NCBI GenBank assembly: GCA_009691245.1
Contig: SHUM01000007.1
Span: forward strand, 1 to 64,000
Direction of reading: 5' to 3'
Source: Acidobacteriota bacterium
Lineage (GTDB): Bacteria > Acidobacteriota > Terriglobia > 2-12-FULL-54-10
DNA length: 64,000 bases
Shown here: one piece after another, positions 1 to 64,000 of the stretch
How positions within the stretch are numbered: position 1 is the stretch's first letter
Layout: the number at the start of each line of letters is the position of its first letter
The notes under the pieces: model-generated
Seen by the model: only the letters and a program-made list of their open reading frames with translations
Databases searched by the model: none
What the model was told of the DNA's origin: nothing
Made by a program: the position numbers and the translations under genes

Positions 1-1
1 G

Positions 2-616
2 GCGTATCTGGACCTGACGCTGGCCAGTACGGAGCATCGCAAGATTTGGAAACATTTGCAGCGCTGCGCCGATTGCCGCGAAGAGTTGAGCCAGATGTCC
101 GAGCTGCGCGACGAGTTGCGTCAAATTCCCGTTCCAGCAGTCCCGGAAAGACTGGCCTTTGACGTTCGAGTGCGCATTGCTCAGGCGCGCTATCAGACGC
201 AGCGGCCCAGCTTGTGGTGGAGGCTGCGCATGCGTGTACAACCCTTCGCCATGCCGGCATTCTCCGGAACCATGTCTGCTATTGTCATCTTTGCGCTGTT
301 CATTCCCGAGGTGGCTGTACCCGGGACGGTCTACAAGAACGACGTACAGATCGAATGGGCCACGCCAGCCCGCCTGCTCGCAATGGGACCGACTGAATTG
401 GGTCCGGGTTCCGACAATCTGGTCGTTCAAGTATTGATTGACCACAATGGCCGCGTTGCCGACTATTCCATCCTTTCCGGCAACCATACAGACGAGGATA
501 TGCGGGAATTGCGCAATCGTCTGACGTTCACAGTCTTTGATCCGGCAACATTTCACGGGCGCCCGACCGCCGAGGTTCGTTTGATCGCGTTCAATACCAT
601 TCGCGTGCGCGGCTAA
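2..616 (+). CDS. Zinc-finger anti-sigma factor-like membrane protein with a TonB-like C-terminus (5' partial)
   Basis: The reading frame is already open at base 2, so the start lies outside the window. The first visible residues carry an H-x3-C-x2-C motif (HLQRCADC), typical of the zf-HC2/ZAS domain by which anti-sigma factors hold ECF sigma factors. One membrane segment follows (about FAMPAFSGTMSAIVIFALF). The outer part, ending FNTIRVRG, resembles a TonB C-terminal domain in pattern (VVQVLIDHNGRVADYSIL). By family knowledge the protein would sit in the inner membrane and bind a sigma factor in the cytoplasm, presumably encoded just upstream. The TonB-like assignment is by eye and less certain than the zinc finger. 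Confidence 0.7.
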   Translation, partial: AYLDLTLASTEHRKIWKHLQRCADCREELSQMSELRDELRQIPVPAVPERLAFDVRVRIAQARYQTQRPSLWWRLRMRVQPFAMPAFSGTMSAIVIFALFIPEVAVPGTVYKNDVQIEWATPARLLAMGPTELGPGSDNLVVQVLIDHNGRVADYSILSGNHTDEDMRELRNRLTFTVFDPATFHGRPTAEVRLIAFNTIRVRG

Positions 617-710
617 GCCCCATCTCCGCGCAGTTTGCTTGACCTTCCCCGCTCAATGCTCTAACTTCGACTTCTGCGCCTGAATTCCACGATGGTATCA
701 GCGGTGGCGC

Positions 711-1967
711 ATGGACGAACCCGTGAGCAGCCATCCCGACAAATCGATTCGCAATATAGAGGAATGGATCGACCGCATCCGGCAGTGCGATGTGCGCGCC
801 GTCGCGCGCGCCATCTCAGCTATTGAGAATCGCTCAGCGGATTCGGCGGCCCTGCTCAGCGGACTCCGCGCGCAATCCGTGCAAACTTTGCGCCATTCCG
901 CTGTCGTGGGAATCACCGGCGCGGCGGGAACCGGCAAGAGTACGCTCACCGATGCGCTGATTACGGAGCTGCGCCGACAGAGCAAGACCGTCGGCGTGCT
1001 GGCCATCGACCCCAGCAGCTCTGTTAGCGGCGGCGCGCTTCTGGGCGACCGCATTCGTATGCAGGCGCATGGCCTCGACCCCGGCGTGCTGATTCGCAGC
1101 ATGGCCACGCGCGGGGCAGTCGGTGGATTAGCGGCGGCCACGCGCAATGCCGTCGCGGTGCTGGACGCCGCGGGAAAGGATTTCATCCTGATTGAAACAG
1201 TCGGCGTCGGGCAGGACGAAATCGCCGTCGCACAACTGGCGGACGTAACCGTGTTATTGCTGGCTCCAGGAACAGGCGACGGCGTGCAGGCCATGAAGGC
1301 CGGTCTGATGGAAGTGGCCGACATTTACGTGCTGAACAAAGCGGATGATGCTGGCGTGGCTCAGCTCGAAGCGGATGTCGTTGAAAGCCTGCAACTGCGG
1401 GAGCCGGATGAAAGCAATCAGTCAGCGCGATTGGCTCCGATTGTCCGAACAGTGGCCACGGAAGGCACAGGAGTGCCACAATTGATATTGGCGATCGCAG
1501 ATTTGCTGGCTCCAGGCCGCCCCTCAAAACAGCGGCCAGAGGTTCCCATCAAGGCAGCGCTGGACGACTCGGCCGTTCTCGATCATATGGGAATCGCAGT
1601 TGCGTCAATCGCCGAATCGCTGAAGTTTTACGAGGATGCCATGGGGCTGCGTGTCTCCGGTTATTATGACATTCCGCAGGAATTAACCAGGGTGGCGATG
1701 CTGCCCGCCGGCGAGGCCCGCATCGAGTTACTGGAAGCCACTCAGCCCGACTCTCCCATCGGCCGATTTCTTGCCAGGCGGGGACCGGGACTGCACCACA
1801 TCTGCATTCGAGTTCCTGACCTCGGCGCGGCGCTGGACAAACTAAAGCAGAGCGGAGCGCAGTTGCTGCAGGCAGAACCGCAGGAGGGCGCAGGCGGCCA
1901 TCGCTATGTTTTTGTCCACCCCGCAAGCGCGGGCGGAGTTTTACTGGAACTGGTGCAGGCGCAATAG
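711..1967 (+). CDS. Fusion of MeaB/ArgK-type GTPase and methylmalonyl-CoA epimerase
   Basis: The N-terminal part (about residues 1-270) is a G3E-type GTPase of the MeaB/ArgK family. It has a P-loop GAAGTGKS at 70-77, the family stretch DPSSSVSGGALLGDRIRM, an ETVGVGQDE switch region and the guanine motif NKAD at 209-212. MeaB protects and reloads adenosylcobalamin-dependent methylmalonyl-CoA mutase. From about residue 290 a complete vicinal-oxygen-chelate domain follows (DHMGIAV, then HHICIRV, then LLELV) with the spacing of methylmalonyl-CoA epimerase metal ligands. The usual C-terminal dimerisation arm of MeaB appears replaced by the epimerase. No mutase gene is in the window. A cobalamin adenosyltransferase gene lies 3 kb away. 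Domain identities are strong; the functional link is inferred. Confidence 0.9.
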   Translation: MDEPVSSHPDKSIRNIEEWIDRIRQCDVRAVARAISAIENRSADSAALLSGLRAQSVQTLRHSAVVGITGAAGTGKSTLTDALITELRRQSKTVGVLAIDPSSSVSGGALLGDRIRMQAHGLDPGVLIRSMATRGAVGGLAAATRNAVAVLDAAGKDFILIETVGVGQDEIAVAQLADVTVLLLAPGTGDGVQAMKAGLMEVADIYVLNKADDAGVAQLEADVVESLQLREPDESNQSARLAPIVRTVATEGTGVPQLILAIADLLAPGRPSKQRPEVPIKAALDDSAVLDHMGIAVASIAESLKFYEDAMGLRVSGYYDIPQELTRVAMLPAGEARIELLEATQPDSPIGRFLARRGPGLHHICIRVPDLGAALDKLKQSGAQLLQAEPQEGAGGHRYVFVHPASAGGVLLELVQAQ

Positions 1968-1988
1968 AAAAGCTGGAAAGGCAAATGG

Positions 1989-2867
1989 ATGCAACCAATC
2001 GAGCAGCGAGCGGAGATCGGCGTGATCGGCGGCAGCGGGCTTTACGGTCTGCCGGGACTTGAGAACATCGAAGAAGTGCGACTGGAGACGCCTTGGGGGC
2101 AACCCTCCGATGCTTACATGCTCGGCACGATGAAGGGACGGCGGCTCGCGTTTCTCGCGCGGCACGGCCGTGGCCACCGAATCCTGCCCAGCGAGCTGAA
2201 CTTTCGCGCCAACATTCATGGCATGAAACAACTGGGCGTCGAGAGAATTCTCTCCTTCAGCGCCGTCGGTTCGCTGCGTGAAGATTTGCCGCCGCAGATG
2301 TTCGTGCTGCCGGACCAGTTCTTTGATCGCACCAGCGGCCGTATCTCCACTTTTTTCGGCAACGGCTGCGTCGCGCATGTCGGATTCGCCGACCCGATCT
2401 GCCCGGAGATGCTCAATTCCTTGGATACGGCTTGCGCCGCGGCGGGAGTCTCCAAACACCGTGGCGGCACCTACGTCTGCATGGAAGGCCCGGCGTTCTC
2501 CACCAAAGCCGAGTCGCATGTCTATCGCTCCTGGAAGATGGACGTCATCGGCATGACCAATTTGCAGGAAGCCAAGCTCGCGCGCGAGGCCGAGATTTGT
2601 TATGCCACCGTCGCGATGGTTACCGATTTCGATTGCTGGCATCCGGATCACGATGCCGTTACCGTGCAGCAGATCGTTCAGAACCTTATGGCCAATGCGG
2701 ACAACGCTACGAAAGTTTTGCTGCACACCCTCGAGAGCGTGCCGAGCGCACGCGGTTGCCGCTGTGGCTCCGCACTGGAGAATTCAATTCTCACCGATCG
2801 CGCCAGGATTCCCGCCGGAACGCGGCGCGACTTGGACCTGCTCATCGGAAAATATCTGGCCAAGTAA
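1989..2867 (+). CDS. mtnP: S-methyl-5'-thioadenosine phosphorylase
   Basis: This 292-residue protein of the purine nucleoside phosphorylase family splits methylthioadenosine with phosphate into adenine and methylthioribose-1-phosphate, the first step of methionine salvage. Visible hallmarks are IGVIGGSGLYG near the start, the phosphate-site segment RHGRGH, the central MEGPAFSTKAES and the VTDFDCWH segment with the adenine-binding aspartates. Length is normal for MTAP. The ATG at 1989 is preceded by GGAAAGG. A competing ATG four bases upstream is in another frame. It lies 21 bases after the MeaB-epimerase gene and 27 bases before a PfkB kinase, so co-transcription is likely. Confidence 0.93.
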   Translation: MQPIEQRAEIGVIGGSGLYGLPGLENIEEVRLETPWGQPSDAYMLGTMKGRRLAFLARHGRGHRILPSELNFRANIHGMKQLGVERILSFSAVGSLREDLPPQMFVLPDQFFDRTSGRISTFFGNGCVAHVGFADPICPEMLNSLDTACAAAGVSKHRGGTYVCMEGPAFSTKAESHVYRSWKMDVIGMTNLQEAKLAREAEICYATVAMVTDFDCWHPDHDAVTVQQIVQNLMANADNATKVLLHTLESVPSARGCRCGSALENSILTDRARIPAGTRRDLDLLIGKYLAK

Positions 2868-2894
2868 TTGGCCCACAAATGATGGAGGAAAGTA

Positions 2895-3809
2895 ATGAGT
2901 TTATTGGTTGTGGGATCGGTGGCGTTTGATGCGGTAAAGACACCGCATGGAAACATTGATCGCATGTTGGGAGGGTCGGCCAGCTACTTCGCCGTGGCGG
3001 CCAGCTACTTCACTCCGGTGCGGATTGTCGGCGTGGTGGGCGACGACTTCGCGGACGAGCATCATCAGGTCTTCCGCGACCGCGGCGTCTGCACGGAGGG
3101 TCTGGAGCGCGTGGCGGGCAAGACGTTTTTCTGGTCCGGTGAGTACAGCCCGAATATGAACGACCGCACCACGCTCGACACGCAGCTCAATGTATTCGCC
3201 ACCTTTGAACCCAAGCTTCCGGAGCATTACCGCAAATCACCCTATCTATTTCTTGGCAATATTGATCCGGAATTGCAGACTCGCGTGCAGCGTCAGATGC
3301 AAGACCCGCGCCTGGTCGCCGGCGACACCATGAATTTCTGGATCGAAGGGAAACGCGAGCACTTGATCGAAACATTAAAAGGCCTGCACGTGTTGCTGAT
3401 CAACGACTCGGAGGCCCGTCTATTGAGCGGCGAGTGGAATCTGGCCAAGGCCGCCCGCGCCATTCGCAGCTTCGGGCCACATACGGTGGTCATCAAGCGC
3501 GGCGATAACGGCGCGACGATTTATCAGGATGGACACATCTTCAGCGCTCCGGCGCTGCCGCTGGAAGTTGTCCACGATCCCACCGGCGCGGGCGACAGCT
3601 TCGCGGGCGGGTTCATGGGCTACCTCGCTTCCCTGCCCCCCTCCAAGGATGAGATTGCGCCCAATGATTTACGGCGCGCCGTGATCTTTGGCTCCGTTAT
3701 GGGCAGCTTCACGGTGGAGCAGTTCGGTCTGGATCGCCTGCGCCACCTGAATCGCGAAGAGATCGACAGCCGCTTCCGAGTATTCCAGAAATTGACTCAG
3801 TTTGAGTAG
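2895..3809 (+). CDS. PfkB-family sugar/nucleoside kinase
   Basis: A 304-residue ribokinase-fold kinase. The N-terminus begins MSLLVVGSVAFDAV and has the substrate-binding GGSASYFAVAA segment near residue 25. The C-terminal signature DPTGAGDSFAGGF starts at 228 and carries the catalytic aspartate at 234 (GAGD). A strong GGAGG site precedes the ATG. The substrate cannot be read from sequence. Its position directly after methylthioadenosine phosphorylase suggests a nucleoside or ribose-type substrate, for example adenosine, but this is inference. An inverted repeat follows the stop codon. Confidence 0.88.
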   Translation: MSLLVVGSVAFDAVKTPHGNIDRMLGGSASYFAVAASYFTPVRIVGVVGDDFADEHHQVFRDRGVCTEGLERVAGKTFFWSGEYSPNMNDRTTLDTQLNVFATFEPKLPEHYRKSPYLFLGNIDPELQTRVQRQMQDPRLVAGDTMNFWIEGKREHLIETLKGLHVLLINDSEARLLSGEWNLAKAARAIRSFGPHTVVIKRGDNGATIYQDGHIFSAPALPLEVVHDPTGAGDSFAGGFMGYLASLPPSKDEIAPNDLRRAVIFGSVMGSFTVEQFGLDRLRHLNREEIDSRFRVFQKLTQFE

Positions 3810-3836
3810 CTCGCGTGTTGTGATTTTCCTATTCGA

Positions 3837-3867
3837 CTGTCATCCTGAGCGCAGCAAAGGATGACAG
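3837..3867. repeat. Short copy of the GTCATCCTGAGCGCAG palindrome family
   Basis: Perfect 10-base arms CTGTCATCCT (3837-3846) and AGGATGACAG (3858-3867) enclose GAGCGCAGCAA. The core resembles the ends of the larger palindromes at 24221, 40976 and 49736, so this looks like a short or truncated member of that family. It lies between the PfkB kinase and the MetE-like gene and may act as a weak terminator. Confidence 0.6.
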
Positions 3868-3903
3868 CAAGAAATATCCTCGCTGGAACTCCGAAGGATC
3901 ATC

Positions 3904-5046
3904 ATGCCCTCACTTGATTTAAGAACCTTGCGCGTCGATCAGATTGGAAGCCTGCAGAGGCCCAGCACGCTGAAGGCCGCTTACGCCCGCCATCTTCAGG
4001 GTAAACTCTCGGTGCAGGATTTGCACGAAGCGCAGGACGAGGCCATCCTGGAAGCGATCACGACGCAGCAGGCTCATGGGCTGCCGGTGCTGACGGACGG
4101 CGAGTTTCGACGCGTCCACTTCATGGAGAGTTTTGGTGAAGTGGCCGGGATGGAGCAGTGGAAGAGCAAGCTGGACGCGGTGATCCGCGCGCTGGACGAC
4201 GAAGCCGACGCCGCCAACTCCCGCGATATTCTCGGCATCGACCCCACGCTTCGTACGCAGCGATCGGTTACCAGTCGATTGAAGCTCATGCGCAATCGCC
4301 CGCTGGAGGAGTTCGAGTTTGCTCAGACCATCGCTTCGCAGCCCGTTAAGGTCACGCTACTGGACACGGATCGCATCTGCCAGGGCTACGATCCCGAAGG
4401 GTCACGGAATTTCTACGCGGATACGTCCGCATTTCTCGATGACGTAGTTTCCATTGAGCGAGAGATGGTGAAAGGGCTTGCCGACGCGGGCTGCAAGTAT
4501 ATTCAGATGGATGCGCCCAGCTACACGCGCTACGTTGATGCGGCTTCGCTACAAGTGATGCATGAGCGCGGTGAAGACCCGCAGAAGAATCTCGCCGCCG
4601 CCATCCGCGCCGACAACGCGGTGATTGAAGGATTTCCAAAGACGGTGTTCGGCTTACATCTCTGCCGGGGCAACCGCCACAGCATGTGGCACCGGGAAGG
4701 ATCGCTGGACGCGATAGCGGAACAGATATTCACCGGCGTGAAGCACCAGCGCCTGTTGATTGAATACGACACCGAGCGCGCCGGGACATTCGAGCCGCTG
4801 CGCTTTGTCCCCAAGGACAAGATTGTTGTGCTCGGATTGATTACCACCAAGACGGGAACACTGGAGACCGTGGACCATCTCCAGCGGCGCATCGAAGCCG
4901 CCACGAAATACCTGCCGCTGGAACAACTCGCACTCAGCCCGCAGTGCGGATTCGCCTCCGACCTGCGCGGCAACCTGATCAGCGAAGAAGATCAGTGGCG
5001 CAAGCTCGCTTTGATGATGGAGACCTCTCGCAAAGTCTGGGGATAG
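3904..5046 (+). CDS. Cobalamin-independent methionine synthase (MetE C-terminal) family protein
   Basis: A 380-residue TIM-barrel protein related to the catalytic C-terminal half of MetE. It lacks the N-terminal half of full-length MetE (about 750 residues). Likely zinc ligands are visible: HLC in FGLHLCRGNRH, the glutamate in EYDTE and the cysteine in LSPQCGF, in the order of the MetE H-x-C...E...C site. Short MetE-like proteins include core methionine synthases and thiol alkyltransferases such as epoxyalkane:coenzyme M transferase, so the methyl or alkyl donor is uncertain. A GAAGGA site lies just upstream of the ATG. Downstream neighbours converge on it. Confidence 0.82.
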   Translation: MPSLDLRTLRVDQIGSLQRPSTLKAAYARHLQGKLSVQDLHEAQDEAILEAITTQQAHGLPVLTDGEFRRVHFMESFGEVAGMEQWKSKLDAVIRALDDEADAANSRDILGIDPTLRTQRSVTSRLKLMRNRPLEEFEFAQTIASQPVKVTLLDTDRICQGYDPEGSRNFYADTSAFLDDVVSIEREMVKGLADAGCKYIQMDAPSYTRYVDAASLQVMHERGEDPQKNLAAAIRADNAVIEGFPKTVFGLHLCRGNRHSMWHREGSLDAIAEQIFTGVKHQRLLIEYDTERAGTFEPLRFVPKDKIVVLGLITTKTGTLETVDHLQRRIEAATKYLPLEQLALSPQCGFASDLRGNLISEEDQWRKLALMMETSRKVWG

Positions 5047-5062
5047 CCGCGGCGGGCCGCAA

Positions 5063-5665
5063 TCAATGAAAACTTGCGCCGGTTTCCGGTTCGCCGGCCA
5101 GGCCATTCACGTGGCGCGCCAGAACGAACAACAGGTCGGAGAGCCGGTTGAGGTAAATCAGTACGGGCTGGTTCACTTTTTCCACGGCCATCAGGGCGAC
5201 GGCAATTCGTTCCGCGCGGCGGGCGACCGTACGCGCCAGATGCAGCAGAGCGCCGGCCTCGCTTCCACCGGGCAGTATAAATTCCTTTAGCGGCGGGAGT
5301 TTTGAATTGTAATGCTCCGTCGCCTCTTCTAATCTCTCCACTTCGCTAAAGGCGATACGGCGAATCGCCCGTTGACTGCTGTCCGCTTCATCCGGCTGAG
5401 GCGTGGCCAAGTCTGCTCCCATTACAAAAAGGTGGTTCTGAATCTCTTGCAGCAGCGACTCTATTTCCCGCGGCGTTTCTCCACTCGATGCCAAAGCGGA
5501 TTGGCCCTGGCGGAGTTTCTGCCGAATCAGACCCAGCAACGAATTAAGTTCATCGACATCGCCGATGGCCGCAACGCGGGCCGAGGCTTTGCTGACGCGC
5601 TCGCCGTTGACCAGGCTCGTTTGGCCGGCGTCTCCGGTCTTGGTGGTAACTTTGCTGATTCTCAC
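5063..5665 (-). CDS. PduO-type cob(I)alamin adenosyltransferase
   Basis: Transfers the adenosyl group of ATP to cob(I)alamin, making adenosylcobalamin. The N-terminal ATP motif TKTGDAGQTSL starts near residue 8. The helix with ILPGGSEAGALLHLARTVARRAER carries the conserved arginines of the PduO/ATR family. At 200 residues the length is typical. The start is GTG at 5665, sharing its G with the TAG stop of panC (TAGTG), which indicates translational coupling. The product would supply the cofactor for methylmalonyl-CoA mutase, the client of the MeaB domain encoded at 711-1967. Confidence 0.92.
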   Translation of the reverse strand: MRISKVTTKTGDAGQTSLVNGERVSKASARVAAIGDVDELNSLLGLIRQKLRQGQSALASSGETPREIESLLQEIQNHLFVMGADLATPQPDEADSSQRAIRRIAFSEVERLEEATEHYNSKLPPLKEFILPGGSEAGALLHLARTVARRAERIAVALMAVEKVNQPVLIYLNRLSDLLFVLARHVNGLAGEPETGASFH

Positions 5666-6549
5666 TATTGCTCCGGGTCGAGAATGATATTGTCGATCAG
5701 GCGAGTCGCGCCGAAACGCACGGCGACCGCGGCCAACGCAGGCTTCGTGATCGTCGCAATATCGCCAAGCGTCTCGCGATCCACAATACGCGCGTAGTCT
5801 ATCCTGGCGCCGGGAACGGCCCCAATCGTATCGAGCAGTTGCCTTTCCAGTTGTGCCACTTCACGAATTCCGCTCTTAACGGATGCCTCGGCCTGCCGCA
5901 AGGCACGCGAAAGAACCGTGGCGGTGGCTCTGTCTTCCGCGCTTAGATAGGCGTTACGCGAACTCAGGGCCAATCCGTCCTGCTCACGAATAATGGGGCA
6001 GACGACAATCTCCATCGAGAAGTTCAGCTCGCGAACCATGTTCTGAATGATGATGACTTGTTGCGCGTCCTTCTGTCCAAAAAATGCGGCATCCGCCTGA
6101 ACAATATTGAATAGCTTGGCAACGACCGTGGCGACTCCGCGGAAGTGACCGGGCCGGAACGCGCCGCAGAGCGGCTCGGCCAGACGGCCGGGATCAATAG
6201 CAATCTGGGCCATCTGCTGAGGAGCGCCATACATCTCTGTAGTTGCTGGAGTGAAGACCGCGTGCGCGCCCGCCGCCGTGGCGAGTTCGAGATCGCGCTC
6301 CCAGGTGCGCGGATAGCGCTCGTAATCTTCGCCCGGACCGAATTGCGTGGGATTCACAAAGATGGAAAGAACGGTGCGGTCGCAGTCCGCCACGGATCGT
6401 TCCACAAGCGAAACGTGCCCGGCGTGCAGAGCGCCCATGGTCGGCACCAAACCGATGCGCAGGGGCGCCCAGCCGCTGCGCAGGCCTTGCCGACGCTGCT
6501 CGCTGACCCATGCGCGAGCTTCTGGAATGGTGCGCAGAATGGAGATCAT
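5665..6549 (-). CDS. panC: Pantothenate synthetase
   Basis: Condenses pantoate and beta-alanine with ATP, the last step of pantothenate synthesis. The nucleotidyltransferase motif PTMGALHAGH lies near residue 35, followed by SIFVNPTQFGPGEDYERYPR and FFGQKDAQQ. The length of 294 residues is normal. Its ATG overlaps the TGA of panB by four bases (ATGA), and its stop overlaps the GTG of the adenosyltransferase. The three genes form a tight operon. Confidence 0.95.
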   Translation of the reverse strand: MISILRTIPEARAWVSEQRRQGLRSGWAPLRIGLVPTMGALHAGHVSLVERSVADCDRTVLSIFVNPTQFGPGEDYERYPRTWERDLELATAAGAHAVFTPATTEMYGAPQQMAQIAIDPGRLAEPLCGAFRPGHFRGVATVVAKLFNIVQADAAFFGQKDAQQVIIIQNMVRELNFSMEIVVCPIIREQDGLALSSRNAYLSAEDRATATVLSRALRQAEASVKSGIREVAQLERQLLDTIGAVPGARIDYARIVDRETLGDIATITKPALAAVAVRFGATRLIDNIILDPEQ

Positions 6550-7430
6550 TTCCGGCTCAAAGTGGAATAGGGCGCTGCAGGGACTACCGACTTGGTTTTC
6601 GCTTCGAGTGGCTCAGGAGAGAAGCTGTGCTCCCGGCCGGGATAAAGTTGCTGCCGGACTTCCGCCGCGTACTGCTGGACGGCACCGCGGATGGTCTCGG
6701 AAAGGTTGGCATACTGTTTCACAAAACGCGGACGGGGGCGCGACTGCACATCCTGCCCGCTGTATCCAAGCAGATCGTGAAACACGAGTACCTGTCCGTC
6801 GCAATGAACGCCGGCGCCAATGCCGATGGTGGGAATCTGCAAGCTGGCAGAGATGCGCGCGGCAACGTCTTCTGGAATGCATTCCAGCACGATGCCGAAT
6901 GCTCCGGCGTCTTCGAGGGCACGGGCATTATCCAACAAACGGCGCGCCGCCTTTTCTGTTTTCCCTTGCACTTTATAGCCACCTAACACGTGAACCGACT
7001 GGGGAGTCAGTCCGAGGTGCCCCATCACTGGAATGCCGGCGGCGACCAATGCGCGCACCTGCGGGCAGTAATCCACTCCACCCTCCAGCTTGACCGCGCT
7101 GGCTCCGCCCTCCTGCAAGAAGCGACCGGCATTGCGTAGCGCATCTTCCGGGCAGGTCTGGTAGCTCAAAAACGGCATATCGGTTACCACGAGCGCGCGA
7201 TGCACGCCACGCGCCACCGCCTTGGTGTGGTGGAGCATGTCATCCAGCGTAACGGGAAGCGTTGTGGAGTGGCCGAGCACCGCCATGCCCAGCGAATCGC
7301 CTACCAGCACCACATCCACGCCCGCTTCATCGACCAAACATGCGCTGGGGTAGTCGTAGGCCGTGACCATGACAATCTTCTCACGGCGTTCTTTAAGTTT
7401 GGCGAGGCTGGTCGTAGACACTCTTTGCAT
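6546..7430 (-). CDS. panB: 3-methyl-2-oxobutanoate hydroxymethyltransferase
   Basis: Makes ketopantoate from 2-oxoisovalerate and methylene-tetrahydrofolate, the first committed step to pantothenate and CoA. Conserved segments seen are VMVTAYDYPSA, VLVGDSLGMAVLGH, KLEGG and GIGAGVHCDGQVLVFHDLLG. Length 294 residues. The ATG has a strong AGGAGGGG site. It is the first gene of the panB-panC-adenosyltransferase operon. The promoter should lie in 7431-7580. Confidence 0.95.
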   Translation of the reverse strand: MQRVSTTSLAKLKERREKIVMVTAYDYPSACLVDEAGVDVVLVGDSLGMAVLGHSTTLPVTLDDMLHHTKAVARGVHRALVVTDMPFLSYQTCPEDALRNAGRFLQEGGASAVKLEGGVDYCPQVRALVAAGIPVMGHLGLTPQSVHVLGGYKVQGKTEKAARRLLDNARALEDAGAFGIVLECIPEDVAARISASLQIPTIGIGAGVHCDGQVLVFHDLLGYSGQDVQSRPRPRFVKQYANLSETIRGAVQQYAAEVRQQLYPGREHSFSPEPLEAKTKSVVPAAPYSTLSRK

Positions 7431-7585
7431 AGCCCCTCCTGATCACTTCCCTGGTATTTCACCCGGCCGGGATTTACCACATTCAGCCAAGGCATCAGAA
7501 TCCACGCCATCCCCACTGGGCAGCGGGAATACTCAACATATCAATTATACTCTCCCCTGGCTATGGAAGGGATGCCCCAAAATAG

Positions 7586-7616
7586 AGAAGGGGCTGCTCG
7601 ATCGGCAACCCCTTCT
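7586..7616 (-). terminator. Hairpin downstream of pilC
   Basis: Arms AGAAGGGG (7586-7593) and CCCCTTCT (7609-7616) pair around a GC-rich loop. Read on the minus strand the stem is followed by CTATTTTGG, a weak T-run. It lies 59 bases past the pilC stop and before panB, so it probably ends pilC transcription. Confidence 0.55.
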
Positions 7617-7674
7617 TGATTGACAACTTGCAATGTTCCGAAGCGATTCTCCGGCTCGGCAAGAGTATTGGTGC

Positions 7675-8883
7675 CTAGCCAGCCATTTTGGCGATGAGCT
7701 CAAACATGGGCAAGTACAGAGAAATGACAATTCCTCCGACCGTGACGCCAAGAAAGAGGATGATGACCGGCTCCAATAGCGTGAGCATGTCTTTGACGGC
7801 CGCGTCCACTTCGGCTTCGTAGAAGTCAGCAATTTTCTGAAGCATGGCGTCCATGGCGCCGGTCTGCTCACCCACGGCGATCATCTGAGTAACCATGTTT
7901 GGAAACACCTCGGTCTCCCTCAGCGGATCAGTTAGCGTGCGCCCTTCTTCGACAGCCTTGCGCACTTTCAGGATGGCCTGTTCAATGACGGCATTGCCGC
8001 TGGTGCGAGCGGTTATATTCAGCGACTCCAGCAAGGGAACACCGCTGGTGATCAGCGTGCCCAGCGTACGCGTAAAGCGAGCCACCGCGATTTTGCGGAT
8101 TAGAGGGCCAAAGATCGGCAACTTCAGCAGGAAGCCATCGATGGTAAGCCGACCTCCGGGCGAAGCATAGAATGTTTTGACTGCGCCAGACAGGGCGAAA
8201 GCCAGTACGACGAACACCCATCCAAACGTGCCAATAAACCCGCTGACTCCAACCACAATTCGCGTCGGCAGGGGCAGGGTTACGCCGAGCGAAGTGAACA
8301 TGTTGGCGAAAATCGGCACGACTTTCCAAAGCAGCAATCCGACAATGAGAACGGCGATACCGACCACGGCGACCGGGTAGATCAACGCGGACTTCACCGC
8401 TGCCTTGAGCTTGACGGCCTTTTCCACGTAAATGGCCAGGCGCTGCAGAATCGTATCGAGGATACCGCCCGTCTCACCGGCATCAATCATGTTGACAACC
8501 AGCGCGTCAAACACTTTGGGATGTTCGCGCAGAGCGTTCGCAAGCGTTGATCCAGCTTCCACCCGCCCCCGAACCGCTGCAATAATCTTCTGAAACGCCT
8601 TGTTCTCCTGATTGCCCCCGATAATTTCCAAGCACTGGACCAGAGGCAAGCCCGAGTCAATCATGACTGAGAACTGGCGGTAAAAAATGGCCAGGTCCTT
8701 CGCCGTAATTTTCTGCCCGCCAAAAGTCGGCAGTGAAAACTCCTTGCCCTTCTCCTTGATTTTCACCGGGCGTATGCGCTCGCGTTGAAGCAAACTGATC
8801 AACGCCGTCTTGCTATCCGCGGTGCGCTCCCCGGAAACCTTTGCACCCTGAGCTGTGCGGCCATCAAAGACGTAAACTGGCAT
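7675..8883 (-). CDS. pilC: Type IV pilus inner-membrane platform protein PilC
   Basis: A GspF-domain platform protein of the type IVa pilus, 402 residues, with two repeated GspF domains (about 70-190 and 270-395). Family segments are FYRQFSVMIDSGLPLVQCL and MIDAGETGGILDTIL in the first, and FTRTLGTLITSGVPLLESL and MIAVGEQTGAMDAML in the second. Hydrophobic stretches after each give three membrane segments. An N-terminal YVFDGRTAQG segment matches PilC rather than TadB/C. The ATG has an upstream GAGGGA. It is the last gene of pilB-pilT-pilC. Confidence 0.95.
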   Translation of the reverse strand: MPVYVFDGRTAQGAKVSGERTADSKTALISLLQRERIRPVKIKEKGKEFSLPTFGGQKITAKDLAIFYRQFSVMIDSGLPLVQCLEIIGGNQENKAFQKIIAAVRGRVEAGSTLANALREHPKVFDALVVNMIDAGETGGILDTILQRLAIYVEKAVKLKAAVKSALIYPVAVVGIAVLIVGLLLWKVVPIFANMFTSLGVTLPLPTRIVVGVSGFIGTFGWVFVVLAFALSGAVKTFYASPGGRLTIDGFLLKLPIFGPLIRKIAVARFTRTLGTLITSGVPLLESLNITARTSGNAVIEQAILKVRKAVEEGRTLTDPLRETEVFPNMVTQMIAVGEQTGAMDAMLQKIADFYEAEVDAAVKDMLTLLEPVIILFLGVTVGGIVISLYLPMFELIAKMAG

Positions 8884-8994
8884 GGTCCATCCCTCGCTGC
8901 AATAAACCCAAATACTCTATTAAATTCAACCAGGCACCCAATCGGGACTGGAGTCCAGGCGCGACGCATACAACGTGCATCCTGGCGGTACCGG

Positions 8995-10119
8995 TTAACG
9001 CTTCATCGCCCCGGCAGCCGCGCCGGGCTTAACGCCTTGGTTGATCAAACCAACGCCGCGATTGATCATGTCCTGCAATTCGTCCTGGTTGCTCGACCGC
9101 AACAGCGCAGTTTCCAAAGTGATCTGCTTGGTGGAGTATGCCGTGGCCAAGGCCTGGTTAAACGTCTGCATCCCGTACTTGTCCTGCCCCGTCTGCATCG
9201 CGGAATAGATCTGGTGAATTTTGTCTTCGCGGATTAGATTGCGGATAGCCGCATTCGGCACCATGATCTCCAGGACCATCGCCCGGCCCGTTCCGCCGGC
9301 CTTCGGCAAGAGCGCCTGACAAAGAATCCCTTCCAGCACCAGCGACAACTGGGCGCGAATCTGCGGCTGCTGGTGTGCTGGGAACACATCTACCACGCGG
9401 TTAATGGTGGAAGCGGCGGAGTTGGTGTGCAGCGTTCCGAACGTGAGGTGGCCCGTCTCGGCGATACGCAGCGCGGCCTCAATGGTTTCCAAGTCGCGCA
9501 TTTCACCGATCAGCACCACGTCCGGATCCTGACGAAGAGCGGCGCGCAGCGCATTGGCGAACGAATGAGTGTCCGAATTTATTTCCCGTTGATTCACGAG
9601 GCAGTTCTTGTGCCCGTGAAGATACTCAATAGGGTCCTCGATCGTGATCATGTGATCGTGGCGGTCGTTGTTGATCTTATCCAGCATGGCGGCCAGGGTA
9701 GTGGACTTGCCGCTACCCGTCGGGCCCGTAACCAGAATCAACCCACGAGGTTTATCGCACATTTTCGAGACGATGGCGGGAAGCCCCAACTTATCGAAGG
9801 AACGAATTTCGTAAGGAATCATACGAAAGACAGCGCCGACAGCGCCGCGCTGATTGAACACATTGCCGCGGAAGCGCGCCAGCCCTTTGATACCGAAGCT
9901 GAAGTCGAGTTCAAGATGCTCTTCAAAGCGATGCTTCTGAGCGTCGGTGAGCACGCTGTAGGCCAATTGCTTGGTCTCACTGGCCGTCATCGGCGGCATG
10001 TCCAGAGGACGCAGCGAACCGTCCACGCGAATCTGTGGCGGTGAATTTGTGGTGATGTGCAGATCGCTTCCGTTGATCTCGATCATCTTCTTGAGTAGTT
10101 CACTCAATGAGGCTGCCAT
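8995..10119 (-). CDS. pilT: Type IV pilus retraction ATPase PilT
   Basis: A hexameric ATPase driving pilus retraction and twitching. It has Walker A GPTGSGKST near residue 132, Walker B LIGEMRDLETIEAA, and the PilT-specific AIRNLIRE motif near the C-terminus. I chose the ATG at 10119 (374 residues) because GGGAGGAACAAGC lies directly before it. An in-frame start nine codons upstream lacks this. It lies between pilB and pilC on the same strand. Confidence 0.95.
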   Translation of the reverse strand: MAASLSELLKKMIEINGSDLHITTNSPPQIRVDGSLRPLDMPPMTASETKQLAYSVLTDAQKHRFEEHLELDFSFGIKGLARFRGNVFNQRGAVGAVFRMIPYEIRSFDKLGLPAIVSKMCDKPRGLILVTGPTGSGKSTTLAAMLDKINNDRHDHMITIEDPIEYLHGHKNCLVNQREINSDTHSFANALRAALRQDPDVVLIGEMRDLETIEAALRIAETGHLTFGTLHTNSAASTINRVVDVFPAHQQPQIRAQLSLVLEGILCQALLPKAGGTGRAMVLEIMVPNAAIRNLIREDKIHQIYSAMQTGQDKYGMQTFNQALATAYSTKQITLETALLRSSNQDELQDMINRGVGLINQGVKPGAAAGAMKR

Positions 10120-10229
10120 GCTTGTTCCTCCCGCTGGCGACGCCAACGCTCCCGCATTTTGCCCATGCCTATAATCTTTATTTATATTCTCAAACGTACC
10201 GGGTTGAACGTTTGATTACTCCCGAGACG

Positions 10230-11945
<1,716 letters not shown>

Positions 11946-12302
11946 CAGCGGCTCCTCAAATATTACGCACTACTGCCGACAACCGGCAATGCCAAGCAGA
12001 CTGATCCCCTCGCAAATGCCGTTGTCAATAGCCTACTATTATCATCGGAGTAATGGAACTGGCGAAGTAGCATATATTGGTCAATGTCCCATATCTGCCA
12101 ACGCCTCCGCCACATTAGACTGCCCAATCACTTTCGGGCGGCCCCTCACTGCATGGCTCCCGGAACCTGCGTGTTGCTCCCGGAAAAGGTATCAGAGTAA
12201 AATTACTAGCTTGGAACCTGTTCTGCGCAAAACCATTCCGGCTGCTTTCAATCGCCGGCCTGCGGAGCGGATAACTTTGGTTGAGAGATCACTGACCCTT
12301 AT
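11946..12302. other. Divergent intergenic region between pilB and the DUF1844 gene
   Basis: This 357-base stretch must carry the promoters for pilB (minus strand) and for the DUF1844 gene (plus strand). No coding frame is convincing. A GG-N10-GC arrangement at 12213-12226 (TTGGAACCTGTTCTGC) has the spacing of a sigma-54 promoter but only partial sequence agreement, so I do not call it a promoter. Confidence 0.5.
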
Positions 12303-12914
12303 ATGCCCAATAACAAGCCAAAACACAACGAAGAAGAGCCCGTTGAATTCAAAGTAGTTGACCGGCGCAAGTTTACTTCAGATGGTGAGCCCCGCTCCGA
12401 CGCTGAACCAGAGCCGGTGGCTGAACCCGTGGCGACCTCGCAACCTGCCCAATCCGCTCCCGCTCCGGAGCCTGCTGCTATACCCAAAATTGATGTGCCG
12501 CCTCCCACACAGCCATTCGCCGCGGTGGCTCCTCCCTCAGCAGGACTAAGCATGGCCGCGCCGCCCCCACTAGCAGATGCGCCGCCCGTGGAGGCCACGC
12601 CATCACCCGGCGCACCGCCAGCCGACTCCAGTGCTCCAGGCGCGCCCGGCGAACCTGTCCAGTTCGAGCATCTGATCATGTCGCTGGTAACCCAAGCCAT
12701 GCTGCAATTGGGGCTGGCAGCGCGCCCTGGCGATCTGGCGCCCAAACCCGATTTTGCCGCCGCGCACGAGACCATCGACATCCTCGGCATCCTGCATATG
12801 AAGACCACGGGCAATCGAACGCCCCATGAAGACCAGTTACTCTCCGGCAGCCTTCAGGAACTGCGCTTGGCCTACGTGGAGATCACTCGCCGCTCAGCCG
12901 GACGGATCAATTAA
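12303..12914 (+). CDS. DUF1844 family protein
   Basis: A 203-residue protein. The first ~115 residues are low-complexity, rich in Pro, Ala and Glu, and probably disordered. The C-terminal part from FEHLIMSLVTQAMLQLGL to LRLAYVEITRR is a DUF1844 domain, a small helical domain of unknown function common in Acidobacteriota and Deltaproteobacteria. Its stop is two bases before the next ATG, so it is co-transcribed with the PhnP-like hydrolase. No function can be assigned. Confidence 0.8.
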   Translation: MPNNKPKHNEEEPVEFKVVDRRKFTSDGEPRSDAEPEPVAEPVATSQPAQSAPAPEPAAIPKIDVPPPTQPFAAVAPPSAGLSMAAPPPLADAPPVEATPSPGAPPADSSAPGAPGEPVQFEHLIMSLVTQAMLQLGLAARPGDLAPKPDFAAAHETIDILGILHMKTTGNRTPHEDQLLSGSLQELRLAYVEITRRSAGRIN

Positions 12915-12916
12915 CT

Positions 12917-13687
12917 ATGCGCGTCGAGCTGACAGTTCTCGGATCGGGCACTTCGATGGGCGTGCCCGTCATGGGCTGCCGTTGCCACGTCTGCCGCTCC
13001 AGCGATCCACGCGATAAGCGCACAAGACCCTCCATTCTGTTGCGCTACAACGACCGCGCCGTGGTCATCGACACCGGCCCGGACTTTCGTCAGCAGGCCC
13101 TCCGCGAAGACATGGACCGCCTGGACGCCATTCTCTATACGCACGCGCATGCCGACCATATTTTGGGCCTGGACGATGTGCGCCCCTTCAACATGCAGGG
13201 CGCGCATGTCATCCCTCTTTACGGTAACCGGCCCGCGCTCGACGGACTGCGCCGCGTCTTCAAGTACGTTTTCGACGGAAACTATCCATGGGGCGGCGTA
13301 CCGCTCATCAAAGATCATTTGATCACCGGCCCGATTGAGCTATTTGGACTGGAGTTCACACCCATTCGCGTGATGCACGGCTACCTGGAAGTGATCGGTT
13401 TCAAGTTCGGCAAGGTGGCCTACCTGACCGATTACAACGAAATCCCGGATGCCTCGGCGCGACAGTTGCGCGGCCTGGATGTGATCTTCTTCGACGCGCT
13501 GCGGCACATGGCTCATCCCACGCATCAGACCGTCGCGCAAGCGCTCAGTGAGGTGGACCGGCTCGCGCCGAAGCGTGCTTTTTTCACGCACATCGCGCAT
13601 GATCTGAACCACGAAGAAACCGACGCCACCTTGCCGGATCACGTCCGGCTCTGCTACGACGGCATGAAACTCGAATTCGATTGTTGA
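12917..13687 (+). CDS. PhnP-like metallo-beta-lactamase-fold hydrolase
   Basis: A 256-residue hydrolase. It has the start GSGTSMGVPVMGC, a cysteine cluster GCRCHVCRSSDP as in PhnP-type phosphodiesterases, the di-metal motif THAHADH, and later DALRHMAHPTHQT and FFTHIAHDLNHE that complete the metal site. PhnP hydrolyses cyclic ribose phosphates, and relatives include RNase Z-like and lipoate-related enzymes, so the substrate is open. It is translationally close to DUF1844 and is followed by a palindromic element. Confidence 0.85.
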   Translation: MRVELTVLGSGTSMGVPVMGCRCHVCRSSDPRDKRTRPSILLRYNDRAVVIDTGPDFRQQALREDMDRLDAILYTHAHADHILGLDDVRPFNMQGAHVIPLYGNRPALDGLRRVFKYVFDGNYPWGGVPLIKDHLITGPIELFGLEFTPIRVMHGYLEVIGFKFGKVAYLTDYNEIPDASARQLRGLDVIFFDALRHMAHPTHQTVAQALSEVDRLAPKRAFFTHIAHDLNHEETDATLPDHVRLCYDGMKLEFDC

Positions 13688-13697
13688 CCATTCCGAG

Positions 13698-13783
13698 CAG
13701 AGCCCCGACCGCCAGGGAGGGGGCACGTGCAAAGGACCATGCGGCTCGGCTAACGTGCCCCCTCCCTGGCAGTCGGGGCTCTG
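13698..13783. repeat. Palindromic element, CAGAGCC family, copy 1
   Basis: A long inverted repeat. The left arm runs CAGAGCCCCGACCGCCAGGG and continues through GAGGGGGCACGT; the right arm mirrors it and ends GTCGGGGCTCTG. The loop is about 25 bases. It lies between the PhnP-like gene and ribF, and related elements are at 14789, 47802 and 54538. It could fold into a strong hairpin in RNA. Confidence 0.85.
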
Positions 13784-13809
13784 ATACGCAACTGTAAAAT
13801 TAGCCAACC

Positions 13810-14805
13810 ATGCAAATTTTCCAATCCATCGCTGATATCGCCGCGTGTCGGGAACAAGACCAACGCCCCAGCGTGGTAACCATCGGCAGCTTCGACGGCA
13901 TCCACCTTGCCCATCGCGAACTGCTGCGGCGCGTCTGCGAACAGGCGCGCGCGCGGAACGCCGTCTCCGTCGCCGTCAGCTTTGAGCCACACCCTCTGGC
14001 CGTGCTGGCTCCCAGCCGCATGCCCAAACTGCTGACGCCGCTGCCTGCCAAGGTTGCTCTGCTGGCCTCCACGGGAATCGACCGCTTGCTCCTGATTCCT
14101 TTTACCACCGAGCTTTCGCGATGGTCCGCCGAGATGTTTATTGAGCAAGTGTTGGTGGCCGCGTTACATGCCAAGGCGGTCATCGTCGGCGATAATTTCC
14201 GCTTCGGCCATCGTCAATCCGGCACTCCGGAGTTATTGCAGGCACTGGGCGAACAATTTTCCTACACAGCCGAAATTTTCCCGAAGATGACGCTCCGCGG
14301 CCGCACCATCAGTAGTTCGGAGATTCGCGTGCTGCTGGAAACTGGAAAACTTTCGCACGCCAATCGCCTGTTGGGACGACCCTTTTCCGTGCGCGCCGGC
14401 ATCGCAACCGGTCTGGGAATTGGAGCAGCGCAAACGGTGCCCACGTTCAATCTAGGCGACTACCCCGGATTGCTGCCTGTCCGCGGAGTCTACGTCACAA
14501 GGACTAAGTTGTTCAGCGACGACTTTTCTTCGCTGGTTACGAGCGAAGCGATTGATTCTGTCACCAATGTCGGAACACGGCCCACCTTCGGTGAGCGCGA
14601 GATAGGGGTTGAGACTCACCTGCTCCAAACGTTGCCAGCAGCGACAAGGCAACCCGCCGCAATGGAGATTTTTTTCTTCCACCGTCTCCGCGATGAACGC
14701 AAGTTTGATTCACCCAGCGCACTCAGGCAGCAGATCATCTCCGACATCGATCGCGCCCGGCTCTATCTCCGCCGCACACGAATGCTCACAGAGCCGCGCG
14801 CGTAA
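13810..14805 (+). CDS. ribF: Bifunctional riboflavin kinase/FAD synthetase
   Basis: Converts riboflavin to FMN and FAD. The N-terminal FAD synthetase domain shows VVTIGSFDGIHLAHRELL near residue 20 and VVGDNFRFGHRQSG near 120. The C-terminal riboflavin kinase domain shows GIGAAQTVPTFNL (the PTxN motif) near 205-217 and VTNVGTRPTFGE. Length 331 residues, slightly longer than usual. No clear ribosome site precedes the ATG. The last codons and the TAA stop lie inside a palindromic repeat (14789-14874), so the C-terminal tail EPRA derives from the repeat. Confidence 0.94.
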   Translation: MQIFQSIADIAACREQDQRPSVVTIGSFDGIHLAHRELLRRVCEQARARNAVSVAVSFEPHPLAVLAPSRMPKLLTPLPAKVALLASTGIDRLLLIPFTTELSRWSAEMFIEQVLVAALHAKAVIVGDNFRFGHRQSGTPELLQALGEQFSYTAEIFPKMTLRGRTISSSEIRVLLETGKLSHANRLLGRPFSVRAGIATGLGIGAAQTVPTFNLGDYPGLLPVRGVYVTRTKLFSDDFSSLVTSEAIDSVTNVGTRPTFGEREIGVETHLLQTLPAATRQPAAMEIFFFHRLRDERKFDSPSALRQQIISDIDRARLYLRRTRMLTEPRA

Positions 14806-14874
14806 GCGAGCGGACCGGGTCATTGGTCACTGGGAATCCGCGAGCCGGTCCGCTTGCTCACTGGCGCGGCTCTG
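14789..14874. repeat. Palindromic element, CAGAGCC family, copy 2, overlapping the ribF stop
   Basis: The left arm CAGAGCCGCGCGCGTAAGCG continues to AGCGGACCGG and the right arm mirrors it (CCGGTCCGCTTGCTCACTGG, then CGCGGCTCTG). It starts 17 bases before the end of ribF and contains its TAA. It has the same end sequence and layout as the elements at 13698, 47802 and 54538. Confidence 0.85.
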
Positions 14875-14959
14875 CAAGAAATTGCCGGTTCTATTCGATC
14901 CGTTGATAGCGTATATTGACGTTTTATCCCCGCGCGCCAGAGCGCCAGGAGTTACTATA

Positions 14960-15445
14960 TTGTCCAAGCGATTGGAGCCGGTTCTGCCCGAACGGCTGGT
15001 TCCCATTTTTGATGGTAGCCAGATGGACGCGCATCTGAGCAAAGTGTTTCTACTCATCACCGTTGATGAGCGCGGATGGCCCTATGTGGCCATGCTGAGC
15101 CTGCTGGAATTGATCGCCGTGGACCACTCCAACTTGCGCGTGGCTCCCTGGAGCAACAGCACCACCACGGCCAACATGCGTCGCAATGGGAAAGTAAACC
15201 TGATCGTGGTCGATACCGAAATGGCCTACTATATTCAAGGCACGGCCACCGAGTTGGCGCCCGAGCTGGCCGGATTTCCCGGCATGGCCATGATGAATAT
15301 CCGCATTGACGCGGTGCTGGAAGACAAAGCGCTTGACTACGAAGGAGCGGCGCGCGTTACCACCGGCATTCGCTTTGAAAATCCGGATATGGACGCGGCC
15401 TACATCGCCCGCGGCCGCGCCATTCTTGATGCTTTGCGGCGCTAG
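14960..15445 (+). CDS. Pyridoxamine 5'-phosphate oxidase-like FMN-binding split-barrel protein
   Basis: A 161-residue protein with the pattern of the FMN-binding split barrel: KVFLLITVDERGWPYVAML at the start of the barrel, TTANMRRNGKVNLIVV, then AYYIQGTATEL. I place the start at TTG 14960 because AGGAG lies eight bases upstream; an upstream frame with ATG runs through ribF and is not credible. The family includes flavin reductases and pyridoxamine phosphate oxidases. The substrate is unknown. Its neighbour ribF makes FMN. Confidence 0.65.
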   Translation: MSKRLEPVLPERLVPIFDGSQMDAHLSKVFLLITVDERGWPYVAMLSLLELIAVDHSNLRVAPWSNSTTTANMRRNGKVNLIVVDTEMAYYIQGTATELAPELAGFPGMAMMNIRIDAVLEDKALDYEGAARVTTGIRFENPDMDAAYIARGRAILDALRR

Positions 15446-15479
15446 GACATTTGCACGGTGGCGTATTACGCTGCACTCT

Positions 15480-15516
15480 GGTAGCCACGGCGAGAAAGAC
15501 ACTCCCCGTGGCTACC
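15480..15516. repeat. Perfect 11-base inverted repeat
   Basis: GGTAGCCACGG (15480-15490) and CCGTGGCTACC (15506-15516) are exact reverse complements around a 15-base loop. It lies between the split-barrel gene and the acyl-CoA ligase and is not followed by a T-run. It may be a short repetitive palindrome or a terminator. Confidence 0.7.
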
Positions 15517-15572
15517 GGTGCGGCAGCGCGGCACAACGATTGTAAAGATGGTCTAATAATTGGAGGAAAAGA

Positions 15573-17216
15573 ATGGCCGGTTCGAGTGGCAAGTCCGCAA
15601 GTGGACGGAGGGGGGGGGACACCTGGGAGAGCGCGTGGCGAAACAAAGACGTGCGCGCCGTGCGCAGCCCTGAGGACTTACCGGAGACATTTAATTTCGC
15701 CGCCGCACTGCTCGACCGTCATCTGGCCGAAGGTCGCGGCGCGCGCATCGCTTTGCGCGGACCAGCCGGCGAATATACTTACGCAGAACTTACCCGGCTG
15801 GTCAATCAAACCGCCAATGCGTTGAAGTGGCTCGGCCTGCAACGCGAGCAGCGCGTGATCATTCTGTTGCGCGATTCGCCGGAATTCATCGCCACCTACC
15901 TCGGCGCGATGAAGATGGGCGCGGTCCCCGTCTCGCTGAACACCTTCGCTCATCCTTCCGAGTACGAGTTCTATCTCAGCAACAGCCGGGCTCGCATCGT
16001 GGTGGGCGAGGCGGAATTCCTCGCGCCTATAGCCGACACCTTAAAGAAGGCCAACCTGCTCGCCGTGGTTACGGTCCGCGACAACACCAGCGTCGGCGAG
16101 ATTGATTTCAAGGAACTGGTCTCCGCGCAATCGACCGAGCTGGACCCGGCGCCCACGCATCGCGACGATCCTTCGCACTGGGTCTACACCTCCGGCTCTA
16201 CGGGCAATCCCAAGGGCGCGGTGCATCTGCATAAGAACACGATGTTCGCCATCGATCCCTTTTGCCGCCACGTTTTACAGATGACCCCCGACGACATTAC
16301 CTTCTCCGTCTCGCGCCTATTTTTCTCCTACGGCCTGGCCAACTCCATGTTCATCCCGCTCTGGACAGGCGGCAGCGTGGTGCTGATGCCCATGCGTCCG
16401 GAGCCGGAGCGTATCTTTGAGTTTATTGAACTATATAAGCCCACCATCTTCTTCTGCGTGCCCACAGGCTATAACCGCTTGCTGCGCGAGAACATGGACC
16501 CAGCTAAACTGAAGAGCCTGCGCCTTTGCGTTTCGGCGGGCGAAGCGTTGCCTTCCCCCATCTATTCCGAGTGGAAAGCACAGACCGCACTGGAAACGAT
16601 TGACGGAGTAGGCTCCACTGAATTCGGCTACATCTATCTCTGCAACCGGCCCGGCGACATTCATCTCGACTCCAGCGGCAAGATTTTCCCTGAACACAAT
16701 TTCCGTCTGGTGAATGCCGCAGGCGCGGAAGCGGGGCAGGATGAACTGGGCGAGCTATGGGTCTCCTCACCCGCCGTCGCGTCCTATTACTGGCGCAATC
16801 ACGAAGGCAGCAAGCGCGCCTTCAACGGCGAGTGGCTGCTCACTGGCGATCAGTATCAGCGCGACAAGGACGGCTACCTCTCCTACCACGGTCGCAGCGA
16901 CGATTTGTTCAAGGCTGGCGGCATTTGGATCTCGCCCATTCAGGTGGAGACCGCGCTGCTCAGTCACCCCGCCGTGTCCGAGGCCGCCGTGGTCGCGGAG
17001 AAAGACGCGCAGGGTCTTGAGAAGCCCGCCGCGTTTGTCGTCCTGAAGCCGAGCAACGAAGCCAACCCGCAAACCGAGGCCGCGCTGATCCATTACACCC
17101 GCGAAATTCTGGCGCACTACAAATGCCCGCGCCACATCCATTTCGTCAACGACCTGCCGAAAACCGCAACAGGCAAGATCCAGCGCTACAAATTGCGCGC
17201 TAGCTTGAACGCCTAG
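15573..17216 (+). CDS. Benzoate-CoA ligase-family acyl-CoA synthetase
   Basis: An AMP-forming acyl-CoA synthetase, 547 residues. Motifs in order: the P-loop-like VYTSGSTGNPKGAVHLH near residue 205, GVGSTEFGYIYLCN near 350, the hinge region GEWLLTGDQYQRDKDGYLSYHGRSDD near 425, and the C-terminal catalytic lysine in LPKTATGKIQRYKLR. The segment FFSYGLANSMFIPLWTG is typical of the benzoate/2-aminobenzoate CoA ligase group, so an aromatic acid is the likely substrate, but other acids are possible. A GGAGG site precedes the ATG. No aromatic degradation genes are next to it. Confidence 0.85.
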   Translation: MAGSSGKSASGRRGGDTWESAWRNKDVRAVRSPEDLPETFNFAAALLDRHLAEGRGARIALRGPAGEYTYAELTRLVNQTANALKWLGLQREQRVIILLRDSPEFIATYLGAMKMGAVPVSLNTFAHPSEYEFYLSNSRARIVVGEAEFLAPIADTLKKANLLAVVTVRDNTSVGEIDFKELVSAQSTELDPAPTHRDDPSHWVYTSGSTGNPKGAVHLHKNTMFAIDPFCRHVLQMTPDDITFSVSRLFFSYGLANSMFIPLWTGGSVVLMPMRPEPERIFEFIELYKPTIFFCVPTGYNRLLRENMDPAKLKSLRLCVSAGEALPSPIYSEWKAQTALETIDGVGSTEFGYIYLCNRPGDIHLDSSGKIFPEHNFRLVNAAGAEAGQDELGELWVSSPAVASYYWRNHEGSKRAFNGEWLLTGDQYQRDKDGYLSYHGRSDDLFKAGGIWISPIQVETALLSHPAVSEAAVVAEKDAQGLEKPAAFVVLKPSNEANPQTEAALIHYTREILAHYKCPRHIHFVNDLPKTATGKIQRYKLRASLNA

Positions 17217-17290
17217 CGCCGTCGCGCGACAAATTGCGCGGCACCGTCACGCGTCACGTGGCACGTGGCACGGGCACGACAAGGATAGAG

Positions 17291-18952
17291 TTACTCGCCG
17301 GAGCGGTCGCGGTATTTGCCGGTGAAGGGCTTGGCGCCAAGCTCGACCAGCAGAGCGGCGGTCTTGTCGCGTTTGCGGGGCTGGCGGAAGCTGTAATCGT
17401 AGCGCCCGCCGGGGAGCTGGCGATAGACCAGTCCCTCGGGATCGCCCATGGCGATGGTCAACGCGGATTGGCCGTACTTGTCCTTGGCCTCGGTATCAGC
17501 GCCATGCTCCACCAGAAAGCGGACCAGATCATTAGCGCCCTGTGCGGCAGCGCCGTGCAGCGCGGTGCGTCCGCCATCACCAACCGCATTCACGTCCGCG
17601 CCCAGCGCCAGCGCCATCTTGGTGGCTTCCAGCGCTGCCTTCATGTCGGCCTCATCCCAATCACCCGATTCATGCGAGACGCCCGCGGCCACCATCAGCG
17701 CCGTAGCCCCATGCTGAGTTGTAATTTTTGGATTGGCGCGGCCCTCGACCAGCGTCTTCATGGCCGCGACATCGCCGCCCGCCGCGGCCAGAAAGAATGG
17801 CGTGGCGCCCACGAAGGTAATCTGCGGCAGGTTGTTGCCATTCGACCGCGCCACGGGAGCGTAGTCATACGGCGCGAAATCGTGCTCGACCTGGGCATTG
17901 GGATCGGCGCCCTTGGCCAGCAGCGCGCGGGCCAGATCCATCATGTTCTGCTTGCGCCAGCCGAAGCGATCGGTCGGCTCATTCTTCGCGCTGCTGACTT
18001 CATGGAATCCTTTGTAGAGCGCATAGTGCAGCGGACACATTCCGTAAGCGTCCTTGGCATTGGGATTGGCGCCGCGCTCCAGCAGATAGAGCGCCAGCTT
18101 TTCATGACCACTCGCGGTGGCCACCACCAACGGCGTGCCGTCTTCATCCGTTGCGTCATCAATGCCCGCGCCCGCATCCAGCAGCACACGCGCCGTCTCC
18201 ATGTCGCCCTGCTGCGCGGAGAACAGCAACGCGGTGAAGCCGCCGGTAGTCTTCGGGAAATACACTTCCTTGCGATACGTGGTGCCTTCAAACTCGCCAC
18301 CCATGCAGGGGTCGTTGACCGTGCAGGTAATCTCAAACGGCGTGCGCGTGGGGATCACGGTCGAGCGGACCTTCACGTTGGCGCCGCCGGCGATGAGCGC
18401 TTTCACCACGACCGTATGCTTCTCCGCCGCCGCCCACATCAGCGCCGTCTGACCCTTGCGGGATTCCTTCATATTCGGGTCCGCCTTTGCGGCGAGGAGG
18501 GCTTGCACGGTTTCCACGTTGCCGGTCTGCGCGCAAGTCATCAGCGGGGTTTCACCGGTCCAGTTGGCTTTGTTGGGATTCGCGCCGCTCTTCAAGAGCA
18601 GCTTCACCATCGCCCCGCTGGCATTGGTGCAGGCCAGCGATAGAGGCGTAACCCCGTAGTCATTCTCGGCATTCACCGTGGCCCCGCCGCGGATCAGCAT
18701 TTCGGCCATCGGGAGATCATCGCGATGCACGGCCCAGGCCAGCGGAGTCGCGCCATTCGCCGCGCTCAAGTTCACGTCCACGCGCTCGGAGAGCAACGCC
18801 TGCACGCCCTGCCGGTCGCCGCGCTCAATCGCTTCCATCAATCGCGCGTCAGCAGTGGCCGCGCTTGTGGGCAACGCCGTGGAGGCCAACGCCGCAAGCA
18901 TCAACAGCCGCCCTCCCAATTGGACCGCGAACGGAGTTACTTTGTGAGCCAT
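17291..18952 (-). CDS. Secreted ankyrin-repeat protein (paralogue 1)
   Basis: A 553-residue exported protein. I use the ATG at 18952, which has GGGGAG eight bases upstream and opens a signal peptide (hydrophobic GGRLLMLAALASTALPTSAA). The rest is about ten ankyrin repeats (units such as NGATPLAWAVHRDDLPMAEM), interrupted near residue 215 by a non-ankyrin insert with two cysteines (CTVNDPC). The last ~60 residues, GLVYRQLPGGRYDYSFRQP and onward, are shared with the protein at 31522-33123. Ankyrin repeats mediate protein binding; a periplasmic location is inferred. It diverges from a TonB-dependent receptor. Confidence 0.88.
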   Translation of the reverse strand: MAHKVTPFAVQLGGRLLMLAALASTALPTSAATADARLMEAIERGDRQGVQALLSERVDVNLSAANGATPLAWAVHRDDLPMAEMLIRGGATVNAENDYGVTPLSLACTNASGAMVKLLLKSGANPNKANWTGETPLMTCAQTGNVETVQALLAAKADPNMKESRKGQTALMWAAAEKHTVVVKALIAGGANVKVRSTVIPTRTPFEITCTVNDPCMGGEFEGTTYRKEVYFPKTTGGFTALLFSAQQGDMETARVLLDAGAGIDDATDEDGTPLVVATASGHEKLALYLLERGANPNAKDAYGMCPLHYALYKGFHEVSSAKNEPTDRFGWRKQNMMDLARALLAKGADPNAQVEHDFAPYDYAPVARSNGNNLPQITFVGATPFFLAAAGGDVAAMKTLVEGRANPKITTQHGATALMVAAGVSHESGDWDEADMKAALEATKMALALGADVNAVGDGGRTALHGAAAQGANDLVRFLVEHGADTEAKDKYGQSALTIAMGDPEGLVYRQLPGGRYDYSFRQPRKRDKTAALLVELGAKPFTGKYRDRSGE

Positions 18953-19061
18953 GAAGCGTCTCCCCTGTTCCCTAGAACCTTCATTCAAGACAATAACTTA
19001 TACGCCATTTATAGCAGGACTTGGCGGTGAGTCAAGGGAAAAATGCCATTCCGGTTTTCCC

Positions 19062-19091
19062 TTGACAAATCAGGCCCTCTGGCGGCATAGT
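19062..19091 (+). promoter_or_regulatory. Probable sigma-70-type promoter for the TonB-dependent receptor
   Basis: TTGACA at 19062-19067 and CATAGT at 19086-19091 are separated by 18 bases. The start codon of the receptor is 97 bases past the -10 box. The -35 box is a perfect consensus, the -10 box matches at four of six positions. The region 18953-19187 must also hold the promoter of the divergent ankyrin gene. Confidence 0.5.
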
Positions 19092-19187
19092 CCCCTTAAG
19101 ATTGTTTGGTTGAACGCGGGTAAGTTTCGCCGTCAAGTCAGACCTGAATTTGGGGATTGCGTCGGCAAATAACAGGAGGATTCTGGA

Positions 19188-22100
19188 ATGATTAGCAACG
19201 TGGTTCGCAGACTTGTGTTTGGATTTGTGCTGGCATTTGCCATGCTTCTGTGCGGCACGGCGCGGATCCACGCGCAGACCGCCACGCTTTCGGGAACCAT
19301 CACCGATAGTTCCGGTGCGGTGATACCAGACGCGCAGGCCACCGTGGCTAATAGCGAGACCGGCGCACAGCGCGTAGTCACCAGCGATGCGCAAGGCCGC
19401 TTCACTGCGCCGCAGTTGCAGCCGGGCCGCTACCAGGTGACCGTTTCCAAGGAAGGGTTCGAGACGCTGGTCAGCACCGGCATCGCCCTCACCGTGGGCC
19501 AGGAAGCGCACCTCAATCTGCCGCTCACGGTCGGCTCGGTAACGCAGCAAGTTACCATCACCGCCGAAGCGCCGCTGGTCGATACCAGCGCCAGCGCCGT
19601 AACTGGCATCGTGAACGAAGAACGCATTCAGAACCTGCCGCTCAATGGCCGCGACTTCTCGCAACTGGCCCTCATCGAGCCGGGCGTGCTGCCCGCGCGC
19701 AAGACGGATTCAACCGTCCAGAAGGGATTCGGCGCGCGCATCTCATTTGCCGGCTCACGCCCCGACCAGACCGGCTGGCTGCTCGACGGCACCAACATCA
19801 AGAGCATGTCGAACTTCGGCACGCCCGGCTCGGCCTCCGGCCTGATGCTCGGCGTGGACGCGGTGCGCGAGTTCCAAGTGCTCACCAGCAACTACTCCGC
19901 CGAGTACGGCGGCAGCACCGGCGGCATCGTGAACATGGTTACGAAGTCGGGCACCAATCAGATTCACGGCACGGCCTACGAGTATCTGCGCAACGACAAC
20001 ATGGACGCGCGCAACTTCTTCGACCGCGTTACGCGAACCAACCCCAAGAGCAAGCCGGAGTTCAAGCGCAACCAGTTCGGAGCGTCGCTCGGCGGCCCCA
20101 TCCGCAAGGATAAGTTTTTCGTTTTCGGAAATTATGAAGCGCTGCGCGAGCGTGAAGGACTCACCAACATTCAGCGCGTTCCGGATGAGGATGCGCGCCG
20201 GGGAATCTTGGGGCCGGGAACCGTCGCCATCGCGGCCTCCGTCCGTCCCTACCTGAGCTTGTGGCCGACGCCGAATGGCGCCAACCTCGGTGGCGGCGCG
20301 GCGGAACTGATTTCAGTGGCCAGCGACGTCACCAACCAGATGTACTGGATGACCCGCGCTGATTATCGGATCAATGACAATCAATCCATCTTTGCGCGAT
20401 TCACCCTCGATCAAGGCGAGAAAACCCGCCCGTATCCAATTCCGATCGTCAACGCCGATATCAGCACGCGCACGCGTTACGCCTCGGTGCAGTATGACCG
20501 CGTGTGGTCTTCGCGCTGGCTTTCCACCAATCGCATCGCTTTTAACCGCTCCAATCTGGCCTCCGATGTTTCGCTGAACATCGACTATCCGACGAATCTG
20601 TTCGTCCTGAATAAGCGCGTGCCTCCGCAATTCAGTTTCGTTACCGGGCTCGACTCGTTCGGCCCTGGCGACCGCGACGTCTTCAAGAATGTGCAGAACC
20701 TGTATGAGTTTCATCACAACATGGTCTACTCGGGCGGCGCGCACTCGGTCAAATTTGGTTTTCAATATGAGAAAGTCGGATTGAATACCGACGGCGGGCC
20801 ACGCGACAACGGCAACTTCCAATACAATAATTTAACGGCGTTCCTCACCGACGCGGTCTTCTCCAGCACTGCCGCACAGGTGCCCGGAGGGCAGTCTCAG
20901 CGCAGCTACACACAACATGTATATGGGCTTTATTTGCAGGACGATTGGCGCGTCCGGCAGAACCTGACGCTGAATCTCGGCCTGCGCTACGAACCGTTTA
21001 CCCCACCCACCGAAAAGTGGAATCGAATTGCCGTGGTCAAGGATTGGGTGAAGGCTACCTCTTTCGATACCGACGTTCCGTTCTGGAACGATCCGTCAAA
21101 GAAGAACTTCTCGCCCCGCATCGGCTTCGCCTGGGACCCCAAAGGCGATGGCAAGACGGCGGTGCGCGGCGGCTTTGGACTCTTCTACGTTACGCTGCTC
21201 GGAACTTACTATCGCACACCGGGCGTGAAGAATCCGCCTTACAGCGCGTTCGTGGAAAGCAATGTTACGAACAGCAATCTGGCCAGCTTTGAAGCCGATG
21301 TCCGGCGCATCGCTCCGACACTGCTGAACGCGCGGATGACTCCTGACTCATTCATGGAAATTTTTCAGTGGGATCTCGACCCCTCCTACGAGATCAAGTT
21401 CAACTTCACGGTGGAGCGGGAATTGCCCGGCAACATGTCCGTTTCGCTTGGCTATCTGGGCGGGCGCGCGAATCACTTGTGGCGGTCGTCGGACGCCAAC
21501 GCTTCGCCCAGCTCCTTCATGCCGGATGGCCGCGAGTTTGTGGCCTTCCAGACCGTGGGCGCGAATCGCGTCGCGCTCACTCGCGTGAACAACAACACCG
21601 ATGTCGGAACGATTCGCTACACCGACGCCAAGTCGTTCTACAACGGCCTGTTGTTCGGCGTGAAAAAGCGCATGAGTTCGGGCGTTACCTTCCAAAGCTC
21701 ATTCACATGGTCCAAGACCGTGGACGACGCCACCACCGGCGTGGCCAACACCGATTACAACGAAGGCGTCGCCGAATATCCCTACGGCCCGAAGAATGAT
21801 CGCGGCCTTTCGGGCATTCACCTGGGTCGCAACCTGACTATGAACGGAACCTGGGACCTGCCCTTCCCCAAGGATCGTGGAGTGATGAGCTACGTACTGG
21901 GCGGCTGGCAGCTTTCCGGAATCTTCTCGGCCTCCGACGGCACGCCGTTCTCGGTGCTGAACAGCGGAACCATTCTGCGTGAGCATAAGCGCAGCGGCGG
22001 AGTCCGCCCCGATTATGTCGATCCGAATCGTTCACATGAGAGTATCACTCAGGGCGTCAGCGTGGGCTGCTCCGGAGTCGCCGCCGGCACTCCGCTCGGC

Positions 22101-22439
22101 ACACCTACGCTCTACTTTGATCCCTGCGCGTTCGACAACACGCCCGCCATCAACTTCTACGGCAATAGCGGCCGCAACATTCTTACGGGCCCGGGATTCG
22201 CCAACGTCGATGTGAATTTCAAGAAAAACTTCCCGCTGGGTTTCCGGGAAGCTACTTCGGTCGAGTTCTCCGGCGGATTTTTCAACCTGCTCAACCGCCC
22301 CAGCTTCGGCATTCCGCCCGCCAATCGCGCCGCGCCGTTCAACGCCGTTACCCGCGCGCGCGATCCCATCGCGGGCCAGATCATCACCACTAGTGGTGAG
22401 TCCCGGCAAGTGCAGTTGGGCCTGAAGGTGATCTTCTAA
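19188..22439 (+). CDS. Oar-type TonB-dependent outer-membrane receptor (paralogue 1)
   Basis: A 1083-residue outer-membrane protein. A signal peptide (to about residue 30, IHAQ) is followed by a carboxypeptidase-like regulatory domain (31-115: SGTITDSSGAVIPDAQ...GRYQVTVSKEGFE), a plug domain (LPLNGRDFSQLALIEPGV; GGIVNMVTKSGTNQIHG) and a large beta-barrel that ends in an aromatic residue (LGLKVIF). Such receptors are abundant in Acidobacteriota and are thought to import large substrates such as oligosaccharides. The ligand cannot be predicted. AGGAGG precedes the ATG. It is similar over its whole length to the protein at 37357-40653. Confidence 0.93.
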   Translation: MISNVVRRLVFGFVLAFAMLLCGTARIHAQTATLSGTITDSSGAVIPDAQATVANSETGAQRVVTSDAQGRFTAPQLQPGRYQVTVSKEGFETLVSTGIALTVGQEAHLNLPLTVGSVTQQVTITAEAPLVDTSASAVTGIVNEERIQNLPLNGRDFSQLALIEPGVLPARKTDSTVQKGFGARISFAGSRPDQTGWLLDGTNIKSMSNFGTPGSASGLMLGVDAVREFQVLTSNYSAEYGGSTGGIVNMVTKSGTNQIHGTAYEYLRNDNMDARNFFDRVTRTNPKSKPEFKRNQFGASLGGPIRKDKFFVFGNYEALREREGLTNIQRVPDEDARRGILGPGTVAIAASVRPYLSLWPTPNGANLGGGAAELISVASDVTNQMYWMTRADYRINDNQSIFARFTLDQGEKTRPYPIPIVNADISTRTRYASVQYDRVWSSRWLSTNRIAFNRSNLASDVSLNIDYPTNLFVLNKRVPPQFSFVTGLDSFGPGDRDVFKNVQNLYEFHHNMVYSGGAHSVKFGFQYEKVGLNTDGGPRDNGNFQYNNLTAFLTDAVFSSTAAQVPGGQSQRSYTQHVYGLYLQDDWRVRQNLTLNLGLRYEPFTPPTEKWNRIAVVKDWVKATSFDTDVPFWNDPSKKNFSPRIGFAWDPKGDGKTAVRGGFGLFYVTLLGTYYRTPGVKNPPYSAFVESNVTNSNLASFEADVRRIAPTLLNARMTPDSFMEIFQWDLDPSYEIKFNFTVERELPGNMSVSLGYLGGRANHLWRSSDANASPSSFMPDGREFVAFQTVGANRVALTRVNNNTDVGTIRYTDAKSFYNGLLFGVKKRMSSGVTFQSSFTWSKTVDDATTGVANTDYNEGVAEYPYGPKNDRGLSGIHLGRNLTMNGTWDLPFPKDRGVMSYVLGGWQLSGIFSASDGTPFSVLNSGTILREHKRSGGVRPDYVDPNRSHESITQGVSVGCSGVAAGTPLGTPTLYFDPCAFDNTPAINFYGNSGRNILTGPGFANVDVNFKKNFPLGFREATSVEFSGGFFNLLNRPSFGIPPANRAAPFNAVTRARDPIAGQIITTSGESRQVQLGLKVIF

Positions 22440-22473
22440 CTCGGCAGGACAATCGAAACCATTTCACAAAAAA

Positions 22474-22502
22474 GCGCGCAATGGATTCGCTCCGCTGCGC
22501 GC
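22474..22502 (+). terminator. Hairpin between the converging receptor and cytochrome genes
   Basis: GCGCGCA (22474-22480) pairs with TGCGCGC (22496-22502). An A-run precedes it and TTCATTTATTT follows, so it could end transcription from both directions. It lies 35 bases past the receptor stop and 41 bases from the convergent cytochrome gene stop. Confidence 0.6.
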
Positions 22503-22542
22503 TTCATTTATTTATATTGGGTACTTAAATTGGGTCGGGCGA

Positions 22543-22953
22543 TTACAGCGTTTGCAAATACGCCAACAAGTCATCCAGGCCTTGCCCGTTCACGTTCTCG
22601 CCCATCGGCGCCATGCCGCCGCCACCCTCGCTGACCTGCTTCTTAATGATCTCCACCGTGTGTTCCTTGTGCTCGGTGCCGTCGGAGAGCTTGTGCGCCG
22701 GCCACTTGAACAAGTCCTTCAGGCCAGGCCCGACGCCGGCTTCGGAGGATTCCGCATTGTGGCAGAAGGCGCAGTTGTCGTTGAAGATGGCCTTGCCCTT
22801 GGCCGCATCGCCAGAGGCTGGTGGGGCGGCCTGCGGCTGGCTCGCCCCGCGCTGGGCCGAGGACATCATGAACACACCAGCGGTGCCGATGCTAAATACT
22901 GCGCTCAACATCACGCCGCCCAGAACGGTTCTCTTCTTCGCTTCCTTGGACAT
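22543..22953 (-). CDS. Small membrane-anchored or exported cytochrome c
   Basis: A 136-residue protein with an N-terminal hydrophobic segment (VMLSAVFSIGTAGVFMMSSA) and a single heme site CAFCH near residue 60. A later MAPMGE probably supplies the axial methionine. The second half (WPAH, then GGGMAPMGENVNGQGLDDLLAYLQTL in two parts) is very similar to the C-terminal domain of the ActE-like protein at 24334-25212. It is the last gene of the complex III cluster and could be its electron acceptor. AGGTGG lies upstream of the ATG. Confidence 0.88.
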   Translation of the reverse strand: MSKEAKKRTVLGGVMLSAVFSIGTAGVFMMSSAQRGASQPQAAPPASGDAAKGKAIFNDNCAFCHNAESSEAGVGPGLKDLFKWPAHKLSDGTEHKEHTVEIIKKQVSEGGGGMAPMGENVNGQGLDDLLAYLQTL

Positions 22954-22984
22954 CGCCCAGCACCACCTTCTAAGTCTTACAAAT

Positions 22985-24208
22985 TTACTCTGACCCGGAC
23001 GCCGCTTTTAATTCCGAGCCTATCTCCAGAATAGAAACCCGCCGCAGGCTTGTCAATAGAAGGAGCAAAATGCCCGCAGTAAATCCGGCGGTAATAAAGA
23101 TGGCACGCATCCCAAAGACTGATTCATCGCCGCTCATCAGCTCGGGGCTGGCCAGCACAAATCGCTCCATCCAGGTTCCGGCTATGACCATGAGTGACAC
23201 GCCCAGCAGCAGTTGCTGATTCAGCTTGGCGGCTTTCGGCAGCAGCAGCACAAAGGGCAGCACGAAGTTCAGCAACAGGACTATATAGGAAAGAGTCTGC
23301 CAGGGCTGCGTGGCCAGTCGCAACTGCACGTAGCTGGTTTCCTGCGGAAGATTGCCGTACCAGATCGGGAGGAGCTGCGACCAAACCATGTACATCCAAA
23401 TCATGGAAAAACTGAACAGCATCTTGCCCATGTTGCTCCGGGCACGGTCTTGAAATTCGCGGGACATCCGTTCCGAGCCACCGAGCCAGCGGCGGGCCGC
23501 TATGGCCAGAGCCGTCGCCACGGCCACACCCAGATAGAGGTTGCCGACAAAATAGTAGCCGCCAAACAGAGAGGAGGACCAGTGAGGATCGAGCGCCATG
23601 AGCAGGTCCACCGCGAGCAGCGCGCTGACCAGCACAAAAACAATCAGGTAGGCAATCGCCAGCCATCGTGTTGCCGCAGTATTTCCACTCCATGTTCCGT
23701 TCCCTGTGCCACTCCCTGTCCCGCGCCGCGAACTACGTGCAAACGCCATGCCCACGACGGCAAGAATCAGCAGGCCCAGCGACCCGCGCAGGTAGATCGC
23801 CCCCACGTTCAGCCAGGGCTTGTGTACACCGCCGCCGACCGCTGCCCACGGGAACAAAACCTCCCTGCCCAGCGCGGAAATCAAAAAGAGCGCGCACACC
23901 GCGGGCAGAGCCGCCGCGCAGGCCTCCGCAGCGGGCCGGACCGTGCGCTGCCAGCGCGCGTCGGATACTTCCAAAATGGCCGCCAGCGCCACGGCGCCGC
24001 TCACCACGCCGGAGCATAGCAAAAAATTCACCAGAAAAATTCGCCACGCCTCTTGCGGCGCGGAGAGAGCGGTCCAAACAAACACACCCACTCCAGTCAG
24101 CGCCAGCGCCGCCAGCAGAGACAATAATCCAGCCGGGATGGTCTTCGGATTCCCCGCTTCCGTACTTTCGCGTGTCATCAAGTCGTCTGCCATTCCAGTC
24201 TCAAACAT
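22985..24208 (-). CDS. actF: Alternative complex III quinol-binding subunit ActF
   Basis: A polytopic membrane protein with about ten hydrophobic segments. It belongs to the smaller NrfD-like/ActF quinone-interacting group of alternative complex III, judged from its place after actE and from segments such as WRIFLVNFLLCSGVVSGAV and WSQLLPIWYGNLPQET. A Gly/Thr/Asn-rich linker (RRGTGSGTGNGTWSGN) sits between two membrane segments and is encoded by short DNA repeats. The start is uncertain: ATG at 24208 or 24193. An in-frame start at 24253 would lie within a palindrome and is unlikely. Length is about 405 residues. Confidence 0.8.
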   Translation of the reverse strand: MFETGMADDLMTRESTEAGNPKTIPAGLLSLLAALALTGVGVFVWTALSAPQEAWRIFLVNFLLCSGVVSGAVALAAILEVSDARWQRTVRPAAEACAAALPAVCALFLISALGREVLFPWAAVGGGVHKPWLNVGAIYLRGSLGLLILAVVGMAFARSSRRGTGSGTGNGTWSGNTAATRWLAIAYLIVFVLVSALLAVDLLMALDPHWSSSLFGGYYFVGNLYLGVAVATALAIAARRWLGGSERMSREFQDRARSNMGKMLFSFSMIWMYMVWSQLLPIWYGNLPQETSYVQLRLATQPWQTLSYIVLLLNFVLPFVLLLPKAAKLNQQLLLGVSLMVIAGTWMERFVLASPELMSGDESVFGMRAIFITAGFTAGILLLLLTSLRRVSILEIGSELKAASGSE

Positions 24209-24220
24209 TGCCCTAGCACT

Positions 24221-24313
24221 GTCATCTTGAGCGCAATAAATTGAGCGCAACAAGAGCTCTGCTTTTTCACGCGCCCTGAACGAAAGCAGATACTTCGCTT
24301 CGCTCAGAATGAC
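24221..24313. repeat. Imperfect palindrome of the GTCAT-TGAGCGCA family
   Basis: The left end GTCATCTTGAGCGCAATAAA and the right end TTCGCTTCGCTCAGAATGAC pair imperfectly, with internal CTCTGC and GCAGA arms. It fills the gap between actE and actF and shares ends with the elements at 40976 and 49736. Confidence 0.7.
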
Positions 24314-24333
24314 AATCGAACGATAGGTCCTGG

Positions 24334-25212
24334 CTACAGCGTCTGCAAATAGGCCAGCAAGTCTTCCAGCGCCTGCCCGCTCACGGCGTCTCCCATCGGC
24401 GCCATCGCGCCGCCGCCATCCACGATCTGCTTGCGGATCATCGGCGCCGTGTGTCGCGCGTGATCGCTGCCATCCGCGCCGCGATGCGCCGGCCAGCCGA
24501 AAAGGTTTTTCAGGCCCGGGCCGACGATCTCCGCATCGGAATCAGCGGCGTGGCAGGTGGAACAGTTGTCATCGTACACGGCTTTCCCGCGTGCCGCGTC
24601 GCCCGGAGCGAATGTCGCCTCGCTTCCCGAACTGGTTACGCCGGGCTGCGTGCCACTAATCGTTTCGGACATCGGCGGCGCGATGGCGATGCTGCGCAGG
24701 TAGCTCACCAGTTGCCAGCGCTCCTGGGGAGCGATGGCATGGTCCAGCGAAGTCATCACCGCCCCTCCGTTGCGAATCGTGGCATAGAGGAATCCGTCCG
24801 AGCGGCGGCCCACCGTAATCTGCAAATTAGGCGGCGGAAACAGCGCTTTCTTAGCCACCGGACCGTCTCCCTTGCCCTCCGGTCCATGGCAGGCCGCGCA
24901 GTAAGACGCGAACAACTTCTTCCCACTTTCAATCGTCTCCGGCGAAGTTGCCAGCGGGTTGCGCAATTTGGTATCCGCATCTTGCCGCGACATCGGCGGC
25001 TCATTTGCGCCCAGATCCGTCTCACCGGGCATTGTCGTGCCGACAGAACCCACCGGCGCTGACCATGCCATGCTGCCCACCGCGGGCTTTGGAGACACCG
25101 GGTAGCGCAATCCCATATACCAGTCCCCTGCGCGGGGTACCAGCAAGATGGCTCCCGCAGCCAGCACGAGCAGCACAAAACCTGCCGGGATGAGCAGTTT
25201 AAGCGGTTTCAA
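24334..25212 (-). CDS. actE: Alternative complex III cytochrome c subunit ActE fused to a second cytochrome c domain
   Basis: A 292-residue protein with a membrane anchor (LLIPAGFVLLVLAAGAILLV). The first heme domain is typical of ActE: a GLRYPVSPKP-type N-terminal segment, CAACHGPEGKGDGPV near residue 107, and later AIAPQERWQLVSYLRS. After a short Ser/Thr-rich linker, a second heme domain begins (CSTCH near residue 217) and ends MAPMGDAVSGQALEDLLAYL. ActE is normally a single-heme protein of about 200 residues, so the second domain is an addition. It closely resembles the separate cytochrome at 22543-22953. The start overlaps actD by 14 bases. Confidence 0.88.
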   Translation of the reverse strand: MKPLKLLIPAGFVLLVLAAGAILLVPRAGDWYMGLRYPVSPKPAVGSMAWSAPVGSVGTTMPGETDLGANEPPMSRQDADTKLRNPLATSPETIESGKKLFASYCAACHGPEGKGDGPVAKKALFPPPNLQITVGRRSDGFLYATIRNGGAVMTSLDHAIAPQERWQLVSYLRSIAIAPPMSETISGTQPGVTSSGSEATFAPGDAARGKAVYDDNCSTCHAADSDAEIVGPGLKNLFGWPAHRGADGSDHARHTAPMIRKQIVDGGGAMAPMGDAVSGQALEDLLAYLQTL

Positions 25213-25717
25213 TGGAGATCTCCTCCAGACCGCAAGCCCGCAAAACGCGGCTCACTTCCTCCACCTGCTCCGGCCCACACGCGACGAACAGGCCAAAGGT
25301 GTCCACCGAAAATCGTTCGCTGTATCGCGCTTTGGAAATCACGCCGGGCACCGCGGAACGAAACAATCCGCCGTGCAGCACAAAGCCGGCAACGGTAGAG
25401 AGCCCCGCGAACAGAATGGTCAGCTCGAAGATGACTACCGAAAATCCAGTGAATGCGACGATCGGCTTGCCGCCAGTAATCAGCGGCCAGGAGAGCGCGG
25501 TGCCGTAGGTCAGCGCCAGACCTCCGAGCAGCCCGAGGATACCGCCCGCAAACGTGTAGTAACGGATGGGAGTCGCCCCAATTCCGCAGGCCTCCAGCAG
25601 CTCGCCCGAGGGCAGCGGAGAAAACACCTCAAATTGCGCGAAGCCTTTGTCGCGCAGATGTTCGAGCGCGTCCACCAGTCGGCGCTCCTGATACGAGATG
25701 GCCAGCACGCCGCTCAT
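25199..25717 (-). CDS. actD: Alternative complex III membrane subunit ActD (DUF3341)
   Basis: A 172-residue protein with two central membrane segments. The DUF3341 pattern is visible: an N-terminal region about polar sensing of sequence (LVDALEHLRDKGFAQFEVFSPLP), then IRYYTFAGGILGLLGGLALTY, and ITGGKPIVAFTGFSVVIFEL. It is a structural subunit of the quinol:cytochrome c oxidoreductase. The ATG at 25717 overlaps the TGA of actC (ATGA), which decides the start over an in-frame start 32 codons upstream. Confidence 0.92.
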   Translation of the reverse strand: MSGVLAISYQERRLVDALEHLRDKGFAQFEVFSPLPSGELLEACGIGATPIRYYTFAGGILGLLGGLALTYGTALSWPLITGGKPIVAFTGFSVVIFELTILFAGLSTVAGFVLHGGLFRSAVPGVISKARYSERFSVDTFGLFVACGPEQVEEVSRVLRACGLEEISIETA

Positions 25718-27144
25718 GGCCCCACCCTCCGGCCCTCGCGCGCGTTCGCTTCCAGGCCGGCGGCTTGCGCGGAGAAGACTTCCTTCACTTCGTATAGCGG
25801 TACGACCGGACAAAACCGCAGAAACAACAAGAACAGAAAAGTGAACAGCCCGATGCTCGCCGCGAGAATTCCGTATTCATAGATCGTGGGATGGTAGATA
25901 CGCCAGGTGTAGGGATCGTAATCGTGCGTTAGCGAAACAGCCACGATAATCAGCCGTTCCAGAAACATCCCCACATTGATGAACGCGGCGACAACGAAGA
26001 GCACCATGCTGTTGCGACGCAAGCCGCCGCTGGTGAGCAGCAGCGGGAACAGGCAGTTACAGGCGATCATGATCCAGAACAGTGGAGCGTAATCGCCAAA
26101 CGCCCGGTAGTGCATCGAGGACATCTCGATAGGCTCGTTCGCATACCACGAAGTGAAGAATTCGCTCAAGTAGCAGAAGGTCATGAGCAGGCTCATCAGC
26201 ACCAGCAGGCGACCCAGCTTGTCGTAATGCTCCGTGGTGATGTAGCTTTGCAGACGAAACGTGCCGCGCAGCAGGATCAGCAGATTGCACAACAGCGCGA
26301 GGCCGGAGAAGATCGCTCCGGAAACAAAATACGGCGCGAACACCGTGCTGTGCCAGCCGGGCACGATGCCCATGGCGAAATCCCATGAGACAACACTATG
26401 CACGGAAATGGCCAGCGGAATCGTAAGGGAGGCGAGCAGCAAGTAGACGCTCTTGAAGTGCCGCCACTGCCAGCCCGAGCCGCGCCATCCCAACGCAAAG
26501 ATTCCGTACACCGTCTTGCGCAGGCCCGTGCTGCGGTCGCGCACCGCGGCCAGGTCGGGCACCATGCCGATATAAAAAAACAGCAGGCTGACAGTGAGAT
26601 AGGTGCTGATGGCGAACACGTCCCACAGCAGCGGCGAGCGGAAGTTGAACGGCAACTGCTTTTCGTTCGGCAGCGGAAACATCCAGTAGAACAACCACCC
26701 CCGGCCCAGATGCAGGATCGGGAAAATGCCCGCGGTCATGATGGCAAACACGGTCATGGCCTCGGCGATGCGGCTGATGGAGGCGCGCCACGGCGCTCCG
26801 AACAAGTAAAAGATGGCCGACATCAGCGTGCCCGAATGGGTGATGCCCACCCAGAAAACAAACGTGGTGATGTCGAATCCCCAACCAGTTGGCCGGTTCA
26901 GACCCCACAGCCCCAGGCCCTTGTCCAGCAACTGGAACCAGATGTATCCGCCCATCAGCACCAGCGCGAACGCGATGCCCAGAATAATCCAGTAGACGGG
27001 ACCGGGGTTGCGCAGGCGCGAGAGAATGTCCTCGTTGACCTGCTCGAAGCTCGGCGGCAACTCGGTGGCAAGTTCGCTCAGGTGGATTCCATCCACCGCG
27101 ACACCGCTCAACTGCATTTCTCTGGCCTCGGCGCTGCTGCTCAT
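25714..27144 (-). CDS. actC: Alternative complex III NrfD-like quinol-binding subunit ActC
   Basis: A 476-residue polytopic membrane protein of the NrfD/PsrC family with about ten membrane segments. It anchors ActB and binds menaquinol. Recognisable parts are WIILGIAFALVLMGGYIWFQ, GITHSGTLMSAIFYLF and FPLPNEKQLPFNFRSPLLWD. It starts seven bases after actB and overlaps actD by four bases, within the actA-B-C-D-E-F order typical of this complex. Confidence 0.94.
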   Translation of the reverse strand: MSSSAEAREMQLSGVAVDGIHLSELATELPPSFEQVNEDILSRLRNPGPVYWIILGIAFALVLMGGYIWFQLLDKGLGLWGLNRPTGWGFDITTFVFWVGITHSGTLMSAIFYLFGAPWRASISRIAEAMTVFAIMTAGIFPILHLGRGWLFYWMFPLPNEKQLPFNFRSPLLWDVFAISTYLTVSLLFFYIGMVPDLAAVRDRSTGLRKTVYGIFALGWRGSGWQWRHFKSVYLLLASLTIPLAISVHSVVSWDFAMGIVPGWHSTVFAPYFVSGAIFSGLALLCNLLILLRGTFRLQSYITTEHYDKLGRLLVLMSLLMTFCYLSEFFTSWYANEPIEMSSMHYRAFGDYAPLFWIMIACNCLFPLLLTSGGLRRNSMVLFVVAAFINVGMFLERLIIVAVSLTHDYDPYTWRIYHPTIYEYGILAASIGLFTFLFLLFLRFCPVVPLYEVKEVFSAQAAGLEANAREGRRVGP

Positions 27145-27151
27145 GAATTCC

Positions 27152-30100
27152 TTAGGCCTGTTTAATCCTCGGCAAATAAGTGATTGCCGGTTTGGTGTTC
27201 AACTCCTCCAGCACTTTGTAGCCGTGCTGGATGGCCGATAGTTTCGAGACGGCGCTCTCTGGGTCCAGCAGATTGCCAAACGAGATCGCCTGCGCCGGAC
27301 AGGACTGCGCACACGCCGGCGTGCCTTCGCCATCTTGCACCTTGCGGCCTTCGTCCTTCGCGTGATCCTTCGCGCCGCGAATGCGCTGCACGCAGAAGGT
27401 ACACTTCTCCATGATCCCCTTGCTGCGCACTGAAACATCGGGATTCAATTGCAGATTCAGCGGCTCTTCGAAACCGTAGTCAAACCAGTTGAACGTGCGC
27501 ACCTTGTAAGGACAATTATTCGAGCAATAGCGCGTGCCCACGCAGCGATTGTAGGTCATCACGTTCAAGCCTTCGCTATTGTGCTGAGTGGCATAGACCG
27601 GGCAGACCGGTTCGCAGGGCGCGTTGTCGCACTGCTGGCACATCATCGGCGAAAAGCGAATATCCGGCTTGCCGGAAACGTCATGGATGTAGCGCTCGAT
27701 GCGAATCCAGGCCATGTGCCGACCCTCGGCCACGCGCTGCTTGCCGACCACCGGCACGTTGTTCTCGGCGTAACAGGCCGCCACGCAAGCTCCGCACCCG
27801 GTGCAGGAGTTAAGATTGATGGCCATGCCCCAGCGATAATCCTTGTGCTCGTGCGGCGGATAGTTGTCGGGATACGAATGGCTCGCGAGATGGCGCCCCG
27901 CTTCGTGCCCCGTCTCAGGACCCGTCTCGGCGGGTGCCTGCGGGCTGCCGCCCATTAACGCGCTGATCGGGATCACTTGCGAGAAACCGCGCCCATGATC
28001 CGTCAACGATCCATCGGTGCGCACCAGCGGCGACCGGCGACCCGACTTGGTCAGCGTAACCGTGGTGCCCGCGTAGGCCAACGCGCCGGACTTCGCATCG
28101 AATCGTGCTGAAAGCAGTCGTACGGGATTCGCGCCAACATCGTTGGCGTAGCGGCCAAAGTTGGTGTGGCCCAAGCCCAGCGGCATGGCCACTGTATCGC
28201 GGCGGATTCCCTCATAAATGTAAACCGGCGCTTCCAGTAATCCCGCCGGCGCTTGAATCACCACCACATCGCCCTCGACGACACCCAGCTTGCCCGCCGT
28301 CTCTGGATGCAACTCCGCCCAGCCGTCCCACACGATGTTGGTAATGGGATCGGGAATCTCATGCAACCACGGACGATTCGCTCCGCGCCCGTCGTAGTAG
28401 CGCGACGAAGGGTATGCGTGTAAATAAAAATCAGTCGCCGCAGCCGGGGTTGGGGGCGGCGGGAATGCTCCGATGAGGGCGCTGATGGCCATCTCTGTTT
28501 TCACGGTGGGCCGCGATGCTGGCGAATTTTCGTCACCCGCTCTTGCGGAGTTCGGCCAGAATCCCCCATCACGCAGGCTGTTGTTCCAGAAACTTTCAAA
28601 GTCTCCCTGCGCGTGCTGACTGTGCTCAGCACGCCAGCATTCCTTCAAGTAATTCTGGAATGTCTCCTGCGAAAACGCTGCGGAAGGCTTGTCTCCAGCC
28701 AGGCGCGCCAGCGCCAGCAAAACATCGGCGGACTGCCGCGTATCGAACACTGGATTCATCGACGGTTGCAGCAGGCTATGCACACCAGCCACGGGACGAT
28801 AGTCGCCCCACTGCTCGAGCGGCGTGTGATCGGGAAGAATCAAGTGAGCGAGTTCCGTCGTCTCGTCGGGATAACTCGACAAGCTCACCACCAACGGAAC
28901 TTTTCTGATCGCCTCGGCCAGGCCCAACTCGGCGGGCAGCGTGTGCAGCGGGTTGGTGGCATGGACGAAGAGCACATCCACTTCGCCGGCATTCATCGCC
29001 TGGATGAGCGTTTTCCATTCCTGCGCGTTGGCCGTCTGCGGCGGCTCGAAGGCATCATCAAAACGCACCGTCTGCCCGATCCGTCCCGCCACATAATTGA
29101 GCAACTGAACCGCCATCATCAGGCCCGTCGCTTGCTCACCGCTCACCGCAGCTCCTCCGCCCATGGCGAGTGAGGAACGGGCGGCGGCAAACTCCTGAGC
29201 CATCCTCTCGATGATCTCGCCGGAGACGCCCGTGGGCACGCTCACCACGGCGGCGGCAAAGGGTTGCAGCATCTCGCGGAGTCGCTTGGACTCGCTCTGC
29301 GGAAGCGCGGTCACTCCCCTGGTGAGAATCGCGTGCGACATGGCCAGCGCAATGTACATCTCCGTGCCCGGCCTTGCCGCCACCCATTCGTCGGCGTTGG
29401 CGGCGGTGAGCGAGAGGCGCGGCTCAACGTGAACAATCTTGCCGGGAAGGCGTCCCGCTGCAGCCTCCGCTCCCTGTCCGCGCAGCATTGCGAAATCGCG
29501 CGTGAAGCCGACCGGCGCGAGCCAGGTCTCCAGATAATCCGCGCCGAAGGAAATGACATAGTCCGCATCGCCGATGTGCAGCGAAGGAACCACCGGCTTG
29601 CCGAACAACGCGCGGTTGGCCTCCACCAGTGAGGCCAACGAGAACGGCTCATGCACCAGCGAGCGCGTCGATCCGAACGCCGCCAGCCACTCGCGCACCA
29701 GTTTTCCCATCGCTGGGCCACGCGCGCCGGAGAGAAATGCGACGCGATCCTTGCGGCCGGACGCGCTGCCAGACGCGACGCCAGACGCGTTGATCGCGCT
29801 TAGTTTTTCCAAGATTGTTTTGATGGCGTCGTCCCAACTGACGGGATCGACCGCGCCGTTCTTCGCGCGGCGCAGAGGGCCTTGGAAGCGGTCGGGATTA
29901 TAGAGACCCTGCACGGACGCCTGTCCGCGCGAGCACAGCCCGCCGCGGCTGAGCGGATGCGCGGAGTTGCCCTCCACCTTGGTCGCGCGACCCTCGCGCG
30001 TGCGCACGGTCATGCCACAGCCGGCCGGGCATTCCCGGCAAGTGGTGGAGTACCATGTGGCGATGCCAGGAATGGTCTCGTCCGACGGCATCACCAGCGA

Positions 30101-30202
30101 GACAAGCGTGCCCGCCTGGTCGCGGCTGCAGCCGACGGTCCCGGCCATGCCTGCGAGGCCGGCAACCTTCAGGAAATTTCGGCGATCAAACGTTGCGGTC
30201 AT
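27152..30202 (-). CDS. actB: Alternative complex III iron-sulfur/molybdopterin-like subunit ActB
   Basis: A 1016-residue periplasmic subunit. A twin-arginine signal (DRRNFLKVAGLAG) is followed by a molybdopterin-oxidoreductase-like domain (about 40-730). In characterised ActB this domain carries no molybdenum cofactor, yet the cluster motif CRECPAGC is kept here. The C-terminal part (about 780-1000) is a four-cluster ferredoxin domain: CTGCGACVAAC, CQQCDNAPCEPVCP, YCSNNCP, and CTFC...CAQSCP. It relays electrons between quinol and heme subunits. A weak ribosome site precedes the ATG. The gene follows actA by 33 bases. Confidence 0.94.
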   Translation of the reverse strand: MTATFDRRNFLKVAGLAGMAGTVGCSRDQAGTLVSLVMPSDETIPGIATWYSTTCRECPAGCGMTVRTREGRATKVEGNSAHPLSRGGLCSRGQASVQGLYNPDRFQGPLRRAKNGAVDPVSWDDAIKTILEKLSAINASGVASGSASGRKDRVAFLSGARGPAMGKLVREWLAAFGSTRSLVHEPFSLASLVEANRALFGKPVVPSLHIGDADYVISFGADYLETWLAPVGFTRDFAMLRGQGAEAAAGRLPGKIVHVEPRLSLTAANADEWVAARPGTEMYIALAMSHAILTRGVTALPQSESKRLREMLQPFAAAVVSVPTGVSGEIIERMAQEFAAARSSLAMGGGAAVSGEQATGLMMAVQLLNYVAGRIGQTVRFDDAFEPPQTANAQEWKTLIQAMNAGEVDVLFVHATNPLHTLPAELGLAEAIRKVPLVVSLSSYPDETTELAHLILPDHTPLEQWGDYRPVAGVHSLLQPSMNPVFDTRQSADVLLALARLAGDKPSAAFSQETFQNYLKECWRAEHSQHAQGDFESFWNNSLRDGGFWPNSARAGDENSPASRPTVKTEMAISALIGAFPPPPTPAAATDFYLHAYPSSRYYDGRGANRPWLHEIPDPITNIVWDGWAELHPETAGKLGVVEGDVVVIQAPAGLLEAPVYIYEGIRRDTVAMPLGLGHTNFGRYANDVGANPVRLLSARFDAKSGALAYAGTTVTLTKSGRRSPLVRTDGSLTDHGRGFSQVIPISALMGGSPQAPAETGPETGHEAGRHLASHSYPDNYPPHEHKDYRWGMAINLNSCTGCGACVAACYAENNVPVVGKQRVAEGRHMAWIRIERYIHDVSGKPDIRFSPMMCQQCDNAPCEPVCPVYATQHNSEGLNVMTYNRCVGTRYCSNNCPYKVRTFNWFDYGFEEPLNLQLNPDVSVRSKGIMEKCTFCVQRIRGAKDHAKDEGRKVQDGEGTPACAQSCPAQAISFGNLLDPESAVSKLSAIQHGYKVLEELNTKPAITYLPRIKQA

Positions 30203-30235
30203 CTATTGTCCCAGTCAAAACCAGCTCAAGCCAGA

Positions 30236-30784
30236 TCAGCGATGACACGTCGAGCAATCCAGCGGCGCGCCTCGCTGCTGATGGCAACTCACGCACCAGC
30301 CCATGGTCAGGCGCTCGATCTTTTCCACGCGTTCCATCTTCTCCACAGCCCCGTGGCAACCCTGGCAATTCAGCCCAACAGCCACATGCCGCTTATGAGA
30401 AAAATGAACGTAGTCATCCATCTGATTGATGCGCTTCCAGACGATGGGCTGCTTTTTCGCCCAGTACTCATCCACCTTCAGCATCTCTGGGGACTTCGTC
30501 TTCACCCAGCGATGGCAGCCAACGCAAGTGCCCACGGCGGGAAGTCCCGCCATGGCGGACCGCCGCGCCCCGCTATGACAAAAAACACATTGGATGTTGA
30601 GATCACCGGCGTGCAGCCGATGGCTGAAGGCGATGGGCTGCGAAGAAGAATCCGTCGCAGAAGCAGGCTGTTGCGATTGGCCGGATGAAGCCTGCAGGAT
30701 GCAGGCCAGCACGACCACGAAAATATATACTCGCTGGCGGACACATCTCCAGCCACTGCCCCGAATTGTCAGCGAGTCCATCAT
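30236..30784 (-). CDS. actA: Alternative complex III pentaheme cytochrome ActA
   Basis: A 182-residue protein with an N-terminal hydrophobic anchor (VYIFVVVLACILQASSG) and five heme-binding motifs: CVFCH, CVGCH, CQGCH, CVSCH and CSTCH. Several FSH-type distal histidines (FSHRLHAG, FSHKRH) accompany them. This matches the pentaheme ActA of alternative complex III. It is the first gene of the act operon. Two adjacent ATG codons (30784, 30781) are possible starts; neither has a strong ribosome site. Confidence 0.94.
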   Translation of the reverse strand: MMDSLTIRGSGWRCVRQRVYIFVVVLACILQASSGQSQQPASATDSSSQPIAFSHRLHAGDLNIQCVFCHSGARRSAMAGLPAVGTCVGCHRWVKTKSPEMLKVDEYWAKKQPIVWKRINQMDDYVHFSHKRHVAVGLNCQGCHGAVEKMERVEKIERLTMGWCVSCHQQRGAPLDCSTCHR

Positions 30785-30993
30785 CAATTAATTCAATTGG
30801 CGAGCCGCGACCGGTCCGAGGGAAAGCAATTGGCCAGTGCAAGCGGCATCCGCGGACAGATACTCAAAAAATCGGAGGAAGGAATACCGACAGAACCCAT
30901 CCATCCAACGCGCGCCAGCCTAAACGGATGTTCGTTCCATGTCCGAAAAAAAAAGACATTGCCCGGAGAAAGCACTCCGCCAAAGCCGACATT

Positions 30994-31023
30994 GGGCGCC
31001 CTGCCAGTACTGACTGGGCGCCC
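30994..31023 (-). terminator. Hairpin between a cytochrome gene and actA
   Basis: GGGCGCCC occurs at 30994-31001 and 31016-31023. The motif is self-complementary, and inner CAGT/ACTG arms extend the stem. On the minus strand it follows the stop of the cytochrome at 31049. There is no T-run beside it, so terminator function is tentative. The rest of 30785-31048 should hold the act operon promoter; I see no clear boxes. Confidence 0.45.
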
Positions 31024-31048
31024 TCGGGAGTGAATGTCGTTGAATCGA

Positions 31049-31453
31049 CTAGAATTTGATGCTGTAAGGACCGTCGCCGACCTTTTCACGGTGAGCGGTG
31101 TGGCAGGCCCCGCAATTGGCACCGGCAACTTTCATCGCTTCGGCAGCTTCGTCCACTTTGCCCGCGCCGGCCAGCTCGGCAACCTTGGCGAAATCCGCCT
31201 GCGCTTTGGCAGCGATCGTCGCGCCTGCTGACTTGTTGGTCTCGAAGAAGGCCTTCACCTGGCCCATGATCCCGGCCAGCTTCGTGGCATCCGCGGCGGC
31301 CTCTGGACCCATCTTGGCTTCCATATTCTTGCGCAGGCTGCCATTGGCTGCCGACGTAGCCTTCATATAACCCACAAATGTGGGATCGGCCTGAGACCAA
31401 CCAGCCACACCCAACAACATTACCGCAACACTCAGCAACAATACTTTCTTCAT
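31049..31453 (-). CDS. Exported cytochrome c with C-terminal heme (class II-like)
   Basis: A 134-residue protein with a clear signal peptide (MKKVLLLSVAVMLLGVAGWSQA). A helical body follows, and the single heme site CGACH lies near the C-terminus, as in cytochrome c-prime/c556 proteins. The start is the ATG at 31453, eight bases from GGGAG; the ATG two codons upstream is too close to that site. It is the last gene of a run with the DUF1592, DUF1552 and ankyrin genes (68 bases from the ankyrin gene) and lies just upstream of actA. Confidence 0.85.
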   Translation of the reverse strand: MKKVLLLSVAVMLLGVAGWSQADPTFVGYMKATSAANGSLRKNMEAKMGPEAAADATKLAGIMGQVKAFFETNKSAGATIAAKAQADFAKVAELAGAGKVDEAAEAMKVAGANCGACHTAHREKVGDGPYSIKF

Positions 31454-31521
31454 GAACATAACTCCCTCTTATCAAAAGTATTTGAAATCCAGGAACCCTC
31501 AATAACTAAACTAAACTCCGC

Positions 31522-33123
31522 TTACTCCGCCGAACGATCGCGGATGGGACCGTCATAGGGCTTCGCGCCCAACTTCAACAGCAGCTCGGCCGTGCCCTTA
31601 TTTTCGCGTGTCGGCTGGCGGAAGCTGTAGTCAAACGCGTCGCCTTTGAGCTGGCGATAAACCAGCCCGCCCGGATCGCCCATGGCAATGGTGATCGGTG
31701 TTTGCCCGTACTTGTCCTTCGATTCCAGATTGGCTCCGTTCTTCACCAGGAACTCAATCATATCGAGGTCGCCCAAGTAGACCGCTCCGTGCAGCGCCGT
31801 GCGGTTATTCTTGTCCACCGCGTTCACATCGCCGCCGAGCATCACGTTCAGCTTCATGGCTTCCAGAAACCTCTTCTTCTCGTCCTCCGTGCGCGGCTCA
31901 CGCTCTCGACCGATGCCGGAGGCCACCATCAGAGGAGTGGTCCCCTGCCCGGTGGTGATCTTGGGATCGGCGCGGCGCTCCACCAGGAAACGCATGGTAG
32001 CTGCATCACCCGAGGCCGTGGCCAGCATGAAGGGGGTAACGCCGGAGAGATACAACTGCGGCAGATTGTTGCCCATGCTGCGGGCAAAGCGATGAACTTC
32101 GTAGGGCATGAAGTCATTGGTCATCTCCGCATTGGGGTCCGCATTGCGAGCAAGTAGGGCCTTCACCAGTTCGGGAGAGTTCGAGCGCACCCAGAACTTG
32201 TCGGTCATCGACTTGCCGCCGCCAAACAACTCCGCCAAGCCTTCCTGCAACGCCCAGTGCATCGGCGTCAGGCCGTAACCGTCGCGCGCATTGGGACTGG
32301 CGCCGCGATCGAGCAGGAACAGACTCATCTTCTCGTTGCCGTTCTGCGCGGCCACCACCAGCGGCGTGCCGTCGAACTCCGTGCCATCATCAATCTTTGC
32401 GCCCGCATCCAGCAGCGCCTTCGCCGCATCCACATCGCCGGACTGCGCGGCGAACATCAGCGCCGTGAATCCGCCCTTCTCACCCGGGAAATAGGCCTTA
32501 TCGCTGTAGGTGGTAGCCCTCATCGGATCGTAGAGGTCCAGCTTCTTCGTCCTCAGATGAACATTGGCTTTCGCAGCGACGAGCTCCTGCACGACGGCGG
32601 ACTGCTTCTGTGCAGCGGCGCGCATCAGCGCGGTTTGCGCGCGATCGGTATCAGCTGCGTCGAGATTCGCTCCCGCTGTGATCAATATCTTTACAGCCTC
32701 AGTGGTTCCCGTCTTGGCGCAGTTCATCAGCGGAGTAACGCCGTTGGTCTCGGCCGCGTTGGGATTGGCCTTGGCCTTTACCAGCAGTTCCACCAGCGGG
32801 ACATTTTTATTCGTGCAGGCCAGCGACAAGGGCGTAACACCATAGTCGTTCGCCGCGTTGGGATTGGCTCCCGCGCCGAGCAGCAACGAGGCCGTCTCTG
32901 TGTCATTGCGATAAGCGGACCACAGCAGCGCGGTTGCGCCATCGCCCGCAGGGCGATTCACCGCCGCAGTGTCGGCCTGAATCATGCGGCGCACCATGTC
33001 GCGGTCGCCACGGCGCACAGCATCGATCAACTGCATGTCGAGCGCTGCCGCCGCATGAAGGCCGGACACCGTGAGTGCGCCTGCAAATACCCAACCACCG
33101 AGATTTCTCAGATTCATCCGCAT
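31522..33123 (-). CDS. Secreted ankyrin-repeat protein (paralogue 2)
   Basis: A 533-residue exported protein. A signal peptide (NLGGWVFAGALTVSGLHAAAA) precedes about ten ankyrin repeats. An insert near residue 200 (KKLDLYDPMRATTYSDKAYF) sits at the same place as the insert of the paralogue at 17291-18952. The C-termini are almost collinear (GLVYRQLKGDAFDYSFRQP against GLVYRQLPGGRYDYSFRQP). AGGAG lies seven bases from the ATG. It follows the DUF1552 gene by 83 bases on the same strand. The binding partner is unknown; the neighbouring secreted proteins are candidates. Confidence 0.88.
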   Translation of the reverse strand: MRMNLRNLGGWVFAGALTVSGLHAAAALDMQLIDAVRRGDRDMVRRMIQADTAAVNRPAGDGATALLWSAYRNDTETASLLLGAGANPNAANDYGVTPLSLACTNKNVPLVELLVKAKANPNAAETNGVTPLMNCAKTGTTEAVKILITAGANLDAADTDRAQTALMRAAAQKQSAVVQELVAAKANVHLRTKKLDLYDPMRATTYSDKAYFPGEKGGFTALMFAAQSGDVDAAKALLDAGAKIDDGTEFDGTPLVVAAQNGNEKMSLFLLDRGASPNARDGYGLTPMHWALQEGLAELFGGGKSMTDKFWVRSNSPELVKALLARNADPNAEMTNDFMPYEVHRFARSMGNNLPQLYLSGVTPFMLATASGDAATMRFLVERRADPKITTGQGTTPLMVASGIGREREPRTEDEKKRFLEAMKLNVMLGGDVNAVDKNNRTALHGAVYLGDLDMIEFLVKNGANLESKDKYGQTPITIAMGDPGGLVYRQLKGDAFDYSFRQPTRENKGTAELLLKLGAKPYDGPIRDRSAE

Positions 33124-33206
33124 TCCCAGTCTCCTTACGATTTTGCCGGAGCAAATGGTTGGGCGGGGGGCGAGCCAGATCGCTCCCGGCTCCCCGCCCG
33201 TGAGAT

Positions 33207-34553
33207 TTACATGGACAGCACGTCGAGCCTGCCAGTAGCGTCGCTGTACTTGCTGTCGAGATAGTCATCGACCGGGAGCTTGGCCAGATCGAGCATGGTC
33301 AGCAGCATATTGGACATGGGCAATGCGTTGTAGCGGATGTGCCGTCCGCCCTTCAATTGTCCGTTCGCTCCGCCCACCAGCAACATGGGAACGTCATGGT
33401 GCGTGTGCGCGTTGCCATCGCTCATGCCGCTGCCGTACATGATCAGCGAATGATCGAGCAGCGTGCCATCGCCGTCCTGCGAGGATTTCAGGCGATCGAG
33501 GAAATAAGCGAACTGCGCGGAGTGATGCGCGTCAATCTTGCCGCAGGCTTCCACCGCCGCCTCCTGGCCCGAGTGGTGCGACAGCGAGTGGTGACCATCG
33601 CGGATACCCAGTTCGCGATACGCAACATCATTCTGCTCGCGGCCCCACATGAAGGTAACCACGCGAGTGAGATCGCCCTGGAACGCCAGCACTTGAAGAT
33701 CGAACAGGAGCTTGGCGTGCTCGGTACGGGTGGCGGGAATGCCCACAGGCTGATCCATCGAGGGCAGCGCGCGCGACGATTGCTCCTCCGCCAACTGAAT
33801 GCGGCGCTCGATGTCGCGCACCGCTTCCAGATACTCGTTGAGCTTCGAGCGGTCGCTCGGACCCAGGTCCGTGGCCACGCGGCTGACATCCTCGGACAGA
33901 AAATCCAGGATGCTCCTGCTGCGCTGCGCCTGGCGTTTGCGCTCGGCCGGATCGGTCGAGCGGCTTTCGCCCATCAGACGCTGGAAGACGGCGCGCGGGT
34001 TGGCCTCCATGGGCAGCGGAGTGTTCGGCCCGCGCCAGGAGATGGTTTTGGTGTAGGCGTCGCTGTACGCGCCATCGGCCGCGCCGAGATCGTCGGCCTG
34101 ATCGAGCGACATTTCGAGCGAGGCCAACTGCGTTACTTTGCCGAACTCGCGCGCCGCCAGCTGATCCGCCGAAATGCCCACCGCGCCACCCGGCTTCGGG
34201 TGGATGCCGGTCAGATACGCCGCGCAGGGACGCGCGTGATTGCCGCCCGCTTCATTGCCGACCGGATCAGCGGCCTTAATATTCATGCCGCTCAGCACCA
34301 GCATGTTCTCGCGGAACTTGGCCAGCGGCGCCAGCGTCGGCGGCAACTCAAAATTGGCGCCGGTCGCTGTGGGGACCCAGTTCTTCATGATCCTGCCGTT
34401 GGGTCCATAGATGAACACCAACCGCAGGCCGCCGGTGTTGTCCGCGGCAGCAGCGAATGCCGGGGTCATGCTGCTCAACATGGGCAGCGCCAGCGCCGCG
34501 CCTGCTCCACGCAGGAATGTGCGACGGGGGATGGCCTTCTTGAATATCATCAT
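33207..34553 (-). CDS. DUF1552 protein with twin-arginine signal
   Basis: A 448-residue protein. The twin-arginine signal PRRTFLRGAGAALALPML lies at residues 9-26. The remainder matches DUF1552 by segments such as LVFIYGPNGRIMKNWVPT, SGMNIKAAD, LASLEMSLD and LDHSLIMYGSGMSDGNAHTHHDVPMLLVGG. DUF1552 proteins resemble the DUF1501/sulfatase-like fold in their C-terminal motif, but the reaction is unknown. The ATG overlaps the stop of the DUF1592 gene (ATGA), so the two are translationally coupled, a pairing also common in Planctomycetota and Verrucomicrobiota. Confidence 0.9.
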   Translation of the reverse strand: MMIFKKAIPRRTFLRGAGAALALPMLSSMTPAFAAAADNTGGLRLVFIYGPNGRIMKNWVPTATGANFELPPTLAPLAKFRENMLVLSGMNIKAADPVGNEAGGNHARPCAAYLTGIHPKPGGAVGISADQLAAREFGKVTQLASLEMSLDQADDLGAADGAYSDAYTKTISWRGPNTPLPMEANPRAVFQRLMGESRSTDPAERKRQAQRSRSILDFLSEDVSRVATDLGPSDRSKLNEYLEAVRDIERRIQLAEEQSSRALPSMDQPVGIPATRTEHAKLLFDLQVLAFQGDLTRVVTFMWGREQNDVAYRELGIRDGHHSLSHHSGQEAAVEACGKIDAHHSAQFAYFLDRLKSSQDGDGTLLDHSLIMYGSGMSDGNAHTHHDVPMLLVGGANGQLKGGRHIRYNALPMSNMLLTMLDLAKLPVDDYLDSKYSDATGRLDVLSM

Positions 34554-37000
34554 GATGCGCGAGTCCTCCTCATCTGAAATGGCGTACTCTTCACAATACC
34601 GATAATGATCGACGACCAGCGGTAGTCCTTTGCAGCGGACTCCCGCACGACTTTGCGTAGGCTGGGAACATCATAGAATTCAACCTCACGCCCCAGCGCG
34701 TAGGTCATCAACTTCTCGGTCAGCGTATTGACGAACTGCTCCGGCTTGCTGAGCAGAACTTTCCTGAGCCCATCGGCGCCGGCGATCCTGGTGCCGTCGG
34801 GCATGGCGGAGGCATTGTCAATCTTTGCGCCGCCATCTTCCGTGCGCCACTGTCCGATGGCGTTGAAATTATCCAATGAAAATCCGATGGGGTCCATGCG
34901 TGCATGGCAGTTCGAGCAGACTGGATTGGCCTGATGCTGGATGGTGCGCTCGCGCATGGTCAGGTTCTTGATCTTATCGCCCTTCTCCTCAAGCAGCGGA
35001 ACGTTGGGAGGTGGAGGCGGCGGCGGTGTGCCCAGCATATTTTCCAGCACCCATTTGCCGCGCAGCACCGGCGAAGTTCGATTGGAGCGCGAGGTAACGG
35101 TCAGGATGCTGCCCTGCCCCAGCAGCCCGCGACGCGATTCATCGGCGACCGCAACGCGGCGGAAGCTGCTGCCGTAAACGCCGGTAATTCCGTAGTGTTT
35201 GGCGAGGCGCTCGTTGACGTAGGTGTAATCGGCGCGCAGCAAGTCCAATGCGGAGCGGTCTTCGCGCAACATGCTCGCGAAAAACAGACTGGTCTCGCGC
35301 TCGAACGCGACGCGCAGATTGTCATCGAAATCAGGGAAGACACCGGGGTCCGGCGAGACCATCTTCAGATTCCGCAGGTAGAGCCATTGGCCTGCGAAGT
35401 TATCCACCAGCGCAACGGCCTTGGGATCTGCCATCATGCGCTTCACTTGCGCGTCCAGCACGGCAGCGTCGTTCAACTTGCTATTTTCGGCGGCAGCCAG
35501 CAATTCATCATCGGGAATGCTGGACCACAGGAAGAAGGAGAGGCGCGAAGCCAGCTCGATATCGCTCAACTTGTAAGGTGAATCGGGCGCGGCGCCCGCG
35601 GGATCACGCTCAATGCGGAACAGGAATTCCGGGCTGACCAGCATGCCTTGGATCGCCATGCGCACGCCACTTTCAAAGCCATTGGCAGCCCCGCCATCCG
35701 CTTTACCGGCCTGATAGAGTTTGGCCAGCGACTGCATTTCTTTGTCCGTTACCGGGCGACGATAGGCGCGGCGCGCCAGGCCGGAAAGAATCTTCTGCGC
35801 GCAGATGTCCTGCTCGGTCTCGGCGGTGGGATGGCAGGTGAAAATCTTCTGGCGGCTGGGTGTATTGCCCACGCCGCTCGCGTTAAATGGGCCGTCAATG
35901 GTGATGCTGGCGATGCCCGGGTCGCCGCCCTTCCAGTCGCCGATGTCGGGAGTCATGGGACGCGCGAAATTTTCGAGCAAGCCTTCCGGCTCGCCGGCCT
36001 TGGCGCGAAACGCCACGCCAACTGTACGCGTGCCGGCCTCGACCGCAAAGCGCGCGACCAACTCATCGTCGGCCAAAAATTCATAGGCCGTCTGATCAGG
36101 ATCACCGCGATAGAACGTGCCGTTGCGATTGTGCTCCGGGCCGGTTAGGCCGAAGCGCTTGCCGCCGACGGAAAAATCAGCGACGCGCACGCCATTCAGC
36201 CGCACATCCAATTGATGCGCCGTCCCGGTGAGGCCGCGAATGATGCCGTCGTCGTTGCGCACGAGTTTCATCTTGACCACGTACTCGCCATCCAGTGGGA
36301 ATACATGATGCACGGCGATGCCGCCGCGCGAGCCGAAAGGCAAGTCATCGCTCAACTGCTCGTCCTGATAAAGCTTGTCGGGAACATTGTAGGTCTCACC
36401 CACCGGAGCAATCGCCGGATCACCCACGGACATGGTGCTGATCTTCGACGCCGCCGACATGTACCGCTCCATGAGCACGGGCGAGACGTTCAGCAGTTGC
36501 GCAAGATTGTCGAAGCCGCGCCCCGAGTCATCGGCGGGCAGCAGCGCAGCGCCGTCCACTTCAATGGCCAGCAGATCGCGCACCGCGTTCGAGTACTCGG
36601 CACGATTCAGCCGATGCACCACGGTGCTCCCCGGATTAGGTTTGGCGGCGGCGAGTTGATCAAGATTTTTTTCAAGATAGTCGGCGAGATCGTTATTCGC
36701 CTGTGCGTCGGGACGCGGCGCCTTGGCCGGCGGCATGGCGCCGGTGCGCAGCTTCTTGACAACTTTCTCCCATACGTCGGGCGCTTCAGAAATGTTGTCT
36801 ACGTTGGCTTGATCCAGCATCAGATCAGCAGTCTTCAATTTTTCATTGTGGCAGGTGACACAATATTTATTGAGCAGCGCGCGATTCGCCGAAACGGGTT
36901 CCGTGGTTTGCTGCGCCTGCGCGCCGCCGGCAATGGATGCCGCGACCGCCATCACGCTCATTAAAATTACCAGGCGATTCCAAGATTTCAATTCAATCAT
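34550..37000 (-). CDS. DUF1592/DUF1588/DUF1595 protein with cytochrome c domain
   Basis: An 816-residue exported protein. After a signal peptide (LVILMSVMAVAASIAGGAQAQ) comes a cytochrome-like domain with CVTCH. Then follow DUF1587 (HRLNRAEYSNAVRDLLAIEVD), a carbohydrate-binding-like middle part, DUF1595 (LARRAYRRPVTDKEM), DUF1592 (LSDIELASRLSFFLWSSIPD), DUF1588 (YVNERLAKHYGI; RTSPVLRGKWVLENMLGTP) and DUF1585 at the end. A second heme-type motif CSNCH is present near residue 700. The ATG at 37000 is preferred to one 20 codons upstream because the signal peptide begins there. Function is unknown; heme binding suggests periplasmic redox chemistry. Confidence 0.9.
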   Translation of the reverse strand: MIELKSWNRLVILMSVMAVAASIAGGAQAQQTTEPVSANRALLNKYCVTCHNEKLKTADLMLDQANVDNISEAPDVWEKVVKKLRTGAMPPAKAPRPDAQANNDLADYLEKNLDQLAAAKPNPGSTVVHRLNRAEYSNAVRDLLAIEVDGAALLPADDSGRGFDNLAQLLNVSPVLMERYMSAASKISTMSVGDPAIAPVGETYNVPDKLYQDEQLSDDLPFGSRGGIAVHHVFPLDGEYVVKMKLVRNDDGIIRGLTGTAHQLDVRLNGVRVADFSVGGKRFGLTGPEHNRNGTFYRGDPDQTAYEFLADDELVARFAVEAGTRTVGVAFRAKAGEPEGLLENFARPMTPDIGDWKGGDPGIASITIDGPFNASGVGNTPSRQKIFTCHPTAETEQDICAQKILSGLARRAYRRPVTDKEMQSLAKLYQAGKADGGAANGFESGVRMAIQGMLVSPEFLFRIERDPAGAAPDSPYKLSDIELASRLSFFLWSSIPDDELLAAAENSKLNDAAVLDAQVKRMMADPKAVALVDNFAGQWLYLRNLKMVSPDPGVFPDFDDNLRVAFERETSLFFASMLREDRSALDLLRADYTYVNERLAKHYGITGVYGSSFRRVAVADESRRGLLGQGSILTVTSRSNRTSPVLRGKWVLENMLGTPPPPPPPNVPLLEEKGDKIKNLTMRERTIQHQANPVCSNCHARMDPIGFSLDNFNAIGQWRTEDGGAKIDNASAMPDGTRIAGADGLRKVLLSKPEQFVNTLTEKLMTYALGREVEFYDVPSLRKVVRESAAKDYRWSSIIIGIVKSTPFQMRRTRAS

Positions 37001-37283
37001 CTTCCGCCCTTTTGCTGGAGTTTCGGCAATTCTCCTAGCTTTTTTGCTACCCTTCAACACAACCTAAAATGAACCACGTCCGCCGGTTTATACACCTAGA
37101 CCCAGCCGCCGCCGGGCCGGCAAGCGCGGACCATCTCGCCTCTTAATATTAATACAAGCCTGCAAGGTGTCAATAGGCAATTTTATCAATGTGTTATCAG
37201 CCGGAGTGCGGGCCACGGCAGGCTCTGATTTACGACCGCTTTCACGGCGGGTTTGCAGCAGGCGCTTTCCAGCAACAGGCCAA

Positions 37284-37312
37284 AAGGCCCGCCCCGAATG
37301 GGAGCGGTCCTT
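37284..37312 (-). terminator. Probable terminator of the second TonB-dependent receptor gene
   Basis: On the minus strand AAGG-A-CCGCTCC pairs with GGGGCGG-G-CCTT, followed by a TTTT run (A-run at 37282-37285 on the plus strand). It is 45 bases past the receptor stop. The surrounding 37001-37356 holds no gene. Confidence 0.55.
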
Positions 37313-37356
37313 CCTGGCGTTGCAGATCAACCGGCGCAATCATGCCGGGAAACAAG

Positions 37357-40300
37357 TTAGAAAACCAGCTTCAGCCCGAACTGCAACTGACGCGCGTTGG
37401 AGACCGTGGTGGTGATCTGTCCCGAGCCGGCGGTAAACCAATTGTTCAGCGGCGCGCCGGTCGTGGTGTTGCGATTGCCCGCGTTGAGCGGAGCGTTGGC
37501 GGGACGGCCGAAGTTGGCATGGTTGAGCAGGTTGAAGAAGTCCGCGTGGAACTGGAGCGAGCTGCCTTCCGTGAGACCCAGCGGCATGGACTTGAGCAGG
37601 CTGAAATCGAGCACCGTGTACTTGGGTCCAATCAGAGTGTTGCGTCCCGAGTTGCCGTAGAAGCCGGGGGCGGGCAGCGTGTAGGCGCAAGGATCGTAGT
37701 ACATGTCAGTGGTGCCGAGCTTGGTGCCGGCGGCGATGGTCTGGCCGGCGGCGGGCCCGAACGAGCAGCCCGCTGAAACACCCGAGGTGATGCTCGCCGC
37801 GGTCCGGCTGGCATCCACTTGTTCAGGATGCTGACGACCCGCGGAGCGCGATTGATCGGGCACGTTGCGTCCGCCGATCTGCACGGTGAAGGGAGCGCCG
37901 GTCGAGGCCGTCAGAATCGACGACACGCGCCAGCCGCCCAGAATAAGCGAGCCGATGCCGCCCTGGAAAGGCGAAGGGACCGACCACAGACCGTTCATCA
38001 CGAAGTTATGCGACAAGTGCAGCGTGGAAAGTCCGCGGTCCACCTTGGTGTCATAGGGCTGCGACTGCGCGCCTTCGTTGTAGTCGCTCAGCGCGAGTCC
38101 GGTGGTGGCGTCGTCGATGTTCTTCGACCAGGTGTAGGCGGCATTGAACTGGAAGCCGCGGTTGAAGCGCTTCTTCACTTCCACCAGCAGGCCGTTGTAG
38201 AACGCCTTGCCGTCCGTGTTGCGCACCGTGGACTGATCGAGGTAGGTATTCAGGCGCGGCGTGCCGGTGGCCACGAACGGGCGGCCACCCACCATGGTGG
38301 GATAGGCCGCGTTGCCGTCGGCGAGGCGGAACAGATGATTGCCGCGCGAGCCGACATACTGCGCCGAGACGGCCAGGTTGGGCATGATCTCGCGGTCGAT
38401 GGAGAAGTTGAACTTCATGTCGTAGGACGATTCCATCTCGTACTGAATGAACTCGGCCAGCGCGTCAATCACCGGGAAGGGACTGAGGTTCGGCGTCAGA
38501 AACGACGGACCCACGCTGAGCGCGTACGCTCTGGCGTTGGCCACCGTGATATTCGGCGCCGGGGTAACCACAATCGTCGCGGCATAGGGGGGATTCTTGC
38601 GGGTGATGGTGTTCAGGTAATTGCCCAGAATCAACTGATGGAAGATGCCGAAGCCGCCGCGGATGGCGGTCTTGCCGTTGCCCTGGACATCCCACGCGAA
38701 ACCGACGCGCGGCGACCAGGTACTCTCGCCGGGACTGTTGAAGTAGGTATCGGTCCCGTTTTCTGGCGTGTCGTAGCGCGTCGCTTCCATCCACTTGCGA
38801 ATGGTGGAGACGCGGCCCCACTTTTCGCCGGGCGCGGTCCACGGCTCATAGCGCAGGCCCAGATTCAGCATGAAGTTCGTGCGCAGGCGATAGTCATCCT
38901 GGAAAAACATGCTGTAGATGGCCTGCCGCGTGGAGCGCGCCGTGCTGCTGCCCGGCACCTCCGCCGAGAACGAGTTCATGTTGGTGTCAGTCAGGAAGCC
39001 AGCGGCATTGCTGAACGAGAAATCACCAAATGCGCCCGCCGCGGGTCCACTGGTGTTGAAGCCTACGTGGCTCCAGGAAAAACCGAAGCGCAGGGTATGC
39101 GCGCTCTTGCTGAGCGTCAGCGATTCAGCAAGCTCATAGAGATTCTGCACGCGGTAGGTGGTGTCATTGGAGTTCAAGCCCAGGGTGGTGATCCCCGTAA
39201 AGCCGATGCCGGTGGGATAGTCTTTGCCCAGGAAGTAGAGACTTTCCGGATAGGCGATCTTCAGATCAATGGTCGGCACGATATTGGTGCGGTTCATGGA
39301 GGCGCGCGTGGAGGACAGCAGTGTCGGCGTCAGGATGTTCTCATACTGAACCGTCGAGTAGCGCTGGCGCGTGCGGATCAGTGTGTCGGAGATATTCAGC
39401 GCCGCCGGGATGCGGTCGTCGCCGTTGTCATACTGGAAGCGCGCGAAGAGATTCTGATTCGAGTTGAGATTGTAGTCCACACGGGTTACAAAGAAATTTT
39501 CATTGGTGATGCGGTTCTGCGGCGTGAAGTGCTCGAAGATTCCGCTGCCGGGAAAGGACTCTTTACCATTGGGGAGCGGATAAAGGTCCAGGTACGGGCG
39601 AATCGTCGGCGCAACCTGAACCGTGGTGCCGTTGGGAAGGATGCCCTGCCGTATCGCCGGACCGGGAACCAGCGCGGGATCGGCGACGCCGATGTTGGCT
39701 TGGCGCAGCGCTTCAAAGTTGCCGAAGTAGAATGCCTTGTCCTTGATGATTGGTCCGCCAGCCGAGCCGCCGAACTGGTTGCGGCGGAACTCCGCCTTCT
39801 TGCGATTGGCGCGATTGTTTTCCCAGCTGGTGGCGTCGATGTTGTCATTGCGCAGATAACCATAGGCCGTGCCGTGGATGGTATTGGTGCCTGACTTGGT
39901 GATCATCTGCACCATGCCGCCGGAGTAGCCGCCGAACTCGGAGCTATAGCCGCCGGAGAGCACGCGGAACTCGCGCACCGCATCCACGCCCATCATCACG
40001 CCCGAGGCCGAGCCGGGGGTGCCGAAATTGCCCACGCTATTAATGTTGGTGCCGTCAAGCTGCCAGCCGGTCTGATCGGGGCGGGAGCCGGCCAGCGCCA
40101 CGCGCGTGCCGAAGCCCTTGGACGCGCCCTGTTCCGACCCGCGCACGGAGACCGCGCCGGGCTGGACGAGTGCGAGTTGCGAGAAGTCGCGGCCGTTCAG
40201 CGGCAACTCCTGAATGCGACGCTCTTCCACCACGCCGGAGACGTTGCTGGTGGAGACATCCACCAGCGGCGCCTCGCCGGTTACGGTAACCTGCTCGCTC

Positions 40301-40653
40301 ACCGATCCCACCTTCATGGTCAGCGGGAGGTTCACCACCTGACCAACGGTCAGGGTAATTCCCTGACGCACCGAGGTGTCGAATCCGGTCAGCGTGCTGG
40401 TGATCTCATAGGTGCCGGGATTCAGCGAAGGCACGTTGAAGCGACCTTGCGCGTCCGACGTGGCGGTGCGCTTGATGCCGGTCTCCGTATTGTTGACGGT
40501 AATCTCGACGCCAGGCATCATCGCGCCCGACTCGTCCGCCACCGTGCCGGTCAGCGTGGCGTTCTGCGCCACGGCCGCCGCCACGAACATCAGGCCGAGG
40601 GCCACGGTCGAAAACATGCCAGAAACGGTTCTAAACCAATTGCTCTGTCTCAT
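37357..40653 (-). CDS. Oar-type TonB-dependent outer-membrane receptor (paralogue 2)
   Basis: A 1098-residue receptor. The ATG at 40653 has AAGGAGGGG eight bases upstream and opens a signal peptide ending near AAAVAQ. Then come a carboxypeptidase-like regulatory domain (TGTVADESGAMMPGVEIT; LNPGTYEITSTLTGFD), a plug (LPLNGRDFSQLALVQPGA; GGMVQMITKSGTNTIHGTAY) and a beta-barrel ending LGLKLVF. The two receptors in the window share domain order and many identical stretches. It lies upstream of the DUF1592 operon on the same strand, separated by a probable terminator, so it may be transcribed separately. Ligand unknown. Confidence 0.93.
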   Translation of the reverse strand: MRQSNWFRTVSGMFSTVALGLMFVAAAVAQNATLTGTVADESGAMMPGVEITVNNTETGIKRTATSDAQGRFNVPSLNPGTYEITSTLTGFDTSVRQGITLTVGQVVNLPLTMKVGSVSEQVTVTGEAPLVDVSTSNVSGVVEERRIQELPLNGRDFSQLALVQPGAVSVRGSEQGASKGFGTRVALAGSRPDQTGWQLDGTNINSVGNFGTPGSASGVMMGVDAVREFRVLSGGYSSEFGGYSGGMVQMITKSGTNTIHGTAYGYLRNDNIDATSWENNRANRKKAEFRRNQFGGSAGGPIIKDKAFYFGNFEALRQANIGVADPALVPGPAIRQGILPNGTTVQVAPTIRPYLDLYPLPNGKESFPGSGIFEHFTPQNRITNENFFVTRVDYNLNSNQNLFARFQYDNGDDRIPAALNISDTLIRTRQRYSTVQYENILTPTLLSSTRASMNRTNIVPTIDLKIAYPESLYFLGKDYPTGIGFTGITTLGLNSNDTTYRVQNLYELAESLTLSKSAHTLRFGFSWSHVGFNTSGPAAGAFGDFSFSNAAGFLTDTNMNSFSAEVPGSSTARSTRQAIYSMFFQDDYRLRTNFMLNLGLRYEPWTAPGEKWGRVSTIRKWMEATRYDTPENGTDTYFNSPGESTWSPRVGFAWDVQGNGKTAIRGGFGIFHQLILGNYLNTITRKNPPYAATIVVTPAPNITVANARAYALSVGPSFLTPNLSPFPVIDALAEFIQYEMESSYDMKFNFSIDREIMPNLAVSAQYVGSRGNHLFRLADGNAAYPTMVGGRPFVATGTPRLNTYLDQSTVRNTDGKAFYNGLLVEVKKRFNRGFQFNAAYTWSKNIDDATTGLALSDYNEGAQSQPYDTKVDRGLSTLHLSHNFVMNGLWSVPSPFQGGIGSLILGGWRVSSILTASTGAPFTVQIGGRNVPDQSRSAGRQHPEQVDASRTAASITSGVSAGCSFGPAAGQTIAAGTKLGTTDMYYDPCAYTLPAPGFYGNSGRNTLIGPKYTVLDFSLLKSMPLGLTEGSSLQFHADFFNLLNHANFGRPANAPLNAGNRNTTTGAPLNNWFTAGSGQITTTVSNARQLQFGLKLVF

Positions 40654-40732
40654 TACTGACCCCTCCTTGGAATTCAAAAACAAATTTCAAAAAACAAACT
40701 GTTTAGAAAACTAGTGTTTGCACGCGACTCTT

Positions 40733-40760
40733 ATTGCCGCGCAGGCATTGCCGCGCAGGC
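40733..40760. repeat. Tandem 14-base duplication upstream of the receptor
   Basis: ATTGCCGCGCAGGC occurs twice in direct succession (40733-40746 and 40747-40760). It lies in the leader region of the receptor gene, between its possible promoter and the start codon. Confidence 0.75.
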
Positions 40761-40893
40761 AGCGCAGAACCTTTGCTGTTTGCGCGCAAGCGTGCTAGAC
40801 CACACTGCCAGCGCGACACTGGCTGTTCTCTTATTAAATTGCACTAACTTAATGATGAACACACAGCCACAGCTGACATTTCGGCCTAGCTCC

Positions 40894-40922
40894 ATTTTTC
40901 GTCACGGCAGCAGTGTTGTCAA
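40894..40922 (-). promoter_or_regulatory. Possible promoter for the second receptor
   Basis: On the minus strand TTGACA (40917-40922) is followed after 17 bases by AAAAAT (40894-40899). This would give a leader of about 240 bases before the ATG at 40653. The boxes fit sigma-70 consensus at six and four positions. Confidence 0.35.
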
Positions 40923-40975
40923 CTGGAAACTGGGGCCAAAGGCGGGTTGGGCCGTAGGGACAAATCCTCCATAGC

Positions 40976-41055
40976 CGTCAATCCGAGCGCAGCGAGGAAC
41001 CTGCTTTCCCCGCGAAGGAAATCAACAGCAGGTTCCTCGCTGCGCTCGGATTGAC
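40976..41055. repeat. Near-perfect palindrome, GTCAATCCGAGCGCAG type
   Basis: The left arm begins CGTCAATCCGAGCGCAGCGA and continues GGAACCTGCT; the right arm mirrors it, ending CGCTCGGATTGACG. About 30-base arms surround a loop of about 20 bases. It is close kin to the element at 49736 and lies just after the metallo-beta-lactamase-fold gene. Confidence 0.88.
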
Positions 41056-41077
41056 GACGATGAGGATTAATGTGCAG

Positions 41078-42049
41078 CTACCGCCGTGTGGTGGTAACCG
41101 ACTTCCGCCCGGCGCGCTCCTCTTGCAGGTTGTAGCGGTACTCAAGTTCGAAGTCCTTGATATAGGCTTGGAAGCCTTCGCGGTCCACAAACGGGTTTGC
41201 CGCGCCGGGCTTCATCTTCGCAATCTTCTCGTTCAGGTTGAACATGAAGGCGTGCGAGGCCAGGAAAATATCCGGATGCAGCGTCTTCAGCCGGGCAAAG
41301 CCCTTGGCGTAATCGGCGATGGCGTTGGGGTACTTGGGATAGTTCACCAGCGGCACGCCGTCGTTCAGGCGCTGCGAGCAGGCGAACGCCACTTCATATT
41401 TCTTGCCCGCCTCTTCCGTGGTCATCGTCCATGTGGTGCAGCCCTTGGTGTGCCCCGGCGTCAGCAGCGCGGTCATGGTAACGCCGCCCAGCGTTACCTT
41501 GTCGCCATCCTTCAATAGCTTGTCGGCCTTCACCGGCTTCCAGAGCGGCTTGCCGTCGAAGTTGCGGAAGTCGCTCACGCCGCCGTCGGCCAGCACCGCC
41601 GCATCCTCGGCCATCACGTAAACCGTCGCGCCGGTATCCTTCTTGAGCGTGGCCAGCCCGCCCACGTGATCCAGATGCGCGTGCGCCTGCAACAGTATTT
41701 TGATGTCGCTCCACTTGAAGCCCAGCGCGGCAATGTTGTCCTTGATGTTCTGAACGAACTGCTCGTCCTCGGTGTCCAGAAGGATCAACCCTGCCGGAGT
41801 CGAGATCAGAAAGGAAGTGTAGTTGGTCAGGCCGACGTAATACACATTGCCGATAATCTTAAACGGCTTCACCGGATTATTCGGATAAGGCGGATTGTAA
41901 AGCTGCTTGGTCGGCTTGGCCACGGCGTTGGATGCTGGGCCCCCCGCGTTCTGCGCCACCGCTATTCCGCTAACACCCATCACCAGCGCCGCAGCAATTA
42001 CCAGCGCCAACCCCACAGCCAATCCCCGAACCTTATTTGATGGAAACAT
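41078..42049 (-). CDS. Exported metallo-beta-lactamase-fold hydrolase, subclass B3-like
   Basis: A 323-residue protein with a signal peptide (GLAVGLALVIAAALVMGVSGIAVAQ). The zinc motif HAHLDH lies at residues 123-128. A second histidine is in TPGHTKGCTTWT, a segment typical of subclass B3, and a third in LASHAFMF. The overall length and the signal peptide fit B3 enzymes, which are frequent in soil Acidobacteriota. Whether it hydrolyses beta-lactams or another substrate cannot be decided. The ATG at 42049 is chosen over a GTG one codon upstream; a purine-rich GAGGGAAG region precedes it. Confidence 0.82.
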   Translation of the reverse strand: MFPSNKVRGLAVGLALVIAAALVMGVSGIAVAQNAGGPASNAVAKPTKQLYNPPYPNNPVKPFKIIGNVYYVGLTNYTSFLISTPAGLILLDTEDEQFVQNIKDNIAALGFKWSDIKILLQAHAHLDHVGGLATLKKDTGATVYVMAEDAAVLADGGVSDFRNFDGKPLWKPVKADKLLKDGDKVTLGGVTMTALLTPGHTKGCTTWTMTTEEAGKKYEVAFACSQRLNDGVPLVNYPKYPNAIADYAKGFARLKTLHPDIFLASHAFMFNLNEKIAKMKPGAANPFVDREGFQAYIKDFELEYRYNLQEERAGRKSVTTTRR

Positions 42050-42118
42050 CACACTTCCCTCCCCCTCAGCTAACTCGGCAATCGCCCCCGATGCTACCGC
42101 TGTCGTGATGCAGCGTCA

Positions 42119-42244
42119 AGTAGCGGCAGGCATTTCCTGCCTGCCTCGGTTTATAAGTAGCGACAGGCATTCCTGCTTGTCCAGCCTTCTGCGCCAGTCG
42201 AGCGCTTAAGTCAGATGCGGCAGGCAGGAATTCCTGCCACTACC
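42119..42244. repeat. Compound repeat of GTAGCGGCAGGCATTCCTGCC units
   Basis: Two direct units, AGTAGCGGCAGGCATTTCCT at 42119 and AGTAGCGACAGGCATTCCTG at 42157, are followed by an inverted unit ending GGCAGGAATTCCTGCCACTAC at 42244 (split here as GGCAGGAATT and CCTGCCACTAC). Each half is itself palindromic (GGCAGG...CCTGCC). It sits upstream of the metallo-beta-lactamase-fold gene. Confidence 0.75.
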
Positions 42245-42335
42245 TAAGAACTGGGACCAACATGCTCCCAATGAGCGAGGCGGGTTTCTTGGGACTTGGC
42301 GACGGAGTATTTTTTGGGGGGGGGTGGAAAAAAGT

Positions 42336-42363
42336 TGGGCGATGAAGACCTCTTCATCGCCCA
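42336..42363 (-). terminator. Rho-independent terminator of the repeat-protein gene
   Basis: A 12-base stem GGGCGATGAAGA/TCTTCATCGCCC is followed on the minus strand by AACTTTTTTCC. It is 55 bases past the stop of the gene at 42418 and is the clearest terminator in the window. Confidence 0.85.
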
Positions 42364-42417
42364 GCTACCAGTGGCGGCGTTGCCGCCGGCGGATTGTGTT
42401 GCCAACAGCCGCTCGAA

Positions 42418-43598
42418 TTACTTCACGGCCATTTTGTAGGCTTTGCGATAGTTGGCGTATGCCCCCTTGAAGTCACCAGCAGCCTTGGCAGCGTCTCCTT
42501 GCAGGAGGAATGACTGAGCCTGGCCGGCGTTTCCACCCGCCGCCTCGATATTGGCGATGGTCTGCGCCACAATGGTCCGCACGAGGTTCAAATAGCCGCC
42601 GTTGGCCGTGGGCGTAACGAATAGCGCGACGTATACGGCGTTGTCGGGTTGCGCCAGGTCGGCCTCGATCTGCGTGCGCAGCACCAGGTCTCTGACCTCA
42701 TTCTTATTGGCGTTGGCCAAGATGTTGGCGGTATTGGCGTCGTCATTGTTAATGATTAATGTTCGATTGGCGTTGTCGTTGTTGACGATGGTCGTGCGAT
42801 TGGCATTATCGTTGTTCACAATCGTGGTCCGGTTGGCATCATCATTGGCGATGATGGCCGTCTTGTTGGAGTTATCGTTATTGATGATGGAGGTCTTGTT
42901 GGTGTTGTCGTTGGCTACGCTCGATTCCAGGTCCGTGTGCAGATGGCCCAGCCGTCCGTAGGTGGCCGACATCTCCGCCGCATCAATCTTGTCCGTGCAG
43001 AAATGCAGCGCGTAGTTCACGATCTTCGCCGTCAGATAGACTGGTCCGTGATAATACATAAAGTGCTGGTATTGGCGCCAAAGCCCGCGACCACTGCCAC
43101 CTGTCCGCAGCCACGGCTGGCTACATCACGAACCGTTTCCGCTGCAAATAAGACAATGTCAGCCGCATCAATGGCCGTTTCCGACGTCCGCGTGCTGCCG
43201 CAGGAGGGATACTCCGCGTTGGGAAACCCCGCCAAGGACGAGATATTCAAATCTCCGGACATCGTCGAGGAGAGAACGTCATCCTGCGCATTTAATTCTC
43301 TACGCATGGTTCGGGCGGCGGCATTCAAGGCGCCTGTATCGGGCATGGCATTGCGCAGCACGTCCAGATCCGCCGTCGAAAGCAGACGAACCTGGTCCTC
43401 TAGCTTACTGAAGTCTTCAACTTGCTTGGTCATGCCCGCTGAAGCGGCCAGCTCGCCGTTCACTTGCACAAAATTGAGCAGGTCCAGACGCACCTGTTCC
43501 GGGTTGGAAGGGCTGCCGGCCTGCGCGAAGCTGCGCGTGGCGGAGTTCGCCACTAATAATCCGGCTAACAACAGCATTCGACTTACTTTGTTTTGCAT
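42418..43598 (-). pseudogene. Exported protein with 11-residue repeats, split by a single-base frameshift
   Basis: Two overlapping frames form one gene. The 5' frame (43598 to 43032) has AGAGGA before its ATG, a signal peptide (MLLLAGLLVANSATRSFAQA) and 188 residues ending TDQSI. The 3' frame resumes at VYLTAKIVNYALHFC and runs to 42418. Restoring one G between bases 43040 and 43041 joins them as TDQVYLTAK without loss, giving about 393 residues. The middle holds seven 11-residue repeats (228-304), the end a helical, TPR-like segment. The protein is not recognised. The frameshift may be a mutation, a sequencing error or programmed. Confidence 0.75.
42688..42918 (-). repeat. Seven in-frame 33-base repeats encoding hendecads
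   Basis: Seven consecutive units of 11 residues, for example VNNDNANRTTI, IANDDANRTTI and INNDNSNKTAI. The consensus is hydrophobic-(A/N)-N-D-(N/D)-x-N-(K/R)-T-x-I. A pair of aliphatic residues recurs every 11 residues, as in hendecad coiled coils. The first and last units are most diverged. Confidence 0.88.
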
Positions 43599-44425
43599 GG
43601 TTTTCCTCTCTGAACGCTTATGGACAATGCTTTGGCCAGGATTTGAAATGTGGCGATCATTCGTGCTGGTTGGCCCTGCCGGTTGGCCGTGCCGGTAAGC
43701 ACGATGCGCCGGTGTGTTTCAGCAAGGAGAGCAACCCTTGAGCAAGGTTTCCCTACATGCATGAATCGATGATCAGGCGGTACTTCCACTCAGGTAGCAT
43801 ACGGCACTGGTTCTTGCCATTCAACGATCATGGGGTCTCAAAACGTAACTAGGACCATAGCCCTAGTACTCACAGGACCCATGCGATCCACAACCGCTCC
43901 GAAGCTCCCGCAATGCTCCATCCCGGTTCAGCCGCGCTTTGCCAGCCGCGTCATCCCGCCATCATGCCCTCCGGGCATGATGGTGAATAGCCGTAGGTCT
44001 CAACCAACGGAAACGATGTTGATTTTGAGGGTGGGGATGGTGCTGCGAAATTCGCAAGCGCCGGCGCTTCCGATGAAATTGCTGATTCCACCCAGTCCGC
44101 ATGTTGTGGCTGGCGCGGGCAGCCCTGGATCACTCCGGACTGGACAGTCGAGAATCGGATCGCAGGCGACTGCAAACGCCTCCGCTGCCGCGACAACTGT
44201 GAAAGTGGATACTTTGGTCACCGCCAACCAGTCCGCAGGTTTGTCGAGCGGTCCCAGCAACGGAATCGAGCCCGCTGACGGCGAGTTCTTTGCCTCGGCG
44301 TCACCAGCGAATGTGGTCAGCGACGCGGCGCGCACTTGACACGCAACCTAAACTAATCAAGAATCAAAAAGTTAGTCCCTACACCGCACGTTGCACGGAA
44401 TGCCGAAGGATGAGTCGAGGGAATA
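43599..44425. other. Region without a confident gene
   Basis: About 830 bases between the repeat-protein gene and the DUF350 gene. A plus-strand frame (43830-44339) and a minus-strand frame (44000-44335, GTG start, possible protein of 111 residues with several cysteines) are both open but lack a good ribosome site, signal peptide or recognisable domain. The minus-strand one could be a decayed gene. The promoter of the split repeat-protein gene should lie near 43600-43700. Confidence 0.5.
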
Positions 44426-44632
44426 ATGGACCTTGCGAATTACGCGTTGAGTATCATCATGTCGCTGGCTATCGGACTGGTAGGGCTTCTGGCCGCGTAC
44501 AAAATTTTCGATTGGTTGACTCCGGGACTTGATTTTCCGCAGGAGCTAGCAAAGGGCAATCTGGCGGTAGGAATATTCCTGGCAGGCCTGTTCATCGGCC
44601 TGGGACTGCTGTTAGGCAGCGCCATAAAATGA
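44426..44632 (+). CDS. DUF350 small membrane protein
   Basis: A 68-residue protein with two membrane segments (ALSIIMSLAIGLVGLLAAY and AVGIFLAGLFIGLGLLLG). The loop FDWLTPGLDFPQELAKGNLA matches the DUF350 pattern. The usual DUF350 protein has two such units; this has one. GAGGGAATA precedes the ATG. It lies 18 bases upstream of an NlpC/P60 gene and probably shares its transcript. Function unknown; DUF350 occurs near stress and envelope genes. Confidence 0.78.
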   Translation: MDLANYALSIIMSLAIGLVGLLAAYKIFDWLTPGLDFPQELAKGNLAVGIFLAGLFIGLGLLLGSAIK

Positions 44633-44650
44633 TCTGGGTGGAGTAATCAA

Positions 44651-45112
44651 ATGACGTCGTCACTCCTCATCTTTCTGATGCTGTTGCTGCCGACGCAGCA
44701 GGTTGAGCAACTCGGCGCCTGGGTGGATAAGAATATGGGCCGGCCTTACGTTTGGGGCGCAGCAGGGTACAAGAGCTACGATTGCTCCGGCCTGGTCTGG
44801 CGCATGTTGAGCGACAACGGTGTATACCTGAAGCGAACCACCGCTCGAAAACTATTTTTGTCTTTGAAAAAACTCCCGCCGGGCGAGACGCCTTCCTATG
44901 GGACGCTGATATTTTTCGATGACCTGAAGCACGTGGGCATCGTCATCGATTCGCAGAAGTTCTTCCACGCACAGTCCAGCAAGGGAACAAATATTTCCCA
45001 GCTATCCCAATTTTGGAAGCGCAAGGTGTACGGCTACCGTCAATTGCCCATGCCCGTCGTCAGCGGCAATTTCGAAAACACTTCAGAGCAACCCAGGAAC
45101 ACTACCCAATAA
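44651..45112 (+). CDS. NlpC/P60 family peptidase
   Basis: A 153-residue exported cysteine peptidase expected to cut peptidoglycan stem peptides. An N-terminal hydrophobic segment (LLIFLMLLLP) is followed directly by the catalytic domain: GRPYVWGAAGYKSYDCSG with the nucleophile cysteine, HVGIVI with the catalytic histidine and a third polar residue in FFHAQS. GGTGGAG lies before the ATG. It has no additional cell-wall binding domain. Confidence 0.88.
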   Translation: MTSSLLIFLMLLLPTQQVEQLGAWVDKNMGRPYVWGAAGYKSYDCSGLVWRMLSDNGVYLKRTTARKLFLSLKKLPPGETPSYGTLIFFDDLKHVGIVIDSQKFFHAQSSKGTNISQLSQFWKRKVYGYRQLPMPVVSGNFENTSEQPRNTTQ

Positions 45113-45241
45113 AGATTGAATTTTGGGATGAGCATTAGTGGACGAACTCAGAACGATTCCGCTTGGTTCAATACCGTAATCATTTTCACTGTCCGCTCTG
45201 TTCGCGTAAATCGCTAAAAAGGTTTGCCTGGTGTTTCCCCC

Positions 45242-45437
45242 TACAGCGATGACGCGACGGGCAACCAGCTCGGCGACGGCGGGCGTTACCTAAACTTACA
45301 ATGGCGAGGGGCAGCGCGTGAGGAAGAGTAGTGGCAAGCTGCGCTGCTACGGGTCGGGCGGCCCCTCTGGGGAAGTGGCTTTGGCGGAGAGCGATATGTC
45401 AGGCGCGCCCGGTCCTTCTTCAATCATCGCGGTCTGA
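45242..45437 (+). pseudogene. Remnant of an Rhs/YD-repeat protein gene
   Basis: Frame one from 45242 reads YSDDATGNQLGDGGRY. After a frameshift near 45290, frame two from 45297 reads YNGEGQRVRKSSGKLRCYGS and then GGPSGEVALAESDMSGAPG before a stop at 45435. This order (YDxxGNxL, YDGEGxRVxK, YGxxGxLAExDxxG) is the YD-repeat to core-boundary pattern of Rhs proteins. There is no start codon and no core or toxin region nearby. It looks like a decayed fragment. Confidence 0.7.
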
Positions 45438-45480
45438 TTGACTGATTCGTATGAGCAGATGCGAAGTCCCCAGGCGAAGA

Positions 45481-46368
45481 TTACGCGGGATCGCTGCCGG
45501 GGCTGTTCGCGACTCTGACATGGCTCGCAAGCTTGAGCACCTCAAGCAGGCGAATGAAGTACCACCCGATGTCTACCTGCCACCAGTGGCGCCCGAACTT
45601 CGCCGATACGATGGAGGAGTGGTGATTCCTATGCCAGTTCTCGCCCCAGCCAGCCATCTGCAACGGCCCCAGCCACCAGACGTTCTTGCTGGAGTCCTTT
45701 TCTCCGGAATAATTCAGGTGAGTAAGGCTGTTCACGAAACACTGCATGTGCAGCGAGTAGACCAGGCGAACGCCACCAATCCAGAAGAAAGCCTGCCAGC
45801 CCAGCGCCAAACCGCAGACGATGGAGACCAAAAGCAATGGGGTTTGCGCATACGTCCACATGCGGTGTGTGCCACGACTCAGTTCCGGACACCACTTCTG
45901 GCTATCAGCCGGGGTGGTTTGATACAACCAGCGCAAGTGTGCCCACCAGAATCCACCGTGCTTGGGGCTGGATATATCTTCGGGCATATCGGTAAAGGAG
46001 TGATGATGACGATGATAGGCAACCCAACTGGCCGGATGCCCTGAACCGTTAAACATGGCCCAGAAAATGAGCAGGTGCTCGATCACCGGGTGCACCTTCA
46101 CCGCGCGATGGGCCAGAGATCGGTGGTAGCCAACCGTCGTGCCCAGGCCACCGAGCGAAATCAAACCAACGCAAATCAAGATGATCGTAAGGCTGGGAGC
46201 CGGGTAGAACACGAGTCCAATGACAGCCAAGACGTGTATCAACACTATGTAGAGGAGTACGGCCTCCTTACCCCTGGCGGCCTTCCAAACCGGCATCTCC
46301 CAGGGCGCGCTCTGCTGGGACCGCGACTGATCCCCTCTCACAGTTTCAGATTGATCGAACAATTTCAC
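45481..46368 (-). CDS. Membrane fatty acyl-CoA (delta-9-type) desaturase
   Basis: A 295-residue di-iron desaturase that introduces a double bond into acyl chains. The histidine boxes HRSLAH, HRHHH and HRNHH are present in the correct order, with about four membrane segments between them. I choose the GTG at 46368 because AGGAG lies seven bases upstream; an ATG nine codons further up has no site. It stands alone between an Rhs remnant and a small basic protein gene. Confidence 0.88.
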   Translation of the reverse strand: MKLFDQSETVRGDQSRSQQSAPWEMPVWKAARGKEAVLLYIVLIHVLAVIGLVFYPAPSLTIILICVGLISLGGLGTTVGYHRSLAHRAVKVHPVIEHLLIFWAMFNGSGHPASWVAYHRHHHSFTDMPEDISSPKHGGFWWAHLRWLYQTTPADSQKWCPELSRGTHRMWTYAQTPLLLVSIVCGLALGWQAFFWIGGVRLVYSLHMQCFVNSLTHLNYSGEKDSSKNVWWLGPLQMAGWGENWHRNHHSSIVSAKFGRHWWQVDIGWYFIRLLEVLKLASHVRVANSPGSDPA

Positions 46369-46441
46369 TTCTCCGCTCCTCGTACAATTTCCCATGGACC
46401 CGAACTACGGCCCACTCAACAACAGTGGTGGGTCGGCCAGC

Positions 46442-46591
46442 CTAGACGGCTGCTGCTTTGCTCTTTCGAACTGACTTTGCCGCGACCGCTGGCGCCAGTG
46501 ATTTTCGTAGTTCCTGGACTGCCTTGCGCCGGAAAAGCTTGCGCTGCCGGCTGCGGTGGTACCGGGGCCTATTGCCGTTAAGTGCTGACAT
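46442..46591 (-). CDS. Small basic protein, 49 residues
   Basis: Begins MSALNGNRPRYHRSRQRKLF and is rich in Arg and Lys throughout, ending VRKSKAAAV. GAGGGAAA lies before the ATG. It has no membrane segment. Its charge would suit an RNA- or DNA-binding role, but no family is assigned. A longer in-frame start 30 codons upstream has no ribosome site. Confidence 0.5.
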   Translation of the reverse strand: MSALNGNRPRYHRSRQRKLFRRKAVQELRKSLAPAVAAKSVRKSKAAAV

Positions 46592-46699
46592 GATTTTTCC
46601 CTCACTTTCAGTTATCTGACAATTCGGTTGAATGCAGGATGTTTCTTCCGGAACTTTACCCACGGGCGGATCTTTACCCACGGGCAGAAACGAATCCGG

Positions 46700-47497
46700 T
46701 TATTTTTGTTCGCCGACAATCTGCAAATGCCGCGTCTCAGTTGAGGTTGCTGCCGCGTCGAGAGAGTTGAAATCGTACTCCAAATTTTTCGAGATCAGGC
46801 GATGCGGCCCCAGGATGCGGACTTTCGCCGTACCTTCCGTGCCTGTCTGCAGCCACATTCCCGCCACCTCGCTGTAGAGCAGCACGAGGCCCGCCTCTTT
46901 TACCCACCAGGAGGCCGCTTTTGCCGGCACTCCTTCAAAGCGATGAATTCTGTATGTGTTGGCATCCACCCAGATTTTCCCGCGCAGCAGATTCTTCTCA
47001 TTGCGCTTTGACAACATCTCCAGAATAAAACTGGGAGAACCATCGGTGGTCAGCTCACTGCTCAGAAATCTGAAATCGTAATTCGTCGTCGAGTAGTCGG
47101 TCTGCGTGTAATCCTTGGCAGACTCCACCTCGCTTTGCAGGATGCGGCGAACAATCCGCTCTCCGATCCCACCGCTACTCTGGCCAATCGAGAACTTCTT
47201 GAAATTGGGTGGAACGAAAGTGACTTCCACGCTGACTTCGGACTTAAGCTTTACTTCATCCTTGCCAAACATTTTGTAGTTGCGCGTGACCACATAGGGA
47301 CGAAAACCTGCCCGATTATCCGCCCGGGCCTGCGCCATACGAGCCACGATAGTTTCCGTGGGTGGAACTGCAATACCGCTTTGCGCCGATGCGCGGGGTG
47401 CCGTCAGAACCAAGGTGAGCAAAAGCATCCCTATGAAAATCTTCGGCGGAGCGATTGCGTCACACGTCCCAGCGCCATGTTGGTTCCTGTCGGCCAT
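46700..47497 (-). CDS. Exported LolA-like/outer-membrane lipoprotein-sorting family protein
   Basis: A 265-residue protein with an N-terminal signal (FIGMLLLTLVLTAPRASAQS). The body alternates strands in the manner of the LolA/MucB-RseB half-barrel: ARADNRAGFRPYVVTRNYKM, FRFLSSELTTDGSPSFILEM, GKIWVDANTYRIHRFEG, and a C-terminal strand set. The family carries lipoproteins or senses lipids in the periplasm; here the role is inferred only. A strong AAGGAG site lies before the ATG. Confidence 0.65.
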   Translation of the reverse strand: MADRNQHGAGTCDAIAPPKIFIGMLLLTLVLTAPRASAQSGIAVPPTETIVARMAQARADNRAGFRPYVVTRNYKMFGKDEVKLKSEVSVEVTFVPPNFKKFSIGQSSGGIGERIVRRILQSEVESAKDYTQTDYSTTNYDFRFLSSELTTDGSPSFILEMLSKRNEKNLLRGKIWVDANTYRIHRFEGVPAKAASWWVKEAGLVLLYSEVAGMWLQTGTEGTAKVRILGPHRLISKNLEYDFNSLDAAATSTETRHLQIVGEQK

Positions 47498-47801
47498 GAA
47501 CTCCTTATGAATCTTCTGTGCCGCCCCGCCAAATTTGCATTGGATCGTCTGGCTGTTAAGAATAATCTTACCGCAGCTCTTCTATCAGAAAACCTGCGGG
47601 GTAATCTGGCAGCTGAATTGGATCAGATAAACCAGTCCAGTAAAGAGGGAACGGAGCATCGCTAGGCTGTGGTGAAAAACTCTCACAATTTCAAATATAT
47701 CACTTTGAATGGCCCAGCAGTTGAGAATAAAGGGTAGGCTCCTGTTGCTGCAGAAAGTTACCTGAGGAAAAGCACCGGCCTGTTTGCAGGATAGTGTATC
47801 C
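47498..47801. other. Intergenic region upstream of the LolA-like gene
   Basis: About 300 bases that should contain the minus-strand promoter of the LolA-like gene. A short plus-strand frame (47507-47665) lacks a ribosome site and recognisable features, so it is not called. The region ends at a palindromic element. Confidence 0.4.
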
Positions 47802-47883
47802 GAGCCGCGACTGGAAGGAAGCCGTCACGTTTATCGAATATCATAGACCGCTGAACGGAACCGCTCCCGTTCCGTCGCGGCTC
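47802..47883. repeat. Palindromic element, GAGCCGCGAC family, copy 3
   Basis: The left arm GAGCCGCGACTGGAAGGAAG and the right arm CGCTCCCGTTCC-GTCGCGGCTC are imperfect reverse complements. It lies 13 bases past the stop of the barrel protein gene (47897, minus strand) and could act as its terminator. Related elements are at 13698, 14789 and 54538. Confidence 0.8.
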
Positions 47884-47896
47884 ATTTTCGGCAGCC

Positions 47897-48559
47897 TTAA
47901 AACTTCACGGCAACGCTGATCTGCGGGACGAAGTCGTGCAGCCATCCGCTCACCGTGGATGTGGCGGACGGAGCGAACAACTTGCGCGGGGGCTGCGTGA
48001 AATAGTCGCGGACGTCCAATTGCAATACGGTATTGCCGCGCAGAGTCCAGCGCACCCCGCCGCCCAGAGAGATGAGCGGCTTGGTTTCATTGGCTTTGCG
48101 CAGCAGCACAATGTTGCCGAGCGGCTGCGTCCGGGGCGGCGCGCCCGTGCCCTGATAGACCCGGCCGCCGGCGCCGATGGCGAAAAACGGGCGGTACTTC
48201 GTCTCCACCGGCTTGGTGTGAAACAGCAAATCGTAATGGAAGATGTGCGAATGCGCTGCTAGGCTCGCCGTCGCCGTATCGTTGCTGACCTGGTGCGCGC
48301 CCCAACGGTAGAGGTAACGAAATTCCCCGCTGATGTTGGAGTACATTTCATCGCGCAGAAAGAATCCGGCGGCGGTCGAGTTGCGCACGCCAGCCCGAGC
48401 GGTGGCGCCCGCGGTTGTTTCCCCTGGCAGTCCGCGGGTGAATCCGTAGCCGCCAATCGCGCCGATCGCAAAGTCTTCCGCATTGCCGCGCGCCGCCGCG
48501 CAGAGAATCATGATTATGACTACCACCGGCATCAGCCCGCGGGCCTTCAACATTCGCAT
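47897..48559 (-). CDS. Outer-membrane beta-barrel protein
   Basis: A 220-residue protein. A signal peptide (LMPVVVIIMILCAAARGNA) is followed by alternating strands such as FAIGAIGGYGFTRG, ISGEFRYLYRWGAHQ, YRPFFAIGAGGRVYQG, KPLISLGGGVRWTL and a C-terminal FVPQISVAVKF with terminal phenylalanine, as in small outer-membrane barrels. The ATG at 48559 has AAGGG seven bases before it. It is the last gene of the Tad pilus run (same strand), but whether it belongs to the pilus machinery is unknown. Confidence 0.75.
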   Translation of the reverse strand: MRMLKARGLMPVVVIIMILCAAARGNAEDFAIGAIGGYGFTRGLPGETTAGATARAGVRNSTAAGFFLRDEMYSNISGEFRYLYRWGAHQVSNDTATASLAAHSHIFHYDLLFHTKPVETKYRPFFAIGAGGRVYQGTGAPPRTQPLGNIVLLRKANETKPLISLGGGVRWTLRGNTVLQLDVRDYFTQPPRKLFAPSATSTVSGWLHDFVPQISVAVKF

Positions 48560-48609
48560 CCGAACACCCTTCTTCAATCAGAATTTTCCGACCAATCACA
48601 TCCGCCGAA

Positions 48610-48765
48610 CTACGACCAGTCATCCTTCGACTGCTTTTTCTTGCGCCGCATAATTATGATCACCACCATAACCAAAGCCAGCACTCCCGCCACGATCTGG
48701 ATGGTGCTGGTGGAGCCACCGCCCGCCTCGGGAGTCGCCTGCGCCAGTAAAAGTATCGGATTCAT
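48610..48765 (-). CDS. 51-residue single-pass membrane protein in the Tad locus
   Basis: Starts MNPILLLAQATPEAGGGS, then one membrane segment (IQIVAGVLALVMVVIIIM) and a strongly basic tail RRKKKQSKDDWS. A GAGGAGG site lies five to ten bases before the ATG. The gene is 25 bases past tadC and 51 bases before the barrel gene on the same strand. The topology suggests an inner-membrane protein with a cytoplasmic basic tail. No family recognised. A role with the pilus is inferred from position only. Confidence 0.72.
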   Translation of the reverse strand: MNPILLLAQATPEAGGGSTSTIQIVAGVLALVMVVIIIMRRKKKQSKDDWS

Positions 48766-48789
48766 GTCTTGCCTCCTCAAACGCTCCTG

Positions 48790-49704
48790 CTACAGGAGCT
48801 GAATATCCCGGAGGAAGGACAGCACTCCGGGGACTAGTACGACAACAAACAGCGCCGGCATGATGAACAGCACGATGGGGATGATCATCTTGACGGCCAC
48901 TTTATTAATCTTAGTCTCAATTTCCAGGCGGCGCTTGGAGCGCAACGAATCGGCGTAGATGCGCAACGCCTGCGACAGCCCGGTGCCGAATCGCTCAGCC
49001 TGCGCGATCATGCTGGAAAGTGAGCGGATGTCGGCCAGCCCGGTGCGCTGGGCCATGTGCTGAAAGGCCACGGCGCGCTGCTGCCCGGCCTGCACTTCCA
49101 AGGTCATCCAATGGAACTCATCGGCCAGTTCGGGATAAGCAAAACGTATCTCATCGCTGACGCGCGCAATGGCCTGATCGAGCGAGAGTCCCGCACCCAG
49201 CACGATGCTGAGCATGTCCGTGGTGTCCGGCAGCGCGCTGAGCAAACTCAGACGATGGCGGTTGCGGAGCATCTGCAAAATCTGATCGGGAATAAAGTAG
49301 CCCAGCACCAGCGCGCCCGCCAATCCGAGCAGCAGCATCGTAGCATCGCTCGAGCGCAGCAGCGCCCACGCCGAAAGCACCAGCGTCAGAGTCAGCGCAA
49401 GGGATCCCACGCCGTAGGCCTTCAGCGCCTCACGTCCCCGAATGCCCGCGCGCAGCAGCGCCAGTTCCGTGTCGCGGAACCAGCCGCGCCCGAACACGGT
49501 CCCGTAGGTGGCTTGCAGCAGCGTGTCCCAGAAATCGCCGCCGTGCGCGGCTCCGCCGCCACCGGAGATGGAAGATTCCTGCAACTCCTCCAGCCGCCGC
49601 TCCAGCGCATCATTCTTCGTGCTGAGATAGTAATGCACCGCCACCACCGTCAGCGTGGCCGCCGCCAGAGTACTCAGCAGGAATAGCAATCCCCAACCGG
49701 CCAT
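48790..49704 (-). CDS. tadC: Tad pilus platform protein TadC
   Basis: A 304-residue inner-membrane protein with one GspF domain. The N-terminal membrane segment (WGLLFLLSTLAAATLTVVAV) is followed by ALPDTTDMLSIVLGAGLSLDQAI and later MAQRTGLADIRSLSSMIAQAERFGTGL, both typical of TadC. Two C-terminal membrane segments end the protein. It pairs with TadB to form the pilus base. The ATG at 49704 has GAGG upstream. Confidence 0.93.
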   Translation of the reverse strand: MAGWGLLFLLSTLAAATLTVVAVHYYLSTKNDALERRLEELQESSISGGGGAAHGGDFWDTLLQATYGTVFGRGWFRDTELALLRAGIRGREALKAYGVGSLALTLTLVLSAWALLRSSDATMLLLGLAGALVLGYFIPDQILQMLRNRHRLSLLSALPDTTDMLSIVLGAGLSLDQAIARVSDEIRFAYPELADEFHWMTLEVQAGQQRAVAFQHMAQRTGLADIRSLSSMIAQAERFGTGLSQALRIYADSLRSKRRLEIETKINKVAVKMIIPIVLFIMPALFVVVLVPGVLSFLRDIQLL

Positions 49705-49735
49705 CAAAACAACCTCACTTCAGTCTCAAAACACC

Positions 49736-49823
49736 CGTTGTCATTCCGAGCGCAGTGAGGAATCTGCTTTTGCTTGGAGCACGCCCGAAAAGCAGGTTCC
49801 TCACTGCGCTCGGAATGACAACG
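49736..49823. repeat. Near-perfect palindrome, GTCATTCCGAGCGCAG type
   Basis: The left arm runs CGTTGTCATTCCGAGCGCAG and continues TGAGGAATCTGCTTTT; the right arm mirrors it, ending GCTCGGAATGACAACG. It lies between tadB and tadC. Closest relative in the window is the element at 40976. Confidence 0.9.
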
Positions 49824-49834
49824 AAAAGAGTTCA

Positions 49835-50797
49835 CTACAGCTTCACCGTGGAAATCTTGCGCACCACTAAAATACCGATCAACTCCGAGATCACGCCGTA
49901 GATCAGAAACTTCGATCCCAGCGGCGTGAGCCACAAGATGGAAATATATTCATATCGAATAAAATACGATACCACCGCCGTGAACACCGGCAGGCCGCAC
50001 AACATGCCGGCCGAGAATCGCTGCTGCGCCGTATGCGCGCGCAGACGCCCGCGCAGTTGCAGCCTTTCGCGGATCACCATCGAAAGGTTTTCCATCACCA
50101 TCACGATGTTCGCGCCGGTCTCGCGCTGCAGGATCACGCCGATCGAGAAGAAGCGCACGTCGAGCAACGGCACGCGATCACCGAAATTGTGAATGGCCTC
50201 TTCCACCGTCGAGCCCAGCGCGAGTTCCTCCACCAGCTTCTTGAATTCGCTCGCCAGCGGCTCGTGCGTTTCGTCGGCCAGCACCTGCATGCCACTGTGT
50301 ATGTTGTGCCCGGCGCGCATCGCCCGCGTGAACAGGTCGATGGCTTCTGGCAGCATCTCTTCGAGCTGCCTCATGCGGCGCTGCCGCCGAATCCAGATAT
50401 AGGCAAATGGGACCGAGGCCGCCGCGATCGCCAGCAGCACGCGGAAAATGGCGAAGGGGAGAAACTGCGCGGCCTCAGCCAGCAGAAAAACTCCGCCGAG
50501 CAGAACCACGCTGAAGGTAACCACGTTACCCGCGCGATAGTGGAGTTTGGCCTGATCGATGATCGCCTGCAGGCGGTTCATGATCTCGATGCGCCCGTAC
50601 AACTCATGCAGGCCAGTCGCGCCGCCGAGCCCCTGCTGCCGCAGCAACGATCTGGGACGCCGCCCTGTCGGCGAGCGCAACCCGCGCAGCCGCGACTCCA
50701 TCAGCCGCACCATGCGCCGCCGCGGTCCCCAGACAGCGATCTCCGCCGCGGCCAGGAAGGCCGTCGAGAAGATCAACAATGTGAGGATCGTCGTCAT
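49835..50797 (-). CDS. tadB: Tad pilus platform protein TadB
   Basis: A 320-residue GspF-domain membrane protein. Two early membrane segments are followed by MLPEAIDLFTRAMRAGHNIHSGMQVLA, characteristic of TadB, then LLDVRFFSIGVILQRETGANIVMVMENLS. I use the ATG at 50797 and disregard a TTG three codons upstream. It forms the inner-membrane base of the Flp pilus together with TadC. It follows the ATPase gene by 29 bases. Confidence 0.93.
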   Translation of the reverse strand: MTTILTLLIFSTAFLAAAEIAVWGPRRRMVRLMESRLRGLRSPTGRRPRSLLRQQGLGGATGLHELYGRIEIMNRLQAIIDQAKLHYRAGNVVTFSVVLLGGVFLLAEAAQFLPFAIFRVLLAIAAASVPFAYIWIRRQRRMRQLEEMLPEAIDLFTRAMRAGHNIHSGMQVLADETHEPLASEFKKLVEELALGSTVEEAIHNFGDRVPLLDVRFFSIGVILQRETGANIVMVMENLSMVIRERLQLRGRLRAHTAQQRFSAGMLCGLPVFTAVVSYFIRYEYISILWLTPLGSKFLIYGVISELIGILVVRKISTVKL

Positions 50798-50826
50798 CGG
50801 TTCCAATCAAATATTTCCATCAAAAT

Positions 50827-52182
50827 TTATTCGCCGGCCCGGAACAACTCCTCGGAGAGATGCACTCCCGCACCGGCCAGCCGTTCCAGAAATGCCGGGC
50901 GATACCCTGTGGCCACAAATCTCCCAATCGTTCGGCGGTCTTCATCCATGCCCAATTTTTCAAACTTGAAGATATCCTCGACATGCACGCCTTCAGCGTC
51001 CTGCCCCGAGCCTTCCGCGATGGCTGAAATTTTTCGCGTGCCATCAATCTGCCGCGCGGTATGCACCACCACCTGAATGGCGGAAGCCGTCTGCTGGCGG
51101 ATGATGGGTTCGGTGAGACCCACGTTGGCCATCAGCACCATGGTCTCGATGCGATGGAAACAGTCGCGCGTGGAGTTGGCGTGGATGGTAGTCATTGACC
51201 CGTCGTGGCCTGTGTTCATGGCCTGCAACATGTCGAGCGCCTCGGCGCCGCGCGCCTCGCCCACGATGATGCGGTCGGGCCGCATACGCAGCGCGTTGAT
51301 CACCAGGTCGCGCTGGGTGATGGCTCCCTGGCCTTCAATGTTCGACGCGCGTGTCTCCAGGCGCACCACATGCCGCTGCTGCATCATCAACTCGGCGGTG
51401 TCCTCGATCGTAACAATACGCTCATCGTGCGGAATGAAACGCGACAGCGCATTGAGCAACGTGGTCTTCCCGCTACCGCTGCCGCCGCAGATGACAATGT
51501 TCAGCCGCGCCTTCACGCAGGCCCCGAGTACTTCCAGCATCGCCGGACTGAGCGTGCCATTTTTTACCAACTCCTCATTCTCCAGCACGCGACCACCGAA
51601 GCGGCGGATGGCCAGCGACGGGCCTTTCAACGCCACCGGCGGAATCGCCGCGGTAATGCGCGAGCCGTCCGCCAGGCGCGCATCCACAATGGGATTAGCC
51701 TCGTCCACGCGACGACCGGCGGCGGCGACCATCTTTTCGATGATATGCAGCAGGTGTCGGTTGTCCTTGAACTGTACCGCGCTGCGCTGCATCACGCCGT
51801 GGCGCTCAATGTAAACCTGACCACTGTTGTTCACCAGTATGTCGGTGATGGTGGGATCTTTCAGCAGCGGCTCCAGCGGGCCAAGGCCGAACACCTCATC
51901 AAGAATCTCCTCAATGACGCGGTCGCGCTCCGGCAGCGTCATCGGAATGTTTTCCTGCATCAGCAACTGCTCCACCGCGCTGCCAATCTCCACGCGCAGA
52001 CGGTCCTTGCCGATCAGCCGAAAGGTATCGGTGTTGAGCGAGCTCAGGAGCTTGCGATGCACCTTCGTCTTTAGTTCGACATAACGATCGGCAGTTGCGG
52101 CAAACCCGCGCGCCGGGCGAGCGACACGGGCCCTCGGGCTGAGTGGCGGGATGGTGGGCGAATTGGGAGGCTGTGTGGACAT
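50827..52182 (-). CDS. cpaF: Tad pilus ATPase TadA/CpaF
   Basis: A 451-residue secretion ATPase that powers Flp pilus assembly. Family segments: FGLGPLEPLLKDPTITDILVN, Walker A GGSGSGKTT, Walker B IIVGEARGAEALDML, and the glycine-rich stretch NTGHDGSMTTIHANS. A proline-rich N-terminal tail precedes the domain. ATG at 52182 is used; a TTG further up is possible. No clear ribosome site is seen, and the gene lies 24 bases after cpaE. Confidence 0.95.
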   Translation of the reverse strand: MSTQPPNSPTIPPLSPRARVARPARGFAATADRYVELKTKVHRKLLSSLNTDTFRLIGKDRLRVEIGSAVEQLLMQENIPMTLPERDRVIEEILDEVFGLGPLEPLLKDPTITDILVNNSGQVYIERHGVMQRSAVQFKDNRHLLHIIEKMVAAAGRRVDEANPIVDARLADGSRITAAIPPVALKGPSLAIRRFGGRVLENEELVKNGTLSPAMLEVLGACVKARLNIVICGGSGSGKTTLLNALSRFIPHDERIVTIEDTAELMMQQRHVVRLETRASNIEGQGAITQRDLVINALRMRPDRIIVGEARGAEALDMLQAMNTGHDGSMTTIHANSTRDCFHRIETMVLMANVGLTEPIIRQQTASAIQVVVHTARQIDGTRKISAIAEGSGQDAEGVHVEDIFKFEKLGMDEDRRTIGRFVATGYRPAFLERLAGAGVHLSEELFRAGE

Positions 52183-52206
52183 GATTTTTATGCAAACCAA
52201 ATGCAA

Positions 52207-53388
52207 TTACTTGCGTTTCGCGGCGGCTTCCTCGGGCGCGACGATGCCCAATTTTTTGGCGAAGGCTCGATACGACTTGCCCAGCTCCGTGTTGCCTTTC
52301 AACACCACGGGCCGCGCTTCGTGCAGCGCAGTGACCGCCTCATCATACTGATTGGGGAATCCCCAGAAGGGCGCGGCACCCAGCGTCTGCTGCACCTGCT
52401 CGGTGGAGGCGTTCACGCCGCGCCGCTTTTCATGGCGGTTCAGCAGCATCTTGACGGCTTCGGTGCCGAAGCCCATGCGCACCAGCGCGTTCATGAAGTG
52501 CTGCGTGTTGCGCACGGCGGCAAATTCCTGCGTGAGCACCAGGAAGATGGTCTCGGAGAGCTCCAGGCAGCTTTGCAGCAGGGCGTCCATATCACGTGAG
52601 CCGTCCACAATGACCACGTCGTAACGCTCGATCAGGAACGACCCGATCTCGCGAATGTGGTCCTCGGTGATGAAGCGCGACTTCTCCTGTTCATCCGGCG
52701 CGCAGAGCACGAAGAACCCCAGCGCGTCGCGGACCATGATGCCTTCCAGCATGGCGCGATCCAGTTGCGCGAGATTCTCGGCCACATCCGCGATGGAGTA
52801 TTGATGGCGTAGTCCAAGAAATGCGGCGGCATCGCCGGAATCAAAATCGAGATCGAGCAGCACGGTGGTCAGCCCCTGCTTGGCGCAAATGGCCGCGAAG
52901 TTTACCGCGCCAGTGGTGGTTCCCACACCGCCCTTCACTCCCACAAAGGTGTACATGCGGCCCATCTGGCGACCCACCAGGCTGGCACGCGCGCGATGCT
53001 GATCGAGCCGGGCCAGAGCCTCATTGAAATCCACACGCTTCAACGGTTGCGACAAAAAGTCAGCGCTGCCGAGGCGCATCCAATGGAGCAGCGACTCCGC
53101 GGAGTACTGCGCGTCGGAGAGAATGACGTAAGTTCCGGGCGAAGATTGCGTGATGTGCTCGAGCGCGCGCAGTCCATGCTCGGCATCGCCGGGAGCAAGG
53201 GATGAGATATCCAGCAGCACGGCGGCTTGCGGCTCCGACGCCAGGTCCTGCAAAATGCGCACGTGCAGATTCGGTCCCATCTCCTCATGCTCGGAGATGA
53301 CCGACGCGCCGGGAAAGTGCGAGGCCTGCTCCCGAACGAAATCACGGAAGCGAGGCTCCGCGCTGGCCACAATTAAATGTACCGCCAT
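52207..53388 (-). CDS. cpaE: Tad pilus localisation protein CpaE/TadZ
   Basis: A 393-residue protein of the MinD/ParA-like family. An atypical receiver domain (about 1-130) lacks some acidic-pocket residues, as is usual in CpaE. The ATPase domain starts at FVGVKGGVGTTT, a deviant Walker A, and continues with LLDLDFDSGDAAAFLGL and the VVIVDGSRDMD segment. It positions the pilus machinery at a pole. GAGGTG precedes the ATG. Short tandem repeats lie just upstream. Confidence 0.93.
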   Translation of the reverse strand: MAVHLIVASAEPRFRDFVREQASHFPGASVISEHEEMGPNLHVRILQDLASEPQAAVLLDISSLAPGDAEHGLRALEHITQSSPGTYVILSDAQYSAESLLHWMRLGSADFLSQPLKRVDFNEALARLDQHRARASLVGRQMGRMYTFVGVKGGVGTTTGAVNFAAICAKQGLTTVLLDLDFDSGDAAAFLGLRHQYSIADVAENLAQLDRAMLEGIMVRDALGFFVLCAPDEQEKSRFITEDHIREIGSFLIERYDVVIVDGSRDMDALLQSCLELSETIFLVLTQEFAAVRNTQHFMNALVRMGFGTEAVKMLLNRHEKRRGVNASTEQVQQTLGAAPFWGFPNQYDEAVTALHEARPVVLKGNTELGKSYRAFAKKLGIVAPEEAAAKRK

Positions 53389-53402
53389 AACACCTCGTCA
53401 GT

Positions 53403-53435
53403 CACACTAGGCACACTAGGCACACTAGGCACACT
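53403..53435. repeat. 9-base tandem repeat upstream of cpaE
   Basis: CACACTAGG occurs three times in direct succession (53403-53429) followed by a partial CACACT. It lies in the 66-base gap between the stop of a tadE gene and cpaE. The unit is not the length of a codon-neutral leader and may vary by slipped-strand copying. Confidence 0.8.
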
Positions 53436-53454
53436 TCAAAAATTCCGAGCTTGC

Positions 53455-53967
53455 TTACGGCTCGGGCGTTCCGCCGTCCTGATTGGCTCCCACGCTCTCC
53501 ATCTCCACCGTGGTTGCAAACGACGGCACGCTCAACGGAGAAAAGCCCAGCGTCGGCAGAATGTGCCCGAACTGATAGCCGCTGATGCTCACCGTAACCG
53601 AGTCGGGCGCGGCGCCAGGAGAGCAGGATTCCGAGCCGGAAAACTGAGTGCTCTCCTGCGTCGCGAAATCCTGCGTCCAGTAGGCGACTTGAATCTGCGC
53701 CCCGCCGTCGGAGAGCCGCGGGCGATCGAGGAACGGTGGCGAGTTGTTCTGCATCCATGTGATCACGTTCGATCCGGCATCGTCCACCCAGCAATGCGTC
53801 GCCGCGTAACGCGCGCCCTGCCGCGTGAGCGTCGCCAGCGAATGATATGTCCAGGCCAGCTCGGCGAAGGCGATCAACCCCAGCGAGAGCGGGATCAATC
53901 CGGCAATCAGCACCAGCGCGAATTCCACGTTGGCCTGCCCGCGCTGTCCTGACATGTGCCCTAACAT
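53455..53967 (-). CDS. tadE: TadE-like pseudopilin (first copy)
   Basis: A 170-residue protein with the prepilin-type N-terminus GQANVEFALVLIAGLIPLSLG: glycine before the cleavage position, the glutamate at +5 and a hydrophobic segment. Two cysteines lie in the outer part. I prefer the ATG at 53967, which has AGGCGG seven bases upstream, to a GTG six codons earlier that overlaps the preceding gene. TadE proteins are minor pilins of the Flp pilus cleaved by CpaA/TadV. Confidence 0.9.
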   Translation of the reverse strand: MLGHMSGQRGQANVEFALVLIAGLIPLSLGLIAFAELAWTYHSLATLTRQGARYAATHCWVDDAGSNVITWMQNNSPPFLDRPRLSDGGAQIQVAYWTQDFATQESTQFSGSESCSPGAAPDSVTVSISGYQFGHILPTLGFSPLSVPSFATTVEMESVGANQDGGTPEP

Positions 53968-53977
53968 CTTTCGCCGC

Positions 53978-54505
53978 CTACTCACCCGTCACCGCCATGC
54001 GCACCGAAACGCGCAAGGGAATCGATCCAATGGTAACGAATGGAAACCGCACATCCACGGGAAACCCCGCCGCGCCAAGATTCACCACCACATAATCCGG
54101 TGCGCGCCCGCTGCTGGTGATGTCGCAACTGGCGGCGTCCTCGGAGCAAAGACATTGCTCGACCACCGGAGGATCCGAGACCACGCGCTCCGGAAGAATC
54201 TGGATCATCTCCGGCGTCAGTCCGTTCACCACAGCCGTTCCGCTGCCTTCCAGATTACCGAAGACAATATAATTGCGGGCGTTCAGGAATGACTCATTCT
54301 GATCGTCGCAATAGTTCACTTGGTTCGTCCGCGCGATAAATCCGGCGCCACCGCGCAGGGCTTTCTGCAAAGTATGGTAGACGTAAAACACGCGGGCGAT
54401 CTGCACGATGCCGAACAGCAGAAGCATCATCACCGGCAGCATCAGCGCAAACTCCACCGCCGACTGCCCGTGTTCCCCGCCCCTGCGATTCTTAGCGTTC
54501 ATCAT
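53978..54505 (-). CDS. TadE-like pseudopilin (second copy)
   Basis: A 175-residue protein with the prepilin motif GQSAVEFALMLPVMMLLLFG and the TadE-type glutamate. The C-terminal part has several cysteines (CLCSEDAASCD). Starts at 54505 or the next ATG at 54502 are equally possible. It is more distant from the first copy than expected for a recent duplication. A palindromic element lies between it and tadG. Confidence 0.88.
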   Translation of the reverse strand: MMNAKNRRGGEHGQSAVEFALMLPVMMLLLFGIVQIARVFYVYHTLQKALRGGAGFIARTNQVNYCDDQNESFLNARNYIVFGNLEGSGTAVVNGLTPEMIQILPERVVSDPPVVEQCLCSEDAASCDITSSGRAPDYVVVNLGAAGFPVDVRFPFVTIGSIPLRVSVRMAVTGE

Positions 54506-54537
54506 CACATCGTATCCGCTTGCCGCCGCGCGAACAA

Positions 54538-54612
54538 AGCCGCGACCGGAAGGAAGCGGTCCCATGAAGTACGATATGCAATCCAACCACCGCTCCCTTC
54601 CGGTCGCGGCTC
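54538..54612. repeat. Palindromic element, AGCCGCGACCGG family, copy 4
   Basis: The left arm AGCCGCGACCGGAAGGAAGC and the right arm ACCGCTCCCTTCC-GGTCGCGGCT are inverse complements with a loop of about 30 bases. It fills the gap between a tadE gene and tadG on the Tad locus. Arms are closest to copy 3 at 47802. Confidence 0.85.
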
Positions 54613-54636
54613 TGTTACACGTGCCCGCAAAACGGC

Positions 54637-55950
54637 CTAATGAAGAACGGTCCTGCCCACGCCACGCGTCACGTTGCACGTCCCCGCCGCCGTGCCCGCG
54701 CGCACCGGGACCGGCGCGCCGATGTACTGCGCACGAAAAGCCGCGCGCGACGCCACCGCTCCAGCGATGGGACCAAGACCCGCGATGGCCGCTGCGTTTT
54801 GCATAAAGAATTGGCGGAAGCCGAGCACGTTCAAGGTGTCAGCGGCATCCACCACGGCGACGGTCAGCACGCGGCGCGTGTTGCCGTCATAGTCCTGCGC
54901 ATACTCCTGCAACACGGCGGATTCACCCGTGTCGTTATCGGCGACGAACAGCGGACTCAGCACATCGACGCCGGGAATATTCGCACAGACATTGGTGGAA
55001 AAATCCACGCCGAAGCGCGTGTTCAATCCACACAGCAGATCGCGCCCACCGTTGTTGCAGACCGGCGGCAGCGTGTCGACGAGCAGAGCTTCCTGCGCCG
55101 CGATGAGCACACAGCCCGGCGGGTCCAGATCGCTCCGGCTGGAGCTGCCGCCCGCGCCCAGGCGGAACAACTCTTCCTCGGCATCGAGACTCGCGGCGCC
55201 GGAGAGATGATTCAGCAAAACATACTGGACCGAAGCGATGGTCTCAGGCAGAGGAGCCTGAACGCCCGCTTGACATCCGCCGAGTCCCACAAATTGCTGC
55301 GCGGGATTCATGTACAGCGTGTAGTTCTCAGCCAGCGTGAAACCAAACTCCTCCGTGTCGGTCGCATCAACCGCCACCACGGCTAGCGCGTCAATGCCGC
55401 AAGCGGAACACAGAGGCCCGCCGATGCCAGCCACCGCGGCGGTGACCACGGACTCCGTTTCACGCTCGGGGCTCAACAATCGCGCGAACCACACGGGAGC
55501 CTCGGCGCGCACCTCGGTGCGGACGTACTTGGCCTGATCGCCGGTCTGCCCGCCGTTCGAGTTAATGCGCGCATCGGCCAGCGTCGCGAAGTAATCCGTG
55601 CTCAGCTCCGTCGCCAGCGTAGTGCCCGCAATGCCGATTTGACTGAGACCCAGATTGAAGCGGTTGTCGTTGAGGCTGGTCGAGTCAAACGTCACAGTGA
55701 ATTGGTCGGCGGCATGAGCCTGCGAATTGGCCGTGCCGATCAACCGCGTCGCGGCGGCCAGCGCGCCGGCATCGGCGGCGGTCTGCAACTCGGCCTGGAT
55801 CAGGTAGAGACGCCCCACGTCAATGGCCAGAGTCATAAAGGCAAACGTCGCCAGGATCATCAGCAGCAGGAAAATGGCCGCCGAGCCATTAGAGTTCCGC
55901 CTCGGCCTAAGCCTCAGCTGGCGATGGTGATGGCCAGGGCGTTCCTTCAA
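54637..55950 (-). CDS. TadG-like pilus assembly protein
   Basis: A 437-residue protein with an N-terminal membrane segment (SAAIFLLLMILATFAFMTLAID) and the TadG family pattern VGRLYLIQAELQTAADAGALAAATRL. The large periplasmic part contains several cysteine pairs. The start is TTG at 55950. The codon overlaps the TGA of cpaC (TTGA) and GGAG lies seven bases upstream, so translation is coupled. Family role is pilus assembly at the envelope. Confidence 0.85.
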   Translation of the reverse strand: MKERPGHHHRQLRLRPRRNSNGSAAIFLLLMILATFAFMTLAIDVGRLYLIQAELQTAADAGALAAATRLIGTANSQAHAADQFTVTFDSTSLNDNRFNLGLSQIGIAGTTLATELSTDYFATLADARINSNGGQTGDQAKYVRTEVRAEAPVWFARLLSPERETESVVTAAVAGIGGPLCSACGIDALAVVAVDATDTEEFGFTLAENYTLYMNPAQQFVGLGGCQAGVQAPLPETIASVQYVLLNHLSGAASLDAEEELFRLGAGGSSSRSDLDPPGCVLIAAQEALLVDTLPPVCNNGGRDLLCGLNTRFGVDFSTNVCANIPGVDVLSPLFVADNDTGESAVLQEYAQDYDGNTRRVLTVAVVDAADTLNVLGFRQFFMQNAAAIAGLGPIAGAVASRAAFRAQYIGAPVPVRAGTAAGTCNVTRGVGRTVLH

Positions 55951-57443
55951 CGCTGCTCTCCTTCAGGATTCTCCAACCCCAGCGGGCCGCTGAACGTCGG
56001 AGTAGGCGCCGAAGTATTGCCTGGGTCCGCCTCCGGAGAGGTGTCCAGGAACGGTCTGGGGAAATCCGGCAGTGCGGGCTGCTGGCCCGCCGGATAGGGC
56101 TTCACAAAGGTCGGCGTTACCACCACCAGCAGCTCGGTGTTGGTCTTGTTCTGCGAGCGCGATCGGAACAGGCGACCGAGAATGGGCACGTCACCGAAGC
56201 CGGGAACTTTGCTCATGACCTCGGTAACGCGATTGTCGATCAATCCCGCGATGGCGAAACTCTCGCCCTCGCGCAGGTCCACCTCAGTCTCGGCGCGGCG
56301 CGTGCTGATGGCCGGAATCAGGAATCCCTGAATGGTCAGGGCGTTGGCAAAATCCAGCGCGCTGACTTCCGGGCGCACCTTCAGGTGAATCATCCCGGCG
56401 GCATCCACCGTGGGCGTGAAGTTCAGGCGCACGCCGAACTCACGAAACTGAATGGTTACGACCGGCGCCGAGGCCCCGCCCGAGCCCGTGCTGGTGATCA
56501 CCGGAAACGGAAACTCGCCGCCGGCCAGAAAGCTGGCCTCCTTCCCGCTGATGGTAACCAGGTTTGGTTCGGCGAGAATTTCGAGCAGGTTCCTGTTTTG
56601 CAGCAGGCGCAGCGTCGCGCCGAAGTTCAGGTCGGGGCGGAAGGCGAAGATGTTGAGCAGATCGCTGACGCTGACTGTCTGGCTGCCCAGATCGGGCTGC
56701 CCGTCGGGACCGGGCTGCAATTGCAACTGCCCCAGCCTCGGGAACTGGAATTGCTGCGTAGTGGCCGTGCCGAGTAGCTTGCTGTTGGTGCTGAACAGAT
56801 TCACGCCCAATTCGCTCAAGCCAGCGCGGTCGATGGTGGCGAACTTCACCTGCAACATCACCTGGCGATTCACCGGCGGGGGCGATTGCAGCAGATTCAC
56901 CACGCTCTTGGCGTAGATGGCGGCGATGGCCGCGGCCTGGCGCGAGGCCTCCTGGTCGGAGACCACGCCGGTGAGCAGCACGGCGTCCTTGCTGAGGGAA
57001 ATCTGCACCGGTTCGCTGGGCAGATTCGCTTTCATCTGACGGGTAATCTCTTCCAGGTCGGGCTGCACGGTGACTTCAAACCGTGAGACGTTTTCGCCGT
57101 GCCACACCATCGCCGTGGTAACGCCGGGAGTGCGGGCGTTGATGACCACGTCATGGGGCGAGACGACTACGGCGTCGGCAATCTCCGGATCGGAGACGGA
57201 GACGCGGGAGACCGCATCGGTGAACTGCTGAAGATCACCGCGCCCGACCTTCAATTGAATTTCCAGTTGCGCCAATTGAGTGGCCGGCTTCGACATCGAG
57301 GGAGTTGGCTCGGGCGGAGTTGCGGGTTCTGTAGTGACGGACTCCGCCGGTGCGGGCTGCTGGGCGCTGGTGAGCCTGGCGTTTGCAAACCAAGCCACGG
57401 CGGCAAGTGCCACGAGCATGAGCAAGCTGTTGCGAGTCATCAT
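55947..57443 (-). CDS. cpaC: Tad pilus outer-membrane secretin CpaC/RcpA
   Basis: A 498-residue secretin. A signal peptide (LLMLVALAAVAWFANARLTSAQ) precedes the RcpA/CpaC N-terminal domain (LEIQLKVGRGDLQQF, VVVSPHDVVINARTPGVTTAMVW), a BON/N-domain, and the secretin core (ILAEPNLVTISGKEASFLAGGEFPFPV; SVSDLLNIFAF; LREGESFAIAGLI). The C-terminal tail is proline-rich. It begins two bases past the cpaB stop and overlaps tadG by four bases. Confidence 0.95.
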   Translation of the reverse strand: MMTRNSLLMLVALAAVAWFANARLTSAQQPAPAESVTTEPATPPEPTPSMSKPATQLAQLEIQLKVGRGDLQQFTDAVSRVSVSDPEIADAVVVSPHDVVINARTPGVTTAMVWHGENVSRFEVTVQPDLEEITRQMKANLPSEPVQISLSKDAVLLTGVVSDQEASRQAAAIAAIYAKSVVNLLQSPPPVNRQVMLQVKFATIDRAGLSELGVNLFSTNSKLLGTATTQQFQFPRLGQLQLQPGPDGQPDLGSQTVSVSDLLNIFAFRPDLNFGATLRLLQNRNLLEILAEPNLVTISGKEASFLAGGEFPFPVITSTGSGGASAPVVTIQFREFGVRLNFTPTVDAAGMIHLKVRPEVSALDFANALTIQGFLIPAISTRRAETEVDLREGESFAIAGLIDNRVTEVMSKVPGFGDVPILGRLFRSRSQNKTNTELLVVVTPTFVKPYPAGQQPALPDFPRPFLDTSPEADPGNTSAPTPTFSGPLGLENPEGEQR

Positions 57444-57444
57444 A

Positions 57445-58341
57445 TTATTTAGCGACGTTGCCGGGCGGCTGGCTGGGCCCCGTGATAAATGTCTCTTCCG
57501 TTAATTTTGATCCACGAAATACTTTGACCACCACTTCACCGGGACCGGGCCGCCGGGCACCGGAACGATTGTTCGCCTGCGCCGGCGGGGTCGCCGGCAC
57601 GGGACGCGCTACCGGACGCACCGGTTCGTGTATCCCCAGATCTTCAGCAATGGTCGGCTCGGAGTCTTCCAGAACCTCCGAGTCCAGAGGGTTGCGCAGC
57701 GCCAGCTGAATCTTGCCGCGCTGCATGGCCAGAGTGATCCTCTCGGCCTGCTCCTGCGAGACCAGCAAGGTGGCCACGGTGGCGGGGCGAGGGTCGCGCG
57801 CGGCAGCGGTTTCAGTCGTGGCGGGAGTAGGACTAATTTGTTTGCCGAAAGCAATGACCTTGATGTTTTGGAGAAGCGTCTTGGTGGCCGAATCGCCGTT
57901 GCTGAAAGCTCGTGTGTAGAGCACATCAACATGAGTCCCCGGCTGAATGAAGCCGCCGACGGAAGAAATCTCGTTCACTTGAACGGCCACGGCACGCAGG
58001 CCCGGCTCGATCATCGCCGTCAGCCCCTCGCCACCGCCTTTGGGCGTGAGCCGTGCGTCCAGGATCAGCTCTCCCGCCGACACTCCGGCGATGAGCGCAC
58101 GATCCGCGACATCTTCCACTTTCAGGAACGCACCTTCGGGGACGTCGCCTTGTTCGAGCGCGATCATCTTCAGATCGGCCACTGCAAGTTTCTGTCCCAA
58201 GGGAAGCTGCCGCGCGGCGGCGACCACGCGCGTAACGGCGCGCTGCTCCGGCACGGCGGAGCGGCGGTAGACCCACCAACTCAATCCCAGGGCGGAGACC
58301 CAAGCCACCGCGAATGCCAGCAATACCTGATGCCGCTGCAT
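57445..58341 (-). CDS. cpaB: Tad pilus assembly protein CpaB/RcpC
   Basis: A 298-residue protein with an N-terminal membrane segment (VLLAFAVAWVSALGLSWWVY) and a SAF-type domain (RQLPLGQKLAVADLKMIALE; PGTHVDVLYTR). The family is periplasmic and supports secretin function. AAGGGGAA precedes the ATG, which decides for 58341 over an ATG 20 codons upstream that overlaps cpaA. It lies between cpaA and cpaC. Confidence 0.9.
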   Translation of the reverse strand: MQRHQVLLAFAVAWVSALGLSWWVYRRSAVPEQRAVTRVVAAARQLPLGQKLAVADLKMIALEQGDVPEGAFLKVEDVADRALIAGVSAGELILDARLTPKGGGEGLTAMIEPGLRAVAVQVNEISSVGGFIQPGTHVDVLYTRAFSNGDSATKTLLQNIKVIAFGKQISPTPATTETAAARDPRPATVATLLVSQEQAERITLAMQRGKIQLALRNPLDSEVLEDSEPTIAEDLGIHEPVRPVARPVPATPPAQANNRSGARRPGPGEVVVKVFRGSKLTEETFITGPSQPPGNVAK

Positions 58342-58393
58342 AGTTCCCCTTACCGCCAATTCCAGATTCCGAATTCCAGATTCCGAAGCAACA

Positions 58394-58957
58394 TCATCCA
58401 ATCGGCGTGCGGCTGGCGAATAGAAACACCAGCGTGCCGGTGGCGATCACCGCGCCATACGGCAAACGCAGCGCGCCCGGTGCCTGGCGATTGCTGCGTT
58501 GCTGAATGCCGCTCCAGTTGAGTCGCGCGAAACTTCCTGGCAGTTCGGCGAGCAGGCCCGTGGTGCGCGCCAAAGTCTGTCCGATACGTCCACGCGCGGC
58601 GGCCATTGCCAGCGCGGCAATTCCGCCGAACAGGCCAGTCAGCACGAAGATCACCAACAACGCCTGCGGCCCGGAGATCGCGCCCACCGCGGCGAGCAGC
58701 TTCACATCGCCGCCGCCCATGCCGCCGGTTAAGTAGATGGCCATCAGAATTCCCGCGCCGAGCAGAGCGCCCGCCAGCGAAGACGTGAGACCCGCCCAGC
58801 CATGAAAGTAAGTATTCAGTATTACGCCCGCGGCAAATCCCGAGGCTGGAATCCAGTTCGGGATGCGGCGCGACTTTAGATCCGTGAAGGCGGCGGACAC
58901 CACCAGCACGGCGAGAAAAAGTTGCAGGATAGACGGCATGACGGCTGGCATGCTCAT
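58394..58957 (-). CDS. cpaA: Tad prepilin peptidase CpaA/TadV
   Basis: A 187-residue membrane aspartyl peptidase (A24 family) that cleaves the leader of Flp and TadE pilins. The two aspartate sites are visible: FTDLKSRRIPN and GGMGGGDVKLLAAVG, the latter with the GGGDxK signature. About six membrane segments. A C-terminal extension after the sixth is mildly longer than in minimal TadV. The ATG overlaps the stop of the preceding membrane-protein gene (ATGA). Confidence 0.93.
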   Translation of the reverse strand: MSMPAVMPSILQLFLAVLVVSAAFTDLKSRRIPNWIPASGFAAGVILNTYFHGWAGLTSSLAGALLGAGILMAIYLTGGMGGGDVKLLAAVGAISGPQALLVIFVLTGLFGGIAALAMAAARGRIGQTLARTTGLLAELPGSFARLNWSGIQQRSNRQAPGALRLPYGAVIATGTLVFLFASRTPIG

Positions 58958-60507
58958 CCCTTCCTTTCAAACACGGCAGCGACGGAATCGGCGTAAACGG
59001 GACGCCAATCCGGATGCAGGCGCAGTGCGCTGGCCAGCGCGTGTCCCGGTGGAAGCAGCACTGTATCCACTGCGAACGCGTCCAGCAAACGATCCCAGCC
59101 AGGCTGGACTTCAATCACCTGCGCGCAGGTCTCGAGCCAATCCTCGCCATAGAAATCGCTGCGGCCATCAATGAAGACTTTCATCTGGCCGTCGAAGCGA
59201 TAGATGAGATATCCACCCCAGGAGTCCCGTGCAAACACCCGGTTATTGGTTCCTTGCCGGGCGAGGAATTCAGCGGCACGCACGGGAAACTTCTGAGGAT
59301 CAAAACCCACCAGTCCCGCGCGCGCCGGCGCCTGTAGCAAGAGGACCATCACCAGGACAGCGAGGCCAGATGCAACCGCGCCGGAGACCTGCTGATCGAG
59401 CGCCCACACGCGCCGCGAATAGCTCAACGCCCGCTCCAGCCGCGGCAGCGTTTCCAGATGTCGGCTGATGGCCGCGACAAAAATGGGGGCCATCAGGATC
59501 GCGTAGGTGGGCAGATGCCGCGCCGAATAAAGCGACATGTGCAGCAGAGCCAGCGAGAGCAAACCCGGCCCATAGGCCCCTTCGCGGAACAACACCACGG
59601 TTCCGACGGCGGCCAGCAGCAGGAAGAGTTCGACGTAGATGGCGCCGGGTGAGTGAAAGCTGAAGCTGCGGAACTCCGAGATGCGGTCCATCAGATAGGT
59701 GTTCTGGAGATAAGCGAAGATGTGCTCATGCACGCGCCAGCCGTATGGATTGATGAACGAAGCGAGCAGCGAGGCCAGGGATGCCAGCGCAAACCGCCGA
59801 CCGGCCACACGGCCAACTTCACCACGCAGCCACTCGCCGACGGCATAGATCAGCAAGAGGGCTGTGCCCAGCAGAAAGCTGCCGTGCAGATTGGCCCACA
59901 GGCAGGACAGCAGTGGAAGCAGATACAACGATCGCGCGGGAGCAAGCCCCCGGCGATGCCGCTCGGCGATGGCGATGAAGGAGAGCCCGATCATCCAGGA
60001 GAAAAGATGCGGTCGCGCCAGCCAGTGAATCGTCGTGGTGCCCAGCAGTGGGAGTAGCGCCGCGGTGGCAAGAAACAAATTGCCCCCCAGCGAAAGCGCC
60101 AGCCGCCACGCGCCCCAGCCGATTAGTGCGATGATCAGCGCGCTCAACAGGGCCACGCCCGCCGGGCCGGCGGCCAGATGCGCGCCGCCCAGGATGATGT
60201 CGGCCAGCCACTCCCAGGCAAACCATTCACGCCCGGCATGAGTGTAAGAGAAGGCATCGGTGGTGGGCACAGCACTATTACGAATGATGGCTTCACCATT
60301 GCGGACGTGCCAGCCAGTGTCGCTATCGCGGAACAGGGTGCGCGTCCCGGCGGAGAGGAACAGCACGTTGAACAGGGTTACCGCGAAGATCACTGACCCG
60401 AGGCTCGGCAGCACGATGCTCAACAGCCAGGGAACGGCGGTTGCAGTCGCGCGCGCGCGGCTAGGAATGGCGACGGTGGTGGTTACTGCTTGTGTATACC
60501 CGCTCAT
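58954..60507 (-). CDS. Polytopic membrane protein, GT-C glycosyltransferase-like
   Basis: A 517-residue protein with about ten membrane segments. The first outer loop carries RDSDTGWHVRNGEAI and WFAWEWLADIILGG, like the acidic-motif loop of GT-C (PMT/GT39-type) glycosyltransferases. The C-terminal ~100 residues form a soluble domain (NRVFARDSWGGYLIYRFDGQ). Its position between the Flp pilin gene and the prepilin peptidase gene, with four-base overlap to the latter, suggests it could glycosylate the pilin. This function is inferred. It could also be an unrelated membrane protein. Confidence 0.6.
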   Translation of the reverse strand: MSGYTQAVTTTVAIPSRARATATAVPWLLSIVLPSLGSVIFAVTLFNVLFLSAGTRTLFRDSDTGWHVRNGEAIIRNSAVPTTDAFSYTHAGREWFAWEWLADIILGGAHLAAGPAGVALLSALIIALIGWGAWRLALSLGGNLFLATAALLPLLGTTTIHWLARPHLFSWMIGLSFIAIAERHRRGLAPARSLYLLPLLSCLWANLHGSFLLGTALLLIYAVGEWLRGEVGRVAGRRFALASLASLLASFINPYGWRVHEHIFAYLQNTYLMDRISEFRSFSFHSPGAIYVELFLLLAAVGTVVLFREGAYGPGLLSLALLHMSLYSARHLPTYAILMAPIFVAAISRHLETLPRLERALSYSRRVWALDQQVSGAVASGLAVLVMVLLLQAPARAGLVGFDPQKFPVRAAEFLARQGTNNRVFARDSWGGYLIYRFDGQMKVFIDGRSDFYGEDWLETCAQVIEVQPGWDRLLDAFAVDTVLLPPGHALASALRLHPDWRPVYADSVAAVFERKG

Positions 60508-60578
60508 GTTTCAATCCACGTTCCCGCAAGGGGAGAGCTGATGACTCGCCTGCGCTCGCTCGATCGCTTGATCCAGCG

Positions 60579-60749
60579 TTAGATTGCACCGAGCGCGACG
60601 GTGATGCTTTCGTAGACAGTGTTGATGGCTGTGGCGATGCCGCGCAGCGTGGCGATCAGCGCCAGCGCCACCGCAGCAACGATGAGCGCGTACTCCACCA
60701 GGTCCTGTCCTTCGGTATCTTTCCAAAAACGCTTCAGGAACATTTTCAT
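60579..60749 (-). CDS. flp: Flp/Fap-type pilin
   Basis: A 56-residue major pilin precursor. MKMFLKRFWKDTEG is the leader; the mature part begins QDLVEYALIVAAVALALIAT with glycine before the cleavage site and the EY pair at +5/+6, the hallmark of Flp pilins. It ends ITVALGAI. A GGAGAG site lies before the ATG. It is the second gene in the minus-strand run, between a TPR protein and the GT-C-like gene. Confidence 0.93.
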   Translation of the reverse strand: MKMFLKRFWKDTEGQDLVEYALIVAAVALALIATLRGIATAINTVYESITVALGAI

Positions 60750-60790
60750 GATTCGCTCTCCTTAATTATTAATACAGCAGCCCGCCCAAC

Positions 60791-61996
60791 CTACCGAGGT
60801 ATTTCCGCCGCCAGTCCTGCTCCACTATTCTCGATCGGCGGGGTGATGGAAGCGCTGGGGGTGGAACGATCTGCGCTCCGCATCATCTCTTCCATACTCC
60901 TATTACTCAACTCCGCCTGCCCCGCCTTACTGGCGTTTCCAGAGGTCTTCCAGCGGTCCTGCATTAAACTTTGCACCAGGCGAAAATTTTCGAGCGCGGG
61001 GGCGAATCCGCGGCGATGCAACAGCGACTGCACCAGATGCTCGCGGCTGGATTCCAGATGACCCGCCCGCAGCAGCGCCGCCGCAAAATTGTTGTGCGCC
61101 ACCGCCAAGTCCGCGCTCGCGACGCGGAACTGCTCCCAAGCTTCATCCAGGGCGCCGCGCCTGGTCAGCAGCACGCCGAGGTTGTTGCGGGCGGTGAGCG
61201 AACCGGGGTTCTCGATCAACGCTTCGCGGAACTGGGTCTCGGCCTGATCGAGCTGCCCTTGCAGCAAAAGGTTATGGCCAAGATTATTATGCGCCGCCGC
61301 CAACACAATTTCGCTGCCGCCGACCTTGCCGCTGGCCATGCGAATTGCGGCACGATAGGCGTTCTCAGCGGACTTCCGATCGTCCGTATCATCGTACAGC
61401 AATCCCAGTTGAAGTTCGAGGCTTGGCGATGGAAAATCTGCGGCCAGCTTTCCCACCGTGGCGAGCGCTTCCCCGGACCGGCGCGCTTGCCGCGCTGTTC
61501 TTGCGATACCCAACGCGATGCTGCGCAGCGCCGGTTCGCCGAGTGGCTTACCTTCTAACTCGCGCCCCACAAGTAAGGTGGTCTGATATTGCTCGAAGGC
61601 TTCGCTGTGCAATCCATAGCCCTCATATAGTCGCGACAATTCCAGACCTGCATTTAGGTTTCCGGGCAGATTGCTCGGATCAGTTTTCAGCCTGGCCTGC
61701 AAAGTCTGGATACGCTGATCATCGCGCAGCGGATCGAACGCGCCGGTCGCCTGGATGCGCAGGGCCTCACGGACGGCGTTCTTCTTAGGCCCCGGACGGG
61801 GCACCGGTTGTGGCAAATGAGCAGATAAGACTGCTGAGTTTGGCGGAGAGGCCGATGGGGATTTTCCTGCCGCTTGAGGAGAATTGCGCGATGACCGAAA
61901 GACACCCAGCAAACGGGAAGGCGCTAGCCTGGAGCTGCATCCAGTAGTTGTCAAAAGAATGAGCATGAAGGAAAGAAGAACCAAGTGTTTTGGCAA
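60791..61996 (-). CDS. TPR-repeat lipoprotein, TadD-like
   Basis: About 400 residues. A lipobox LTTTGC after a hydrophobic stretch marks a lipoprotein signal. At least four TPR units follow (for example AAHNNLGHNLLLQGQLDQAETQFREALIENPGSLTARNNL). TadD of Tad systems is a TPR lipoprotein, and the gene precedes flp, so TadD is likely. The start is uncertain: TTG at 61996 or ATG at 61966; neither has a good ribosome site. A further upstream frame overlaps the DUF192 gene and is not used. Confidence 0.72.
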   Translation of the reverse strand: MPKHLVLLSFMLILLTTTGCSSRLAPSRLLGVFRSSRNSPQAAGKSPSASPPNSAVLSAHLPQPVPRPGPKKNAVREALRIQATGAFDPLRDDQRIQTLQARLKTDPSNLPGNLNAGLELSRLYEGYGLHSEAFEQYQTTLLVGRELEGKPLGEPALRSIALGIARTARQARRSGEALATVGKLAADFPSPSLELQLGLLYDDTDDRKSAENAYRAAIRMASGKVGGSEIVLAAAHNNLGHNLLLQGQLDQAETQFREALIENPGSLTARNNLGVLLTRRGALDEAWEQFRVASADLAVAHNNFAAALLRAGHLESSREHLVQSLLHRRGFAPALENFRLVQSLMQDRWKTSGNASKAGQAELSNRSMEEMMRSADRSTPSASITPPIENSGAGLAAEIPR

Positions 61997-62156
61997 GGGC
62001 ACTGGCCCCACGTGTTGAGGCTGACTGGGAATGATGCCACTGATCGGTGCGCCCCCGCATCTACTAATTGGTGCGCCTGCGCATCTAAGGATATGCAATC
62101 TATCACCCTCTCCACACCACTCAACACTGCCGGACAAACCCAACAAACATCTAATG

Positions 62157-62531
62157 TTAAAGTTTAACAAACTCTCTCATCTCCAACTCATCACCTACTC
62201 GCGTACCAGCTTTCAGCAACGCCCCCGATTCCAGTTCCAGTACGCTATACGCGCCCCAAACGAATCGCGTGATCCGGTTCGGCTGTAGGCGATGATAGAC
62301 GCGCTTCACCCGGCGCTGGCGGTCCAGGAACGCGGCGTCTATGGGGAACCTCATCCCGAAAGTGTGGATGGCCTGCGTCGGTACAATCCACAGGCCCTCC
62401 CCTGCTTCCAGATGGTCTCTGCCCAGCAACCCCTTGCGACGTGGCCCGGGCATGTCAGCCAAACTGACTCGTTCGGCCAAGAGCGTAGATTGTGTACGGT
62501 TCCACACCGCCAAAAATGGCTTTTCGGACAC
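62157..62531 (-). CDS. DUF192 family protein
   Basis: A 124-residue protein with the DUF192 pattern: RVSLADMPGPRRKGLLGRDHL, GEGLWIVPTQAIHTFGMRFPIDAAFLD and ALLKAGTRVGDEL. No signal peptide is present. The function is unknown. The GTG at 62531 has AGGA close by. It lies about 160 bases before the TPR gene on the same strand and may be the first gene of the Tad transcript. Confidence 0.82.
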   Translation of the reverse strand: MSEKPFLAVWNRTQSTLLAERVSLADMPGPRRKGLLGRDHLEAGEGLWIVPTQAIHTFGMRFPIDAAFLDRQRRVKRVYHRLQPNRITRFVWGAYSVLELESGALLKAGTRVGDELEMREFVKL

Positions 62532-62909
62532 TGTCCTGCCTGATGCCGCGCACTGCGAAGTTGACGGCGGATTGTAACCAATCCAAACAAGTTATGTAAA
62601 TAGCTAAAACGGAGAATTAAGTAAGAACCCGCCGACAAGGACAAATGTTGCGGAGCTGAACACAATACTTTCGTCTGCGCGAAACTATTGCCCGGCAACC
62701 GGGTTTAAAGTCATAGTTGAAAAAGCGGAGGCGCTTCCGCTAGTCTATTAGCTCGACTGCTGCTGGCGTTCAGACAATAAGTGGCATTGGAACCGGAGCG
62801 AATCCGCTTTAATTCAGGTCATTCGGATAGTTGGGTGGTGCGTATTCTCGATATATCAAGGAATCCATCAGCAAAATCTCGGGCACGAAAAGCTCCGGGC
62901 GGAGCTCGC
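62532..62909. other. Divergent intergenic region before the beta-propeller gene
   Basis: About 380 bases between the DUF192 gene and the beta-propeller gene. It contains a short palindrome AGCGGAGGCGCTTCCGCT (62724-62741). Both divergent promoters should lie here, but no clear boxes are seen. I recognise no riboswitch or RNA gene. Confidence 0.4.
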
Positions 62910-64000
62910 GTGCTGCGGGCAATGAAATCAATGGTGGGTTGTAGATTGGCCAACGTGATGATGCTCACGTTGCTTCTGGCCACCACCACTTCCCCGTTCG
63001 CCCGCGCGGCTAATATTGGCACGGTCGTCCCCGTTGTCGGCCAAGTGCAGGATATCGTGTACGATGAAGCGCGACGGCAGGTGTATCTGGCCAACTCCAC
63101 CAATAATCAGGTGGAGATATATTCTGTCGATCTGAATGCCATCATCGCAAGCGTCCCCACGGGAACTCAACCGACCAGCCTGGCGCTGGCGCCCAATGGC
63201 TCCGTCCTCTATGTTGGCAATGCGGGATCGCAGTCGCTGACGGTGATCAACCTGACCTCGCGGCAGGCCGAGCGCGAGATCGCCGTGGGCGCGCGTCCCG
63301 ACGCCATCGCCACCGGTTACGACGGAAAAGTCGTCATACTGGGCACCGCCGGCTTGATGCGCTATGAGCCAGCCAGTGGCCAGATATTGCGGCTGCCCAT
63401 CTCCCCGCCACCCACGCAGCCGGCGGGACTCCCCATCATCAACCCCGCGCCGGCGCTGGCCAATTTCTTCGCGGGACTCATCGCCACGCCGTCCGGCAAC
63501 TTGATGATCGGCCTGTCCACCAACCGGATATTCGTATATGAAGTGGCCTCCGGCGCCGTGTTGCGCAGCCGCAATGTCACCGGCCTGCGCAATATCCTCT
63601 CCATCTCGCCGGATGGCACGCGCTTCATGGCCGGGCCCTTTCTATTCGACACCGAAACGCTGGCCATCCTAGGCCGCGCCGGAACGCCGGCCGCCGCACT
63701 GACAGGCGGCAGCGCCTTCTCCGCCGATGGCAACTCGGTGTACGGCACGTTCTCCACACAGCCGGCCATCAACGCGCTGAATACCAACAATCCCCAGAAC
63801 GCCGGCGGAGCCACCATTCCCGGCGGAGGCCGTCCGACCATCACCACGCTCGGGGTGCTGCAGGTGATGCGCGCCTCCAGCCTGACGCCCATCATGGGGC
63901 TGCGGCTGACCGAGGCCATTAATCCCAAAATTGTCGCCTCACCCGACGGGCGCTTTCTGTTCGCCGTCTCCACCTCGGGTATGACCGTCATCCCCGTGGG
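62910..64000 (+). CDS. Secreted YVTN/YncE-like beta-propeller protein (3' partial)
   Basis: The frame is open to the end of the window. Signal peptide: MMLTLLLATTTSPFARAA. Then repeated blades with the pattern DEARRQVYLANSTNNQVEIY, PTSLALAPNGSVLYVGNAGS and ILSISPDGTRFMAGPF, typical of YVTN-type beta-propellers. Start is GTG 62910 (GGAG five bases before it) or ATG 62922. Such proteins are secreted or outer-surface and often continue into an immunoglobulin-like domain; the C-terminus is outside the window. Confidence 0.8.
   Translation, partial: MLRAMKSMVGCRLANVMMLTLLLATTTSPFARAANIGTVVPVVGQVQDIVYDEARRQVYLANSTNNQVEIYSVDLNAIIASVPTGTQPTSLALAPNGSVLYVGNAGSQSLTVINLTSRQAEREIAVGARPDAIATGYDGKVVILGTAGLMRYEPASGQILRLPISPPPTQPAGLPIINPAPALANFFAGLIATPSGNLMIGLSTNRIFVYEVASGAVLRSRNVTGLRNILSISPDGTRFMAGPFLFDTETLAILGRAGTPAAALTGGSAFSADGNSVYGTFSTQPAINALNTNNPQNAGGATIPGGGRPTITTLGVLQVMRASSLTPIMGLRLTEAINPKIVASPDGRFLFAVSTSGMTVIPV

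Follow-up and report, generated by a model that had tools for sequence, protein, structure and literature searches.

A MeaB GTPase fused to methylmalonyl-CoA epimerase in Acidobacteriota, with the epimerase in the place of the dimerization arm

MeaB and MMAA, G3E GTPases of the TIGR00750 and PF03308 families, are homodimers held together by a C-terminal arm that also acts as a hinge. When they dock to the B12 domain of the mutase, one of the two protomers rotates, and the nucleotide site of one chain is completed by switch III of the other (PMC9974510, PMC10356863). IcmF, the fused isobutyryl-CoA mutase/GTPase, is likewise a natural fusion of a MeaB-type G-domain into an AdoCbl mutase pathway. 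Its G-domains are monomeric in the crystal, and must either oligomerize transiently or work differently (PMC10481361). The methylmalonyl-CoA epimerases (MCE; TIGR03081, VOC superfamily) are homodimers in the relatives that have been studied. Human MCEE is a dimer with Ile53 in its interface, and its metal ligands are His50, His122 and Glu172 (PMC6525113). The known MCE structures are of stand-alone proteins, whereas in the locus described here the epimerase makes up the C-terminal half of a protein that begins with a GTPase.

The locus lies near the start of the window, by which is meant the whole 64,000-nucleotide stretch of Acidobacteriota DNA that was analyzed. Positions 711–1967 of the forward strand hold a single ORF of 418 amino acids, with an ATG start and no internal stop. 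In profile searches, residues 32–264 match the Pfam MeaB family PF03308 (4.6e-73, 246 bits, cut-off 23.1), residues 27–264 match TIGR00750 (253.6 bits, cut-off 240.75), and residues 290–416 match the epimerase family TIGR03081 (133.4 bits, equivalog cut-off 114.95). MeaB and epimerase, which the sequence-only reading had placed in one polypeptide, are thus both found above curated cut-offs in one ORF. The contrast that it drew with IcmF also holds: the NCBIfam IcmF model scores 152 bits against a cut-off of 1500, matching only in the G-domain, the mutase domain is absent from the chain, and the source genome has a separate IcmF gene on contig C27. The two proteins are alike in that their G-domains are not paired by an arm, but IcmF joins the G-domain to the mutase itself and the present fusion joins it to the epimerase. 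There is some doubt about the start codon, since the ATG is replaced by TTG in the sister species (G001).

The MeaB G-domain (residues 27–265, positions 789–1505, forward strand) aligns to M. extorquens MeaB at a constant offset of 8. The motif residues described in the latter are the P-loop 62–70, Asp92, Arg108, Glu154 and the switch III residues Asp182, Gln185 and Lys188 (PMC9974510). In the fusion, the P-loop is found at 70–78, followed by D100, R116 (switch I), E162 (switch II), D190/Q193/K196 (switch III) and a base-specificity loop, N209-K210-x-D212. The likeness to MeaB and MMAA therefore spans the full G-domain, with the P-loop, switches I–III and base-specificity loop. Across 13 armless fusions, D100, R116, E162 and D190/Q193/K196 are invariant, and so is the P-loop at most of its positions.

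The MCE domain (residues 289–416, positions 1575–1958, forward strand) is complete as well. Alignments to 3RMU, 3OA4 and S. coelicolor MCE place the VOC metal ligands at H292, H363 (in an HH motif at 362–363) and E413, with E339 at the position of a Gln ligand in the S. coelicolor enzyme; Ile295 corresponds to the interface Ile53 of human MCEE. The fusion lacks the general base of the actinobacterial enzyme, E43 in S. coelicolor (mutated in PDB 6XBR/6XBS), and has V328 there. However, the human enzyme also lacks it, with Val at this position, and 3OA4 has Ile, so that E43 is not family-defining and V328 is no argument against epimerase activity. At this position the fusion most resembles enzymes of the human and B. 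halodurans type. E324 is a candidate general base.

Between the two domains, where MeaB and MMAA have their C-terminal arm, the fusion has only a linker of about 20–25 residues (positions 1506–1574, forward strand), compared to 70–75 residues for a normal MeaB arm. An arm HMM, built from the C-terminal tails of unfused relatives, gives –2.6 bits on this linker, while most intact arms score 50–107 bits; this bears out the proposal that the arm has been replaced by the epimerase. A single-chain AlphaFold2 model from a 32-row alignment, with a mean pLDDT of 86, predicts both domains confidently and the linker as disordered, the pLDDT falling below 50 and reaching its minimum at residues 278–284; its pTM is 0.66, and as a single-chain model it is uninformative on the dimer. 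The best PDB fold match of the first half is M. extorquens MeaB, and those of the second half are bacterial and human epimerases.

Is the junction real? The sister species has the same ORF, 87% identical; in the linker the two differ by an indel of 6 nt, which keeps the frame. Between the two, dN is 0.069 and dS 0.232, for a dN/dS of about 0.3 overall (about 0.28 for the GTPase and 0.30 for the epimerase), and the fused ORF is thus under purifying selection. When the frames were read, some 50-odd armless fusions across the class proved to be single ORFs, several of them on single-contig genomes. The sister-species ORF, the dN/dS and this recurrence together rule out a frameshift or assembly error. 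The sequence-only reading had considered that close homologues might all be separate proteins and the junction an error: in the family's other genera the close homologues are indeed separate genes, but the junction itself is genuine and recurs. An automatic open-frame flag was rejected as proof of fusion, as several flagged cases are same-frame pairs split by a stop. Long matches in Romboutsia, Clostridium and Defluviitaleaceae were likewise rejected, being adjacent separate genes.

Nor is the fusion a one-off, as it had first been taken to be. MeaB–MCE fusions are frequent in Acidobacteriota, and many have the arm. Such arm-bearing fusions, as well as adjacent meaB–mce pairs, in Acidobacteriota and Armatimonadota have the same two genes in the same order, but keep the 70–75-residue arm between the domains. 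They include seven of the first eight long-linker fusions and ten further members of the phylum (20–87 bits with the arm HMM); the only one known outside Acidobacteriota is L081 (Armatimonadota). The eighth long-linker fusion, L048 (G009), has an arm region of the usual length, but a degenerate one that scores 1.3 bits; it may be midway in losing the arm, or its draft sequence may contain a frameshift. Since fusion is frequent in the phylum, arm-bearing cases included, the loss of the arm is the distinctive feature here.

A single match across both domains was found in 66 of 399 genomes of the same class, from 16 genera in families f1, f5 and f9, and among the families sampled only three have the armless form. 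From named relatives, the f5-type fusions belong to Bryobacteraceae/Solibacteraceae and the f9-type to Acidobacteriaceae, including isolate KBS 89. Trees were made of the GTPase core, the epimerase and both combined. In all three, the Acidobacteriaceae fusions adjoin the separate genes of Acidipila, and those of Bryobacteraceae sit among that family's unfused genes. For the source genome's own genus, the epimerase tree (support 97) and the combined tree (99/96) both group its two fusions with separate genes from other genera of its family; the tree of the GTPase alone leaves them on a long, unplaced branch. In AU tests on the combined set, in which the fusion groups were merged in pairs, the grouping of the own genus with Acidobacteriaceae was rejected (p 1.7e-7), as was that of Acidobacteriaceae with Bryobacteraceae (p 9.8e-6); the rejection of the own genus with Bryobacteraceae is the weakest of the three (p 0.021). 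A single origin of all armless fusions is thereby rejected. Given that separate arm-bearing genes are likely ancestral, the armless fusion has at least three independent origins. A plasmid origin is unsupported, the plasmid matches covering the MeaB core only.

The long branch raises the matter of decay, in which the protein would be mainly an epimerase with a GTPase that lacks chaperone function, or the reverse. The own-genus branch does measure 1.04 changes per site for the GTPase versus 0.35 for the epimerase. However, none of the P-loop, switch or base-specificity residues has been lost, and dN/dS is alike in both halves. Moreover, a search of the source genome (G000) found no second MCE match and no stand-alone MeaB, leaving no other such protein to serve its split mutase, and decay of either half is very improbable. 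That mutase consists of a 535-aa MCM catalytic subunit (C30:34491–36035) and a small B12-binding subunit in a separate 145-aa ORF on another contig (C15:44914–45246), and is presumably the client of the GTPase. The genome also has a carboxyltransferase that could belong to a propionyl-CoA carboxylase.

The adjacency of mce and mutase-pathway genes has long been known. In the Terriglobia families where the surroundings are visible, mtnP usually comes after meaB and mce, be they fused or separate, and pfkB often does as well. Here, these are an MtnP-like phosphorylase (1989–2867, forward strand; PF01048) and a PfkB-family sugar kinase (2895–3809, forward strand; PF00294), both in positions conserved in relatives. 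Since the order is kept whether or not the genes are fused, the fusions happened in situ. Among the possible substrates of MtnP-type phosphorylases is 5'-deoxyadenosine, which arises as a by-product when AdoCbl mutases are inactivated, and the operon may thus couple mutase upkeep to 5'-deoxyadenosine salvage. On the opposite strand, 3 kb from the fusion, is a PduO-type, MMAB-like cobalamin adenosyltransferase, which makes AdoCbl (5063–5665, reverse strand; PF01923, 2.2e-61), followed by panC and panB. In many Acidobacteriota (L185–L188, L190–L193, L198 and others), an arm-bearing meaB and mce lie in the same frame with one stop between them, so that one base change is enough for fusion or fission.

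Why was the arm lost? Among 106 sampled loci with both genes, it is missing in 35 of 43 fusions versus 2 of 63 separate pairs (retained in the other 61), so that 35 of the 37 armless MeaBs are fused, although with phylogenetic correction the association does not reach significance, the independent pairs being too few. On the linkers of the 35 armless fusions, the arm HMM scores no higher than 5.9 bits. The two armless MeaBs that are unfused are found in G006, of the same family as the source genome, and L134 (Bryobacteraceae). In L041 (G006), an armless MeaB lies on the reverse strand at 3560–3850 next to an unfused epimerase; in L134 (2150–2330) the epimerase is also adjacent and unfused, and the MeaB stop overlaps its start (TGATGG). 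Provided that neither is a frameshift in the draft or a secondary split, they show that no covalent link is needed for the arm to be lost. Conversely, the many fusions that keep it imply that fusion alone does not demand its loss.

One could suppose that nothing more than neutral joining was involved: adjacent, co-translated and often in-frame genes would have merged through the loss of a stop codon or through small deletions, so as to be made in equal dosage, with the arm being dispensable if MeaB were monomeric like IcmF. The many relatives with both genes in one frame, a single stop codon apart, agree with this, as do the two unfused armless MeaBs, and IcmF, which gets by with G-domains that the crystal shows as monomers (PMC10481361), suggests that the arm may not be needed at all. 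On the other hand, the arm is retained in nearly all of the separate pairs, the armless form has arisen at least three times and is stable over 16 genera, and the switch III residues, which act only across the dimer, are still invariant. Neutral fusion is therefore rather unlikely.

The reading that we prefer, with a probability of roughly one half, is that of a bifunctional protein of the propionyl-CoA/methylmalonyl-CoA pathway, mutase chaperone and epimerase in one, fused in place, in which the epimerase dimer has replaced the arm. The N-terminal half would serve the split AdoCbl-dependent methylmalonyl-CoA mutase as its G-protein chaperone, and the C-terminal half would be the only detected methylmalonyl-CoA epimerase of the genome. 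Two adjacent genes would have been joined where they stood and the MeaB C-terminal arm deleted. The epimerase homodimer would then pair two GTPase domains via the flexible linkers, taking over from the arm as both dimerizer and hinge, and upon docking of the mutase B12 domain, switch III of one GTPase would complete the nucleotide site of the other. We infer the pairing of the G-domains by the epimerase, both activities and the mutase partner. Such pairing is the simplest joint explanation of the facts that the residues of switch III acting in trans were kept, the arm was lost and a dimer-type domain was gained. Several points weigh against the epimerase as a substitute for the arm: the two unfused armless MeaBs, unless these are draft errors or secondary splits; the many fusions that keep the arm; the lack of significance of the association after phylogenetic correction; and the monomeric G-domains of IcmF.

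The placement of the epimerase beside the mutase might be a side benefit of this arrangement. It could also be its main purpose, as the sequence-only reading proposed: the epimerase would be kept next to the mutase while the GTPase is docked, raising the local concentration of (R)-methylmalonyl-CoA or signaling to the cofactor-loading step that substrate is available, with the loss of the arm being incidental. The two enzymes, sole copies in the genome, do catalyze consecutive steps, and the recurrence of arm-bearing fusions in several families makes it seem that proximity or equal dosage alone is favored. However, the docking of MeaB on the B12 domain of the mutase is transient, the turnover of the epimerase is not known to be a bottleneck, and the concentration of arm loss in the fusions is left unexplained. 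Tethering is thus a weaker rival of arm replacement, or an addition to it, and unlikely as the whole explanation; the repeated loss of the arm points to the epimerase dimer as its substitute at least as much as to tethering.

No published description of a MeaB–MCE fusion was found in the open-access literature, which was the scope of the search; domain databases may list the architecture. The switching of MeaB and MMAA between inactive and active dimers, and the role of the arm therein, are current questions, and MMAA defects cause methylmalonic aciduria. In these bacteria the arm has disappeared on at least three occasions, its place being taken by the epimerase of the very pathway that MeaB serves. 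Tentatively, the epimerase dimer may on each of these occasions have been recruited as the hinge that switches a B12-loading G-protein between its inactive and active dimers, in which case the binding of substrate to the epimerase could influence cofactor loading. The epimerization of the substrate and the loading of the cofactor might in this way be physically coupled. The arm-bearing separate, arm-bearing fused, armless fused and armless separate proteins form a comparative set that bears on whether the arm is a mere dimerizer and hinge, replaceable by another dimer.
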